Made by a program: the position numbers and the translations under genes. The notes under the pieces were generated by a model. The model searched no databases. It was not told the DNA's origin and was given only the letters and a program-made list of their open reading frames with translations. This document shows, piece after piece, positions 1 to 64,000 of a stretch of DNA of 64,000 nt. This DNA is from Argyresthia goedartella (taxonomy: Eukaryota; Arthropoda; Insecta; Lepidoptera; Argyresthiidae), in the NCBI GenBank assembly GCA_949825045.1, contig OX463810.1, forward strand, positions 31,630,201-31,694,200, given 5' to 3'. Numbering within the stretch: the stretch's first letter is position 1; the number at the start of each line of letters is the position of its first letter.

Positions 1-100
1 CGGGAAGCATGACTTGCTGAAGTGCAACTGATGATGAAGACTACAGATTCCTATTGGAGCTAGTCAATTCTAGGTATTTAATGGTTTGGGATACGATTGC

Positions 101-353
101 TTAACCCCTCAGTTACCACCGGCGTTAGCTAACGCCACTTCTCCGTTATAGCATAGGGTTCAGAATCACGATCCGCCCCAACTACGCTCGGTTGTTGCGT
201 AGTTAAGTGGTTGCTAATCTGATAGGATTTAATTTAAAATCTCAAAAACCGAGGGTAGTTGGTATGGGGCGCGATTTTGAACCTTATGATGAAATTTAAA
301 ACCTATAACGGAAAAGTGGCGTTATCTAACGCCCGTGGTATTCAAGAGGATAA
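101..353. repeat. TTAA-associated MITE with ~50-bp inverted repeats
   Basis: The left end (101-151) and the reverse complement of the right end (about 303-353) are near-identical over about 50 bp, including GCGTTAGCTAACGCCACTT versus GCGTTAGATAACGCCACTT. The left edge carries TTAA; the right edge reads ATAA, a decayed copy. There is no coding capacity. TTAA targets are typical of piggyBac-superfamily elements, so this is probably a non-autonomous derivative. A second, partial copy lies at about 57290-57431. Confidence 0.7.
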
Positions 354-452
354 ATCGGGTTTTTTTTCAGTTTTTTTTTATTGTATTGCAGATGTATAGG
401 TACATGAAAGTCATACAGGTGATGTGTTCGGACAGTATAGAACAGTACTCAC

Positions 453-563
453 AGCGTACCCTCGCAGCGTCAGTATAGACTGGAAGCAGTACTGCACCCG
501 TCTCGCGATGTACGTCTGCACCTTGTGGCAGAAGCTCAGGTGCTTGTCCGAAGTCTTCTGGAT
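453..563 (-). CDS. SMC6: SMC6 exon 14 (segment before the C-terminal ATPase half)
   Basis: 111 nt, phase 0 to 0, 37 codons: starts IQKTSDKHLSFCHKV and ends LTLRGYA. It resembles the conserved SMC6 stretch before the ABC signature motif, where a Tyr/Arg-rich helix precedes an Arg-Ala-Tyr-type motif. The acceptor reads TTTGTTTCAG and the donor GTGAGT. The previous exon (5271-5439) also ends in phase 0. This is the last SMC6 exon in the window; the signature and Walker B exons must lie to the left. Confidence 0.85.
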
Positions 564-668
564 CTGAAACAAACACAGGAAAAGAGACACATCAGTCATC
601 TATCTCTTAACCCTGATATGATACCTGATGATGATGATTTCGGCTTTCTTTTCTTTAGCAGCACACGA

Positions 669-764
669 CGCGTGTTGGTGTACTTGCGCTGTTGGTACAA
701 CAGCCTGCTTGTGGGTTACCTCATTGATCAGCGACTTGAGTCTGTCGAGCACTCGCCGCGTGCT
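669..764 (-). repeat. Diverged copy of the SMC6 exon-13 repeat unit
   Basis: On the minus strand this matches the 95-bp unit at 4931-5330: the codons for STRRVLDRLKSLI, the donor and a following TTGTACxxACxGCGCAAG block are recognisable with several substitutions (unit length about 88 bp). It lies in the intron between exons 13 and 14, so the array once extended well beyond the compact block near exon 13. Confidence 0.75.
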
Positions 765-2417
765 CCCTTCGGCCGTGTACGTAACCGACCTTTCGTAACT
801 GGTATCGAAGGAAGAAAAAATGATCTTTGTACGAACCCGGTTTCAAACAGAGGTCTTTTTTTCCTCATACGCAATCATAGTTTCGATGGAAGAAATTTCT
901 ATTTTGAGTTGCTAATACAGATTATCTATTACTCATACGTAACTGAATAAAATATGTTTATCATCATTTAGCGTAGATAACATACTCATGTAAAACCACT
1001 TTAAACTCCTTACTAACTGGCCACTTGATAAAGTATTGACAAATGTGTCAATGTCCATTGGCACTTACAGGCTTAATGACTTTTAGTGTTTTTACTGTCT
1101 AAACAAGCCTTGGTTTGCGAAAATTTTATGAAAATAAGAGTGAAAGTGAACTACAATTTGTGAGTACACGGATAGGAGGGGTGTCTTTACTATTAAACGG
1201 TTGGTCATACCATAGAAAAAAAAAAGTTTTGTCTAAAGAGACCAAATTAATAAATATTTTTAGAAAACATACCAAAAAGTCGGTGACTTATGTTGAAATA
1301 GACGAAGAAATAAATCGTTCTATAAAATTATTGAAACAGAAAAAAAATTGAGTGGGCCACTGTTTAGAAATTATTTCTCCGTATTATCATTAAATTTTCT
1401 AAAGGTTTACGGTACCGCCATGCAAAAATATCTAATAGCACGTAATGCTAATTCCATAAGGTGCTGTCAGATATTTTTGCTGCCGTGAGATCGTATGATA
1501 ATATTGCCGGCGACTGTACCTACTAATAACATTAATAGAAAAAGTTTATAATAAATTAATTGATTTTGGTTTTGTTGTAAATGGAGTATACTATGTTTCG
1601 TTTTGTTTATTTACTTGTTAACTTATATCTGGAAATTAAAACGCGGCATAAAGTTATTGTTTCTTTTATTTATTCAATACACAGATAGGATATAACATGC
1701 CATTCATGAAATTATTCAGTGATATGATACAAATAATAATAATAATTTCATGATGTTTACAATGTCTTGCACATGTTCTCGTTCAAAAAAAGGTAAGACG
1801 AGAGATTTTTAATTCCCCTGAAACTCTTAATCATATTAATATATCAGAGGTCGATAAATCAGGTCTTTATGACAGCTCAAAAGTGCCAGGAGATTTCCGG
1901 CATCTACTAATCATCTATGAAATATAAGATTCATTTAAAAAATATACATATTTATAATTTTATTACATCATTATATACATTATGTTACTGAACAAGCTAA
2001 CTTATTCTTACCGTACTCTAGATACTTAATGAAAACTACGAAAAAACGTACTTTATTGATGGGTATTTGCTGTATTCAACCAAAACCACTCCGAGTAGAG
2101 GATTCATTCATCTATATTTGCACGAAATAGCGAAGCATGACAATACGAAAACTCGTATCCGTCCGTTTGCCACTTTTTGGTCACACACGCGTTCACTGGC
2201 TCACTTTAATAAATAATAATTAAAGGAGTTGCAGAGCAGTATGGTGAAAAGAAAACTATTCTTACTCTGTAACTGGTTACGAACCAATTGACTTTGACGT
2301 TGACTGATTACGTATGAAGAAAAAATTATCACTGTTCGAAACCAGTTTCGTACAAAGATCATTTTTTCTTCCTTCGATACCAGTTACGAAAGGTCGGTTA
2401 CGTACACGGCCGAAGGG
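765..2417. mobile_element. DNA transposon, 71-bp perfect TIRs, 8-bp target duplication
   Basis: The first 71 bp (765-835, starting CCCTTCGGCCGTGTACG) are identical to the reverse complement of the last 71 bp (2347-2417), and similarity continues imperfectly for about 45 bp more. The flanks repeat CGCGTGCT (757-764 and 2418-2425), an 8-bp duplication. The target was a copy of the SMC6 exon-13 repeat: joining the flanks recreates the intact unit seen at 5020-5035. Total length is 1653 bp with no full transposase, so it is non-autonomous. Long TIRs plus an 8-bp duplication fit a MULE/Mutator-like element best; hAT or P types are alternatives. Perfect TIRs indicate recent insertion. Confidence 0.88.
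1115..1351 (+). CDS. Small ORF in the TIR element, possible FLYWCH-like remnant
   Basis: 78 codons inside the 1653-bp element. Residues about 13-35 (ELQFVSTRIGGVSLLLNGW, then SYHRKKK) resemble the first half of a FLYWCH zinc finger (a phenylalanine, a Gly-Gly turn, a Leu-rich strand and an aromatic strand), but the Trp-x-Cys and later Cys/His ligands are absent. The rest is Lys-rich. FLYWCH domains occur with MULE transposases in insects, which would fit the element type, but this link is inference. It may be a degenerate tail of a transposase or chance. Confidence 0.3.
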   Translation: MRKFYENKSESELQFVSTRIGGVSLLLNGWSYHRKKKVLSKETKLINIFRKHTKKSVTYVEIDEEINRSIKLLKQKKN

Positions 2418-2472
2418 CGCGTGCTGGTGTACTTGCGCAGTTCATACAACAGCCTACAAGTGTGTTTGGAAC
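2418..2472 (-). repeat. Right half of the exon-13 repeat copy split by the TIR element
   Basis: CGCGTGCTGGTGTACTTGCG and the following bases match the 95-bp unit at 4931-5330 (ACAACAGCCT-CAAGTGTGT) with about two substitutions. It continues the half-unit ending at 764, so one copy was split by the element at 765-2417. Similarity stops near 2472, where BEL-related leader sequence begins. Confidence 0.8.
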
Positions 2473-2479
2473 CAAACGC

Positions 2480-3453
2480 AGTTCGATTCTGTGATCGATG
2501 TACTAATTACGATGTACTTTTGTCAATGATCAATTGAAAATGTCACTTGGACTGAATTATTTCCTAACCTCAAAAAACCGTTGGATATGGCCGCGCGGTA
2601 GGCGCGATGTTTTTTTGAGTTTCCTTCGTGAATTGAGCCGAGAGTTTGGAAGAGAATCGGTCTTCCAACCGCGAGTTTTGTTCGCTGACAGACAGCGCCG
2701 CGAGTCGGCCGAAGTAGTTTGAACAATATTTCGGAAATAGCCAGAAGGTTTCCACTCCTCGTGTATTGAAGGGCTCAGAGCCACCCGGGACGTTTAGTCG
2801 TGGCTACCTTGAGACTTACACTGAGAGACATTCGATCGGGGTGCGGGCACCGACCTCTGTGCAAGACCTGTGGCTCAACATAAGAGTCACTGTGACATTT
2901 TACATAAGAGTCACTGACAGTTCGATTCGCATACTTTTTCGACGCTTAGTTATTCCTGCTTCCTACACTGAACGGACGCACGTGCGTTCGAAACCTCACT
3001 GGTACCTACCAGTGAGGTTTCGAACGCACCACCATGCTTTTAGAATTAAGTGTAACAGTGTGTCACTTGCTGTCGGCAAGGAGACGCAGATAAACTCCTT
3101 CAGCGAAGAATCGGGACTTACCGAGGCACCAGTAACTCGTCGGGAAGGAGGTCGTCATCACAGCCGAACACACATCAGATACCTTTTAGTATTTAAGATT
3201 TGTAGCACGGTCGAACACCGTCAGTTGGATCCCCCACGGCGGTGAGCAGAAGTTTTAGATGGTGCCCTAAGAGGGTTAAAAGAATCACGGCCACGGACTG
3301 CTACAGGAATAGGCGCGATCAAGGCGCGTAGTTTAATTGTTTCTCGGACCCCACATTGTTTTGGGTTCAAATTAGAGCTCCATTAAACAGAACATTTATT
3401 GGAGGGTTCTGTAAATTAAGTTTTTGTTGTAAATAGTAGGTATCGTTGTAAAA
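2480..3453 (+). mobile_element. Probable LTR/leader of a decayed BEL element
   Basis: There is no recognisable gene. The stretch lies directly upstream of a BEL-type gag start at 3454 and runs from the broken repeat copy to that start, so it is probably LTR plus 5' leader. It contains a near-loopless palindrome (2982-3029). It does not obviously match the LTRs of the BEL copy at 25429-30451, so the LTR family differs or has decayed. LTR limits could not be set. Confidence 0.4.
2982..3029. repeat. 48-bp palindrome, 23-bp perfect arms, 2-nt centre
   Basis: GTGCGTTCGAAACCTCACTG plus GTA is followed by CC and then by its exact reverse complement (3007-3029). A loop of two bases would not allow a normal hairpin, but the duplex could extrude as a cruciform. 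It lies in the BEL leader region. It may be a recent inverted duplication or a collapsed small MITE. Confidence 0.85.
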
Positions 3454-4925
3454 ATGGCCCTGTCAGAGCTTCAGAGAGGTTAGCCGGGAACTTAGATGGT
3501 TTTCATCATCTCATTCCTTGGTGGCACGCAAGGATATGAGTGATGTTGTGTTGGAACGTGCCTTGGAGGTAAAGGATCGCTCAATATTTTGTTAGAGTTG
3601 TGTGCCAAGGCGGAATCCATTGAGGATTCTCCACAACTCGGAGTTGTTGGACAAAGTTGGACAAACTAATAGCGGACGTCAATCAGTGTGTAGACATGTC
3701 CGCTACCATCACCCAGATGGCCGCAGAAATACGACGATAGCGCAGCGCTGGTCGTGTTGCCTAGAGTGATGGCCCCCTTTAAAGTGTATGGTCTAGTCTA
3801 GATTGCCGGCTGTAGAGCTGCCTCACTTTGACGGAGTTGCAAATGAATGGGTCGGTTTCCTCAATTTGTTTGATAGCTTGGTACATTTGCGAACGGACTT
3901 ACCCAAGGCGTGGCTCAGTCATTGTCGGCTTTGCGGGGCAAAGCTAAGGAATTGATATCGCATCTGACCGTTACGGAAGCTAATTACGAAATAGCCCGCC
4001 AGTTGTTGATAAGGCGCACAATAAACGGAGATTGGTTGACGCTCAGTTAAAGTGATTGTTCAACATTCCAACGGTAACAGGGATTAGCGCCATACAAGCT
4101 GAAGCATTGAATGCTGTTTTGTCGGTCACCAAGATGTTGGGAAACTTAGGGTTACCAGTAGGCGAATGGTCGTACCTATATTGCATATTGTTTTGTCTCG
4201 CCTACCTCTGGACGTGCAGACCAGATTTGAACAGTCACACGGGAAATAGGCAGACGACCTGCCCGCCTTCTCTGACCTGGTCGAGTTTTTAGAAGAAGAG
4301 AGCCGTAGGGCTGAGAACTTGGGACTGTCAGTAATTCCCTCCCCGGCACCACAGATCCTCGCCGCCTCTGGGGGCGCGGTGAGCAGGAGTTTTCAGCAGA
4401 GGAGTGAGTGCGAAGGGCTGTTTCAAAACTGTCGCACCAACGAATCTAGAAAATGATAGCTGCCCATGTTGCAGGCAAATTGGCCATGACGTGTCCAACT
4501 GTAATAAATTTAGGGAACTAAGGATTCAGGGGCGGCGTCAATTCACCCAGCAATGGGGCTGGTGTTATAAATGCCTGGGTCCGCATCTAGACAGAGATTG
4601 TACACGCACGCGTTCGTGCGACATTTGCAATAGACCGCATAACGAGTTATGTACGGACCGGACTGGCCAACAGCATGAACAGGGACGCACTCAGGTACAG
4701 GGCGATCGGGGTCGCGCGCAGGGCTACACTCAGAGTCATGCCATGGAAGCCCCGAGTTTTCGGATGCGAATCGGTATACAACTCAAGGGCCAATGTCACC
4801 GCGTGCACAGGGGCGTATTGGGGTACAGGGCCACACCCAGTATGATACCACGGGGGGTCCTAAGTTTTCGGATGCGACTCCGTACCCGAATCACAGGGGC
4901 ATGGTAAAGGGACGTACTCAGGGTG
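3454..4925 (+). pseudogene. BEL/Pao gag relic, frameshifted
   Basis: Reading across frames gives a Gag closely related to the one at 28136-29350 on the other strand: MALSELQR near the start, LRWFSSSHSL, DVVLERAL, LPHFDGVANEWVGFLNLFDS, LVHLRTDLPK, VLSRLPLDVQTRFEQSHG, LPAFSDLVEFLEEESRRAENL. A zinc-knuckle block (CPCCRQIGH-V-NCNKF, WCYKCLGPHLDRDC) is open at about 4450-4620. Several frameshifts and stops break the frame. The relic ends abruptly at about 4925 against the 95-bp array, with no pol and no 3' LTR, so it is a truncated or recombined copy. Confidence 0.85.
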
Positions 4926-4930
4926 ACGGC

Positions 4931-5330
4931 GTGCTGGTGTACTTGCGCAGTTCGTACAACAGCCTGCAAGTGTGTGTTACCTCACCTCAGTGATGAGCGA
5001 CTTCAGTCTGTCGAGCACTCGCCGCGTGCTGGTGTACTTGCGCAGTTCGTACAACAGCCTGCAAGTGTGTGTTACCTCACCTCAGTGATGAGCGACTTCA
5101 GTCTGTCGAGCACTCGCCGCGTGCTGGTGTACTTGCGCAGTTCGTACAACAGCCTGCAAGTGTGTGTTACCTCACCTCAGTGATGAGCGACTTCAGTCTG
5201 TCGAGCACTCGCCGCGTGCTGGTGTACTTGCGCAGTTCGTACAACAGCCTGCAAGTGTGTGTTATCTCACCTCAGTGATGAGCGACTTCAGTCTGTCGAG
5301 CACTCGCCGCGTGCTGGTGTACTTGCGCTC
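4931..5330 (-). repeat. 95-bp tandem array made from SMC6 exon 13 and its splice sites
   Basis: Units start at 4931, 5026, 5121, 5216 and 5311, exactly 95 bp apart and almost identical. On the minus strand each unit holds a TTGCAG acceptor, 73 nt open for LLYELRKYTSTRRVLDRLKS plus LITE, then a GTGAGG donor and 16 further intron bases. The unit is thus 73 exon-like bases plus 22 intron-like bases. The last unit merges with genuine exon 13 (5271-5439), where ERKYTSTRRVL replaces ELRKYTSTRRVL. A 22-nt intron is too short for normal splicing, so extra copies are probably skipped or act as decoy donors. Confidence 0.92.
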
Positions 5331-5439
5331 CACGATCAGCAGTTTCTCAGCGACCTGCGTCTTCGTGAGTCCGTCGCTGCGCATCGAGTGAAGCTTCATC
5401 TGGGTTTTCTTTAACTCTGCTAACACCACCGACTTCTCT
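5271..5439 (-). CDS. SMC6: SMC6 exon 13 (C-terminal coiled coil)
   Basis: 169 nt; one base completes the Arg codon started in exon 12 and the exon ends in phase 0. It encodes EKSVVLAELKKTQMKLHS, then an EKLLIVERKY segment, and ends in LKSLITE. It is helical and charged, matching the region before the Tyr/Arg motif of exon 14. The acceptor follows TTCATGTTCGCAG; the donor is GTGAGA. Its 3' half is the source or one member of the 95-bp array, so up to four further donors lie within 400 bp downstream. Confidence 0.85.
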
Positions 5440-5669
5440 CTGCGAACATGAACGTTGTTATCTATGTAAGTATCCTCCTCCTTTTTAGTTATCATTGTCC
5501 CTGCTTGGATCTAGGCGCCAGCATGAGATTTCTCTATTTGATTTACTATTATCCCACCCGGACTGTGGAACTAGCGCTTCCGGCAGAACCTCCCGGACAA
5601 ATAGGAGTAGATGTGTCTTAGGACGCTTATATCAGGATAAGGAGATAAGCAGGGCACCCGGCTAGGCCA

Positions 5670-6605
5670 GATGTCGACAGATGAACCAACTCACCACCCG
5701 TCACTACAAGATTGTTGGACTACAACTATATAATCGCAAGACCGTCACTGCCCATATCGATAATCGTTCCCAAGCTATCGTAATCAATAATTATATTTCA
5801 AGCTGGGTTTCCATTCCCAGCGGTGTGCCGCAGGGGTCTCTACTCGGGCCATTGCTCTTTTTAATTCTCTTAAATGGCATTTCTAGTTGTTTTCTGTATA
5901 GTAACTTACTATGTTTTGCTGACGACATGAATTAGTAAACTTAACCTAAATCCTACCAAGTGCTCCGTTGTCACATTTACCCGCAATAAACGAGTCATTC
6001 CATCTTCTTATTTATTGCAATGTCAGGCTCTGCAGAAATGCAGTTTGGTAAGGGACCTTGGCGTTTTACATGATTCCAAGCTCCTGTTCGCTAAGCACGT
6101 GGAATCAATCGTCTCTAAAGCCTCCAAAGCCTTGGGCTTTGTCATGAGGAGCGCAGCATGTTTTCTTCGTGCCAAAGCATTCAAGATCCTCCACTGTACT
6201 TTTGTTAGAAGCATCCTGGAATATGCTTTCGTTTAAAAATTCCATACAGTTCATAAAATTTCGTCAACCTATGTAAAAAAAAACAGATTCTTCCTTTTAC
6301 GAAGCGACAGATATCGCTGACTTATCCTTCCTGCTTAAAATAACTACAAATAATATCAACTGCCCTGATTTACTAAATAAAATAAGTTTAATTGTTCCCT
6401 CTAGACGTCTACGTTTCACCCCTGTCATCTATATTCCTCCTGCTGGTACCAATTATCGGAACAATACATTTATGTGGCGAGCAAGTGACAATTTTAATAA
6501 GCTTAGTAGGCGATTTGAACTCGACCTATTCTGCACGAGTGTTAGTTCAGCGAGGCAGCGGCTGAACGGAGAATTCTTCGGCGTATTTGAGAACAATGAC
6601 TGAGT
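5670..6605 (+). pseudogene. Jockey/CR1-type LINE fragment (RT C-terminal half)
   Basis: Motifs in order across frames: SWVSIPSGVPQGSLLGPLLF (RT motif 4), LLCFADD (catalytic Tyr replaced by Phe), LNPTKCSVVTFTR, SLVRDLGVLHDSKLLFAKHV, then LRFTPVIYIPPAGTNYRNNT and a stop near 6602. Frameshifts break it between 5935 and 6015 and after 6236. It is 5'-truncated, with a possible tail of AATAAATAAAAAG near 6770. It lies in the intron between SMC6 exons 12 and 13. Confidence 0.75.
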
Positions 6606-7026
6606 TTTTAGCATTTGACATTTATTGTTAAATATCTACGTTATGTAAGCATTTTTTCTTTTCTTCATCATGTCTCTACACGTGAAAACCTTTAATTGTC
6701 CTACTGTGCTTATTACTGTTTCTATAAATGTATAATGTGCTGTTGGTTTTCCCAATATACAATAAATAAAAAGTCACAGAACGAGGGAATATATAAAACC
6801 TCCATCATTTGCGTGGTTTTCCACAAGTCACAACGTTAGGTACTGTAGGCTTCAGTCCATAGTACAGACCTAAAAACAGTCTGACATATAGATAGCTGTC
6901 TCTCAAAATAAACAGAATCAATTACTTATCGACCATACCTGTTTCAATTCAACCTTCCATATACCTAGAGATAGGTTAAGGTAACTTAGTCAATTCCCAC
7001 ACACTGTTCCCTTCGTGCGCACCCAC

Positions 7027-7214
7027 CTCGGGTCCTCAACCCTCTCACACAGCGCCAGCGCCTGGGCAGCCTTCTCCTCGACGAGCGCTCGCTTGTCGCC
7101 CAGGATGCGCCCGAGCTGCTGCAGCCGGGCGCGGTCCTCGTCGCACTTCTGCGCGCACACCGCTCGCTCCGACGCGCCGCGCTCCTGCTTCAGTTGCTCT
7201 TGCTCCATCTCCTC
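7027..7214 (-). CDS. SMC6: SMC6 exon 12 (C-terminal coiled coil)
   Basis: 188 nt, starts in phase 0 and leaves two bases (AG) completed by exon 13. It reads EEMEQEQLKQERGASERAV and onward to a helical, Glu/Arg/Ala-rich end ERVEDPR. The acceptor is CCCCTAG and the donor GTGGGT. Third positions are strongly GC, unlike the flanks. Heptad-like spacing fits the long antiparallel coil of an SMC arm. Confidence 0.85.
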
Positions 7215-7269
7215 CTAGGGGAGTTATAAACAAATACTTAATACTTTATTGCACTAATCCATGGATCAA

Positions 7270-7800
7270 ATCAAAAAATAAAATCAAGATTTATTAGGCA
7301 AAGCTTATTACAATAATAAGAATTTATACTAGTTTTCAGTAAAGCATTCAATCAAAACTCATAGGCTTAGGGAGGGGGGGATGGGGAGTCCAACCAACAT
7401 CCTACCGGATCCCAAGCCTAACTAACTAACTAACAAGGCTATGGCGAAAACCCACCAACCCGCACTAGACCAACGTGGTGGGCTCATGGTCTAAACCCCT
7501 ATGGATGCAGCTTCAACACGGGCCCTAGTGTCCGGCGTCTCCGCTGACGGAGACGCTGACGACGACGGTAGCCAGCCTAGCCCTGGAGGCAGGGGTGCGA
7601 ACAATCTCCGGCTCCGTTGGCGGGAACGATTCCCCGTCAACGAATCATGGCACGAATCATATCGAATTAGAAAATTCGTTGAAAGGTGTAACGATCCCAA
7701 CATGCAATGTTTAACTAAATCATATAAAATTATCATAAAATCAAGAAAGGTAGTTCATATCGGTTTGTTGGAGTTTTGGGAATAACTTAAGTAATAAAGT
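7270..7800. other. Intron sequence with GC-rich repeat-like block
   Basis: About 7360-7680 is GC-rich and resembles transposon 5' or 3' terminal sequence (CTATGGCGAAAACCCACCAA; a CTAACTAACTAAC run), with a short open frame from 7501. I could not assign a family. No splice-flanked exon was seen. Confidence 0.35.
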
Positions 7801-8225
7801 TATAAAATCTGACTGTAAACAAATGTGCACCGATTAGTTTTGTTAGACTTAAAAGAAACATTGACCAGAACCATTTAGCCAAAACTCAGTTCTATGTATG
7901 GCTCGTTAGGAAGTAAGTAATTTAGTCTATCATAAAGTCACTCTTATGATCATTCGAGATAATAAAATAAAGGTCATTTATCTTCTGGCCAATTACTTGC
8001 ATCGTGGCAAGAAATACGAAGTTCTGGGTAAGCAAGTCATAACTTGTAATTTGTTATTTTTTACAATACTCTGTCCTGCAATAATTCAATGATGATGGTG
8101 TAAAAAGGCGGGTACGGCGCGGATGTTTTATTATTTTAAGATGTTGTTGTCTAAATGAACCCAGGGATCGATGCCATTGTTGGTACCCCACTGAATGAAT
8201 GCCGTATGACATCTTTGAAATTAAT

Positions 8226-8475
8226 TAATAATAATAATAATACCTTGGGCACTATTTACACACATCGATCTAGCCCAAACTAGGATTCTCTGTATCTTGG
8301 TTACTAGACAACGATACACATACTTATAAATATTATACTAAGATAGATAAACAGCCATCACTAGGGAACAAACATCCATTTTCATCAAACAAATATTTGC
8401 CCCCACCGAGACTCGAACCTGGGACCCTTGGCTTCGTAGGTAGGGCACTGCCGACTCGGCCATTCGGGTCGTTGA
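8226..8475 (-). mobile_element. tRNA-derived SINE, minus orientation
   Basis: Read on the minus strand, a tRNA-like head (8475 to about 8395) has an A-box-like GAATGGCCGAGTCGGCAG and a B box (GGTTCGAGTCT). The body follows and ends in a run of AAT/ATT triplets at about 8226-8240. It matches the plus-strand copy at 21293-21538 along nearly its whole length, including the CAAATATTTGTTTGATGA and GGTTACTAGACAACGATACA-type segments. Confidence 0.85.
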
Positions 8476-9182
8476 AATTAATTGAGCTCTGATAGGTTAG
8501 ATTAGGCTCATAATCATTCACTGAATCATTGTTTTTAGGTAAAATGAGATCCTGATATATTTAATCTTGGTTGCTAATTATTTTATCACCCACTTTGGGC
8601 AAGTGTGTGACGTTAAGAACCAAATAAAGTATATAGCGAAAACCTAATATTAACAACATCTTACAGGCGGTGGCCAAAAGCTTCATGTATCAGTATCGTC
8701 AGTATCGTTCTATTTCTTGGGGTGGATCTAGGCATGGAAAGAACTAAATAGGCTAACTATTATGCTTGTTAAAATAATTATCCTGATAGCACCATGAGTA
8801 CATGGGCCAATGAGATGACATAGGGGCGTAGTCTTGAATGAGATTTGGCGATGTGATTGGTCGAGACTGGAAGGGTAGGTAGTAGAGTAGGTAGGATGCG
8901 CCTACGCCGAAGGCCGGAAATTTGACAGTGTAGGGAGACCGGGTTTAGACACGGAACTGGGGAGTCGACAGCGAGGAGGACTTCATCAAGCGGAAGAACA
9001 GGAAGTGCGGGAGTTTTTCTGGTGCCGGGCGCGAGGCGAGACTGCGGCGTCAAAAGGTCTTCGCCGAGTGGTGAGTAAAGGTACACGTGGTAGGCATCGG
9101 CTGTCGAGTGAAGGATAGCACAAAGTGGTAAGTCTATTTTATTTTGTTACATTTCAGAGATGTGGAGATTATAATTACATAG

Positions 9183-9620
9183 CGTCACGCCTTTTCTCAT
9201 GCGGGGTGGTAGGGGCACGACTGTGCCCACTTTGAGCCGTTTATTTCATGCACCGCCTTGGCTGACAATTAGCCATCGCCGCAGCTATGGAGTGGTAAAG
9301 GTTTCCTCGCGATGTTTTCCATCACCGTTGGAACGTCCGTATAATGTACTTAAAATGGATTGATTGTCGCATTGGTACTTGTTCGGGAGTCGAACCTGCA
9401 ACTTCTGTGTGAGAAGCAAGCGTGGGACCCATTAGACCACGGAGCTCTTTATAATTAATCTGATTCGAATCCAGAGAATTGATTATCATCCAGTAGTTAC
9501 AGTTAATAAATTTATCATTAAGTGGCTAGTATGTCGTACATCGGAGTCGAACCTGCATCTTCTATTTGAGAGGCAAGCGTGAGGCCCATTAGACCACGGA
9601 GAATTATAATTAATCTGGTT
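9183..9620 (-). repeat. Repeat block with two tRNA-like heads
   Basis: It starts with GCGTCACGCCTTTTCTCATG, a motif found again near 53882. Two minus-strand tRNA-like segments follow (about 9376-9448 and 9530-9602), each with a TGGTCTAATGGG-type A box and a B box (GGTTCGACTCC). Acceptor stems do not pair, so these are SINE-type relics and not working tRNA genes. The second looks like a partial duplication of the first. Confidence 0.6.
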
Positions 9621-9898
9621 CGAATCCAGATCACTGAGTATAATTCAATAGTTTTAGTTAGTAAATTGATCAACGCTTTTAGATTTATTTTAAGAAATGC
9701 AAGACGCATTTCTTTGCCGTTTTGAATCATATTTATTGATCTGATTCAGGTCTAGAATGATAAAGTTTATTAGGTTTAACAAGCTCTCGTGGTTGACAGA
9801 GGAATAGGCCAAAGCCCACTTTGTCAAGTATTTATTGCAATCCGGTGACGTGTGCCTAATCTTGTTTGTACTTGCTGTGATTTATATTTTACTGCTGT

Positions 9899-10504
9899 TT
9901 ATACTCGGCGCCACGACTAAAGAGCTTTGTCCTTGAATGCGCAGTAGTCACTTTTCACAAGTGTTTGGCGCGGGGAAGTGAGGAGCGACGGGGGCGGTAG
10001 TCAGCGCCGGCACCTGATTCGTTGATCAGTCGCTTCCCGATGCCCGCACCGAAAGCACGTCTCGAAGCTTCTTGAGTACAGTCGCATACAATATTACCCA
10101 ACGTTATCTTTCGCCCCGGTCGAATTACAAATTATTAGTCAGCGGGAAGAAAAGAGTGTGCAGGACTATTACTACAAGTATCTATATTCACTAGGCCCTA
10201 GTGACTAGGGGCATTCTATGCTAGGGGGTTATTTATATATAGGTTTCAACCTTGACGTTAACAAATGTTGTCAATAGAGAGTACCTATAGTTTATTTGAC
10301 ACAAAGTCCATTATTTACATCGGCTAATATCCCAATCAACAAAATATCAAACAGAGAAAAAATAGAAGTGAAGAAAGTCCTGAACACTCATTTCTTCACA
10401 CTAACCCTAAAAACGCACTTCGGAATTATGCCGCGACTGTACATATGCGCAGTAATCCCCGCCAGTTTCTCCGAGAGCTCTTTATTCGTGGCGCCGAGTG
10501 TATA
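9899..10504. repeat. Putative MITE with ~30-bp inverted ends
   Basis: TACTCGGCGCCACGACTAAA and onward (9902-9930) pairs with 10476-10502 (AGCTCTTTATTCGTGGCGCC and onward) with few mismatches, bounding about 600 bp with no ORF. Both ends are followed by TATA-rich sequence. Target duplications were not clear. Confidence 0.55.
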
Positions 10505-12584
10505 TATCTATCTTTATGTTACGCGTAATTTGGAAGATTCGGGTTCGCGACGAGAACTTGCTTAAAACTATTTGCTATTACGTATCACTCATTTCGTATC
10601 GGGCAGACATTTCCAGGGGCTGCGCTTGCGCTTGTTGTCTTAGCAACGCGCGGCTGTACCTGACCATCAGCCAGCTGATTGGGTGAGCTTTGACCTGCTT
10701 TCGCGCGGCATCTCAGCGCGCCGGGAACTCCTGTCTGGTTTGATGCACAGTTTACTTAACCTAATTTATTGATTGCTCTTCACTTTAAATACCGGTACCG
10801 TGTATTGTCAATATTGTCGTTGCTTGTCCGTTTTAACTGTACACCACAAGACAGTGTCAATATAGTAGAAGTTTCGGTCTTAGTAGGGGCGTATATAATT
10901 GTTACTGGAACTTTCAGTTAAGTATCTCGACTCGGAGTCCTCATTATACTTATCTGAATAACAAACGGAAAATGTTATGTAGGTACATAGCGTGTAATGA
11001 TAATCCATAATGCGTAGCACTGTCGTTCGCCTATTTAAATAGCTGCGTCGACATGAGATGCGTGTTACTGGGTTTTTAAAACTGATTAAGGTAGATCTGT
11101 CGTCGGCTAGCCGCTTAGGTAGGCATTCCCCATCCTTATATCCTGAACTAAAATTACAGTTGAGTTCTTTGTCAGTTAGCTCATCCTGTAATAATCAAAC
11201 TGACGGATTAGTTATTTCCCTTCTTTTGTGTTCTAAATTTCTGTAAAATTAAGTTACTAATGTAACACTTAATAGTACTGCGTTAATCTACTTGGCACTT
11301 GTATTTATTAACGTTTTTTAGAACTACTCTGGTTACATTTTTCTCCACCTTCCGTGAAGTTTTTTAACTATACCAAATTCTTACGAATGACAGAGCTTGC
11401 ATTAGCGTTCTTAAAAACCTACATATACTTAATTTATTCAGCCTGCTTCAATTGAAGCTATTTTTGAGTGTTATTTATTACAGATAAGAATTATGCTGTC
11501 GGTTTGGTGTTGATTAAAACTTCACTACCTGGTAGCCGGAGTGCCTGTTGGCTATTTGTATATTGTTTTGAATTGTAATTTATCCTCTTGTGTGATGTGG
11601 TGGTTGTGTCATATTGCAAACTTGGGCGAATAATAGGGATCTGCCCCTTTGTAGGAGGTGTGATTGCCTGAAAAGTCTTACAGGGTAGGGGATGTACATA
11701 TTGTCATGGCGAGTTGTAGTGGTGCCCGATCACAAGGGAGTAGGTCACACCGTTACGTAAGAAAGGATGGGAATATGTCTTCCAAACCCCGCGAATTAAA
11801 TTATTGCTGGCCGGTTCTCGCGGTTGTCTGAGTGAGACAGTTGACCGCGAATACTTCCGAGTCACGTGGCGTTGTTGCAGTTTCATACTGCGGGAATGCT
11901 AACGAATTAATATGATTTGCATTCGGTCGAGGAATCACATCCGTAGGGAATATCAAAATAGCTCCAGGTTTGTCATTTGACATAAGTACATGCGTCACTT
12001 AGAGTCCGTTAGGCCCTATAGTAGCATCCTGTGCCAAGCTTAGGGAAATCCCTACTCCTCATTAAAGGGAATTCAACAGATCTCGCAACTAGATGTTAAT
12101 CTAGATGCGAGATCTTTCACTTAGCAACGCGGTTGGAATTCACAGGTAGATGCGAGGTTTGGGGCATCTTCCACTCCCCCCTTCCCCCATTTTTTATGAC
12201 AACCGCGACAGAATCTAGATTTAGGGAACTGTAACTACCTTCTTTAAGCTTTTAATTATTCGATGTTTGCCTCGTCCAAGGATCTTTCCAAATCTTTCTA
12301 AACAAATGTTTATGACCAATTACATCACCTCCATCTCAAACTATTAATTTCTTTCTCATGGATTTTCTTTACCTATTTCATGCCTCTAAAAGAATCTGGG
12401 ATTGCTGAAACAAAAAATTACACAACGTAACAAGTCCTACCACAGTAATACGATCACATTTGGCCATTACACTGAGAAATATTACTATTGAATATTTCTG
12501 CAATTAACATATGCTTAAAAGCGTTTTGTTATAAGTATAGGTTAAAATTTAATTAAATTAAATTAATCTTTACAAAGGGATCAA
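10505..12584. other. Intron sequence, no gene seen
   Basis: AT-rich sequence in the 12.3-kb intron between SMC6 exons 11 and 12. A small inverted repeat occurs at about 12076-12116 (GATCTCGCA and TGCGAGATC around GTTAATC). No coding, RNA or clear mobile-element signal was recognised. Confidence 0.5.
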
Positions 12585-13916
12585 GTGGGACATCATAGGT
12601 CTTGCAGAAATAAAGCGGTTGGGAGACGAAAATTCTGAAAGGGAAGACGCCATATTCTGCCACTCACCAAGTCGAGTCACCAAGGGAATGTTTGGAGTGG
12701 GTTTCTTGGTGGCGAAGAAATAGAAAGACAACATCATTGAATTTCTCAGTTATTCAGAAAGAATTGTCCTTAAATTCCGGGTAAATCAAACAACAGCACT
12801 AAAATTAATCTAGATACATTTTCTAACAACCAGCCACAGCGACGGTGAGGTAGAAGAGCATTACGACTTAATTAATAAGGCCTACGTCGGGCATCGGGGC
12901 ACCTGGAATACGGTCCTCGGTAACTTTAGCGCCAAAGTCGGTACATGGCAAGAACTGGACAACGAGGATATTATGGGACCACATCGACTTGGGTGTCGTA
13001 ACGATCGTGGTTCCCGTTCGCTCTAGTTCGCCTCTGGACAGGGCCTCAAAATTGGAAATAGCTTCTTTTACAAGAACCCTCAGCGTCACTGGACCAGGTC
13101 TCTGATAGAAATTCAGTCAAACATGAAACTGATCTCATTCTTTCATCTCCTCAGTCCAGAAAACAGTCAAAAATGATTCAGTCATTAGCACCTTAAAATT
13201 TTACTCCGATCATTCGGCCAATCCGTGCTAAGATTTTCTTTAACTCAAAAAATCACCGTAATAACCTATTTATTAAACGCATTAAAAAACTTAACATGAA
13301 CACTTTAATTAACAACGCCGATAACTTCAATTTGACATTACAAAACCATTTTCAAAATCTCACCACCGACATAGCAGATGTAGAATCACAATTTCAAAAA
13401 TTGAAAGAAGCCATAGAAATCGCCAATAAAAATATAAAACACAAGAAACCTAACAAAAATAAACTGACTACGCAGACAAAATCATTAATAGATCAGAGAA
13501 AAACATTGCACAAAAATTCCCCACAGTACTATATAGTTTGGATAGAATAGTTAAACGTAGCATCAGAAAAGATATCCGTAACTTCAACACTGCTCTAGTA
13601 AAAGGAGTTATAGAAAACCACTCCTTACTCTTGTATCTTTTGTGAAAATCTTGTATAACCAGACTGACAAATAAAAACGGACAGAAACACGGGAAGTAGA
13701 GAAAAAATAATAGATAGAACAACTATACTCCGACCCCACCAAAAATAACATTTCCTTAGAATATAACTGCCCCAAACCCGAAGAGGATTACATGACCAGA
13801 TATGAGATCAACCGTGTTCTGAGGACCATGAAAAACAACAAAAGCCCAGGTACAGATGGCATCACCACCGAGACCCTAAAAGTTGGTAGAGCCCTCTTGC
13901 TCCCGCACAGACTTAA
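12585..13916 (+). pseudogene. RTE-type LINE, 5' part (endonuclease and start of RT)
   Basis: Across frames: WDIIGLAEIKR (endonuclease metal-binding Glu region), GMFGVGFLVAKK, GNFSAKVGTWQEL (the DFNAK-type motif decayed to NFSAK), a linker helix ORF (13296-13550, FNLTLQNHFQNL), and KNNKSPGTDGITTETLK entering the RT fingers. Stops and shifts are frequent. The same element resumes at 17453 (ANIIFLHKGYRTDIGNYRPI), so it was split by LINE A. Confidence 0.8.
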
Positions 13917-14530
13917 GCAATAGAATTCAAAAGGCAGAAGTCAACGGCGATAAATCTGATGGATCGGATGTAAAAAGTTCCATAAGATTTCATACTAGGC
14001 CCTATCTTATTCCTGGTGTATATTAACGATCTGCTTTTCATGGTGGAGAAATTGACTGACATAGTGTTGTTTGCTGATGATACTTCTTTGGTCTTCAACA
14101 TTGAAAGACTAAAAGAAGATTTTGATGATGTTAATGATCTTTAACCTTGAATTGGTTCACAGTTAATAATTTATTGTTGAACGCTGGTAAAACCAAGTGT
14201 ATCAAATTCTCACTTCCAAGTGTCAGACAAGTCAAGACCAGTTTAGTGTAAGAAAGCAACACGTTAGAATTAGTAAAAGATACCAAGTTTCTTGGATTGC
14301 AGCGGGGACCCCACATAGATGAACTAGCTGGTAAATCAAGTTCCGCGGCTTACGCCGTAAGGAACATCAGGCAAATCACGGATGTAGCTACATCTAGGCT
14401 AGTATATTTTAGTTACTTTCATAGTGTCATGTACTATGAGACTATCATTTTGTGAGGGAAAGCAGCGGATATTCAAACTATTTTTATTTTACAGAAAAGA
14501 GCTATTCGAGCAATTTATAATTTAAAACGA

Positions 14531-15068
14531 ACAGATTTTAGAACAGAAACTTATTTACATATTTAAACGTATGAGACACGTTGCACACTCCTCCATAATT
14601 CGCATGCTCTATCTCACTTTCTGCCAGTCCATATTAACTTATTGTATTGTCTCATGGGGCGGGGCACCTAAAACTACTATGAAGCCTCTCGAAACAGCAC
14701 AACGAGCTATCCTAAAGATTGCAACTTCTCGACCTATACTTTTTCCCACTCAGCAGCTCTATAAAGAATGTAAGGTATTAAGTGTCAGACAACTTTTTAT
14801 TACTCAAACAATTTTACTGCAACATAAACTCACTCTTCTCAAAACTATCACCAAGCGAAGGACTGATCGCATATGTTCAGTGCCAACCCCTAAATTTTCG
14901 TTTACTAAAAGATTCTACCCCTACCTCGGCCCCTTTTTTATAATAAGATTAGTTCTAGCCTTTCCATACACCTACTGTCAGACGTAGAATGCTTACGTAA
15001 AATTACCGACTTTTTTCAGAATCTTTCCTACAACGAATCTGAAGAGTTTTTCAACCCCCTCATTTAAC

Positions 15069-15119
<51 letters not shown>

Positions 15120-15527
15120 CCTTACACATACAGACACTCACCCTTACAGACACTTACACATACCCACACATGGGCTTATTTTCAATAAAATAACCTTAAT
15201 TATACTATTTTACATTGTCTGTTTACTAAGTATAATATTAACTTATTACTTATTTGTATTATAAATAATTCACTATCTTCCGCAACATTTTTATGTACCT
15301 ATTTTACAATCAAAAAACTATATGTAAAGGGTTTGGGCCTGATATTCCTTACCACAGATTATTTGATAATCTAGCTAGGATATCAGCTCGTCTCCCTTCT
15401 TAAATGTACCTACTCATTTTTTTCTGCATGTTTAACCTAGTACTAAGGTACCTTTTGTTAAGCAACAGTACTGTACATTCTCTGATTTTTAATAAAACCA
15501 TTTGAAATTTGAAATTTGAAAATTTGA
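14531..15527 (+). mobile_element. LINE B, 5'-truncated, inserted in LINE A
   Basis: An open frame (14571-14987) reads like the C-terminal part of a LINE ORF2: IIRMLYLTFCQSILTYCIVS, PLETAQRAILKIA, SVRQLFITQTILL. A (CA)n run lies at 15070-15111, then AT-rich 3' sequence ending in repeated TTTGAAA units at about 15495-15527. Immediately after, LINE A coding sequence continues. The left border is approximate. Confidence 0.75.
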
Positions 15528-15604
15528 AAGATTCCTTACGAGAACTTTTAAAATAAATTGAAATACTAACTGTAGCTAGTCAATTTATTTTCGAAAATAT
15601 AATA

Positions 15605-16929
15605 TACTACTCTGTCAACAAAGTACCGGGAAAAGATCAATAATACACAAAATGTTAGTTATTCATCTAAATTTATTTTATCGCCTTCAAAGTATGCTCC
15701 TTCAGAAACGATACACTTACGCCAACGAATAGTCCAATCATCAAAAGATTTTTAAACGCTTTTTCCGGAATTGAGTTCAGTTCTCATCGCGAATTCTCCT
15801 TTGTCTTCTACCGAATGAAAACGTGTCCCACGAAGTGGTAATTTGAGTTTAGGAAAAAGGAAGAAGTCGGCTGGAGCCATATCTGGTGAATAAGGTTGTT
15901 GCTCGATAGTATTTGTTGAGTTTTTGGTCAAAAATTCGTTTACAATTATGGCCTTGTGCGAAGGCGCATTATCGTGATGCAAAATCCAAGAATTTTCTTT
16001 CCACAAATCTGTCCTTTTTCGCCGAATTTGCTCTCTTAAACGCCGCATTACGCTCAAATAATATTCTTTATTTACCGTTTCACCTTCCGGCAAGAACTCC
16101 GAGTGCACAACACCTCGATAGTCAAAGAAAACAGTCAACATGACTTTAACTTTTGATCGACTTTGGCGTGGTTTTTTCGGTTTCGGTTCAGTTGGGAGGC
16201 GCCACTCCGAAGCCTGTTGACTAGTTTGCATGTCAAACTCGTAAACCCACGTCTCGTCACCAGTAACAATGCGTTTCAAGAATGTTGGGTCGGAATTGAC
16301 TCGTTCTAGCATGTCCTCAGCGACTCTTATGCGATTGAGTTTTTGGAGAAAATTCAGGTCTTTTGGGACCAGCCGAGCAGCAACATGTTTCATACCCAAG
16401 TGATTATTTAAAATGGTGCGGATCGACTCGTGAGACACAGAACGTTCAGCGGCTATCTCTCTCAAATTTGAATGAGGATGTTCAGTCACTAATTCCTTCA
16501 CTTTTGCGACGTTAACTTCAGTTGAAGATGTTGATGGCCTACCAGAGCGAGGCAAATCTTCTATCCCATCTCGACCGCTTTTAAACGTTTTGTACCACTC
16601 ATAAGCACGTGTTTTTGATAAAGTCGATTCACCGTAAGCCTTCTGTAACATTTTCAGTGACTCCGAACACGAAATTCCGTTGGCGATGCAAAATTTAAGA
16701 CAAACTCTTTGTTCGATATTTTTGTCCATAGTGAAATTCGCAGTACGCACTAGATATGATCTAACTAAAAACAGCACTATAATAAATATAAACAACAGAT
16801 GCAACTCAAAATCCGCGCCAAAATGGAAAACAGGTGTGGCAATTGAAAAACAACAAAAAAAAAACAAAATTTTAATTTGGAACCATAGACAAATTATCCA
16901 TTCCCGATACTTTTTTGAATGAAGTTGTA
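15605..16929 (-). mobile_element. mariner element inserted in LINE A
   Basis: Imperfect terminal inverted repeats of about 30 bp: the left reads TACTACTCTGTCAACAAAG, the right on the minus strand TACAACTTCATTCAAAAAAG; both continue into a TAxCGGGAA-type core. TA dinucleotides sit at both edges. The flanking LINE A protein reads across the insertion (ENIIY then RKNL), which gives an empty-site check. The element contains a DD34D transposase gene. Confidence 0.9.
15659..16729 (-). pseudogene. mariner transposase, stop near the C-terminus
   Basis: Starting at Met 16729 (MDKNIEQRVCLKFCIANG), 325 codons are open. There is an HTH N-terminal half with linker ETWxxH-like features, then TGDETWVYEFD, HHDNAPSH and YSPDMAPADFF. 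The second and third aspartates are 34 residues apart, so this is a DD34D mariner. The frame stops at TAA (15752-15754), but a conserved mariner tail (DDWTIRWRKCIVSEGAYFEG) continues in the same frame to 15659. The local sequence around LNSGKSV differs from the usual motif, so paired frameshifts or a simple nonsense change are possible. A longer upstream start (16867) adds 46 hydrophobic residues unlike mariner N-termini and was not used. Probably recently dead. Confidence 0.88.
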
Positions 16930-17410
16930 TATACGCAAGAACCTTACACCATTTTCCAAAATTAGCCAGAGTTGTAATGTTTACCTAAGAAATAATCACA
17001 GACTAGTTGCGCCCCAGTTTAGACTCGCGAAGGTTAGCATTTCTTTTAAGGGTCAGTGCATTCTCAATTACAATAAGATACCTCTGGAGATTTTGAAATT
17101 GCCATTTGAGCAATTTGAAAAGCATGTTAAAACGACTTTGTCGAAAATGGGATTACAATGTTCAAGATTACTTAAATGATCGGACTGTATGGGGTTAATC
17201 TAGCTCAACACAGTCCTTGCTGCTGATAATTTTTTAATTATTTATTCTTGCCTATTATATTTGTATCCGTTAAGCACAAACAATTTTCAAAAGAGATCTA
17301 AAAATCAATATGTGGGAGTGTCTACGTGCTTCTTCTCCCACAGCGGTCCAGTGTAAAGAGGCAAAAAAAATGACGTCTGCTAAGTATATGTAAATATCTA
17401 CGGTAATAAA

Positions 17411-17452
17411 GAAATTTGACTTGACTTGACTTGACTTGACTTGACTTGACTT
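17411..17452 (+). repeat. (ACTTG)n tail of LINE A
   Basis: TTGACTTGACTTGACTTGAC repeats without error up to 17452. A simple-repeat 3' tail after AATAAAGAAATTTGACTTG is typical of CR1/L2/Jockey-like LINEs, and RTE coding sequence resumes directly after it. Confidence 0.85.
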
Positions 17453-17785
17453 GCAGTGAAGTCTGTCAGGCTAATATCATATTTCTACACAAGGGATATA
17501 GAACAGATATCGGAAACTACAGACCGATTAGCCTAGTTTCACATATTTATAAAATCTTGATCAAGGTATTAGAAAACCGTATTGCTGGACTACTGACTCT
17601 CACCAACCTCCAGAACAGGCAGGCTTCCGTCCTGGCTTTTCAACCACAGACCATCTCCATACAGTTAACCAAACCTAGGGTTTGTTGACTACTCCAAAGC
17701 ATTTGACAGACAATCATTCTTCCATTTTCACGTCACTCCAAACTCAACATATCCATCCCTCATACATTCAAATCTTAGAGACCGT
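17453..17785 (+). pseudogene. RTE-type LINE, continuation after the LINE A insertion
   Basis: EVCQANIIFLHKGYRTDIG, then NYRPISLVSHIYKILIKVLE, then QNRQA (RT fingers) and a decayed palm region. It is collinear with the fragment ending at 13916, so both belong to one RTE copy. Several frameshifts; it ends near 17785 against an unrelated minus-strand LINE. Confidence 0.75.
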
Positions 17786-18570
17786 AGATCATAAGAGTAC
17801 TGCAGGTATTAAACTTCATTAAGCTGGACCATCCGCTTATACCACAGTGCAAGGGTTCTGGACTGGAGTTGTCCACATTTGTGAATTTGTATTGAGGATA
17901 CAGGTGGAGGCTTTGATCTTGTGACAGCAAACGAGTTCCAGACCATGTATCTCGCAACGAACTCGACGCTTGTGACGCAGTGCTGTACCGTGTGCATAGC
18001 ACACAACATCCACATCGTCTTTATCGAGAAAGAAGTCAGGTAAACTATTGATGTAAAGGAGGAAGAGTGTTGGACCAGTATACTGCCCCATGGGACACTG
18101 GGCAGGGCCCACTCAAATGAGGGTCAATCTCAAGAGATTGGATGTGGGTTTTTAGGTAACTGGAGAACCAGCCCAGTGGTATTCCACGAATTCCTAAATC
18201 CTACAATTTGCTTCACAATTTGTCTGGCGAGACTGTGTCAAACGCCTTGGATAGGTACAGACTTTACCGATATCCAGGATGTTACAATTCTGAGGAATTC
18301 CGTCACAGCGTCCTCCGTGGACCTACCCTGACGGAAACCGTATTCATTGTCTGTGATGATTAATTGCTTTCGAGATAACTGGTAAGGCGCTTGTTGATTA
18401 TTTTGTCCAAGATCTTGGAGAATTCACTCAGCAATGAGATAGGCTTATAGTAACACGGTTCTGTCGTAGACCCTGCCTTAAAAATATGGCACAACAGCCG
18501 CAGTACTCCAGCAAGTGGGAGAGTGTCCAGAGGAGAAGCTAATGTTAATGACTTGGGTCAGTGGGAACAA
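17786..18570 (-). pseudogene. LINE RT relic, minus strand
   Basis: Minus-strand frames give LSPLAG-like text, then FKAGSTTEPCYYKPISLLSE, YLSKAFDTVSPDKL, GIRGIPLGWFSSYLKTHIQS, YWSNTLPPLHQ (decayed motif 4) and GPTLFLLYINSLPDFFLDKD with a broken catalytic YADD (CYAHGTA). Many stops are present. The family is CR1/Jockey-like; both ends are missing. Confidence 0.75.
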
Positions 18571-19080
18571 AATGCTTTTTCTGATAGCCTTTATTAGTCC
18601 ATTACTGATCCCGTATATTCTTTAGATTTGCCATAATAGTTGCAATGTATGGGGTCCGCGCGTTGTAGAAAGAAGGATGTCGGAGCACGTGGCTGTGAGG
18701 ATCTTGGTTTGACGGCGGCAGAACTTTTTAGGTGAATAAGTATTTCATTACAATTATTATCATTATTTCGTTGCAGTATGACATACAATAATTCAGGTGG
18801 TTTTAGCGTTCAATAAGTTATTATTAACGGATCTAGTTTCATTTATGTTGCATCTGATTGATTCACATTGTTTGTTCGGGTTGCTTCTGTTCTCTTTCTC
18901 GCTTAGGGAGCGGCTGTGATACTCTGGGTGGATGGATGGATGGATGACAAATGGATGATTGTATGGGTCCTCTAAGAGGCAGGCGCCTACTTGACATTGA
19001 TTAAGCAAGCTGCCTACTTCTCAAACTGCCTTCTTGTTAAACTGACTACTTCACTAACTTGTTAAACTATAACTCAAGTA
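18571..19080. other. Intron sequence, no gene seen
   Basis: AT-rich sequence with a (GGAT)n run near 18930. No coding or RNA signal recognised. Confidence 0.4.
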
Positions 19081-19134
19081 CAGTCGATGGAAAAAGTGGT
19101 GTATCACTACTTTTGACTGATGTCGCTATTTTTG

Positions 19135-19272
19135 CCAGGTCACTATTTTTGACAGTTGTCATAATTTTCAACGGTATCTTGATTTTGACAGGTGTAACTA
19201 AAAAAATCAATACCTATCAAAATAATTGTGACACCTGACAAAATCATGACAACTGTCAAAAATGTGACAAGT
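19135..19272. repeat. Palindromic MITE-like sequence
   Basis: CACTATTTTTGACAGTTGTC (19141-19160) pairs with GACAACTGTCAAAAATGTG (19247-19265), and inner segments built from GACAGGTGT/ACACCTGAC also pair. TTTTTGACAG-type units recur from 19090. It is a foldback element without coding capacity. Confidence 0.65.
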
Positions 19273-19519
19273 GGATGAATCTCACTCAGAGATTATTATT
19301 GCTGAAATGTGCAGGGAAACAGGGAGTATAAACGGTGGGAGCACAACATGTTGGACATGGACGGGGAAAAGCGAGAAGACTCATATACGAGTTGACTCCA
19401 CATACAAGTCAATTCATAAATGATTGACATTGAATTTTCGGATGATACTAAAAATCGGGTTTCCATATTTTCAAGGAAACCGACAAAACTAGAAACAACC
19501 TAGAAAGGTAGGCACTTAC

Positions 19520-19690
19520 GCTCAAGGTGCGCGTTGCCTGCGTGAGCTCCGCCAGCTCCCGCTTGCCGCGGCGCATCCTCTCCTCGAGCTCGTCGATGCT
19601 GGCCTGCTGCTCGCTCTCCTGCTGCGTCAGCTCCGCCAGCTGGCTGTTCAGAGACGAGACCTTCCGCTTCGATATGTTCAGCTCGTCCAC
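19520..19690 (-). CDS. SMC6: SMC6 exon 11 (C-terminal coiled coil)
   Basis: 171 nt, phase 0 to 0, 57 codons: VDELNISKRKVSSLNSQLAE, then a QESEQQASIDELEERMRRGK-like helix, ending TRTLS. The acceptor follows CGTTGTGCAG; the donor is GTAAGT. The sequence is heptad-rich coiled coil with GC-rich third positions. Confidence 0.85.
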
Positions 19691-19753
19691 CTGCACAACG
19701 ACAGTTCGTTGAATGCGAGATATGTTTATGTTTAGTAGAACACCTACCTTAAA

Positions 19754-19792
19754 ATGCACCCTTCTAATACAATGAGTATTAGAAGGGTGCAT
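19754..19792. repeat. Perfect 17-bp hairpin
   Basis: ATGCACCCTTCTAATAC, five loop bases, then the exact reverse complement. It lies in the short intron upstream (in gene order) of exon 11, 64 bp from its acceptor. It could be a tiny MITE end pair or a local inverted duplication. Confidence 0.8.
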
Positions 19793-20077
19793 AACCTAAC
19801 CCTAGCCAATATTCTGTTTGCAAGTGCAGCAGTCTAACGAGAACTCGCTTTAGATATGATCGCTATACATCCACTCATCATCATCATCGTATAGATGCCT
19901 ATTTCCGGTGCGCCATTTTCAATTATTTCGCTTTCGTTTGCATGCCGACAGTCTCTGAGATGCGATCGGATCATTCCGTCGCCGCCTCGGTCCAGCTGCC
20001 GTCGTCCAAAACAAAAACAAAAAAATATTGTCACGTCTTTCTCCATTCCTGGGCAGTAGTAAGAGTGTAGTACTCAC

Positions 20078-20297
20078 GAGCACTTGGTGTCTCGGCGCGT
20101 GCTGCGTGTCGAGCGCGTGCTGCGTGCGGCGCTGCTCGGCCTCCAGCCGCAGCCGCTCCGCCAGCAGCGCCTGCAGGGTCGCCGCCGCCGCGCGCTCCGC
20201 CGCCCGGGCCTGCGCGGCCGAGGCGTCCGACTCCTCCTCCGCCTGCTCGAGGTCGGAGAGCGAGGCCTTGGCCTCCAAGATCTCCGCCTCCACTTGC
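20078..20297 (-). CDS. SMC6: SMC6 exon 10 (coiled coil after the hinge)
   Basis: 220 nt; one base completes the Thr codon from exon 9, then 73 codons: QVEAEILEAKASLSDLEQAE, then an Ala/Glu/Arg-rich helix, ending QHAPRHQVL. The acceptor is TTCCGCAG and the donor GTGAGT. It is the start of the C-terminal arm just after the Tyr-rich post-hinge segment in exon 9. GC content is extreme compared with the introns. Confidence 0.85.
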
Positions 20298-20332
20298 CTG
20301 CGGAAGTATACATTAAACAGCATGCGTAAGCA

Positions 20333-20958
20333 GTGATCTCGGCTAGCGTTAGCAATTATATCGGCTTGCGTTAACATTGACATCGGCTAGCGTTCGTTAT
20401 GATATCGTCTAGCATTAGCAGTTCTATCGGCTTGCGTTAACAATGACATCGGCTAGCGTTCGTTATGATATCGTCTAGCATTAGCAGTTCTATCGGCTTG
20501 CGTTAACAATGACATCGGCTAGCGTTCGTTATGATATCGTCTAGCATTAGCAGTTCTATCGGCTTGCGTTAACAATGACATCGGCTAGCGTTCGTTATGA
20601 TATCGTCTAGCATTAGCAGTTCTATTGGCTTGCGTTAACAATGACATCGGCTAGCGTTCGTTATGATATCGTCTAGCATTAGCAGTTCTATCGGCTTGCG
20701 TTAACAATGACATCGGCTAGCGTTCGTTATGATATCGGCTAGCATTAGCAGTTCAATCGGCTTGCGTTAACAATGACATCGGCTAGCGTTCGTTATGATA
20801 TCGGCTAGCATTAGCAGTTCAATCGGCTTGCGTTAACAATGACATCGGCTAGCGTTCGTTATGATATCGGCTAGCATTAGCAGTTATGTCGGCTAGCCTT
20901 AGCTGTGATATCGGCTGGCGTTCGCAGTTATATCGGCTAGCGTCAGCAGTTATGTCGG
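20333..20958. repeat. 66-bp higher-order satellite filling an SMC6 intron
   Basis: GACATCGGCTAGCG recurs at 20379, 20445, 20511, 20577, 20643, 20709, 20775 and 20841, exactly 66 bp apart. Each 66-mer is three diverged 22-bp subunits of type ATCGGCTAGCGTTAGCAGTT; the right end (20880-20958) reverts to single 22-bp units. The array fills most of the 672-bp intron between exons 9 and 10 and ends 11 bp from the exon-9 splice donor. Confidence 0.95.
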
Positions 20959-20969
20959 CATATACTGAC

Positions 20970-21135
20970 GTGGCGCGCTCTTCCGTGCTGACGTGCAGCA
21001 GCGTGGTCTGCCGGCCGGCGCCGCCGTAGCTGCGGTAGTTGGGCGCGGGGTAGTACTCCGACGAGTCGAGAGTCACGATCTTGGCGCAGTTCGCGGGCAC
21101 GTTCTCGATGTTGTCCGACAACCGCACCGCGTCCT
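20970..21135 (-). CDS. SMC6: SMC6 exon 9 (post-hinge segment)
   Basis: 166 nt; two bases complete a Glu codon and two bases (AC) are left for exon 10. It reads DAVRLSDNIENVPANCAKIV, then TLDSSEYYPAPNYRSYGG and ends TEERA(T). In SMC6 proteins the end of the hinge carries a conserved Asn-Cys motif followed by a Tyr-Tyr-Ser segment, which this matches. The donor is the weaker GTCAGT, immediately followed by satellite-like sequence. Confidence 0.88.
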
Positions 21136-21292
21136 CTGAGGAACGTATAATCGTTAAGTGAACGTTGAATGCCCTCGTAAACGTGGCGCTGTCGTTTTCA
21201 AACAGACGCTGCTTATTATATCTGTCAAGATGTAGCGGCCAGCCCCGCATAAGGCCCCGCGCGGCTCGCATCAACCGCATGCTACTTTTGAC

Positions 21293-21538
21293 GATCCGAA
21301 TAGCCGAGTCGGCAGTGACCCTGCCTACGAAGCCAAGGGTCCCGGTTTCGAGTCCCGGTGGGGGCAAATGTTTGTTTGATGAGAACGGATGTTTGTACCC
21401 TAGTCATGGTTGTTTATCTATCTAAGTATAATATTTATCTACAAAAGTATGTGTATCGTTGTCTAGTACCCAAGATACAGGGCATCCTAGTTTGGGGCTA
21501 GATCAATGTGTGTAAATAGTGTCCAAGGTATTACTACG
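21293..21538 (+). mobile_element. tRNA-derived SINE
   Basis: A tRNA-like head (GAATAGCCGAGTCGGCAG; B box GGTTTCGAGTCC) is followed by the same body as the minus copy at 8226-8475 (GGGGCAAATGTTTGTTTGAT; CGTTGTCTAGTACCCAAGAT). It inserted in the intron between exons 8 and 9. Confidence 0.85.
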
Positions 21539-21661
21539 GGTGCTGATAATGATCCCATGATTTTGCTGTGGAGAGTTAGCGAGAAAGAGGGTTCTAGTTT
21601 GGTAGTCCACACAAGGGAGTATAATAACAAATAATAAAGCGAGTAAAGCTGCAGCCGTCAC

Positions 21662-21779
21662 CGTGTTCGGGCACGAGCAGGATGCCCTCGAGGCCGAGGT
21701 TGTCGATGAGATAGTTGGCCACCACCGAGTCCGCCACGTCCAGCGACTCCAGCGCCGACAGGTAGCTCCCCGCGCGGAC
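21662..21779 (-). CDS. SMC6: SMC6 exon 8 (hinge)
   Basis: 118 nt, phase 0 start, one base left over. It reads VRAGSYLSALESLDVADSVV then ANYLIDNLGLEGILLVPEHG. This is the conserved SMC6 hinge stretch, with the V-AN-LID-x-G-IE-VLL pattern. The acceptor comes from a (TG)n-rich tract ending GTGCAG; the donor is GTGACG. Confidence 0.92.
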
Positions 21780-21880
21780 CTGCACACACACACACACACC
21801 ACACTCCTAATTAGAGGGCGGAATTCTCAAAGAGAAAATCAAACGTCATTAAGAAGTAAGAAGAAGAAGATTAAAGATTG

Positions 21881-21949
21881 ACCGCCTTATTCATAACGTC
21901 TAATAAACCTATTTTAACTATAATGCCGTTTTTTTATGAATAAGGCGGT
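21881..21949. repeat. 69-bp inverted-repeat element
   Basis: ACCGCCTTATTCATAA and its exact reverse complement (21934-21949) enclose 37 bp. It is a minimal MITE-like foldback in the intron between exons 7 and 8. Confidence 0.7.
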
Positions 21950-22639
21950 TAATGTGTTATTTTATCGACTATCGATAATTTCGATAAATCGGAAATGTGT
22001 TGATTTTTTTACAGGGAATATTGCAAGAATCTTGAAAAATAATTAGGTCTTAATAGAAAACCTCGTCACTTTTCACCGATTTCGAGTTATGTATATTACT
22101 TGCTAGGTGGGTTTCAACGCGCACTTAGTACTTGTGAAATGTATTTAGAAATACCTAGAAAGCTTTTTGGTTTTTGTATTAAATTGTATTTTTCAAATTA
22201 CAGGGGGACAGTAAAAAATATTAGCAACCCAAGCTTTAGTTGGTCACTACTCGACTTGCTATGCTATGTGTCAAGCAAGAAGTATGCGATTGGTCACATT
22301 GGCACAGAGTTTCATCATCATTAGTGAACTCCCGATCTTGGGTATAACCAAGTTGGTCAACCCTGTTATAGGTCTGTTAAAGTTGCGAAACAATCAAACT
22401 TATAGGATAGAGCTATATATGTCACAATTTTTGCTTGATGACCTTTGAAAAGGAAAAACTTTCATTAATTTTGGCACGAAGCAAGGTCTTATAGCACAAG
22501 TAAAGATAACCATCCGTTACTGACGTCCGGTACTGACGGAAGATCAGCGCCTGAGGAGTCTACTTCTTAGGCACATGCTGAGTCAGAACCTTTTTGCAGA
22601 TGCCACACCACCCTCAGTTCTAATGCGATATAGGTACTT

Positions 22640-23110
22640 TAGTACCTATGTCCTACCTGTCTCAAGGTGTAATTACTTTAGGTAACTATAGTTTCTAGTT
22701 GTTTCTGAATGTTTATAAGTATGTATTTTTGTTTTCTGCGATGTTATTTTTGTTAAGTGGTACCAATGTTATTTTTTGTTAAGTATCTGCAATGTTTTGT
22801 GTGTGGGTGTGCGCTTATGCAAATAAATAAATAAATAAATAAATAAATAAAATAAATAAACCATCCGAAAACTGTAAATGTCTGTATGTCAGTCCGTCTG
22901 CCAAGACACTTTTTCTCGTGGAGGTATCAAGGTGAAATCAATATCGCAGACTGAAGTCTGTGGTCTCTTGAACTTGTGAAAAAATCAAACTTTTAGGTCA
23001 ACGCAATCAAAAGACACCATCACATCCTATAGGATACTTCTCGTTGAGCTACAATCGTGAAATTTGCCACGAAGCATGGTCACAAGTAAATAAGAAAAAA
23101 AACAATTGGC
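22640..23110. repeat. LINE-like tail, (AAAT)n and repeat sequence
   Basis: Sequence up to 22815 looks like a LINE 3' end and runs into an (AAAT)n microsatellite (22824-22860). From 22970, TTGTGAAAAAATCAAACTTT and the following bases are inverted at 23463-23510, part of a dispersed repeat family that also occurs around 23355-23875. Confidence 0.5.
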
Positions 23111-23196
23111 CGGTTTTTTTTTAATTAGAAAGATACATTACACTGCATAAGAAAGTAGGCTGAGTTTAAGAAGAACATGAATTTTGTGTTGTGTAC

Positions 23197-23274
23197 CTTA
23201 TTCCGTCGCACGTCGTGAACGTTATCTAAGAACTTGCTGCACGTCACCGCCGGCTTTCTCGCGTTCCCGTATAC
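23197..23274 (-). CDS. SMC6: SMC6 exon 7 (hinge)
   Basis: 78 nt, phase 0 to 0, 26 codons: VYGNARKPAVTCSKFLDNVH then DVRRNK. It corresponds to the hinge strand where other SMC6 proteins read T-x-F-x-x-x-V-H/Y-D-V. The acceptor is CTCCAG and the donor GTACAC. Confidence 0.87.
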
Positions 23275-23354
23275 CTGGAGGAAGAAAGGAGATTACATAT
23301 TGGTACAGTGGAAATGTATATAAACTCCTGACGTCAAGCCAGAGAAAAGAGCAA

Positions 23355-23875
23355 AAACGGCCAAGTGCGAGTTGGACTCGCGCACCGAGGATTCCTCCTC
23401 GCTTTTTTGTCAAGGAACTTTGTGTGTTGGAACAGCAAAATTGTGACACATAAATATAAGTCATCTTTTGATTGTGTTGACCTAAAAGTTTGATTTTTTC
23501 ACAAATTCAAGACTTAGTAATCAATATTAATTTCAACTCCGACAACCTCTGTGGCGCAGAGGTTGTGGCTCTGCCTGCCATGCGAGAGGTCCCGGGTTCG
23601 ATCCCCGGCTGGGGGTAAAGAAAAAAAGAAAAAAAAGCCAGGTCTTGGATGTTTATGTGTGTGACGTCGCTGTTTCTGGTTCCCACGACACATGTTATCC
23701 TAGTGTGGGGCCAGACGCAATGTATGTGTTTGTATGTAAATGTTTATGTTTAGCTTGATATCTTAATGCATTCCTGAGAATAAGGGTCTTGACAGACAGA
23801 CAGACGGACAACGAAGTGATCCTATAAGGGTTCCTTTTTTTCCTTTTAGGGCACGGAACCCTAAAAACCAATACC
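23355..23875. repeat. Dispersed repeat with a SINE nested inside
   Basis: The left border AAACGGCCAAGTGCGAGTTG and the right side GACAGACAGACAGACGGACA to GGGCACGGAACCCTAAAAA match the ends of the copy at 44275-44695. The SINE at 23540-23765 interrupts it. Confidence 0.65.
23540..23765 (+). mobile_element. tRNA-derived SINE (second family)
   Basis: The head has an A box (GTGGCGCAGAGGTTGTGG) and B box (GGTTCGATCCCC), then an A-rich run and the body CCAGGTCTTGGATGTTTATG to GGTTCCCACGACACATG. A partial copy lies at 43415-43560 and a minus-strand fragment near 45485-45540. Confidence 0.85.
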
Positions 23876-23998
23876 GAATAGTTTCAGAGGCACAGTAATG
23901 TTAACACTACACAATAATTAAATATTCCTTTTTGCGTGACAGGGGCCAGCCACCCAGCCTCTGTCTAGAGACTGAGTGGTGGTGGTGGTGCAACTGAC

Positions 23999-24126
23999 CT
24001 GTCCCATGATCTCGAAGAGTTTCCTGGAGTCCTCTGCGCTGTTGACGCAGAAGGAGCGTAGCGAGCCGGCCAGGATGTGCTCGAGCGCGCCGCCCCACTT
24101 CTTCTCCTTCACCTTCAGGTAGGCGC
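23999..24126 (-). CDS. SMC6: SMC6 exon 6 (hinge start)
   Basis: 128 nt; two bases complete a Gly codon from exon 5, then AYLKVKEKKWGGALEHILAG, SLRSFCVNSAEDSRKLFEIM and GQ. This is the classic SMC hinge opening (G-A-Y/F-x-K-x-K-x-x-W-x-x-A-x-E). The acceptor is TTGGTCGCAG and the donor GTCAGT. Confidence 0.93.
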
Positions 24127-25140
24127 CTGCGACCAAATGTTCACATCCTCATATCTCGAGTATCGTGGGGAATATGGCCCCCTTTGCTTCGTCTGGTTCA
24201 TAGCTACTGAATATTAGCTATCCACAAAGAACCTGAGCGAGAAATGAAAGACATTCATCTTTCGTCGGTCGGTCGGTCGTGGTTGCAATGGCAACTGTTT
24301 TGCTGTGGAGTTACAGTTGTGGATGTGCTCACGACGTGTCCCCCGGAGAGCACAAACAAGCTACAAACTCTAAAATGTTCATTCCAGGATTTCAGGAGGC
24401 CAAATTGTTACCTAAAGTAGAAACAATAATGCGCGAGACAGGCTTGAAAAGTAAGTTTGCCAGAGGCAATTATAAGGAGAGCGACATCTTCGGGAGTAAA
24501 GTAAAAGGCTTGAGATGCGCGCAAATACTAGACTAATTTATTATAGGAAATACTAAGCTTATATACAACTTACTACAAAACTACGTGATGAATATAAATA
24601 TACCTTATCTGTGACGGTCGTCAACTTATCTTAACATTACGTGGAAATATGACTAACATAGTCGACCGGCACAGTAAGTGAGTTTCAATATATAAACTTG
24701 AACAGTTTTATTTCGTTTAAAGATTGTAAAGTCCGTTGCCGTGACGCCCGGTCGGTGGAGATCGTACGATATAAGCTGTACTAGGGCAGGAAGTAGGTGC
24801 TTCGGGTAAGCGAAAAAAAAAACAAGTTGGTATTTTTGCAGGTTTTTTTGTATTTATAAGAAAACAAACGGTCATATATAAGTACAACGACAGACAAAAC
24901 AAGCTTACAAAGTAGACCTTGAGTTTCATATAAAAGTAACGCTTTGCGAGAGCCGAGGAGCGCCAAGTATCGGGGTTGACAAACTATAAGATCAACTTTG
25001 CCGACAGAGTGGCAACCGACGGGAGACGTAATAAAAGGCTTGTCACTGCATGCTCAGTTAAAGTCTTGTCTATTGATTGGAATACAATCCTAACTTATAT
25101 ACTAGGTTGGTACATGTTATTAATGATATGAATGTATAGA
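24127..25140. other. Start of the 18.7-kb SMC6 intron, no gene seen
   Basis: AT-rich intron sequence with a short open frame (24279-24536) of no recognised family and no flanking splice signals in the SMC6 strand. Nothing further supported. Confidence 0.4.
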
Positions 25141-25147
25141 TAATGGT

Positions 25148-25428
25148 GTGTTTCCTGACTTGATGAAACTAAGTAAAGTTATACCTTTATTCAAAGCTGG
25201 TAGTACATCAGACCCCACCAATTTTAGACCCATATCGATACTACCAACGCTTAGCAAAATATTTGAAAAACTCATACTTAATCAATTGCAAAGTCATTTT
25301 TATCTCAATAATTTAATTCATATTGCTCAGTTTGGTTTCACAAAGGGTCGTTCAACAGCCGATGCTGGTGTTGAACTAATCGACAATATTTTTGATGCCT
25401 GGGAAGACGCAATGGATGCAATAGGTGT
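25148..25428 (+). pseudogene. LINE C RT, left part before the BEL insertion
   Basis: FPDLMKLSKVIPLFKAGSTS, NFRPISILPTLSKIFEKLIL and FGFTKGRSTADAGVELI: RT fingers of a CR1/Jockey-like LINE, same family as LINE A. It is 5'-truncated near 25140. The frame reads into AIG at 25426 and, skipping the BEL element and one copy of GGTGT, continues as VFCDLSKAFDCVHHDTL at 30452. Confidence 0.88.
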
Positions 25429-25959
25429 TGTTCAGGCCTCTCGGCACCCGATGACCTCGCAGGGGCCCATAGCTACGAGGTAGCGTAGCGACCAGATGCC
25501 AAGAAGCAAGAACGTCGGCGATTCACCGAGCTTAAGTAAATAGATTCTATCTGACCTGGTCTGTGCTTCGTTCCCGTCAAACTCCTGTCTCTCTGCAAGG
25601 CCTGGGTGCACCCTAGGCTCTTCTTGGTAGACAGGTTCTTCAGCCAACCAGGTATGGCTGGCAGGCCAGCTTCGACTCCAACACAGGTTATGTTACGTGG
25701 GAAAAACCAATCGGCCACGTAAATGCGAACTTTATCTGGTTCGGAGAACCACAATACACTCAGCTATAAGACAATCCTGAGGGGAGCCCGAATACAATTC
25801 CAGATGGCTTACGATTTAATTCAATGCCCTATACCAATACGCGTTCCATCGCGAGGGCTTGTCGTCTGTCAGTTGTCAAAAACTGCTCTGTGGCAGCTCC
25901 GTCAAATTCAAAATGGCCGTTCCGGAACCATAGATCGAGTATCGATTCTGAATCGAACA
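25429..25959 (-). repeat. BEL element 3' LTR
   Basis: 531 bp, plus-strand limits TGTTCAGGCC and CTGAATCGAACA. It pairs with the LTR at 29950-30451; differences are a few substitutions plus one block around 25670-25725 where this copy is about 29 bp longer. Flanked by GGTGT (25424-25428). Confidence 0.92.
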
Positions 25960-25991
25960 ATCACCCGCCCGGACAGGCACCCACCTGTCCC

Positions 25992-27386
25992 TTAATCTAC
26001 GGGCAGCCGAGACAACGTTGCTACCGCTCGTTTTAGTACCGAGCCTCCTACTAGAACCTCTGCAGACCGGGGGGTCCCGTCCTTGCCAGGGAACAAGTTA
26101 ACAATGCGCCCCCTGCGCCAACGTAGTGGCGGTAGGTTAGCATCCTTAACCAGCACGAGGTCACCAACACTAGGGGGGCTGGTTTTGTCAGTCCACTTAA
26201 GGCGCTGTTGTAAGATATGCAGATACTCGAGCGACCAACGCTTCCAGAAATTCTGAGTAAACTGCTGCAACATCTGATACCTTGACAACCGATACAATTT
26301 CACTCCCTCGAAGGGGTGCTCGGGCAACGCGTTAAGTGGCTGTCCTATCAAGAAATGGCCTGGGGTCAGAGCCTCCAGGTCATTTGGATCCGAGCTGAGC
26401 GGACACAACGGTCGCGAATTGAGATCGGCCTCGATCTTACAAAACAATGTCGCGAGCTCCTCAAAAGTCAGCGCGGTCTGACCTACTATACGCCCTAAGT
26501 GCGTCTTCGCTGGCTTAACTACGGCCTCAAAAATCCCACCCCAGTGGGGGCAACTCGGTGGGCTGAAGGTCCACTGTATACCCCGACGGGAGAGGGCCGT
26601 TCCAATATCCACTTTATTTACATTCAAAAAGTTGACTATCTCTCGTAAGCATCGTTCCGCACCGATGTAGTTAGTGCCGTTATCAGAGCGGATCAAAGTT
26701 GGAAGTCCCCTTCGAGAAACAAACCTATCCAAACAAGCAATGAAAGCCTCTGTCGAGAGATCAGCAACGAGCTCGAGTTCAGGAGCCCGACATCCCCTGG
26801 ATGCACAATCAGACGGGTTCAATTCTCCTGGTACATGTCTCCAGGTCAGTGGGACCTCAGACGACACAATCTGGGAGACACGGTTCGCAACAAAACCCTC
26901 TAAGTTATGGACCGATGCCTTCAGCCAGCACAAAACAATCTGGCTGTCCGTCCACGCGTACACCGTATCCTCCAAAACCACTGACCCACGCAACACCGTT
27001 AGAGTGTGACTCAAAGGTTTGGTCAAAAGAGCAGCCCCGGACAGTTCCAGTTTTGGAATCGTCATCCTTGTCCGAATAGGCGCTACCTTGCTTTTTGCCA
27101 AAGCCAATCGCACGTCGACCTCCCCGGTGGAGGTGACGGTTCTCAAATAAACCGCTGCCGCAAACCCTCGTTCAAAGGCATCACAAAACCCGTGAAGGGT
27201 TGCCCTGTAATCCCCAGCAGGGACCAATTTCCTCGGCAGCGATACATTATTTATATTGAGGCCCAACCATTTCGCTAAATCGTTCGATACAATGCAGCCC
27301 TGAGCTCCAGAATCTAATAGGGCGCGAACGTATGTTGGGTTGCCCGCCAAATCCCAAACAAGCACAGAGGCGATCGGTAACACCAC
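25992..27386 (-). CDS. BEL pol lacking RT: protease, RNase H part, integrase part
   Basis: 464 open codons. Residues 18-45 carry a retropepsin site (ALLDSGAQGCIVS). From about residue 58 (GDYRATLHGFCDAFERGFAA) the frame is already in RNase H-like sequence, with an AWTDSQIVLCWLK motif, so the palm with YxDD is gone. Near residue 205 (SRGCRAPELELVADLSTEAF) it jumps into the integrase core after its first catalytic region; RSDNGTNYIG and a later NSRPL region with Glu remain. The C-terminal integrase domain (WKRWSLEYLHILQQR, VGDLVLVKD) is intact. Deletions kept the reading frame. The product could not reverse-transcribe; whether it has any role is unknown. Confidence 0.88.
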   Translation of the reverse strand: MVLPIASVLVWDLAGNPTYVRALLDSGAQGCIVSNDLAKWLGLNINNVSLPRKLVPAGDYRATLHGFCDAFERGFAAAVYLRTVTSTGEVDVRLALAKSKVAPIRTRMTIPKLELSGAALLTKPLSHTLTVLRGSVVLEDTVYAWTDSQIVLCWLKASVHNLEGFVANRVSQIVSSEVPLTWRHVPGELNPSDCASRGCRAPELELVADLSTEAFIACLDRFVSRRGLPTLIRSDNGTNYIGAERCLREIVNFLNVNKVDIGTALSRRGIQWTFSPPSCPHWGGIFEAVVKPAKTHLGRIVGQTALTFEELATLFCKIEADLNSRPLCPLSSDPNDLEALTPGHFLIGQPLNALPEHPFEGVKLYRLSRYQMLQQFTQNFWKRWSLEYLHILQQRLKWTDKTSPPSVGDLVLVKDANLPPLRWRRGRIVNLFPGKDGTPRSAEVLVGGSVLKRAVATLSRLPVD

Positions 27387-27428
27387 CGTCTCCGGTTGGG
27401 GGGCAACAAATTGTTGGGCCGCAAATTC

Positions 27429-28181
27429 CTAGCGAGGGCCCCCGGGGCCCCACTCTGCCTGTAACCGATCAGGTAGGCAGCTATACGCCAGCGGGTCCCA
27501 CTGTACAAATGGCCCACGCGCCGGTTCCATTGCCACCCTACGACGCCCCCCGAAGGGTTGTGGGCGTGAATTCAACCGTGGCCGCTCCATGAGCGGGGGG
27601 GACATCACATGCGACCGACGAGGACGAGGCGACGAGCGGGGCGACAACTGAGGCGGCGTCCGAGCCGCATCCGCATAGCTCGAAGGTGTCCCATGCCACC
27701 CGCCCGTTACGGCCTGCTCAACACACCCAATGTGCCGCTGAGTCGGATGCTGAGTCGCAACCGAAAACTCAGGGCCCCCCATGTGATGACCCTGAGTGCG
27801 GCCCTGCACCCCTGGGTGGCCGCGTGCTTGTGGCCCCATTGCCCGCTGAGTCGGATGCTGAGTCGCAACCGAAAACTCAGGGCCCCCCATGTGATGACCC
27901 TGAGTGCGGCCCTGCACCCTAGTACTACCCTGTGCACGTGGGAACGCTGGCCCCTGAGTTGCGCTCCAAGTCGCAAACAAATTCTCAGGGCCCCATTCCG
28001 TATCACCCTGGGTACGGCCCTGTGGACGTGGGGACGTTGGCTCCTGAGTTGCGCTCCGAGTCGCAAACGAATTCTCAGGGCCCCATGCCGTGTCACCCTG
28101 GGTACGGCCCTGTGGTGGCTGTTGGCCGGACCGGTTCATGCACAACAAATTGTGGTGGGCCCCACCACAATATCCGCACAA
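27429..28181 (-). pseudogene. BEL gag C-terminal region, repeat-rich, out of frame with Gag
   Basis: Continues the zinc-knuckle end of Gag after a frameshift near 28140-28180. It contains four related blocks of the type QGRTQGDTEWGPENLFAT or QGRTQGHHMGGPEFSVAT, visible in DNA as a roughly 100-bp tandem repeat at about 27740-28120. It is followed by a Pro/Arg-rich tail. The same repeat type is present in the relic at 4690-4920. Confidence 0.75.
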
Positions 28182-29350
28182 TTTGTGCGCGTGCAGTCCC
28201 TAGCCATGTGTGGCCCGAGGCACAGGAAACACCAGCTCCGCTGCTTGGCCATCCGGCGCCGTCCCTCAACCCTAAGTTCCCCGAACTTATTGCAATCGGC
28301 CACAGCATGGCCAATCTGCCTACAACATGGGCAGGTCTCACCTGCACCCCTGGGTGGGGTCAATGCACTCACAGTCCCATACGACTGCCGGTTGGTGCGG
28401 TCCTTCCTCGTCGGAGGGCCCCTACTCACAGCGCTCCCGGCAGCTCTCTGTGGCTCCGAAGGATGGGTGGCCGTCAACCCCAAATTCTCTGCCCGTCGAG
28501 CCTCCTCTTCCAAAAATCCGACCAAGTCGGAGAAGGCGGGCAGGTCCTCGGCCGACCTCCCGTGAGACTGTTCGAAACGAGTCTGCACGTCAGCGGGTAG
28601 TCGGGAAAGTACAATGTACAGCAATAGGTACGACCATTCACCAACCGGAAGTCCAAGATTCTCTAGGGCCTTGGTGACGGACAACAACGGGCTCAAAACC
28701 TCCGTCTGTATAGCCCCGACCTTGTTCACAACCGGGATACTAAATAAACGGTTCAGTTGGGCATCGGCCAACCTCCGTTTGTTGTGGTAACGTCTGACCA
28801 GCAATTGCCTGGCCGTTTCATAGTTACCCTCCGTAACTGTCAAATGAGCGACCAGCTCCCTGGGCTCACCCCTCAATGCTGCCACCAGCTGAGCCATTTT
28901 GACAGACTTGGTAATGTCCGATCGCATGTGCACCAAACTGTCGAACAGATTGATGAAGCTCATCCATTCACCGGACACTCCGTCAAAAGTAGGCATAGTT
29001 ATAACGGGTAACCTGGTCCCCGATCCCTGATGCGGCAGAGGCGCCCCAATGTCACCACCATGGCTCGACTCGCGCTGCCTACGTATGTCCGCAGCCCTCT
29101 GCGTGATAGCAGCCGCCATCTCCATACACTGGTCGACATCCCCTAGCAACCGTGACAGCCTGTCAGGTGCGCAACCATCAACTGCTTCCGCCTGCGCGGA
29201 CAATTCGAGCACCCTGTTGTAGCGTTCCTTAACGTCCATAGACCGCTCCAACACCACATCATGCCTATCTAAACGGTCTATCAGACCGTGTGCGGAGGAA
29301 AACCATCTGAGCTCCTTAGAAACACCCTTCTGTATTTCAGACAACGACAT
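28136..29350 (-). CDS. BEL Gag (truncated by a frameshift)
   Basis: 404 codons from MSLSEIQKGVSKELRWFSSA. It shows the BEL Gag core (TMPTFDGVSGEWMSFINLFD; LVHMRSDITKSVKMAQL; LVAHLTVTEGNYETARQLLV), then two zinc-binding blocks (CPCCRQIGHAVADCNKF; WCFLCLGPHMARDC). It packages element RNA into particles in related elements. The frame ends 15 codons after the second knuckle; the remainder continues in the next frame (27429-28181). The start is the first Met after the leader. Confidence 0.85.
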   Translation of the reverse strand: MSLSEIQKGVSKELRWFSSAHGLIDRLDRHDVVLERSMDVKERYNRVLELSAQAEAVDGCAPDRLSRLLGDVDQCMEMAAAITQRAADIRRQRESSHGGDIGAPLPHQGSGTRLPVITMPTFDGVSGEWMSFINLFDSLVHMRSDITKSVKMAQLVAALRGEPRELVAHLTVTEGNYETARQLLVRRYHNKRRLADAQLNRLFSIPVVNKVGAIQTEVLSPLLSVTKALENLGLPVGEWSYLLLYIVLSRLPADVQTRFEQSHGRSAEDLPAFSDLVGFLEEEARRAENLGLTATHPSEPQRAAGSAVSRGPPTRKDRTNRQSYGTVSALTPPRGAGETCPCCRQIGHAVADCNKFGELRVEGRRRMAKQRSWCFLCLGPHMARDCTRTNCADIVVGPTTICCA

Positions 29351-29949
29351 GATCGGAACGATACTTACTCACAATTTGCAGTAACTCAATTATATTGGAC
29401 CCTCCAGTCTACAACACAAACGAGGGAACCCTAATCTATAACTTAAACAATGCTGATTTCCCCAAACAATAGAAACCGAGTTTTATATCTACACAAATTC
29501 TGTAAACAACAATTTAGTTTCCCTATATCATATAACACACACAGATAGTCAATATTAGTTCAAGTTATAAATTGCTATAAACTGAAAACAATGTCCAAAC
29601 ATTCATTAGCATTACTAGACCACTAATAGATTGACTATGCAAACTTCAAACTGCAAACATGATATGACTTCAATGCAAATTTCAATTCACCTACAATGTA
29701 CCTGTAATGTAATTACTATTCTGAGTCACATCTCAGTACAACTGGTCATTTAGGGAAAACTGTTATATCTGTCTGTCTACTACCAGCAGTAGACTTATAA
29801 CTTATAATACTACCAATCTATGTGGATACAGGAACAAAACCAAGTTAGCTAATAACCGCCTATACCTACAGATTGATAGTCCCAAATCGTGGGTTCCTGG
29901 AGCCCTTGACGGCTGCAAATCTCAGGAAACCACGCTCTTGCTACCAAAG

Positions 29950-30451
29950 TGTTCAGGCCTCTCGGCACCCGATGACCTCGCAGGGGCCCATAGCTACGAG
30001 GTAGCGTAGCGATCAGATGCCAAGAAGCAAGAACGTCGGCGTTTCACCGAGCTAAGTAAATAGATTCTATCTGACCTGGTCTGTGCTTCGTTCCCGTCAA
30101 ACTCCTGTCTCTCTGCAAGGCCTGGGTGCACCCTAGGCTCTTCTTGGTAGACAGGTTCTTCAGCCAACCAGGTATGGCTGGCAGGCCAGCTTCGACACGC
30201 ACAGTTTTACGTAAATACGAACAGTATCTGGTTCGGAGAACCACAATACACTCAGCTATAAGACAATCCTGAGGGGAGCCCGAATACAACTCCAGATGGC
30301 TTACGATTTAATTCAATGCCCTATACCAATACGCGTTCCATCGCGAGGGCTTGTCGTCTGTCAGTTGTCAAAAACTGCTCTGTGGCAGCTCCGTCAAATT
30401 CAAAATGGCCGTTCCGGAACCATAGATCGAGTATCGATTCTGAATCGAACA
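29950..30451 (-). repeat. BEL element 5' LTR
   Basis: 502 bp with the same ends as the LTR at 25429-25959 (TG...CA), lacking its ~29-bp block. Followed by GGTGT (30452-30456), the second copy of the target duplication. Confidence 0.92.
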
Positions 30452-31800
30452 GGTGTCTTCTGCGATCTATCCAAGGCTTTTGATTGCGTCCATCACGACA
30501 CTCTTGTCAGGAAGTTACGCCATTATGGTGTAAAAGATCAGGCACTTGGCCTTCTGGAGTCATATCTAACAGATAGGGTTCAGATGGTCGATGTTAATGG
30601 GAAAAGATCACCTGGGTCTTCAATAAGTATGGGCGTACCGCAAGGTTCAATTCTCGGTCCTTTCTTGTTTTTAGTATATATTAATGATTTACCTTACCTT
30701 GTTAAAGCAAAACATGGGTTAGTATTGTTTGCCGATGATACTTCTTTGATATTTAAAGTTAAAAGACAGCAATCAAATTATGACGAGGTAAATAATGCTA
30801 TCTCTAGTATAGTGAACTGGTTTACTGTTAACAATTTATTACTTAATGAAAAGAAAACTAAATGTATTAAATTCGTGTTACCCAATGTGAACCCGGTAAC
30901 TACAGACATATTTATAAAAGGACAGAGATTGGACCTTGTGCAATCGACTGTCTTTTTGGGCATTACTTTAGACGCCAAACTACAATGGGATCCTCATATA
31001 AATAAATTGTCGAACAGACTGAGTTCGGCAGCGTTCGCAGTTAAAAAAATTAGAGCTCTTACCGACGTAGACACCGCTAGACTAGTCTACTTTAGTTACT
31101 TTCATAGTCTAATGACCTATGGTATTTTATTGTGGGGTCACGCTGCGAATGCTAATAGTATATTTATTCTGCAGAAACGGGCTGTTCGTGCAATTTATAG
31201 ATTAGGGCCTAGAGTGTCACTGAGGGAAAAGTTTAAAGAAATCAATATTCTGACATTTGTGTCTCAATATATCTATGACAATCTTGTGTATGTAAAAAGA
31301 AATATAACTAATTTTCAGAAGTACAGTGATATACACAATTTTAATACTAGAAATAAAGACAAGTTGGTTGCTTATGTAAGCCGACTACATAAAATTAGTA
31401 ATTCTTTTAAAGGCAATTGTATACGCTATTACAATAAGGTCCCTACTGATATTAAAAACTTACCTTTAGACAAGTTTAAAATAATAATAAAACAGAAATT
31501 GTATAAAAAAGGTTACTACAGGATATCTGATTACTTAGAGGACAGATGTCCATGGGAATAGATTGTTTGAGTAACAGGCTGTTTCGATATATAATTAGCA
31601 TTCATTTTGTAATTTGACAATATTTTATTTAAAAAAGGAAACGCAAAAGATGCGACGACTGTGGAGTTTCTTCGGTGAGCTCTTCTCCACAGATTCCGCC
31701 ATTGGGTTAGTGAACACACCCAAAAAAATGTAATGACGGATCTAAGTGATGTAACAACATCCTATGGAAATAAATGATTTTTGATTTTGATTTTTTGATT
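30452..31800 (+). pseudogene. LINE C RT, right part after the BEL insertion
   Basis: Open from the LTR junction to 31561: FCDLSKAFDCVHHDTLVRKL, SISMGVPQGSILGPFLFLVY, LFADDTSLIF (FADD in the catalytic site), TVNNLLLNEKKTKCIKF, then the thumb and C-terminal region up to SDYLEDRCPWE and a stop. The 3' UTR ends in TGATTTTTGATTTTGATTT repeats at about 31780-31800. With the part at 25148-25428 it forms one 5'-truncated LINE whose visible frame is open. It is the best reference copy for LINE A. Confidence 0.88.
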
Positions 31801-31928
31801 TTATGACGTGCATAAGACATAGTACGTGATGAGATATTTCCGCATATCTGTAATCTGTGGCGGGCGTACGGGCCGGCACATCAACAATTAAAATAAAAAC
31901 ATTATTCTAAAATTGAACGGAAATTTGA

Positions 31929-33830
31929 CTATATTTGCCTTAATTTCAACTTTAAAGAGCCTAAAGAAATATTAAATATGTCAATGTCTGGGCCAGAAAG
32001 ATGTTTGTTATAAAAGTTCGGGGCCTTGTCGTTGGCCTCGTAAATGAATGTTGAGCACAGTTGGTACGACAATGAGTAACAGATAATAAAGACGTTGTGG
32101 GATCTGCTAGATAAATAGAGGGATTTCAAATTGAGATTTTCCTGTATGTATGTACAGTCAACAATATTGGAGAGGGTTTTGAAGATGAAGTATGCGTCCA
32201 TGAACTGTCTACGGCTTGCTAAAAGAGGGATCCTATGAAATACAGCAGATTTTTCAACGGAGACAAAATAATGAGTTCTTATGTCACGCGCCCTCAAAAA
32301 TTTATTTGTATTTTTTCGAGCCGGTTGATGTGGATATGGTTTTATTTTATTGAATCCTACGATAAGTAATTTTCTTACTTTCTGCATTTTAAATGCTGTT
32401 CCCATACGTTTGTCTTTTATCCATAAACACCAAGTAAGTTTTACGGCCGGCCGCCACATTGTATTGTGTGATACATATTTTAATTTGAATATTATTAGGT
32501 AACTTAATTTGATCATCCATTCACCTTAACGAATATCCATTCACTGGTAACCATTTCATCGCTACCCGTTTTTATATCGATACGAACAACACTAACCTGA
32601 ATTCATTTTGCACAAATAATTTTTATTTGGATTTTATTTATTTAGAAACAAACGGTCTTAAACAAATTAAATAACATGATTATTAAAATAAAAACCTGTA
32701 GTGTCCTTAATTAATACTAAGTAATCCAAGCACATATAACGCAAATGAATCGTAGGCATGTAAAGCGGGCAGCAATGGGATATCTCATGTCGCTGTAACA
32801 CGGGCGAGCTTGCAACGATCGTAAAGTGTTACCCACTGTACCCACCTACTTGAAATATTTTTTTTTACTAAAAAACCAAAACCAAAACCAAACGTTGCTA
32901 AAGCTAAAGTGTATTCTTAACTTAAATCTATTTTTAAACAGTTCAAGGAGCTACTAAACAAATCAATATCAAAGTTAGGCATAATTTGTACTCGATGCAA
33001 TCTCGAGAAAAGGTTTGTACAACGACAGCCGCGTTCTTGCCTACGAGATACACAAAAAAGAATATTCCGTAGTAATTCCGGAGCATCGATATAATTATTT
33101 AGTAGTTTGTGTAAATATATAATGTCTATATAGTCATGTCGATAGCATTACTTCATCATTTTCTCACGCCGTAAAGAGGTTGGATAATCTATGTAAAACT
33201 GACCTGTCCTGTATTACAAAGACTTCAGGAATTTTTGCTGTAAAGTTTCTATCCTCTCAATATAATTATTGAAAAAAGGGTGCCAAACTGTGCTAGAATA
33301 TTCAAGATGACTCCTAATCCTAACGTAACTGTCATATAAGAGCTTATAGGTCAGTGCTTTTTTGAAGGATTTACCAACACGTTAAATGAAATCTAACTAC
33401 TTATAAACTTTTTTTACGACAGCGTCTATATGTGGTACAAATGTGAGCTGGCTATCCAGCTGAACACCCAGGTCACGAGTCTCCGTATCACGTTTCAAAA
33501 CCCCATTTAATAGTGTATATTCAAATTGTATATTATTTTTCTTCGTGGTAAAAGTTATGACATGACATTTATCAGAGTTTAAAAACAACATATTCGTGCT
33601 GCAGAATTGCTCAAAATGTGATAAATCTCTTTAGGGAGTTTTACCGTCATTGTCGTCACGTATTATTCGGATTTTTTTGTATTATCGGCGTATAAAAGAG
33701 AAATCAAACTTTTAATGGATGTCGGTAAATCATTAACATATAAAATAAATAGAAATGGTATGGTCAAATTGTCAAAGTTGTCTCACGGATTATGGTTTCT
33801 ACTTTAATAATTGCACTTACAAAACAGATT
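31929..33830 (-). pseudogene. Jockey-like LINE relic
   Basis: Minus strand in order: decayed motif-4 region, YVNDLPTSIKSLISLLYADN near 33700, FLNSDKCHVITFTTKKNN and TETRDLGVQLDSQLTFVPHI (33397-33591), YDSYVRIRSHLEYSSTVWHP-like text near 33300, and a C-terminal ORF (31929-32516) with LLASRRQFMDAYFIFKTLSN. Frames are broken repeatedly. The gypsy element starts at 33837, right after its truncated 5' side. Confidence 0.7.
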
Positions 33831-33836
33831 GGACAC

Positions 33837-34056
33837 TGTGCCAGCCATCCCTTATCATCACGGACTAAAGTATCGTCGAGATAAGTTATTGGCTGACACA
33901 GAAAATCGACATCACGTACCGGTTTTGGTACATGATGATTATCGAGGACGATTTATATATAAGAAGAGTTATTTGTTAAATAAAAACTAGACTGTAACTG
34001 AGCATATTCCAAGCCTTTTATTCCGTCTCCCGTAGGTTGCCACAACGTCGGCAAAG
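33837..34056 (+). repeat. Gypsy 5' LTR
   Basis: 220 bp starting TGTGCCAGCCATCCC. It matches the 3' LTR (42541-42759) at every position except one A in an A-run (about 33986). Preceded by GACAC. Confidence 0.95.
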
Positions 34057-34070
34057 TGGTGACCCCGACG
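34057..34070 (+). other. Gypsy primer-binding site (tRNA-Trp type)
   Basis: TGGTGACCCCGACG directly follows the 5' LTR and begins with the TGG expected opposite a tRNA 3' CCA. The tRNA assignment comes from knowledge of CsRn1-type elements. Confidence 0.8.
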
Positions 34071-34105
34071 TTTGAATATCAAGCAACCTTCGGTTAAGCA
34101 GCAGC

Positions 34106-37100
34106 ATGTCGTCGCCTGTGAAACAGAACCCGTGTGCAGCTACCCTAGAAGTGCAAGCAATCAGCACTTCGTCTAAAATCGCAGACTTCTGGAAGGACAA
34201 GCCCCGGTTATGGTTCGCACATTTTGAAGCAGTAACCACTCCCCAGAAGTTAGGTGACGAATCCAAATTCCACCTAGTCCTTACCAAACTAGCCAAAGAG
34301 GAAATCGAACAAGCCAGTGACATTGTGATTTCCTTATCAGACAGCGGAAAGTACCAGAAGTTAAAAGACAGATTGATTTCGACATATGAAGAATCCCCGC
34401 ATCGCAAATTCCAGAGATTATTCACGGACACCGACCTCGGAGACAGAAAACCGTCACAGTTATTAAGAAAAATCAAGGAGCTTGGGGAAGGTCAAATCAA
34501 CGACGAAACTGCAAAAATGTTTTGGCTAAAACAATTACCGACCTCTTTAACCTCAATACTTTCGGAAAATAAAGAGAAAGGAATTGACGATTTAGCCCAG
34601 ATGGCCGACAATATTTACGAAGTCTCGAGCTTCGAACAAGTTGCTGCGCTAAGCAGGGTCGACGACCCAGTAACGCAACTAACTGCTGAGCTAGCGAAAG
34701 TAAAAATTGAGTTAGCTGCAATTCATAATAACAACAATCGTCGGCAGTTTTATCGCAGTAAGCCATTCTCTAGTTCACGGTCAGGAAGCCCGTTTCCATT
34801 TCGGAGAAACTCGAAGGTATGCTTTTATCATTCACGTTTTGGCAAGAGAGCTTTCAAGTGCGAGGCTCCGTGTTCCTGGAAGCAACAGGGAAAGCTAAAG
34901 CGGGCATGCACTGAGGCGGAGCTGTGTGCTTTTTCACAATTTCATCGCCTATTTATCACAGACAAGAAGACTGGAGAAAAATATTTGATCGATACCGGCG
35001 CGAACATATCTGTACTTAAACGCAAGCTGAAGCATTCCGGGAAAACAGATTACTCATTACATGCTGCCAACGGTTCAAACATCAGCAAATATGGAGAACG
35101 ATGTTGTGCCCTTGATCTCGGGCTTCGAAGAACTTTTAAATGGAACTTCGTGATTGCCGATGTCAATACCTCTACCATTGGAGCAGATTTTCTGGAGCAT
35201 CATGGTTTATGGGTTGATTTACGCAGAAAAAGGTTGATTGACAACACTACCAAACTATCATCCAGAGGTAGAACCATAATAGCAAACCAAGCCACTTTAA
35301 GTACCATTGATGGGAGTCTTGATATCGCAGACTTACTTCGAAGATATCAGCGCATCACCGTACCCACATCTTTGAAGATTAGTCCCAAGCATAACGTTCA
35401 ACATTTCATAGAGACGCAAGGCCCTCCGGTCGCTTGTAGAGCCAGGCCTCTCCCTCCAGAAAGGTACAGGACGGCTCAAAAGGATTTCCAGGACATGATG
35501 GATATGGGAATATGTCGACCGTCAAACAGTTCATGGGCCAGTCCTTTGCATATGGTGAAGAAAACAAATGGTGAATGGAGACCATGTGGAGATTATAGAG
35601 CCCTGAACAATATAACAGTCCCTGACCGGTATCCACTCCCACGGTTACTAGATTTCACTTACATTCTCGAGGGGAAACGCATTTTTAGCAAAATCGATAT
35701 TCGGAAGGCATATCATTGCATACCAATGGCTCCAGAAGATATTTTCAAAACAGCCATCATCACCCCCTTCGGTCTTTTCGAATTTCCGAGAATGACATTT
35801 GGACTTCGGAACGCCGGTCAGACTTTTCAACGATTTATGGACTCAATATTCAGACATCAAATATCTTCACAACGCGGCGGAACATCTAATCAAGAGCCAA
35901 AGGATGAAAACATATCAGATTTCACATTTTGTTTCGTCGACGACATCCTTTGTGCATCAGAAAATGAAGAGCAGCATTGCAAACATTTGGAGATAATTTT
36001 CAAGAAATTAGATGAACATGGTCTTACAATGAATCTGGAAAAATGCGAATTCATGAAGAAGGAAATAGATTTTTTGGGGTATCATGTATCCTGTAACGGG
36101 ATTTCCCCCACTCAAGAAAAACTTGAGGCCATAACCAACTTTCCTAAACCAGAAAAGGTGAACATGTTGCGAAGATTTTTGGGTATGGTTAATTTCTATA
36201 GAAGCAGCATCCCAAAAGCGGCATTTTATCAAGCAGAGTTGAACAAATATTTACATGGCTGCAAGAGGAACGATAAGAGTGTAATTAAATGGACCAAGAC
36301 AGGGGAAGAGTCTTTCGAAAAATGCAAGGAGCTTATGAAAAATTTAGCAAGTTTATCTCACCCTGCTAATAATGCATCCATCTCGCTTATGACTGATGCT
36401 AGCAATGACTGTGTGGGCGCCGTTTTACAACAAAAGGAGGATGGTGAATGGAAACCCCTCGGATTTTTTTCAAAAAACCTGACACAGACGCAACAAAAAT
36501 ATTCTACGTATGATCGAGATCTGTTGGGTATCTACCTAGCTGTGAAGCATTTCCAAAGACTCGTGATAGGACGAGATTTTACTATCTACACAGACCACAA
36601 ACCAATCACTTTCGCATTTTCCAAAAAACCAAATATTGATGACCCACCTCGGAGAATTCGTCAACTAGACTACATATCACAGTATAGCACAGTCATAAGG
36701 CATATTAGCGGATCAGACAACGTGGTTGCAGATGCCTTATCAAGGGTGATCGAGGAGATAATCACTCCTTCAGAAATTGACTTCGAGGAAATGGTCGAAT
36801 TTCAACGCACGGATGCAAATCTTAAAGAGCTTTTCAAGAAATCAAATCTGACATTATCCAAGTTTAGTGTGCCCGGCAGTAATTCCCAGCTATATTGCGA
36901 TACCTCAACCGGGCAACCGAGACCGTATGTTCCTGCAGTATTTCGGAAGACAATTTTCGACGCGATTCATGGTTTGAGTCATCCAGGAAAACGAACCACA
37001 CGAAAAATGATTTAAAAAAGATTTGTTTGGGATAACATGAACAAGGAAATAAACGAGTGGTGTAAAACATGCCTATCATGCCAGAAATGCAAGGTTACTA

Positions 37101-37930
37101 GGCACACTATTTCACCTATCGGCACATTCATGCCCGCTCAGCGTTTTGAGCACGTGCATATAGATATCGTCGGCCCCCTACCTACAAGCCAAGGTTACAG
37201 ATTTCTGCTGACTATGATTGACCGTTGCTCTTCTTGGCCTGAGGCATTTCCCTTGAAAGAGATTACTGCGGAAAAAGTCGCTTCATGTTTATTCCAAGGG
37301 TGGATCTGCAGATTTGGCCCCCCCCTCCGGCTTTCCTCGAACCGTGGAAAACAGTTCGAATCTGGGCTTATTAAATCCTTGGCGAGGTTAATGGGAACGG
37401 AAAAATTACGAACAACAGCCTACCACCCGCAATCCAATGGAATGGTGGAGAGATGGCATCGTTCGCTGAAGGCGTCTCTAATGGCAAGGAACAGTAAGGA
37501 AAATTGGGTAAAAGAATTACCAATCGTCCTTCTTGGCCTAAGAAGTTGTTTACGAGACGACACGGGTTTGAGCGCCGCGGAAATGGTTTATGGAGAAACA
37601 ATAAGGCTCCCCGGGGAATTCTTTGGTGATTCTGGCTTGCGATCAACGTATCCCGACTACGTGCAAGATTTGAAACAACGAATATTAAAAAACTGCTCCG
37701 TTCCGAGGAGAGAGATTCACCAAAACAAGCATTTCGTCCACCCCGAGTTAAGCTCCTGCTCTCACGTTTTCATCAAGAGAGAAGGTGTCGCCAAAGGTCT
37801 GATTCCTCCTTATGAAGGGCCTTACGAAGTTCTACGACGAACGGCGAAATATTTCGTCATCAACAAGAACAACACCGTCGACACATTTTCAATTGATAGA
37901 TTAACCTCTCCTTTCCCGCCGTCAGCATAA
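34106..37930 (+). pseudogene. Gypsy gag-pol polyprotein, one internal stop, altered integrase
   Basis: A single frame of 1274 codons plus stop, broken by one TAA at 37013-37015 between the integrase zinc-binding histidines and cysteines. Order: Gag with zinc array (to about residue 290), protease (YLIDTGANISVL, about 293-304), RT (FVDD site near residue 611), RNase H (MTDASNDCVGAVL; YTDHKPITFAF), integrase (WCKTCLSCQKC; HIDIVGPLP; GMVERWHRSLKA). The second catalytic acidic position of integrase reads Asn (LSSNRGKQFES) where the family has Asp. With the stop, this copy should not be autonomous, although its LTRs say it arrived recently. Described only; no repaired sequence is given. Confidence 0.9.
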
Positions 37931-39237
37931 GCAGCGCGGCCCCGATCACTCTATGTACCGCTGTCAGCATAAGCAGCGGGATGACTAATATTTTTGAAAC
38001 CGGTATTTTTTATCCAACGGTTGGACCAATTTTTACGGTTCGATCATGTGTGGACACCCAATTAGACAAACGTTATGGTCTGTGTGCTAGTTTATGCTTT
38101 TCCGTAGAAAAAAATAATTCAACCGCGTTTTGAAAATCACTTTCTTCCGGACGCTCCCAACGTATGTGGTGGTGAAATTTTATTGAGAGAAAAGTGTGGT
38201 TTTTTTGGTGAATTGAGGTAAGTATTTGTTTTATTCATATTTACAACTCTATTTGCGATAAACAAACCACAAATCATAGTAAAATTCATCAAGATGTCCA
38301 GAAAATCGGCAAATTTACATGATACGTCATGCAACCAGACGGATTCCCCCCAATGCTATTTGTAATTCCAATGAGAAATACAGTTAGATTTCAATAAAAA
38401 ATACACATATCTTATTGGAAATCTTATAAGGAATCCATTTTTATAGGTTTCTTTATCAAAATAATGTACCAATTTGCTGATTTTCCGTCAGAAACGTGAT
38501 CAGGCATCCAATTCACATGCTTCACACGCACACATAAGCATTCCGCGACGCCATTTTACTCACACACAGACAGAATCTCACTACAGGGTGCGGGTGTTTT
38601 CAGGTCATATTCGGTGAAACTCCATATCATAGGTTTCGGGGTGATGTGATGATTGGGGTTTCCATATCAAAGGTTCCGCGGGTTTATGATTGGAGTTCAG
38701 TGTCGATAAGGGGGCGGAAGCCCCTTTTTTATCAATGGAAAAATCCAGCATCCAGCGACTTAGAAAAATTGTGTTAAAAATTGTGTTAAAAAATATTTTT
38801 TTTGACTGTTATTTTTTGCTTCGGAATCGTGTAGTGCTGCTTTTTGCTATCACTTTTGGTTATAAACATTTTCCTCGTGCACCTCACCGATTTCGAGATA
38901 TACGTCATATTATGTTTGTAATATCGATATCTCTATAAATATTGGTCCTAGGGAAAACATGCATATGACATAAAATTATGCTCGTAAGACACCCTACACG
39001 ATGCCCAAGTGAAAATATCAAAATAAAAAATAAAAAATAAAAAAAAAATTAAAAAATAACAAATTTGTGTCATATTGTGTTAACTTGTCTTTTTAGGCGG
39101 ATTCGTTTGCCTGCAAGTTCAGATATGTACTTTTGACAATTTAGTGTAAAATGACAAAAAAATGCAAAATTACACAAATTTGTAAAAGTGCACAGAGTGT
39201 ACGTTTTGATCCTAATGCCTTAGCTACTTTTTTCAGA

Positions 39238-39690
39238 ATGGATCATGACTATCATGCCCAGCTTGCGCGTCGGTCGCCGCCGGTGCGCATTCTATCCGAT
39301 GAGATGCTGGTGTATGTGCGCTCCCGCTCCGGTCGGATGAAGGTAAATAATTGAAATTTCACTCGCATCGTTTTTGCTTCGTTTCCTTTTATATTTATAT
39401 TACATATCCATTAATTTGTTCCATTCAGCAGCCTAAACGGTCTGAATATAGTTTTACCAAGTATAATTAAATATTTACCTGGGAAATGTGAAGTTTTATA
39501 CTAAAAGGACACAAATAATTATACTGCAAATGTCACTGACTGCCAGTCTGGTATTTTGTTTATATTTAATTTGCCTATTTTATTTATGTTATAGATGGTG
39601 AAGCAACCAGCTTCTCTGGGCCGGAGCGGGAGCGAGGGCGACTCCTCCCCACAGCCGTCGACATCAAGGCGCTGCCGGCATGCCTACTGA
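39238..39690 (+). CDS. Possible two-exon mini-gene (66 codons), unknown
   Basis: Exon 1 coding 39238-39342 (MDHDYHAQLARRSPPVRILS to SGRMK, 35 codons) follows TTTTTTTCAG and ends at donor GTAAAT. Exon 2 39595-39690 follows TTATAG and reads MVKQPASLGRSGSEGDSSPQ to CRHAY, then a stop. Junction phase is 0. Both pieces are GC-rich islands in very AT-rich sequence, which suggests real or captured exons. No family recognised. It lies inside the inverted-repeat element, so a captured host fragment or a remnant N-terminus of a transposase is possible. Confidence 0.4.
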
Positions 39691-40139
39691 CTGATATCTG
39701 ACTGTGTACTGATGGCTGGTTAATATGTCTCTGTAATAGGGGTTTTAAAACTACGCACACCTCGCTTTGGACCGGTTTCGGTCGGGTGTATCGCTTGCTT
39801 GAGTGGGTAACTAAAACTACTAAAATATGCCATATCATATAACTTCCACGTTGCAGCATCAAACTGGTGGAAGACTGGTGTGTTGGGAATGCCTACCTTC
39901 AGGAAGTTGATGAGTCGCAATCGCTTTCATGGACAATTGATATAACCAAATGCCCTTGACGAGGTACCTCAAATCCCGTGCTACTGATGTCATTGGGACG
40001 ATGAATCGCAAAAGGGCACACGTCCCTGCTGAGATAAAATCGCTCAATGACTCCTGTGGGCATTTATGTCTTGCTAGACACATCTAAATCAGCCATCAGT
40101 GTGTGATTGTAATTCTCCTCCTTCATAGCGTTAGCGATC

Positions 40140-40553
40140 CGGATGTTTCTATCTTTTTGTGTGTAATTTTTATGTGTGTATGTGTCTAATGTTTATGTGT
40201 TTGTGTAAATAACAATTTCTATGTGTGGCCAACTACCTAACTATCTTATAACTTGTATAGAAATTGTTTACTTTAACAGTTGCAATGTTTCTATCTTTTT
40301 GTGTGGAATTTTTATGTGTCTAATATTTATGCGTTTGTGTAAATAACAATTTCTATTTGTGGCCAACTACCTAACTATCTTATAACTTGTATAGAAATTG
40401 TTTACTTTAACAGTTGCAATGTTTCTATCTTTTTGTGTGGAATTTTTATGTGTCTAATATTTATGCGTTTGTGTAAATAACAATTTCTATTTGTGGCCAA
40501 CTACCTAACTATCTTATAACTTGTATAGAAATTGTTTACTTTAACAGTCGCAA
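40140..40553. repeat. 134-bp tandem repeat, three units
   Basis: ATGTTTCTATCTTTTTGTGT recurs at about 40143, 40285 and 40419. Units 2 and 3 are nearly identical at 134 bp; unit 1 is about 8 bp longer and diverged. Each runs through ACTACCTAACTATCTTATAA to TTTACTTTAACAGT. Confidence 0.9.
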
Positions 40554-40785
40554 CAAAATTCTTTTTCATTTTTCCGTAATTGTGTACTTTATTCCATTTT
40601 TTATACGGTAAAAGTTACAAATATCAGTCAAACAACTATCTAAGAACTTGTATAGAATTGTTTACCTACTTACTTACTGTTTACTACTTTTCCATAATTG
40701 TGTACTCGTGTGTGTGTAAATATAATGTATACAGTTTCATTGTGCATTAGTACTGTCCTGTTTTTTAAACAATTATGTCTCGCCC

Positions 40786-41018
40786 AGGTTTGCTGGAAGA
40801 AATATATTTTTAGAGATAAGCTCGCCTGTTGTTATATAATTTCTTTTAAGTACATTTTTATGCACAGGGCAATAAAGAATATGAATATATAACTATATAA
40901 ATTTTGCTGGAAGAAATATATTTTTAGAGATAAGCTCGCCTGTTGTTATAAAATTTCTTTTAAGTACATTTTTATGCACAGGGCAATAAAGAATGTGAAT
41001 ATATAACTATATAAATTT
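40786..41018. repeat. Duplicated ~120-bp 3'-end-like unit
   Basis: GTTTGCTGGAAGAAATATAT to GGCAATAAAGAATATGAATA is repeated in tandem almost perfectly. The GCTGGAAGAAAT-AGAGATAAGCTC motif also occurs downstream of the piggyBac gene (51988-52020), and resembles a 3' end shared by many insect transposons, with an AATAAA signal. Confidence 0.85.
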
Positions 41019-41339
41019 TTGTTCTTTTTTATTTTTCCAAAACCTAATTACACAATTACACATTAGGTAGGTGGTAGCTAATTACTAATTACACATTTCA
41101 AATAATTGTTTATTTTTTACAAATTTGTGTAATCTTACACTAAATTGTCAAAAGTACATATCTGATCTCGCATAACACTAGTTAACACGATATTACACTT
41201 TGTAAGAACAGTAGGTATCTGTACTTGCGCGTGAACGGAGCCGCGTGGAAATACTTCATATACACATAACAACTAAATACTAGTTAACTCAAACTTACAC
41301 CATACCTACACGAACGAAACACCAGTTTAGCTATTTTAC

Positions 41340-41434
41340 CTAGAATCAAATCACGGCGAAACATTTTCTTCGTTCCATCTTTGCACACTCTGTATAAACG
41401 CATATCGTACACCTGCCGTGACCTTGAGAAAGCC
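41340..41434 (-). other. Exon-like segment, minus strand, unknown
   Basis: Acceptor GTTGTTTCAG, 95 nt open as AFSRSRQVYDMRLYRVCKDG then TKKMFRRDLIL, donor GTAAAA. It lies in the non-gypsy insert. No partner exon identified; it could be part of a captured gene or chance. Confidence 0.25.
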
Positions 41435-42540
41435 CTGAAACAACACACCGTGACACGAAATAACATGCATGATTTTGAATTATTTTTGTATTAAAAGGTC
41501 AATAGTACGATACACTGTTAGAAAGCCTAGTTTGTCTTCTACTTAGAACCACTAATTCTAGAATGATAAGTATCACCTATTGCCTATAAATTCAATAATA
41601 GTACAAAGTGTTGATTTCTACCTATTTTATACTTTCCTTGCGAGATATGGCGTCCTCACACTTATCATTTATGATTTAGTGGCAAATACCACTTGTTTTC
41701 CTCTTATTGAATAAATTACCTATCCTAGGAACTAAGAAATATAACGCTATGTAGTCTAGTCTCTTCACAAATAATTTCACAAGATTTGCATAATTCGCGC
41801 GATGCGTCAGTTTACTTTCCGTATTTTATGAAAATTTGAAACGCTGAAATATTCGAAAGTTTCTATAAGAACACCCTAATGTTTTTATTGTTTTGAAAAG
41901 GTTATTTTGTGTAGATTACGTAGGTATCAAACAACATGTACATGTTGTTGATAATTTTCTGATGTCGGCTAGATTTGTGTCGAGAGGGAGCATTTTCATA
42001 GAAGTCTGTGTTTCTCATGCCAGTACAAAAATAAACTAAGGTCACAGTGACATTTTCTACACATTGTGTAAAAGAGGGTTTCATTAGCTACTCAGATATA
42101 CAACTCCCATAATTCTAAGTGTTACCATTCCAACAGAATCACTTGATATATTAGTCAAGTGCCGCGCAGCCCGCACGCTCAAAAACACTCCGGTATTTGT
42201 CGTTTTTGACGTCTCGAACTCCCGGGAAAGGAGAGGTTAAAGCCAGCTTTCCTACCAGCAGATCAGCCGAGTTCCATCACTTTCCCGCAACCAACGAGCA
42301 AAGCGGAAGACTCAGTTGTCGAGTCAGCACGACCAACAACGTCCAAGTTCGGTCGAAAGTACAAACAAACGTTGAGATTCCAACTTTGATGACGGCACTC
42401 CGGAAGAGGGGGATTACCTCAGCCTAGCTAGTCGCAATGTATAGTATTATTTAATTTAAATGTTTTCGTGCTTTGTTTTTTTTACTTTTCCATTTATCGT
42501 AATTTACTTACTATTGCTTTTTTGTAAGGGGGGGAGTATC

Positions 42541-42759
42541 TGTGCCAGCCATCCCTTATCATCACGGACTAAAGTATCGTCGAGATAAGTTATTGGCTGA
42601 CACAGAAAATCGACATCACGTACCGGTTTTGGTACATGATGATTATCGAGGACGATTTATATATAAGAAGAGTTATTTGTTAAATAAAACTAGACTGTAA
42701 CTGAGCATATTCCAAGCCTTTTATTCCGTCTCCCGTAGGTTGCCACAACGTCGGCAAAG
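42541..42759 (+). repeat. Gypsy 3' LTR
   Basis: 219 bp, TGTGCCAGCCATCCC to GTCGGCAAAG, preceded by a purine-rich tract (AAGGGGGGGAGTATC) suited to plus-strand priming. One A shorter than the 5' LTR. Confidence 0.95.
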
Positions 42760-42793
42760 ACACCACTAAGGCCCCAGGTAAAGGTACCAGGGT

Positions 42794-42825
42794 GCAGAGA
42801 GCAGAGAGCAGAGAGCAGAGAGCAG
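42794..42825. repeat. (GCAGAGA)n microsatellite
   Basis: Four and a half 7-bp units of GCAGAGA, 20 bp from the exon-5 splice donor of SMC6. Confidence 0.9.
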
Positions 42826-42844
42826 GGTAGGTGCAGGTACGTAC

Positions 42845-42991
42845 CGACGGGCCCGCGCGGCGCCGCAGAGAACACGCCACGCTTTGCCGCGCGCTGCACC
42901 CGCGCGCACAGCTCCACCATGTGCGGCCCGAACACCGCCAGCGAGTCTCCGCCGCGCGACGCCAGCTCGCGCTGCTGTTGACTCAGCTGCT
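42845..42991 (-). CDS. SMC6: SMC6 exon 5 (coil end, entry to hinge)
   Basis: 147 nt; two bases complete a Lys codon from exon 4 and one base is left for the Gly codon in exon 6. It reads QLSQQQRELASRGGDSLAVF, then GPHMVELCARVQRAAKRGVF and ends APRGPV. The L-x-x-F-G-P-x-M motif and the G-P-V/L-G-A-Y/F junction are hallmark SMC5/6-type pre-hinge features. Acceptor TACTACAG, donor GTACGT. Confidence 0.92.
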
Positions 42992-43189
42992 CTGTAGTAC
43001 ACACACCACACACTTGTGTCAGATACATCAAATGTGGAAATGTTGGACGCCGTTTGTTGTGCACTTACGGGCTTTTGAAGGCATGGTGTCATAGTAAAAA
43101 TGCTTCCTAATTTCAGCGTGCTACTCCTACCCATCAGATCGGACACAGAGAGTGGTGGTTTGTGGATAAAAATCTTAACAGTTTAAGGC

Positions 43190-43410
43190 AACTTTGGGAG
43201 TCCCTCAGGGATTACACCTTGGTCCAAAACTATGTCTAGCCTTTATCGATGATCTAACATATTTGTGAGTTATCCTTCTTTGCTGATGATATGATATTTT
43301 ACAGAGTCATAGAACAACCGGCAGATATTCTTCTTCTCCAGGATGAACTAGATACGCTATAAAACTGGACGTTGGACTATAAATGACCACTTAACACTGG
43401 TAAGTGTGGA
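43190..43410 (+). pseudogene. LINE RT fragment
   Basis: TLGVPQGLHLGPKLCLAFID (RT motif 4), then a decayed FADD region (SFFADDMIFY across a shift). Short, with stops. Followed by a SINE at 43415. Confidence 0.6.
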
Positions 43411-43414
43411 CATA

Positions 43415-43560
43415 TGACGATCTCTGTGGCGTTGCGGTAGTGGCTCTGCCTACCAAGCGAGAGGTTCTCGGTTCGTTCCCCGGCTGGGGATAAAGAAAAA
43501 AAATCCCAGGTCTTGGATGTTTATATGTGTGTGATGTCGCTTTTTTGGTTCCCACGACAC
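43415..43560 (+). mobile_element. tRNA-derived SINE, truncated
   Basis: Same family as 23540-23765: GTGGCGTTGCGGTAGTGGCT head, B box GGTTCGTTCCCC, A-run, CCAGGTCTTGGATGTTTATA, GGTTCCCACGACACACG. The 3' part is missing. Confidence 0.8.
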
Positions 43561-43564
43561 ACGA

Positions 43565-43680
43565 CACTCAAATGCTCTCACACGTCAACCGTATAAAACA
43601 ACTCCACACCAAACAATTCGGTTTCACTGGGGGAAAATCGACTACGGATGCAGGCATTGTCCTTATATCTCATATTTTCG
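43565..43680 (+). pseudogene. LINE RT fingers fragment
   Basis: LHTKQFGFTGGKSTTDAGIV then LISHIF corresponds to FGFTKGRSTADAG in LINE C. It is a short isolated piece downstream of the SINE and not collinear with the fragment at 43190. Confidence 0.6.
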
Positions 43681-43918
43681 TGATTTTGAGCATCATTTCA
43701 TCTTTCATGGTTTCGAAAGCCATTCTTATTTTTGAAATCAACTCCTCTTTTGTGCTGATGGCTACGTTGGAATAGACCAGTTCTTTGGCTCTGCCCTACA
43801 CAAAATAGTTAATTGGGGTCAAGTCTGGTGAACGAGCAGGCCAAGGAATAGGTCCGTCTCTGCCGATCCAGCAATTGGGAAAACAGCCGTCATGATAGAA
43901 TCTGACCTCCTAATGAAT
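43681..43918 (-). pseudogene. Tc1/mariner-superfamily transposase, C-terminal fragment
   Basis: Minus strand: FYHDGCFPNCWIGRDGPIPW, PARSPDLTPINYFV, a stop, then GRAKELVYSNVAISTKEELI and SKIRMAFETMKDEMM. The WPxRSPDLTPxNYF motif carries the last catalytic region of IS630-Tc1-mariner proteins, and the VYS-x-V-x-T-x-E-E-L tail fits. The remainder of the element is absent. Confidence 0.7.
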
Positions 43919-44019
43919 CTGCCTACGAAATTGAAATTAATTGGAATGAACTAAATAAAAGCTCTATTTTTTATTATAATTTTTGCGGTCTTCTTTTATT
44001 TTATGTTGTATATGTAAGG

Positions 44020-44695
44020 AGGGCAGACGGCAATGGAGCGATGGCTCGACGTTTGTATGGAAAGCGCCACCCAAACCGCCACTTAAAAAAAACTAAAAAC
44101 TGCCTCACCAAAAAAAAAACAATCAAATTATCGAACTTGCTCACAAAATTTCACGAGAATCGGTTGAGAAATGCGGCCTGTAGGCGAGAACAGACAGACA
44201 GACAGACTGACAGAAGGACAAACGCATTTTTGGCCAATCTCGAAACTGGGCGCTTCGGCCGCTCGGTCAATAATAACAACGGTCAAGTGCGAGTCAAACT
44301 CACGCACGAAGGGTTCCGCCGGAACTTCCGTACCACCATACAATGGTAGGGATGGTTTGGAGTGAATAGTTTGGATTTTACATAGCAAAATGTTGTTTAC
44401 AAAGTTATTGGTGCGGCCACTTTCACATTCCATGTACGTAACCAGGTGCATTCATAAGTTTGTATGTGTTATTGAAATAATTGTTGTATGGGAGCCCCCT
44501 TAAATATTTATTATATTCTGTTTTTTAGTATTTGTTGTTATAGCGGCAACAAATTTACATCATCTGTGAAAATTTCAACTGTGTAACTATCACGGTTCCT
44601 GAGCGACAGCCTGGTGACAGACAGACGGACGGACAGTCACCGGAGGCTTAGTAATAGGGTCCCGTTTGGCACCCTTCGGGTATGGAACCCTAGAA
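44020..44695. repeat. Dispersed lepidopteran-type repeat
   Basis: Contains CACGAGAATCGGTTGAGAAA, (CAGA)n, AACGGTCAAGTGCGAGTC and, near the right end, GACAGACAGACGGACGGACA and CGGGTATGGAACCCTAGAAA. Its borders match the copy at 23355-23875 and part of 63766-64000. No coding capacity. Confidence 0.65.
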
Positions 44696-44761
44696 ATAAG
44701 GCCTATGCCCAGCAGTGGTTCGATGTAGGCTGAGTATGATGAATAATAATAATAACCTATG

Positions 44762-44817
44762 AGTTTCACCAACTGGACACATGTGTGTCCAGTCTCTTGT
44801 GTCGAGTTGGTGAAGAA
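44762..44817. repeat. 56-bp palindromic sequence
   Basis: TTTCACCAACT ... AGTTGGTGAA outer arms enclose GGACACATGTGTGTCC, itself nearly palindromic. Confidence 0.7.
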
Positions 44818-44826
44818 CCCAATTAA

Positions 44827-45214
44827 ATACCGACGTTTAACCAAGTCATTAATATTCCGTCAGACAAGTGAGTGAACGAAACGTTTAAGGAGTTGTATAA
44901 ACGTTCCTAGGCAACAAGACATATACAATATAAATATTTTGTTATGTGTATTTAAGTTTGTTTTAAGTATTTTTGTTGTTCTCACATGTTCAACCTAACA
45001 CTAAGGATAAAGGGGGCTTCGCTTCGCTCACCCCCTTTACCCTTCACCTAAGCTACCGCAATGTTTTGCCCTGATAAAAGCTGTGCAAATCAGCTGTTGT
45101 CGTGACGCCATCTTGTTTTCCAACACGCCGGCTTTCGGTAAGACAGATTGTTAAACGTTTTCGACGATGCATTATTTAAATCAAAATGCTAGTGACTTGG
45201 TTAAACGTCGGCAT
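44827..45214. mobile_element. TTAA-flanked MITE, 388 bp
   Basis: TTAA at 44823-44826 and 45215-45218. Inverted ends: ATACCGACGTTTAACCAAGT at left and, reading inwards from the right, ATGCCGACGTTTAACCAAGT. A GC-rich internal hairpin (AGGGGGCTTCG ... CGCTCACCCCCTT) lies near 45011-45045. TTAA and short TIRs point to the piggyBac superfamily. No ORF. Confidence 0.85.
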
Positions 45215-45670
45215 TTAATTAACGTTCTAGAGAGTTAGTTAAGCGTCTGATTGAACCAACCAACGGCGTCAGTTACATAATTTTCGCTACGAAAGTGACC
45301 TATATTACATTATTCTTTCGAAATCGCCTTAGCTCCGGATCATAAAAAACACTCTAGAGCCACAATACTGCCTAGGAAGTGTGGGGTTAGAAATAGCTTT
45401 TAATAAAATCTCGATAAATTATCACATAAACATAAATACAGGCACATACATTGCTTCTGGCCTCACTGCCCCATTGCTTCTGTGTCGTGGGAACCAGAAA
45501 CAACGACGTCATTCTCATATAAACATCCAAGACCTGCATGAAATATGCAATACCATGAATAAGAGTGGTAGCGTTACAATCAGGGACACAACCCCTCTAC
45601 CAGCATTAACCCCTTTTACCCCCCTCCTCCTGCTAAAGTCTACTAAATCGAACCCATGCGCCCTACTCAC

Positions 45671-45870
45671 TGATGTGGTCCCGCTGCCTGGCTACCCTCG
45701 CGGCATGCTGGTCGTGCTGGTGCTGCGCGCGTGCCGCATGCGCCTGCGCCTGTGCCGCGTCGTGCTGCGCGGTGTCGCAGCGTGCCGCCGCCGTGGCCAC
45801 CTGCTGCACAGCGCGCGCAGCTTCCGCCTCCAGCGCCGCGCGACGGGACGCGGCTGAGGACGCGCCAGAG
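45671..45870 (-). CDS. SMC6: SMC6 exon 4 (N-terminal coiled coil)
   Basis: 200 nt; one base completes the Asp codon from exon 3, 66 codons, one base left. It starts SGASSAASRRAALEAEAARA and ends VARQRDHI. Ala/Gln/His-rich helix, GC-rich. The acceptor CTTTTAG was preferred to a CCTCAG 17 bp downstream because only the first keeps frame. Donor GTGAGT. Confidence 0.82.
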
Positions 45871-46155
45871 CTAAAAGAGGAGATGTCTTGTGAACGCGAC
45901 CGTTTGTGAGGACCTTCAACACGGCTGCAGCTAGATAAAGGAAGGAGAGTGGATCACCAACAGTTGCAAGTTTGCGAGACTCTCGCAGAACGGCAGTGAG
46001 TAAATTCAACCTCGTCGTATTTACTTCTGACTTGCCATTTTTTTGCAATGTCGGGAAAGACACCTGTAGACGGGCAAATAGTGGAGCCCTGGCGCTTTAC
46101 ACAGTGCATATTGTATGACACCTAGACAACAAGGCTAAGCGAACTACAGACTCAC

Positions 46156-46353
46156 TCAATGTTCTTCATCTCTCGCTCCAAGTCCGTCACCTTCTTCATC
46201 TCCCGGGTCCTGGCGTCGCTGTGCTTGGCGCGAGCCTGCTGCGCGTGCCGCCAGCGCGCCTGCGCGTCTCGCGCGTCCGTCTCCAGCGCGCGCAGCTGCT
46301 GCTCCAGCGCCGAGCGCGCGCGCTGCTTCTCGCCGAGCTGCTGCTCGAGCGTG
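46156..46353 (-). CDS. SMC6: SMC6 exon 3 (N-terminal coiled coil)
   Basis: 198 nt; one base completes Ser from exon 2, 65 codons, two bases left. It starts TLEQQLGEKQRARSALEQQL and ends LEREMKNI. Clear heptads. Acceptor CCGCCAG, donor GTGAGT. The next exon upstream is 9.5 kb away, across the intron that houses the piggyBac gene. Confidence 0.87.
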   Translation of the reverse strand, partial: HARAAARREAARALGAGAAAARAGDGRARRAGALAARAAGSRQAQRRQDPGDEEGDGLGARDEEH

Positions 46354-46738
46354 CTGGCGGACGGAAACGGTCGGTCACAACAACAAACTCTCGAACAAGC
46401 AAACATAACCCCTTGTGTGTGAAAATTCCCGCTCCGGTACTGTCATTCTGGCGCCTGTGTGTGGCGCGACCGTCTCCGGTACTGCTGTAAAGGATTTTAT
46501 TTTGCTTCCGTTGCAGCATTCATGTTAGTCCGATCTCTTTCTAACCTATTAAAATTGCACAAGAAAGAACAGGCTATCTAATTAATGAATGGTTTTATAC
46601 TCTGTGGTCACTGTTTGCACAATAAAACTCACTCAAAGACGCCATCCCAACCGCTACTTCGCGTTTGTGTCTCTCAGTGTTCACATAGATATTTTAATTA
46701 TTTGTGCTAAGTGGAGTGCCTGCTGCTGATTATCCAAT

Positions 46739-49700
46739 ATGCAACGGTAAGTAAAGTTTAATTTTAACTAATACTAATGTCGATTATCTATACCATTGTG
46801 AGTAAAAAACTGTCCAAAACAACTTCACCTCGCTCTTCTCAACGGAACATGATTTTGGTTTTCATCTGAATAGACAAATTTCATTAGAGAAACCGAACGT
46901 GCTTATCATCCTAGGACTCTACATATTGTTTATTTCCTATTGGTTACTATTCAAAACATGTATTCATTCAGAAATATGCGAAATTTCATCAAAACAAATG
47001 CGGGGGAGTCCCAGTACCGCAGACGGAATTTCACACATCGGGCAATTGCGGTTGGTCATGGCCGACACAATGGTGTGGATATGTCGACAAGCTTTTCCGT
47101 GTTTTGATATAATCTTACCTTTTTACTTTTATTTTGTTTTGAGCTTGATTGGTTTGATGTTTTTTAATTAACACGGGTGATTTTTTGCATATTTTAACAA
47201 CAGTGTGTGCATGACGATAGCCGGACAAAAACGAAACATTTTTGTTATTTCGTATATTTGTTCTTTTGTTGATGGGACTTTATTATGGGTCGTAAATAAA
47301 TAATAAATAACAGTGGATTTTTAAAGATCAATAAATAAAATAAGTTCTAGTCATATAAACTTTTCTTTCAAGTCAATAATTTTGCCGAAATTATTTTACC
47401 AAATCAGCCCTAGATTTAAATTATTTCAGGAAATAAAGAAAAAATAATTTTCAAATAAACAATTATGTCAAAGAAACACTCGAATATGTGATTGTATTTT
47501 TAATGTTTCTGTGCAATAAAGAATATGAAAATGAAACACGGGAAAGAGTTAATTTCACAAAATATGTTTGTATTAATTAACGCAATGCACCCTTCACTGA
47601 TTTCATAAAAAATAAATGTTGATGCTGCATACACTGCTCGAGCTTGTTTATGTGTTGTGTGTTTTTATATATTATGGTTTGCACTATTTGGTTGGCATTT
47701 TTTGCATGCTTTTTCTTTCTTTCTGTAAGTGCTGCAAGAACTGGAAGAGGCCGAGGGCGTGTGAACGCGGAGGATGAGAGTGGTGCTGATGGTTTGGGCG
47801 TTCGTGGTGGCGGCGTGGGCAATCGTGGAGCCGCTGTACGATCGCGTGGCAGCGGCGGGCGCACGCGTGGCGGCGGCGCACGAGCGCGGGGCGGAGTCCG
47901 CACTCGCGGTGGGGCCGTGGAGAGGCCATCTGCATCTTCTTTGTAAATAACAGCTTTTACTAACAACTAACTTTACTAATAATTGCATGTTTTCAAATGA
48001 AATAAAACTAATGTAGGATCATGTATTTCAGATCAATGAGAAATATTACCGACTTGCCGGTTCAAGTGCAGTCGCTGGAGCGCAGCCTTCATACAAGGAA
48101 GACCAGAGAGTTGCCTCCCGATGCCAGGCAGTCACCAGGGTAAATATTTTCAAAATATTGTTAGCTCTACCACCCCATATTGATTTTCTTAGGTTTTGGA
48201 CTCTACTTCCAAGGCATAAGGTTAAAATATCAATTTTTATTTGTTTTTAGATCTCTACTACTCTGGTCTTCCTTGTTTGAAGAGCTGCCAATCGAGGTCA
48301 CCCATGAGGAGGGAGACAGGCTTTTAAACATGTCCCCGTGCTCAGCACCTCCGTCACCTTCTGTGTAAGTATTGAAATGAGTACTTTGTGTCTTTAACGT
48401 ATTGATTTAATTGACTTAATTAAAATTTGACACAGGCCTTCCTCATATCATACCATATTTTATGTCCATTGATACCTAATAAACCATAATTAAAATGTTT
48501 TTTTTTTTAGATTTTTAGAATGTGGCGGCAGTAGCGGGGCTTCAACGCCTACCCCACGCAGGGGCCTCAAGAGACCTGAGTGAGTATACTTAATTTCGAG
48601 ATAACTTGCATTGTAGTATTTCTTTATTTATTTACGTAATACAATTTACTATGTTTTTACAGGCAGATAGAAGAAGGTATCTTGCCGCTGTGCCCGCCTC
48701 CCAGGGCAAAACGTTGCCTGTAAGTATATTATTTTTAGATTTTTCCATTATTTCATACTTTTTGAGGATGATAACATTATTATATTTTACAGTATCCCAT
48801 CGTCATCGTCGTCGTCGGCGAACGTGCGTCCTCTTCGTGAGAAAGAAATTGAAAACCTACTCTGTTACGGTAAGTGAAATAAACCTCGCTAAATACCAGG
48901 GTTCGCAGATATATTACGATATATGTTTCAATCAGGGTTCGCTGATAAATATCACGATATATGTTTCAATGGATATATATCAATGGATTTTTATTTTATT
49001 TTTTTATGAAGAAATGGATAAATCTGTCTAAAAATTTGCACAATTTTGCCTCTGCTACCCCGTTTAGGAAGAGGTCCATATGTCATGATATTTGTGTTTG
49101 CTCTGGGCTATAAATTTAGCAGATTGTAAGGGCTTTACTACACAAAAATAACTTATTACCTAAACAAAAATGTATGGGATTTGACGATTTTTTGACTCAG
49201 TCATATCGATTTCGACACTTATTGTTGTATTTTTTTTATTATGACAATATCGTATTGCTTTTCTTTTTTTTATTATGACAATATCGTGTTGCTTTTCTTG
49301 ATAAAAAAATAAACATTAAATTATAAACCTTCATATTTGATGGAAAACATAGTAAGGCTAGCCTCCTGTCTCGCTGATTGGAGTGTTGGCCACTGTTGGC
49401 TCTGAATAACTAGCTAAAAGTGGGCATGATTCTGCTTCTGCCACTCCGTATGGGAAAAGGTGTGACGCTATGTTATAAATGTATCATTTAACCTGTTCAC
49501 TTTGTCAGTATAAACTAATTATGTGATGTTAAAAGATAATTTTTTCATTGTATATATATCTGATAAAAAAATCGGATTTTTACGAAAAAAAAATACAGTC
49601 TTTAAAAGAATATTCCTTTACATGCGTTTACTGAATACCTATATCATAAGTCATAACTCAACGTCAAACCTTTTCCTCCATACCTCAGACGAGTAAGAAT

Positions 49701-51552
49701 AAAAATATATATCTCCATCGGATACGAGTAATACTCACACCTCAGACGTCTAACTCTATTTTAACCATTCAAATCAGGTAGCGAAGAGGACTCCGACGTC
49801 GACAATGACGATGACGATGTGGAAAGGCAAAAGGACCCAAAGGCCACGCGGCGGTTCGAGGACGATGACAATGAAGGGGCGCCAGATGCTCGGGCTCTGG
49901 CTCTGGCTCAGGCTGTGAACCTTGACGGTCTGTCAGTGATCATGCCTGAGCCCCTGCCTGAACCCGAGCCCCTGCCTCGTCCCGAGCCGCAAACTGAGCC
50001 CGAGTTCCAGACCCCGAGCGAAAATATAGATAAATTTAAGTTTAACTGGAGAGAATTCCCAACAACTCAGATTCCACCTGAACTGAGGAGGGAACCCTTC
50101 TCCGAAAATAACTGTGGTCCGCAGGTTTCATGTGCGACCCCATATGATGCATTTACTGCCATATGGGATCGCCCGATTATGGAGCACATTGCAGTGGAGA
50201 CAAACCGGTATGCTCAGCAGACGGCAGCGAGGATGCTGGAGGACGGATCGATCTGTCCCTCCAGCAGAATTACCAAATGGGTTGATACGACGGTAGATGA
50301 GCTCTACGTGTATTTTGCCATAATTCTGGCGGTAGGAGTTGTGGCAAAATCACGGCTAGAGGAATATTGGAATAAATGCGTCGATATCTTCAGCACCCCG
50401 GGGTTCACAAAAGTGATGAGGTATGACCGCTTCCGGCTGCTGAGCACATGTCTCCACTTCGAGGACAATGTAAATTGCGATCCGGCAACAATGACACGAT
50501 CCGAAGCTAAGATTTTTAAGGTACGTCCCATTTTGGACCACCTGAATGCTAAATTCTCACAATTATATAAATTGTCTCAAAACATTGCGCTCGATGAAAG
50601 TCTCACAATGTGGAAGGGCTGGTTAGATATTAACCAGTTCATCCAGAATAAAGCAGCTGGCGTAGGAATAAAAACTTACGAAGTCTGTGAATCAAAGACC
50701 GGCTACTTGTGGCGCTTTGAGGTCCATGCTGGCCACGATGTCACAGACGAACATGAAGTAAGTCCAATAACTGGAATCGTGCCTGCCCTTGTACTCAGAC
50801 TTTTGACTGGTCTCGAGCATAAAGGATATACCATTTGGATGGACAATTTTTACAACTCCCCCGCCCTTGCACGCGAGTTGAAATGCCGGGGTTTCGACTG
50901 TGTGGGGACGCTTCGGACCAACCGCAAGTTCGTTCCGACCAATGTGGCGCAGTTGAAGAAGAATGAAATGGTGGTTGGTCAGGTGGTGGGCTGCACATCA
51001 GGCGATGTAGATATCCTGGTATGGAGAGATAAGAACCGCGTCGCTCTTATCTCCACTTACCACGGACTCTGCTCTGTGAATTGCGGCCAAACACTGAAGC
51101 CGTCCATGGTCCCCGATTATAACGTGTGCATGGGCGGGGTAGACAAGAAAGACCAAATGCTGTCTATGTACCCCCTGGAACGCCGCCGTAACAGGGTCTG
51201 GTACAAGAAGCTGTTTCGAAGACTTTTGAATGCTAGCACACTCAACGCATTCATACTGCACAAAGAAACATCCGCCAATCCAATGGTTCACCGGAGTTTT
51301 CGCAAAACTCTGGTGACACAGTTGATTGAAACCCACGCTCGCATAGTCGAAACACCTGATACACCACACAACGAAACTCTCTACCATATCCCGATACTTT
51401 ACAAGCTCTTGCCAATAGTCAGCGCGAAAAACCGTACCCGCAAAGTGTGTGTGGTCTGCCGCAAACGGTCAATCACATACTGTGAAAAGTGTGAGATTCC
51501 GGTATGTGGCTACACGTGCTTCAGGCCGCACATTAGTTCTCTCCGCCAATAA
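46739..51552 (+). CDS. piggyBac-type transposase gene, 8 exons, 806 residues
   Basis: Coding exons: 46739-46746, 47730-47942, 48032-48139, 48251-48364, 48511-48579, 48663-48719, 48793-48869, 49778-51552. They sum to 2421 nt and join with no frame conflict; introns 1-6 are phase 2 and intron 7 is phase 1; all are GT-AG with good pyrimidine tracts. The Met chosen is the first ATG, 8 nt before donor GTAAGT. Domain order: RG-rich N-terminus (exon 2), Ser/Pro-rich linkers, acidic SEEDSDVDNDDDD (exon 8 start), Pro/Glu repeats, then the piggyBac catalytic fold with Asp488 (ALDESLTMWKG), Asp571 (WMDNFYNS) and Asp671 (MGGVDKKDQ), spaced 83 and 100 as in known piggyBac enzymes, and a C-terminal Cys cluster (CVVCRKRS-TYCEKC). 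Known piggyBac enzymes cut and paste at TTAA. It lies antisense in an SMC6 intron. The element ends were not found, so intact transposon and domesticated gene are both possible. Confidence 0.88.
47730..47942 (+). CDS. piggyBac gene exon 2 (RG-rich region)
   Basis: 213 nt: one base completes Arg3 (CG|T). It reads AARTGRGRGRVNAEDESGAD, then repeated R-G-G-G units (RTRGGGARARGGVRTRGG), ending VERPSASS(L). RG/RGG boxes bind nucleic acid in many eukaryotic proteins and are not standard in piggyBac transposases. Acceptor TTTCTTTCTGTAAG, donor GTAAAT. The opposite strand is also open here, but without splice-compatible neighbours. Confidence 0.8.
48032..48869 (+). CDS. piggyBac gene exons 3-7 (small linker exons)
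   Basis: Five exons: 48032-48139 (SMRNITDLPVQVQSLERSLH...), 48251-48364 (LLLWSSLFEELPIEVTHEEG...), 48511-48579 (FLECGGSSGASTPTPRRGLK...), 48663-48719 (QIEEGILPLCPPPRAKRC), 48793-48869 (IPSSSSSSANVRPLREKEIE then NLLCY). Each of exons 3-7 begins with one base completing the previous codon; exons 3-6 leave two bases and exon 7 leaves one. Introns are 69-146 bp, compact and typical of insect genes. The last exon's LREKEIENLL matches the N-terminal helix seen before the acidic stretch in piggyBac-like proteins. Confidence 0.82.
49778..51552 (+). CDS. piggyBac gene exon 8 (catalytic domain)
   Basis: 1775 nt, two bases complete Gly216, then 590 open codons. It holds the complete DDD catalytic fold and ends CGYTCFRPHISSLRQ with TAA. 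No stop or frameshift. It follows a 908-bp intron that carries two copies of a repeat motif (about 49050 and 49435). Confidence 0.93.
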
Positions 51553-53930
51553 TACTTCACAAAACACATACACTACATACAGTAACACGACACACACACG
51601 CTAGTATTCAAAAGCTCTATCTATTTTCAATTCCATTTAAATTCACAATTTACAATAACAATAACATCCAAATGGTATCGGCATACATTTGTTGTTTTTT
51701 TGTTTCTCTAATTGTCTTTTAGTTTGTCTTTATGTTTTCTTTGTTTCTTATTCCAGCGGAAGATAGACCTTTGCCCACAGTGGTATGAAGACTTTCATAC
51801 TTAATTCAAAGAATAAGCCTTTACCTACAGTGGAATGAGACAGTTATTTAATTGTGAGAATGTATCATACAGGGTAGAGTAGTAGTAGTAGTATAGGCCT
51901 AAACATGCGTCAATTTGTATTTTTGTTTCCTTATATTTGTTATGTGAAAACCTTGTTTGTGTTTTTTTATCTTTTCTATCCTAGGTTTGCTGGAAGAAAT
52001 CTCTTGTTAGAGATAAGCTCACTATATTTTTTTTGTGTAAGAAAGTATCAAGTAAAGTAAAGTACTTTCTGATGCATTATTTTCTCATACCTATATGGGT
52101 ATATTTTTTTCTGTATTTTGACGGAATTTTGCCTCGTTTTATTTTATGTCTTAGGCAATTGGCGCATGTAAGGCCTTTAAAGCTTCATCTGGATCGCAAT
52201 TTATTTGTTCTTTGTAGCCTTAATGTGTATGTCTGCATATCGATAGCAATACCTGTCGAAATTCGCTATTTGACAAGAGCTGATTTTTGTATAATGTTAA
52301 ATCGAAAAAAATACCATTCAGAATACTCTCTCTCTCTCTCTCTCTCTTTTAATACGACAATGCCCTGCTTTGCTGGATTATGCGACTGGGACTGCGAGAT
52401 AAACAATAAGGCTACTTTCTTTAGTTTTTAATGTAGCTTTGTGTTTTTTTTATGCCGCTTGGAACACTTCTTATTAATGTTTTGTATTGTTCACTAATTT
52501 TATCACTAGTAAAATTACAAACCAACAATTTTCCTCCACGATCCCGTATGTTGATATGTATAATTGCTCATATAGTTGTTTTTTTTTATATTACATGGCA
52601 AATAATGAAAATAACATTAATCGATGAACAAATAAACAAAAAAATGTACTTACACAAACAAACATAATAAAATGTGTTAATGTCTTTGTATGCTGTGTAT
52701 AATACCTACCAATTGATTTCATTTTAATTTAATATCGGTGTTGTCTGATTGATTGTGTTTTTATAATTGTAAAATTTGTATTTTTATCTCAAAATAAATT
52801 AATAATATTAATAAAGTTATTTAATTTAATATCTTACATTGCATTTGACCCCGTAAGGCACTATGTCTAATGACAGATTTTGTTGAGCCGTATTAATTTC
52901 ATCTAATTTGAACATATTTTAAATATCCTTTGTGGGCCCATTGTGCCACTGCCACCGGAATGGGAAAAGGCGTTACGCTTTTTATATTAGGTACCTATGT
53001 TATTTTAACAAAATATAATATAAAAGTTTTGTCCCGAGAAAAATCACAAGGCTCATCCATATTATCTTCACCTCCATGGCACAAAAGTGGATGATTATTT
53101 GCAATGTTTATCATCATGGTACTCTAAATATTTGTATGAAAGGTCTTGGGTTTATGTATAAATCCAATACTTTGTTCTATGTAGTTATTAGATAATGTAT
53201 ATTTAATAAGATAACTACTACCTTTCAACCATAACCTAAGATTTACTTACCTACTATTTTTTGTGTCATATTACAGTGGTATTTTAGTAGATTCTCTGCT
53301 CGTTATTTATTTATCTTACAAGTTTGAGGCTTTGGTTACTGATAGCTCATATGCTTTAGTTTCTGTAAACCGAAGAATATTGGTCAATATTGCCAAGGGT
53401 GCTTTGAAACAGTCCTAAATTGTATACCTAATATTGGCTGACATTTATGAGGCCCTATTTTTGTAACTTTTGAAAAAGTTTTATTTTGATAAATAAATGT
53501 ATGAAGACTATATGTGTTTGTGTTTATTAGAGTTCTATACAATATAACGCATTAATAAAATCAAACATTAGGCCTAAATCTTGCTTTGTTATTAAAATAA
53601 TACAGAAATAAGTACAACTTAGGGAGCTTCATATTATGTAACACATATTAGCTGTAATTAAACTGAAATAAAGGCGTTGTGGAAAGGAAAAAGGGTAAAG
53701 AATTCCAATTAGAGTAATATTCTAATTAGAACTAATCTTAATTCTAACTAGAATAGGAGAAATTCATCAAAAACTAAACATCGGCGCTCAGAATTCCTGA
53801 TGTGTGGGATTCCCGCTCCGGTACCCACCGACACGGCGAAAGTTACAAAATGGCCGCCACAGGCGACTGGTTAATAAGCATCACGCCTTTTCCCACGCGG
53901 GGTGGAAGATACAGTTATCCTCACGTTTAG
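51553..53930. other. Downstream of the piggyBac gene: UTR and AT-rich intron
   Basis: Contains the TTTGCTGGAAGAAATCTCTT / AGAGATAAGCTC motif (51988-52020) also seen at 40786, a (TC)n run (52327-52348), AATAAA signals near 52665 and 52790, and a repeat motif (about 52943: TGGGAAAAGGCGTTACGCTT). Right-hand sequence at 53799-53890 has ATTCCCGCTCCGGTAC, also present at 46430 upstream of the gene in the same orientation. No further gene was recognised. Confidence 0.45.
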
Positions 53931-53939
53931 TCAGTTGTT

Positions 53940-54660
53940 TTTTTTTATTCGTTTATTATAAGCAGAAATATTAAATTTACATCTGACAATAGGTCCACGG
54001 AAACCAGTTTGTATGTGGATCCTTATTACGCTAAAATATATGTACAATGTTTAACACATCTTGTTTTTGTTTATGTAAGTACACACAAAATTTTAAAAAT
54101 AAATTAAAAACATATCAGGTATGTATTTTTCATGGTTACGCAACTTAGGTATTGGTTAGGGATAGGAAAGGGAGGAAAAGAATTTTTTAAGTTTCGCTTT
54201 TATGTTTAGCGGAGATATAGTGTTTCTTATGTCAGTGGGTAGTTTGTTTATTAGTCGCGGAATGCAGTAGGCGCGCGTCCGTGTACCGTAGAAATTATTT
54301 GCGCGTGTAGTGGTTAGTTTACCTTGGGCCGCACGACGCGTACCTACGGGATGATCTATTCTGTGCTGTAGGGTATTGTTGAAGAACTCCTCTTTCAGTA
54401 ATGTATATTGAAATTTGGTGTGAATAGGGAGTGTATTACAGTAATGGAATAGTTTAGATGAATTACCTGAATATTCGTATCTCATATTAGGTGGGACAAT
54501 TATTTTAAGAAGTTTGATTTGCAAGGTGTGTATTTGGTCCAGATATGTTTTGTGGGTACGTCCATAGCTGGAGAGGCCATAAGACACTATGGAGTCAAAG
54601 AATGCATTGTATAGCATTATTCGAGTTTTGAATGGTATACGATTTCTAACTACATAAAAA
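53940..54660 (-). pseudogene. LINE 3' fragment (ORF2 C-terminal end)
   Basis: An open frame of 153 codons (54156-54617): FFDSIVSYGLSSYGRTHKTY, DQIHTLQIKLLKIIVPPNMR, then RARAYCIPRLINKLPTDIRN and a stop. It is the thumb/C-terminal part of an RT of the Jockey/CR1/Rex type. 5'-truncated near 54660; the 3' end is near 53940. Confidence 0.7.
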
Positions 54661-55874
54661 TGTTCTTATTCCTTATCAGGGGGTTGTAATGCACACGGGT
54701 TGCGCTGGGGCCAGAAATACAGGTTATTTATACCTAGTTCAGGCTTCAGATGTTCCCAATTTAATATTGTGACATTATTATAAGGACTTAGTTGGTAACT
54801 CTTGTAACTATTTTGATGATGAAATTAAATTATTATTATTATTATTATGCAGCTGGCCCACTAGAGCTGGGCCCCTTCGCCCGCAGGAGATGGGATGGCT
54901 GAATTAGAGGTAATTCTGCACCAGCTGGAGTTGGAGTCCTAGATGTTCGAGGAGGTCTGATGTTGACGATGTACCTCCCAGAATTGTCATCAACTGGACA
55001 AACTACCAGTAGTTTGTCCAGTTATTAATTTCTCTATTATGAACAACTAAAACAACACAACAGAATAACACTCTTGGACAATAGGCAAAGTGTTGTTAAA
55101 TTTGAAATGAAAATATATTTATCTAAACACGTATCATAAACCCTCTTTACTGCGTACAAAAACCGCACGTTACGATCGGCATAATGTTAAACTTCTTGGT
55201 AAAAACTCATTTCTTATCTGAAAAATTACACATTATGACCATTATGTGTAATTTTTCTACACATTATGACCATTATGTGTAATTTTTCTACACATTATGA
55301 CATTCAAATTTCAAACGCCGACGCCCGCCTCGTGCCGCCCCTAGTTTGTCTGTGAAGTTGGTACTGACATTCAAATTTCGAACGCCGACGCCCGAAGTTG
55401 GTGCTACAGAACAAGCTAAACAACTGCAGTGCCACAATGCCGGTCAAACATGCGGTTCCTGAACACATCAAAGAGAGCTTATGATATGTGTGTAGATAAC
55501 CTAGTGTATGTAACTGTACATAATTAGGCATTAAAACTCTCGAGTGATATTATTATGAAACTCTCGAGTATTAATGCCCTCCATTATGTAGCAGTCACAT
55601 AAACTACTATTACATACTTACTTTTCATCACAATGTGTTTCATTTTAACTAATACTGCGTAAAAAATAACAAGGTCCAAACGTTAGCCTAACACTTTTTG
55701 GGTCATAGTTTAAAACTGTCTGACTATAATTATACCACACTTAGCCAGTAGATATTTGAATAGTCTGTTTTGCGTGTCAGGGGGCTAGCCCATGCTTGCT
55801 GCAGCTCTGGGGACAGGAACTTTTCCATCACCATTGCAACACCCCTGTAAAGTTATCTCATTTATCAGACTTAC
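54661..55874. other. Intron sequence with short tandem repeats
   Basis: An (ATT)n run near 54831-54848, three copies of ACACATTATGACCATTATGT at about 55228-55300, and a duplicated GACATTCAAATTTC-AACGCCGACGCCCG (55299-55325 and 55367-55394). No gene seen. Confidence 0.5.
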
Positions 55875-56125
55875 CTTATAACATCACTGTTACTCCCATA
55901 GTTTTGCTCCATTGCATTAAGTTTCTCCATCAGCTTGTCGATCCTGCTCTTCTGCCGGTCATACTGCGCTTGTATTGTGTTGGCTTCAGCCTCGAACTCG
56001 GCGAGCTCGCTCCAATAGAACTCGTTCTGCAGAGCTTGCTTGGTGGCCTCGATCTCGTCGCGAGACTGGAGCTGCTCGTAGCTCGCTTCCCACTTCTTGT
56101 ACTCCTTTTCAAGCTCAAGGCTTGC
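55875..56125 (-). CDS. SMC6: SMC6 exon 2 (N-terminal coiled coil)
   Basis: 251 nt, phase 0 start, two bases left. It reads ASLELEKEYKKWEASYEQLQ, then QNEFYWSELAEFEAEANTIQ and a Lys/Glu-rich coil ending NSDVI. The aromatic W-x-E-L segment corresponds to the conserved E-x-x-W-A-x-V region of SMC6. Acceptor TTTCCAG, donor GTAAGT. Confidence 0.9.
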
Positions 56126-56558
56126 CTGGAAATCGGATCATTTTATTTATTTAGATATGGTACAGCAGAAGCTACTATTGTCTGATACGGTGTAGAGTTC
56201 CATCATGATTTATTCTGATAATTCTGACTGTGAAATTAACTAAACTTGATTATAAGTGTGCTTTGTATTTTAAAATTTATCTCGTGCAGGCGTATCAGTA
56301 GGTTGCGGCTCGGCTCAAACGCTAGCCGCGCTTGAGATGTCAGAGTAAAATAAGCTTTCGGACGTGGTGATGCGGCGCAATCTAGCCTGTACGGGCGGGG
56401 GACCGATTCTGTAGATGTTTAGTGATTATAAGACGCAGCGCATGTGCGAACTAGACTGAGCTTTATTGCTGCGCAGCGATAGTAGCTATATGTTCAGGAG
56501 TGTTTGCAGAGTGATCTTTCTTAACCGCTAGGTACTACAACTTATTCTGTGACAATAC

Positions 56559-56800
56559 CTCGTGTTTCCTATTCCAAATCATAGAGGCTCTCTCACAGTT
56601 CTCAATAGCCCGCACATAATTCTGCTCAGTCTGGTCCAGATTGGTCGCCTTCCGGAATAAGCTGTACTTCTTCTTGGCGTCCGATGCGTGGAAGCTTCTT
56701 GCGTCATCCTGGTTGAGCACCGAGATTGGGTTGTCCACTTGTATGTCATGAGCGAGTATTATTGCATTCACTTCTTCATACTTTGTTGATATTACATCAC
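56559..56800 (-). CDS. SMC6: SMC6 exon 1 in window (Q-loop region)
   Basis: 242 nt, two bases complete a Gly codon, phase 0 end. It reads DVISTKYEEVNAIILAHDIQ, then VDNPISVLNQDDARSFHASD and KKYSLFRKATNLDQTEQNYV. The V-D-N-P-x-S/C-V-L-x-Q Q-loop and the following F-x-x-x-K-A-T-x-L-x-Q-M/T motif are the clearest SMC6 signature in the window. Acceptor ATATTCCAG, donor GTATTG. The upstream Walker A exon(s) were not found up to 64000. Confidence 0.94.
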
Positions 56801-56819
56801 CTGGAATATAGGTAAAACG

Positions 56820-57060
56820 GGTTTGTCCTCTTGGTCTTACTAATGCTCATGGTAGGCACGAGGCACGAGGAGATTCATGTCCACTGCACCAGCGGTTGCC
56901 CGCTGTGGACACTCAGAGCAGATTTGTCTTGCGGCACATAACCTGCGATACCGAGGTCAATTTCGCAACTGTACATACAAGACACATTGCTACATTTACA
57001 AAGATTTAGAGTAAGATAAAAACCAACCCAAATAAGTAATTGTTGCAGATTTTTTTTTTA
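56820..57060. repeat. Dispersed repeat fragment
   Basis: CATGGTAGGCACGAGGCACG to CACCAGCGGTTGCCCGCTGT has the look of a common lepidopteran short repeat with a conserved core. No ORF. Confidence 0.4.
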
Positions 57061-57289
57061 AGTAGCATTTTTAAGCAATGAGGGTAATGCGTAAAAAACT
57101 ACTCGCCACCGCGATATCTGGGATTGGCTGTATTGGTTTAGGAAGAGCTTGCACTTTAAGAGGAAGTCATGCGGGCTAAATTGTTTATAGCCTATTCGGT
57201 GACATATTTTCCGGTGCGGTCAAACCTATTGAAGCTGTTTCGAAGGCCGACAGCAATCTTACTCCTACGCCACCGAAACTATTTACATC

Positions 57290-57431
57290 ATCAATTAGCC
57301 ATGTTAACCTCTCAAAAACCGCGGGTAGTTGAGACGGGTCGCGATTTTGAACCTTATGCCATGGTTATACAATTTTAAACCTGCAACGGAAAAGTGGCGT
57401 TGTCTAACGCCGGTGGTATTCAAGGAGTTAA
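57290..57431. repeat. Partial copy of the TTAA MITE at 101-353
   Basis: CTCAAAAACCGCGGGTAGTT through TTTTGAACCTTATG and GGAAAAGTGGCGTTGTCTAA to GGTATTCAAGGAGTTAA match the right half of the element at 101-353; it ends with TTAA (57428-57431). The left half is missing. Confidence 0.75.
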
Positions 57432-57562
57432 GTGACTTGCATCAGCATGTTGTAGCAGCACTCGTAGTACCGCGCGGGCGTGCCGCTGCTCCCCCACCGA
57501 GGCCAGCTCGGGGCTCCTCGGCGACTCTCGGCGACGCGCCCCTCAGACGCGAACTGCTCAGT
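57432..57562. other. GC-rich exon-like island of uncertain strand
   Basis: It has SMC6-exon-like base composition next to AT-rich sequence. On the minus strand one frame reads SPELASVGEQRHARAVLRVL then LQHADA before a GTCACT donor; another reads TPARYYECCYNMLMQ before the same donor. On the plus strand a GCATCAG acceptor and GTAAAG donor bracket HVVAALVVPRGRAA and onward. None fits the SMC6 region expected upstream of exon 1. It may be an exon of another gene or an alternative exon. Confidence 0.3.
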
Positions 57563-57629
57563 TCGGTAAAGTATGCCGGACATTATACTTAACTTACTAT
57601 CGTTGTCATGACTGAATCAGTCAGATATA

Positions 57630-58875
57630 CACAGTCAGGTCATAAGTTCTATCACACAATAAAAACTTTTGAATTTAGAACGCTGGCCACAAAAAAGTTT
57701 ATTGAATTCGAATTTTTCATGAAAATAAAAATGTGTACTTTTTAGAATTTTCCTCATTTTTAAATATGGAGTGGACACTTAAAGAAGACCGTGTCGCAGT
57801 TATTGCGTTGCATCGTTGCGGTTACCAACCAAAACCAAAAGATTCGTTTATCGTACCATAAAACGATACAATGAAGACTCTAGTGTAGATGACAGGTCAA
57901 GAAGTGGTCGCCCTCGCTCTGTTAGGACTCCAGCAGTGATAAAAGCTGTGAAGGCGCGAATTCAAAGAAATCCCATACGTAAGCAGAAACTGTTGGCCCT
58001 TCAGATGGGGTTAAGCAGGACCACGGTGAAAAGGGTGTTAAATGAAGACTTAGGGCTTAGGGCATATCGAAGAAAAACAGGACATCGTTTGAACGCTCGT
58101 TTAATGGACCTGAGACTGAAGAGACCTGAGAAAAAAAACATCGGGAAATTCTTTTTTCGGACGAAAAAAATTTCACCGTGGAAGTGAGCTACAACAAACA
58201 AAATGATAAGGTGTACGCACACAGCAGTGAAGAAGCGAGCAACCGTATTCCGCGTGTCCAACGAGGTCATTTTCCATCCTCGCTCATGGTTTGGTTGGGA
58301 GTCTCTTATTGAGGCTTAACTGAGGTACATTTTTGTGAGAAAGGCGTAAAAACGAATGCAGTTTTTTATCAAAATACAGTCCTCAAGAACCTTGTGGAAC
58401 CTGTTTCTCATACCATGTTTAATAACAGGCACTGGGTATTCCAACAAGATTCTGCGCCAGCTCATAGAGCGAAAAGCACACAAGACTGGCTGGCGGCGCG
58501 TGAAATCGACTTCATCCGGCACGAAGACTGGCCCTCCTCCAGTCCAGATTTGAGTCCGTTAGATTACAAGATATGGCAACACTTGGAGGAAAAGGCCTGC
58601 TCAAAGCCTCATCCTGATTTGGAGTCACTCAAGGCATCCTTGATTAAGGCAGCCGCCGATATTGACATGGACCTCGTTCGTGCTGCGATAGACGACTGGC
58701 CGCGCGGAATAAAGGCCTGTATTCAAAATCTCGGGGGTCATTTTGAATAAACTTTATTACCATAAAAATTTATGTTTTATTAAGTTCATTTTGCTATATA
58801 AATGTTTACATAAATAATAAACATGTCTAAATTATTTCATATTGCACATGTGACAGAACTTATGACCTGACTATG
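57630..58875 (+). mobile_element. maT-type (DD37D) mariner relative, dead
   Basis: Terminal repeats: left CACAGTCAGGTCATAAGTTC, right (reverse) CATAGTCAGGTCATAAGTTC, flanked by TA at 57628-57629 and 58876-58877. The 1246-bp element holds a frameshifted transposase. Confidence 0.92.
57766..58750 (+). pseudogene. maT transposase, several frameshifts
   Basis: Starts MEWTLKEDRVAVIALHRCGY, then shifts frame. HTH parts: FVYRTIKRYNEDSSVDDRSR and SGRPRSVRTPAVIKAV; LLALQMGLSRTTVKRVLNED. Catalytic pieces: a broken FSDEKNFT region near 58150, VFQQDSAPAHRAKSTQDWL and SSPDLSPLDYKIWQHLEEKA. The second and third Asp are 37 residues apart, defining the DD37D maT group. Stops or shifts near 57830, 58130 and 58300. 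The C-terminal 118 codons are open to 58750. Confidence 0.9.
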
Positions 58876-58877
58876 TA

Positions 58878-59505
58878 TATTATGGAATGACAGATTGTTA
58901 GTTCGTTATACATTGGAATTTGATACATTACCTTACCTCTTACTTACCACAATCTTTTACCGATTCAAATTAGGTTCAAAACAGGAACTTCACCATGGCA
59001 ACCATTTCCATTCCAATTCGCCATAATGGGCTTTATTTACCTTATACCAAGACTTGTTTTAAGACAGTCACGATAATTTGCGGATCAAATTAGGTTCCTA
59101 ATCTGAATCGGCACAAGACGTTGTGGTATCCCCCGCCTAAAGCGTCCTGCATACTGAGGCAGGAACAATTTTATTTTTACGAGGCCATTAATGTGTTACT
59201 GACCGGGCCAGGAGGCAGCCAAGAGGCCAAGATATTTGTCAGGTTTTGACACAGAGTAAGTGAGTAAACCATATTCTGTTTCTTGGTCTTGGATGTTTTC
59301 TATGTATTTACACAAGTATTTATCTCTGTTAAATATATCGTCGTCTAGTTCCCATAACACAAGCCCTATTGAGGTTAGTATGGGTAGTTCGATTTGTGGA
59401 AGATTATCCTGTAATAATTATTATTATTATTTTTATGCTACATGTCCCTGAGTGATGATGTCAAATAGCAACTTTGAAGGGAACTCTCTACTATATTGTG
59501 TATAA
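58878..59505. other. Non-coding sequence, no gene seen
   Basis: AT-rich sequence with an (ATT)n run near 59415-59434. No coding or RNA feature recognised. Confidence 0.4.
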
Positions 59506-59906
59506 GTCACCGTAAGATAGTCAAAACCGTTAGTTGATAAACTAACGCGTTAGTTGAACAACTATTGACAGATAGTAAACCAGACCAACAGGGTTTAGAA
59601 TTTACGTTTCTTTTGATTATACATGTCAACCTAACACTACAAGTACGATATACAACATTACAGGTATACACCCAATGCGCTGTACAAAGTCAAATAGTTA
59701 TACAATGTCAGTATCAATTTAGGTAAGTCGATTTCACAGGTAGGGAACAAAGGGTACAAATTCGTAGAAAATACTACATATCAAATCACATTAAACATTA
59801 AATTTAGGTCAAATTCAAATAGTATTAAACATTATTAGGTATGTCAAGGGTACTGAAATAAAATGTCAATGCAAAAAATAATAATAATATTTCTAAGACA
59901 ACACTT

Positions 59907-62900
59907 TCACTCCTTCATCTCACAGAACCTGCCACATTCTCGCACAATATGCCTCCACTCATCACCAAACAGATCAGTCAGTAGTGCTGCAACCAGCAGA
60001 GCATTGAGGCTATCCCGTGCCCTCACCAGTGGAGACTGCTGGCGCGCCACCGTGCGGTACGTGCCGCCCGCTAACAGCTGGTGCCTACGCGCGCGGAGAT
60101 ATCTGTCGGGCACGTATAGCGCGCATACCGTACCGACAAGCGCGACACAGTTACTGTCGCCTCGCAACAATCGACACACAGTCAGAAGCTGCTCGGTGTT
60201 ACGTCTGACCTCTAGTGAGTTGTATCCAAGCATACCCAATATAAAAGCGGATGGATAAAGATAAGGGTAGTATCCAAATTTCCGCTTATATAGGTATCGT
60301 AGGAAAGCATTGTGTACCTTCTCGAGCAAAAGTATGTAGGAGCTTTCGTGCGGATTCCAAACCACCGATCTAGATTCAAGTTTGGTTCTCACTAGGGCCA
60401 TGTAGAGAAGCTGGACCACACCCAGGTCATGGAATCCCTTACTATTCCGTATTACAAACCCCAATCTTTTGAAGCATTCCTTGGCCAATGTGCTCATGTG
60501 CTCATGGAATGTAAGTTTAGAGTCGAACGTAACACCGAGGTCCCTCATCGAATACACTCGAGTCAAAGACTCAGTGCCGAGTGTATATATCGCGCTTATA
60601 GGATGAGAGGAGCGCGTAAAGGACATTACATAGCACTTGGCAGTATTGAAGAGGAGTTTATTGTTCACACTCCACCTATGAACCGCGTCTAGATCTTCCT
60701 GCAGCAAACTACAATCATCCTCTGAACTCACGGGAAGTATCAGTTTCAGATCGTCCGCATACAGAAGGCAATTGGCGTGTTTAAGCTCTAATTCCAGGTC
60801 ATTTATCATAGTGATAAATAACAACGGACCGAGAATAGACCCTTGGCTAACGCCCGACCGTGTATGGTACGGCTGGGACTCAAAACAGCCGTGTCGCACA
60901 TATTGCTGGCGGTTCTTGAGGTAGTCAGCGAAGAAAACCAACAGCCTTGGGGCAAATCCAATGGCACATAACTTCTTCATTAGGACGTCATTATCGACTC
61001 TGTCGAACGCCTTACGAAAGTCCATATAGGCGACGTCCACTTGACATCCCTTGTCCATGCACTTCGACACAATCTCGACTAAAGTCAGCAAGTTGGTGTT
61101 AACTGAGCGGCGACTCCTGAATCCGTGTTGCGAGTCGCTCAGATAAGGCGCAATCTGCGAACCGATTTTGTCTTTTATGATCAACTCGAACAGTTTTGCC
61201 AATGAACTCAGGATCGCAATAGGTCGATATTGATCAACGGAGGCAGTGTCACTTGTCTTGGGGAAAGGACTGACTCGAGAAAGCTTCCAGCTGGTGGGGT
61301 ACTTACCTTGTTCAAGAACAAGATTGAATATCCGACCCAAAGGTAAAACCAGCTGATCGCTGTAGGCCTTCAAAAAGTAGGGAGGGACGTTGTCCGGTCC
61401 AATTGCGCTCCTTGGCCTTAGCTGCTTCAGCCCTTCCTTTATGTCCCTACTGGAAATATGTGAAACTTGTATGTGATTAGCAGTGCACGAGTCATCAGAA
61501 ATGTTTACCAGATCTGGATCGAGCGCTGGCTCATCAGGGAGGAAAACGTCTGAGAAGTAGTTTGCAAATGCGGCTGCTGCTTCCTCACCAACGTGTTCCC
61601 GGCCCCGATACGTGACCCTAGGTTCGAAACCACCCTTCGATCGTAGGCCACTTACATATTTCCAAAATGCGCGCGGGTTATGTCTAATATTGCTTTCTAT
61701 ACTACTCATGTGGTTGGCGTAGGCTGTATCTACGCGACTCTTGAGGTTGGCTCTTAGGTCACTGAATGAGACGTAGTCAGCCGGCCTCCTCCGTTTTCCA
61801 TTTACGGTGGAGTATGGCCTTCGTGGCCAAGTCCCTTATTATATCACCAGTGAACCACACCGGGTATCTCCTTGTAGGCTGGGTTGGTCTGGTCTTCTTC
61901 GGGATACAGCTGTTGAAGACTCCGTAAATGAAATCGTAGAAGCGACCGACTGCCGTCTCTACATCAGTAGCTTCGAGAACACACACACACACACATGAGT
62001 TCGTACAGGACTGCGTGATTGCCCTTGGCAAAGTTCCAGTCATTGCGACCTCCAATATTGCTGGGATCCAAGCGGCCAGATCGCTGGCCAGCTCTCTGCG
62101 CATACAACACGGGCACAATGACGTCGAGAGGCGGGTGGTAGGCGTCAGTACGTGGCACCAGGCTTCCTGACACGGAAGCGCGCACAGTTACGTCACGCAC
62201 ACTCTCCGGCAGTAACACCACATCAAGCACGCCACCATGATCATTCTTCACTTCATTCGTTTCATACATACCACATACACTTAGAAAATAACAATAATAG
62301 TTAAGTGTTGCAACTGAAGCACTGTTCAAATTGAGGTCTCCTAGAATAATGAATGTACCGTTCACTTGGGCTACATTTTCCTCTGTCTTCGAAAACCAGT
62401 TCATATACTCGGCGTCCTTATCCGCCTGGGTGATTTTCTTTTTGTTTTTCTTCCTGCTGGGATCTATGTAAACTACACAGACGGTAACCGTCACTACCCC
62501 AACAGTCACAGTCGCCCAGATATCTTCACCGTTCGGCGTTTCAAGGTCGCGGCGCCGTCTCAGTGTGATGCCAGGGCGGGCGGCGAGCAGCACGCCTCCG
62601 CACGCGGTAGCGCGGTCCCGGCGCAGCACGCTCCAGCCTCCCGCTGTGACCTCGGCATCTCCAACCGACGAGTCTAGGAACGTCTCCGTAGCGGCGACGA
62701 GGTGGTAATCCAGCACCAGCAGGTTTTGCCGCCAAAACTCCAACCGCGTTTTGATACCGCGGACATTTTGATAAAGGATATCAAGATATTCATTGGGGTG
62801 GGGGGGGCGGTGATTTATTTTTACTGTTTTTGTAGAGCTCAATGTAGGTATGAAAGGGCAGCCACTCCTTGATACGGGCGTCAACAGGCCACACATCCAT

Positions 62901-62935
62901 GGAGAAGCAGGTGTCAAAAAGCGACTCTGGAACAC
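59907..62935 (-). pseudogene. LINE ORF2 (endonuclease and RT), two frameshifts
   Basis: Endonuclease: DILYQNVRGIKTRLEFWRQN, LVAATETFLDSSV, GTFIILGDLNLNS, HPPLDVIV. A (CA)n run at 61979-61993 throws the frame, which continues as EATDVETAVGRFYDFIYGVF to HRKWKTEEAG; a second shift near 61790 leads to the RT frame (DYVSFSDLRANLKSRVDTAY). RT: VDQYRPIAILSSLAKLFELI, QHGFRSRRSVNTNLL, YMDFRKAFDRVDNDVL, SGVSQGSILGPLLFITMIND, LLYADDLKLIL. The 600-codon RT part is fully open, so decay is recent. CR1/Zenon-like by general look; the clade is uncertain. Confidence 0.88.
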
Positions 62936-63254
62936 CTATTTTGAAGGACTTGTATGCCCACTTTGTCGACAACTCTACCACGGTGCCGGTTTCGGGTGAG
63001 CACAACTCCTGTAAATATGCCCTAACTTCCTCCAGTCCCGACCTCATATTCCAGAGATGGAAGAACCGCTGTCGCTCCACCGCACGAAGAGTGGTAATTG
63101 TGGGTCCTGCTGTGCCGCGTAGCGACCGGGGCCTTCGTGGCTTCCTAGTGACTTTGGTCCATCCCTCTCCACCATCTTCCTTTACGTCCTTGGCGTTAGT
63201 CGCATTGTGAGGTACTGGTGCCGGTGTGGGAACGGTGTGTTTAGGTATTTCGTT
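62790..63254 (-). pseudogene. LINE ORF1 C-terminal fragment
   Basis: Open from about 63254 to a stop at 62790: EGWTKVTRKPRRPRSLRGTA, VERQRFFHLWNMRSGLEEVR, STKWAYKSFKIGVPESLFD, FSMDVWPVDARIKEWLPFHT. The E-x-F-x-x-K-Y-x-S-F-K-V/I and WP-x-G/D-x-x-x-R motifs are found in ORF1 proteins of insect non-LTR elements. Overlaps the start of ORF2. The N-terminus was lost by 5' truncation. Confidence 0.7.
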
Positions 63255-63765
63255 TGCAATTCAAGTTTAAACCAGTTTACTATTTAACAGTTTAAACCAT
63301 TAGTTTATCAACAAACGCGTCATGTAGTAAGCAGTACACTACAGTTTACTATCTGTTGAAAGTTGACCAACTGACAGGAACCTTAGTTTATCAACTAACG
63401 GTTTGGACTATCTTACGGTGACATATACATAATAATTCTTACATTTCAGTTACTAAATCTCTTCTGGTGAAGCAGGTAAGTTCTTTTTACCTGTCAAATG
63501 TCCATGTGAGCACAAATGCTATATATGACGCAGTTGCGGTTAATCATTAACAAAGATATGATCTGCAATATGGGTCAGACCAAATAATGTGCTTGGTTGC
63601 ACAATAGAAAGAATTAATCGCACAACGGAAAAGGAAACACTTCATGAATTTAAATAACAAATAAAGGCTCTCTCTAGTATATTCCAAAATTAAATTAAAT
63701 AGGCTTAGATGTAAGACTAATATGACCATTTTTGTCGGAGCAGGATGCATGTGGATATTTTAAAA

Positions 63766-64000
63766 AAAAGCCCAAGTGCGAGTCGGACTCCGCAGGGGTT
63801 CCGCACAAATCACTTTTTTTTTTAAGGAACTACAAATTTTAGGATTTTGTCCTTTACTTGTGCTATAATAAATTACTTCTTGCCAAATGTCATGATTCTA
63901 GGACAAGGAGAGAAGTACCCTATGGTATTGATTCCCATGTCACTATCATGTAAATTAAGCAAATTTTCTGCAATAATGGCCATATTTGTTGAACCTAGCA
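63766..64000. repeat. Dispersed repeat, cut by the window edge
   Basis: AAGCCCAAGTGCGAGTCGGA and CGCAGGGGTTCCGCA match the conserved edge of the repeats at 23355 and 44275. The rest runs off the right edge. Confidence 0.6.

Follow-up and report, generated by a model that had tools for sequence, protein, structure and literature searches.

A multi-copy piggyBac-type element in the moth Argyresthia goedartella carries a transposase gene with eight predicted exons

Does the piggyBac-type transposase gene located inside SMC6 of Argyresthia goedartella represent a host gene derived from a transposon, or does it belong to an element which is itself mobile? The gene lies in the window, i.e. the whole stretch of 64,000 nucleotides analysed here (contig OX463810.1, positions 31,630,201 to 31,694,200). 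A sequence-only reading had described at this site an intact piggyBac transposase frame assembled from eight exons. This observation is confirmed, including the location within SMC6, while the interpretation attached to it is partly supported. In the predicted gene seven GT-AG introns (phases 2,2,2,2,2,2,1) join eight exons to a frame of 806 codons plus stop with no internal stop codon. Exon 8 matches the Pfam profile DDE_Tnp_1_7 (PF13843) along the full length of the profile (positions 1-349 of 349; E-value 8.5e-85). The catalytic triad D488/D571/D671 shows the spacings of 83 and 100 residues noted before, and the C-terminal cysteine cluster is likewise present in the translation (CVVC...CEKC...CGYTC...H), in agreement with two other piggyBac families of this genome. 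Two hallmarks of the piggyBac superfamily, the DDE_Tnp_1_7 domain with its DDD triad and the cysteine-rich C-terminus, are thus found. The description of a transposase split into eight exons applies to the number of exons but not to the catalytic domain, since all introns fall within the first 216 codons, upstream of a single uninterrupted catalytic exon. A structure prediction of exon 8 calculated without alignment reached a mean pLDDT of 38 and was left unused.

The sequence-only reading had considered a chance agreement at seven junctions very unlikely. This argument does not hold: when the 3 kb upstream are shuffled with dinucleotide content preserved, frame-compatible chains of at least seven exons arise in 192 of 200 cases. 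In its place, base composition supports the exons, as the GC content amounts to 0.49-0.69 in exons 2-7 versus 0.19-0.31 in the seven introns, and none of 20,000 random placements attained the observed exon GC. An exon chooser blind to the reading frame, which considers splice score and GC only and was run with four weightings, retrieved five of the six internal exons exactly at three weightings and four of six at the fourth. It displaced the acceptor of exon 5 by 8 nt and called three extra exons within the long introns, so that its own chain no longer keeps the frame. The probability that all six internal exons are open in the required frame by chance comes to about 0.011 (product from the observed open frames). 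The model is least secure at the 8-nt exon 1 and at the boundaries of introns 1 and 7. The eight-exon model is probably right, but the gene belongs to a young mobile element rather than being a lone host-like gene.

The same DNA is also present elsewhere in the genome. A complete piggyBac-type element of 7,462 bp surrounds the gene, its limits being set where 20 other copies cease to match the window (Table 1); the limits guessed previously, 46.4 and 53.9 kb, come close to these ends. Genome-wide, 68 exact left ends are present including that of the window, so that the SMC6 insertion is one of 68 near-identical copies. A right end is found not more than 10 bp off the predicted place in 63 copies (60 at exactly 7,462 bp); the five copies lacking one near that place were excluded from the flank tally. 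Nineteen of the 20 other copies read at full length (out of 67) are identical to the window over all 7,462 bp, and the remaining one misses a single T at about position 52762. Over 5,001 bp, identity is 100% at all 30 places scored, the window included (of 2,093 candidates). All 30 retain this stretch with its introns, and the many intron-less near-identical copies which the sequence-only reading had named as refuting evidence were not seen among them; a search for the spliced exon 3-4 junction, the sole junction tested, likewise gave no exact hit. The catalytic exon (590 aa) is open at 68 places, of which 65 reach the top score and three fall slightly below it; the next scored match has 82% identity (C28), and relatives at 72% occur too (C9, C10; 74 scored of 3,890 candidates). 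Copies lacking the exact left end are known here through the protein search only, which yielded one (C22:926746). An Rfam scan of positions 44000-56500 found nothing, and an IMG/VR scan returned 21 pattern matches, none of them a relative. The element, its ends, copy number and identity, the flanking 4-mers and the open frame are direct observations. The near-identity of dozens of copies implies, at the level of sequence, that the element has moved very recently.

Table 1. Coordinates of the element, its flanks and the predicted transposase gene within the window.
Feature	Position	Strand	Remarks
Left flank ATAA	46405..46408	.	copy-to-window comparison
Element	46409..53870	+	starts CCCCTTGTG..., finishes ...CGACTGG; match limits of 20 other copies
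16-bp subterminal direct repeat, left copy	46425..46440	+	ATTCCCGCTCCGGTAC; alignment of the two 120-bp ends
TCAGT, possible initiator	46674..46678	+	65 bp upstream of ATG; string match only
Exon 1	46739..46746	+	ATG CAA CG, 8 nt; strong donor CG/GTAAGT; least certain exon
Exon 2	47730..47942	+	Arg/Gly-rich; weak donor TTT/GTAAAT
Exon 3	48032..48139	+	first in-frame ATG beyond exon 1, alternative start
Exon 4	48251..48364	+	splice signals, GC, frame
Exon 5	48511..48579	+	acceptor shifts to 48519 when frame is disregarded
Exon 6	48663..48719	+	splice signals, GC, frame
Exon 7	48793..48869	+	final letters LREKEIENLLCYG
Exon 8	49778..51552	+	acidic stretch, DDE_Tnp_1_7 catalytic domain, C-terminal Cys cluster, stop
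16-bp subterminal direct repeat, right copy	53809..53824	+	46 bp from right end
Right flank TTAA	53871..53874	.	mixed pair with left flank ATAA

A third hallmark of the superfamily, terminal inverted repeats, is not found. In inverted orientation, the similarity between the 120-bp ends is matched by 718 of 2,000 shuffles, with only CC...GG at the extreme ends, so that the inverted repeats which the sequence-only reading had proposed to seek around its limits are not present above chance. Aligned in direct orientation, these ends reach a score attained by none of 2,000 shuffles, and a subterminal direct repeat is apparent. A search for inverted repeats from TTAA to TTAA within the window gave nothing convincing; such a search is blind to this element because of the missing long inverted repeats and the ATAA at its left side. 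The terminal inverted repeat of Trichoplusia ni piggyBac measures 13 bp. The lack of such a repeat above chance, unlike in known piggyBac elements, counts against the explanation preferred below.

The 4-mers flanking the 63 two-ended copies are conspicuously diverse. TTAA is present on both sides of 29 copies, hence 34 deviate from this pattern. Matched non-TTAA flanks occur in 16 copies (ATAA 8, TTAT 5, TTAC 1, TTAG 1, CTAT 1), and a further 16 show TTAA on one side only (other/TTAA 7, TTAA/other 9). Together with two irregular pairs, TTAG/AATA and TTAT/ATAA, the flanks are unmatched in 18 copies. In a control family of the same genome, a piggyBac encoding 624 residues, 12 of the 13 copies are flanked by TTAA on both sides, a comparison limited by this small number. 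These sequence counts suggest that landing sites are chosen less strictly than by piggyBac. An orientation bias of the non-TTAA sites, hinted at by the first 30 copies, had vanished in the full set (14 ATAA, 12 TTAT).

A domesticated piggyBac-derived host gene residing in the SMC6 intron, PGBD-like with upstream exons and one transposase exon, was favoured at first. The gene-like exon/intron structure and the intact triad are in line with it, and passages of PMC3902484 describe the same layout of several coding exons and an uninterrupted 3' transposase exon for PGBD1-3. Domesticated PGBD-type genes are, however, single-copy and devoid of element ends, whereas here 68 near-identical copies share common ends and TTAA-type 4-bp flanks, a pattern that a host gene does not show. 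The copy data refute this as the main account, and we regard it as hardly conceivable; a multi-exon transposase frame does not prove domestication. Likewise, the earlier proposal to look for orthologues in this same intron of SMC6 and to calculate dN/dS suits an old resident gene, but the genome instead holds these young copies. Quite unlikely, in our judgement, is that the transposase of another family moved the copies with the 806-aa frame as a passenger, or that the upstream exons are unused and translation starts at the exon-3 ATG or elsewhere. The weakly supported 8-nt exon 1, followed by the next in-frame ATG only in exon 3, and the several other multi-copy piggyBac families of the genome would agree with this. 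Against a passenger speak the ends, which lack an inverted repeat like the CACATTGAATGCCAA of the 624-aa family (the only other family whose ends were read), and the catalytic exon being open in 68 places, although in copies so young an open frame is expected even if unused.

It is rather doubtful that the mixed flanks arose through recombination between copies or later mutation instead of overhang ligation. Many identical copies could indeed recombine, and one inverted pair lies, by arithmetic, about 366 bp apart on C11. Yet with unlinked flanks about 7.2 pairs of two different non-TTAA 4-mers would be expected and 2 are observed, and matched non-TTAA pairs number 16 compared to 3.5 expected for independent sides. 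Zero substitutions across 19 x 7,462 bp argue against later mutation at such a rate.

We therefore prefer, as the likely explanation on present sequence data, that the locus harbours the transposase gene of an autonomous piggyBac-type transposon, very recently and perhaps still active, with relaxed targeting and overhang ligation. Splicing, enzymatic activity, autonomy and the overhang step are what we infer. The eight-exon pre-mRNA would be spliced to encode an 806-aa transposase, exons 1-7 contributing an Arg/Gly/Ser/Pro-rich N-terminal extension ahead of the parts encoded by exon 8. The enzyme would excise the element via TTAA hairpins and insert it at TA-centred 4-mers, mostly TTAA, ATAA and TTAT (relaxed NTAN targeting). 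The donor-derived 4-nt TTAA overhang would anneal to the target gap and become ligated. If this happens without DNA synthesis, mixed flanks are predicted: a non-TTAA insertion would begin as a heteroduplex and finish flanked by the target 4-mer either on both sides or on a single side. The 7:9 split of one-sided TTAA does not differ from equality, as expected if replication separates the heteroduplex strands. Alternatively, non-TTAA flanks could partly stem from donors with an already altered flank or from another end-repair route. TTAG/AATA and TTAT/ATAA fit the simplest scheme poorly; the latter would suit a TTAT-carrying donor. For the full picture of a naturally active piggyBac lineage with an eight-exon transposase, no terminal inverted repeats, a relaxed NTAN code and fresh insertions preserving the heteroduplex footprint of synthesis-free integration, in which the element carries its own TTAA overhangs to non-TTAA sites and retains one or both, we see even chances.

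The 63 insertions constitute an in-genome test of piggyBac DNA joining, and the identical copies make the element a readily available candidate for a functional natural piggyBac. The spliced N-terminal extension could regulate activity or confine it by tissue. If confirmed, a looser-targeting transposase without inverted repeats would help to reveal which protein parts enforce TTAA.

In the partly accessible literature searched, a seven-intron active piggyBac or mixed flanks are unreported, which is weak evidence of absence. The best PDB match of the transposase is piggyBat (9c0f, 3.9e-43), for which a bat assay gave 7.2% non-TTAA insertions as quoted in an excerpt of PMC3849761. With Trichoplusia ni piggyBac (PDB 6x67/6x68) it shares the DDD catalytic domain (6x67, 3.5e-25), the C-terminal cysteine cluster and TTAA as commonest flank. 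According to parts of PMC7351741, T. ni piggyBac carries a TTAA overhang of 4 nt once its hairpins have been opened, and integrates in cells overwhelmingly at TTAA. The window element differs in its 34 of 63 copies not flanked by TTAA on both sides, the lack of an inverted repeat above chance, its seven introns and its length of 806 residues compared to 594 in the PDB chain. Pokey of Daphnia, as covered in sections of PMC3849761, is a piggyBac element with an intron whose splicing was seen by RT-PCR, and it likewise shows some TTAT/ATAA target duplications. Its only intron measures 68-84 bp, and non-TTAA sites make up about 12% (Table 2 therein), in contrast to seven predicted introns and 34/63 non-canonical flanks here. 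PGBD1, PGBD2 and PGBD3 resemble the predicted gene in their coding exons upstream of one transposase exon (PMC3902484, in part), but are fixed host genes, whereas the window element is mobile and multi-copy. Finally, the 624-aa family of the same genome (L005-L008), with 33% identity over 386 residues, belongs to the same superfamily. In contrast to the window element it spans 2,577 bp, carries an uninterrupted frame, ends in a 15-bp perfect inverted repeat (by eye) and is flanked by TTAA on both sides in 12/13 rather than 29/63 copies.

The element is a piggyBac that is young and intact and occurs in many copies. Its transposase gene is rich in introns, its ends are weakly defined, and its target footprints are unusually loose and in part mixed. 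A search of the genome to which the window belongs (1.109 Gb in 89 contigs) with positions 46700-51700 as query yielded 2,093 candidates; all 30 places scored, the window's own included, are 100% identical across 5,001 bp. The element ends result from comparison of the window with 20 other copies, 19 of which are identical to it along 7,462 bp, the remaining one lacking a T near 52762. The exact left-end 34-mer occurs 68 times genome-wide (31 forward, 37 reverse; control 0), and in 63 of these 68 places the right end lies at most 10 bp from its expected position (the length is exactly 7,462 bp in 60 of them, 1 bp less in two and 9 bp more in one). These many near-identical copies with common ends rule out a resident single gene and identify the element as a transposon. 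Searched at the protein level, the catalytic exon returned 3,890 candidates; among the 74 matches scored, 65 share the top score and three lie minimally below, none of these 68 containing a stop. Next follow four relatives at 82% on contig C28 and two at 72%. Since no match among the 74 scored lies between 82% and about 100%, the copies appear to stem from one very recent expansion, and recent horizontal transfer would explain the identity gap. The mutation rate in Heliconius is about 2.9e-9 per generation; with zero substitutions across 141,778 compared bases this sets a rough upper limit of 7,000 generations on the age of the expansion. At C8:12764060 the exact left end is present without a counterpart among the scored protein matches, and at C22:926746 a protein match without the exact left end. 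A retro-copied form was not found, the 25-mer of one spliced junction (exon 3-4) having 0 matches in the genome. Other piggyBac families contribute open frames of 642, 661, 624, 491 and 488 aa, found at numerous sites with equal scores (of 4,734 candidates, 116 were scored), for which reason the genome may have seen several recent piggyBac bursts.

Features in and around the element (positions without contig label are window positions)
Feature	Location	Strand	Remark
Element ends	46409 and 53870	plus
SMC6 exon	56538-56843	minus	PDB chain 9lwi_A (SMC6), residues 159-236, 9.5e-11
SMC6 chain 5mg8_B match	23921-24148	minus	2.3e-4; complement receptor chain slightly better (1.8e-4); Pfam SMC hinge under its cut-off
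Inferred SMC6 acceptor	46354		49 bp from the element's left flank
Short repeats around GGGAAAAGGCGTNACGCT	49432-49469; 52961-52984; 53877-53914		intron 7; near element 3' end; inverted, just beyond element; resemble a small repeat family
22-nt inverted repeat (95%)	48087-48108 / 48261-48282		one arm in the coding part of exon 3, the other in that of exon 4; a hairpin spanning intron 3 could form
Nine open frames with the same SMC-type segment	L010:1137-2752 (contig C4, immediately left of window)	minus	mostly 134 bp apart; by eye a signature/Walker B exon, presumably from SMC6, that looks multiplied in tandem
Long open frames	34076-37930; 15752-16984		resemble retrotransposon polyprotein and mariner-type transposase (by eye)
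Four 82% relatives	C28:25251307, 25406415, 25554006, 25697763		one TGA each, same orientation, ~150 kb spacing; perhaps a large repeated segment with a dead element inside
Copies L020 and L019	C11:32133471-32148760	opposite	~366 bp between them; L020 flanks irregular (TTAG/AATA)

The observation made in the sequence-only reading is sound; its exon model, which is probably right, was reproduced exactly, with seven GT-AG introns (phases 2,2,2,2,2,2,1) and 806 codons plus stop. The statistical argument offered for it, that seven compatible junctions are unlikely by chance, does not hold: with free site choice, dinucleotide-shuffled versions of the upstream region permit at least seven compatible exons in 192 of 200 cases and attain 646 coding bases in 171 of 200, while the same chaining of the real upstream sequence reaches at most 12 exons and 1,090 coding bases. 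Exons 2-7 are nevertheless well supported by composition, as they form GC-rich islands (0.49-0.69 versus 0.19-0.31 in the introns) whose GC content is matched by 0 of 20,000 random placements, and as a frame-blind chooser, run at four weightings, recovers five of the six internal exons exactly in three of the runs and four in the last. It also places three additional exons in long introns, which we take as spurious; a frame-aware chooser recovers 6, 5, 6 and 4 of the six, again with extra exons. Support is weaker for exon 1 and for the boundaries of introns 1 and 7. The next in-frame ATG after exon 1 lies in exon 3, which makes exon 3 a real alternative for the translation start.

The catalytic exon holds a full piggyBac domain (Pfam), and its PDB matches at E <= 0.001 are confined to piggyBat and the 6x67/6x68 transposase, i.e. 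T. ni piggyBac. The triad residues were correctly read as lying 83 and 100 positions apart. The description as a split transposase needs rewording: all seven modelled introns fall within the first 216 codons, and a single unbroken exon encodes the transposase domain. About 335 residues precede the Pfam domain, 216 of them supplied by exons 1-7; PMC9499001 reports a disordered stretch ahead of the catalytic domain for >95% of piggyBac proteins.

Apart from CC/GG, inverted similarity between the two 120-bp ends does not exceed chance (score 19, reached in 718 of 2000 shuffles). The ends share an identical 16-bp direct repeat, one copy lying 16 bp inward on the left and the other 46 bp inward on the right, and the direct-orientation alignment holding it scores 37, attained in 0 of 2000 shuffles. 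Flanks were counted for 63 copies, five of the 68 being omitted for want of a right end: 29 are TTAA/TTAA, 16 matched non-TTAA, nine TTAA/other and seven other/TTAA, with one copy each of TTAG/AATA and TTAT/ATAA. Leaving out these two irregular copies, the non-TTAA 4-mers (ATAA 14, TTAT 12, TTAG 4, TTAC 1, CTAT 1) carry a central TA in 32 of 32 cases. For unlinked flanks about 3.5 matched and 7.2 unlike non-TTAA pairs would be expected versus 16 and two observed. Later mutation is a poor explanation of the mixed flanks, given 19 element copies without any substitution.

The flanks by themselves suggest an overhang-ligation step. In T. ni piggyBac, according to PMC7351741, end hairpins open to a 4-nt TTAA overhang at each end and the TTAA flank is not needed for excision. 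The donor overhang would anneal to a 4-nt target gap and then be ligated, a TTAA target giving a perfect seal and any other NTAN target a mismatch at both sides; the donor strand kept would be the top strand at the left and the bottom strand at the right. Replication without repair would give each daughter one of the two mixed forms, so that TTAA/target (9 observed) and target/TTAA (7 observed) should be equally frequent, whereas trimming and fill-in would yield target/target (16 observed). The best fit is a target 4-mer retention of 0.67 per side if the sides are independent, in which case about four further non-TTAA insertions would be concealed among the 29 TTAA/TTAA copies.

We regard it as likely that this is the transposase gene of an autonomous, very recently, perhaps still, active piggyBac-type transposon combining eight-exon splicing, TA-centred targets and overhang ligation. 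That another family's transposase moves the copies with the 806-aa frame as a passenger, or that the upstream exons are unused and translation starts in exon 3 or elsewhere, seems improbable; it draws its weight from the fact that open frames in copies so young tell little about use and that the ends were compared with one other family only, and both points temper our confidence in the autonomous transposon. The minus-strand SMC6 matches on either side place the insertion very probably inside SMC6, in antisense. The neighbouring coiled-coil exons are putative; an SMC6 match sought at 55871-56134 was not found. The left flank lies so close to the inferred acceptor that the insertion may affect SMC6 splicing.

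The gene resembles PGBD1, 2 and 3, for which PMC3902484 likewise describes multiple coding exons, one 3' exon carrying the whole transposase portion. It differs from the 624-aa piggyBac family of the same genome, whose two ends carry CACATTGAATGCCAA, perfectly inverted by eye, a repeat which the element lacks; of the 13 copies of this small, single-family control, 12 have TTAA/TTAA flanks and the 13th TTAA on one side only (Fisher p = 0.002 versus the element). The element has a non-TTAA flank on at least one side in 34 of 63 copies and a matched one in 16 of 63, in contrast to the non-TTAA rates quoted in PMC3849761, where cell assays gave 2.4% and 7.2% and Pokey ~12%.
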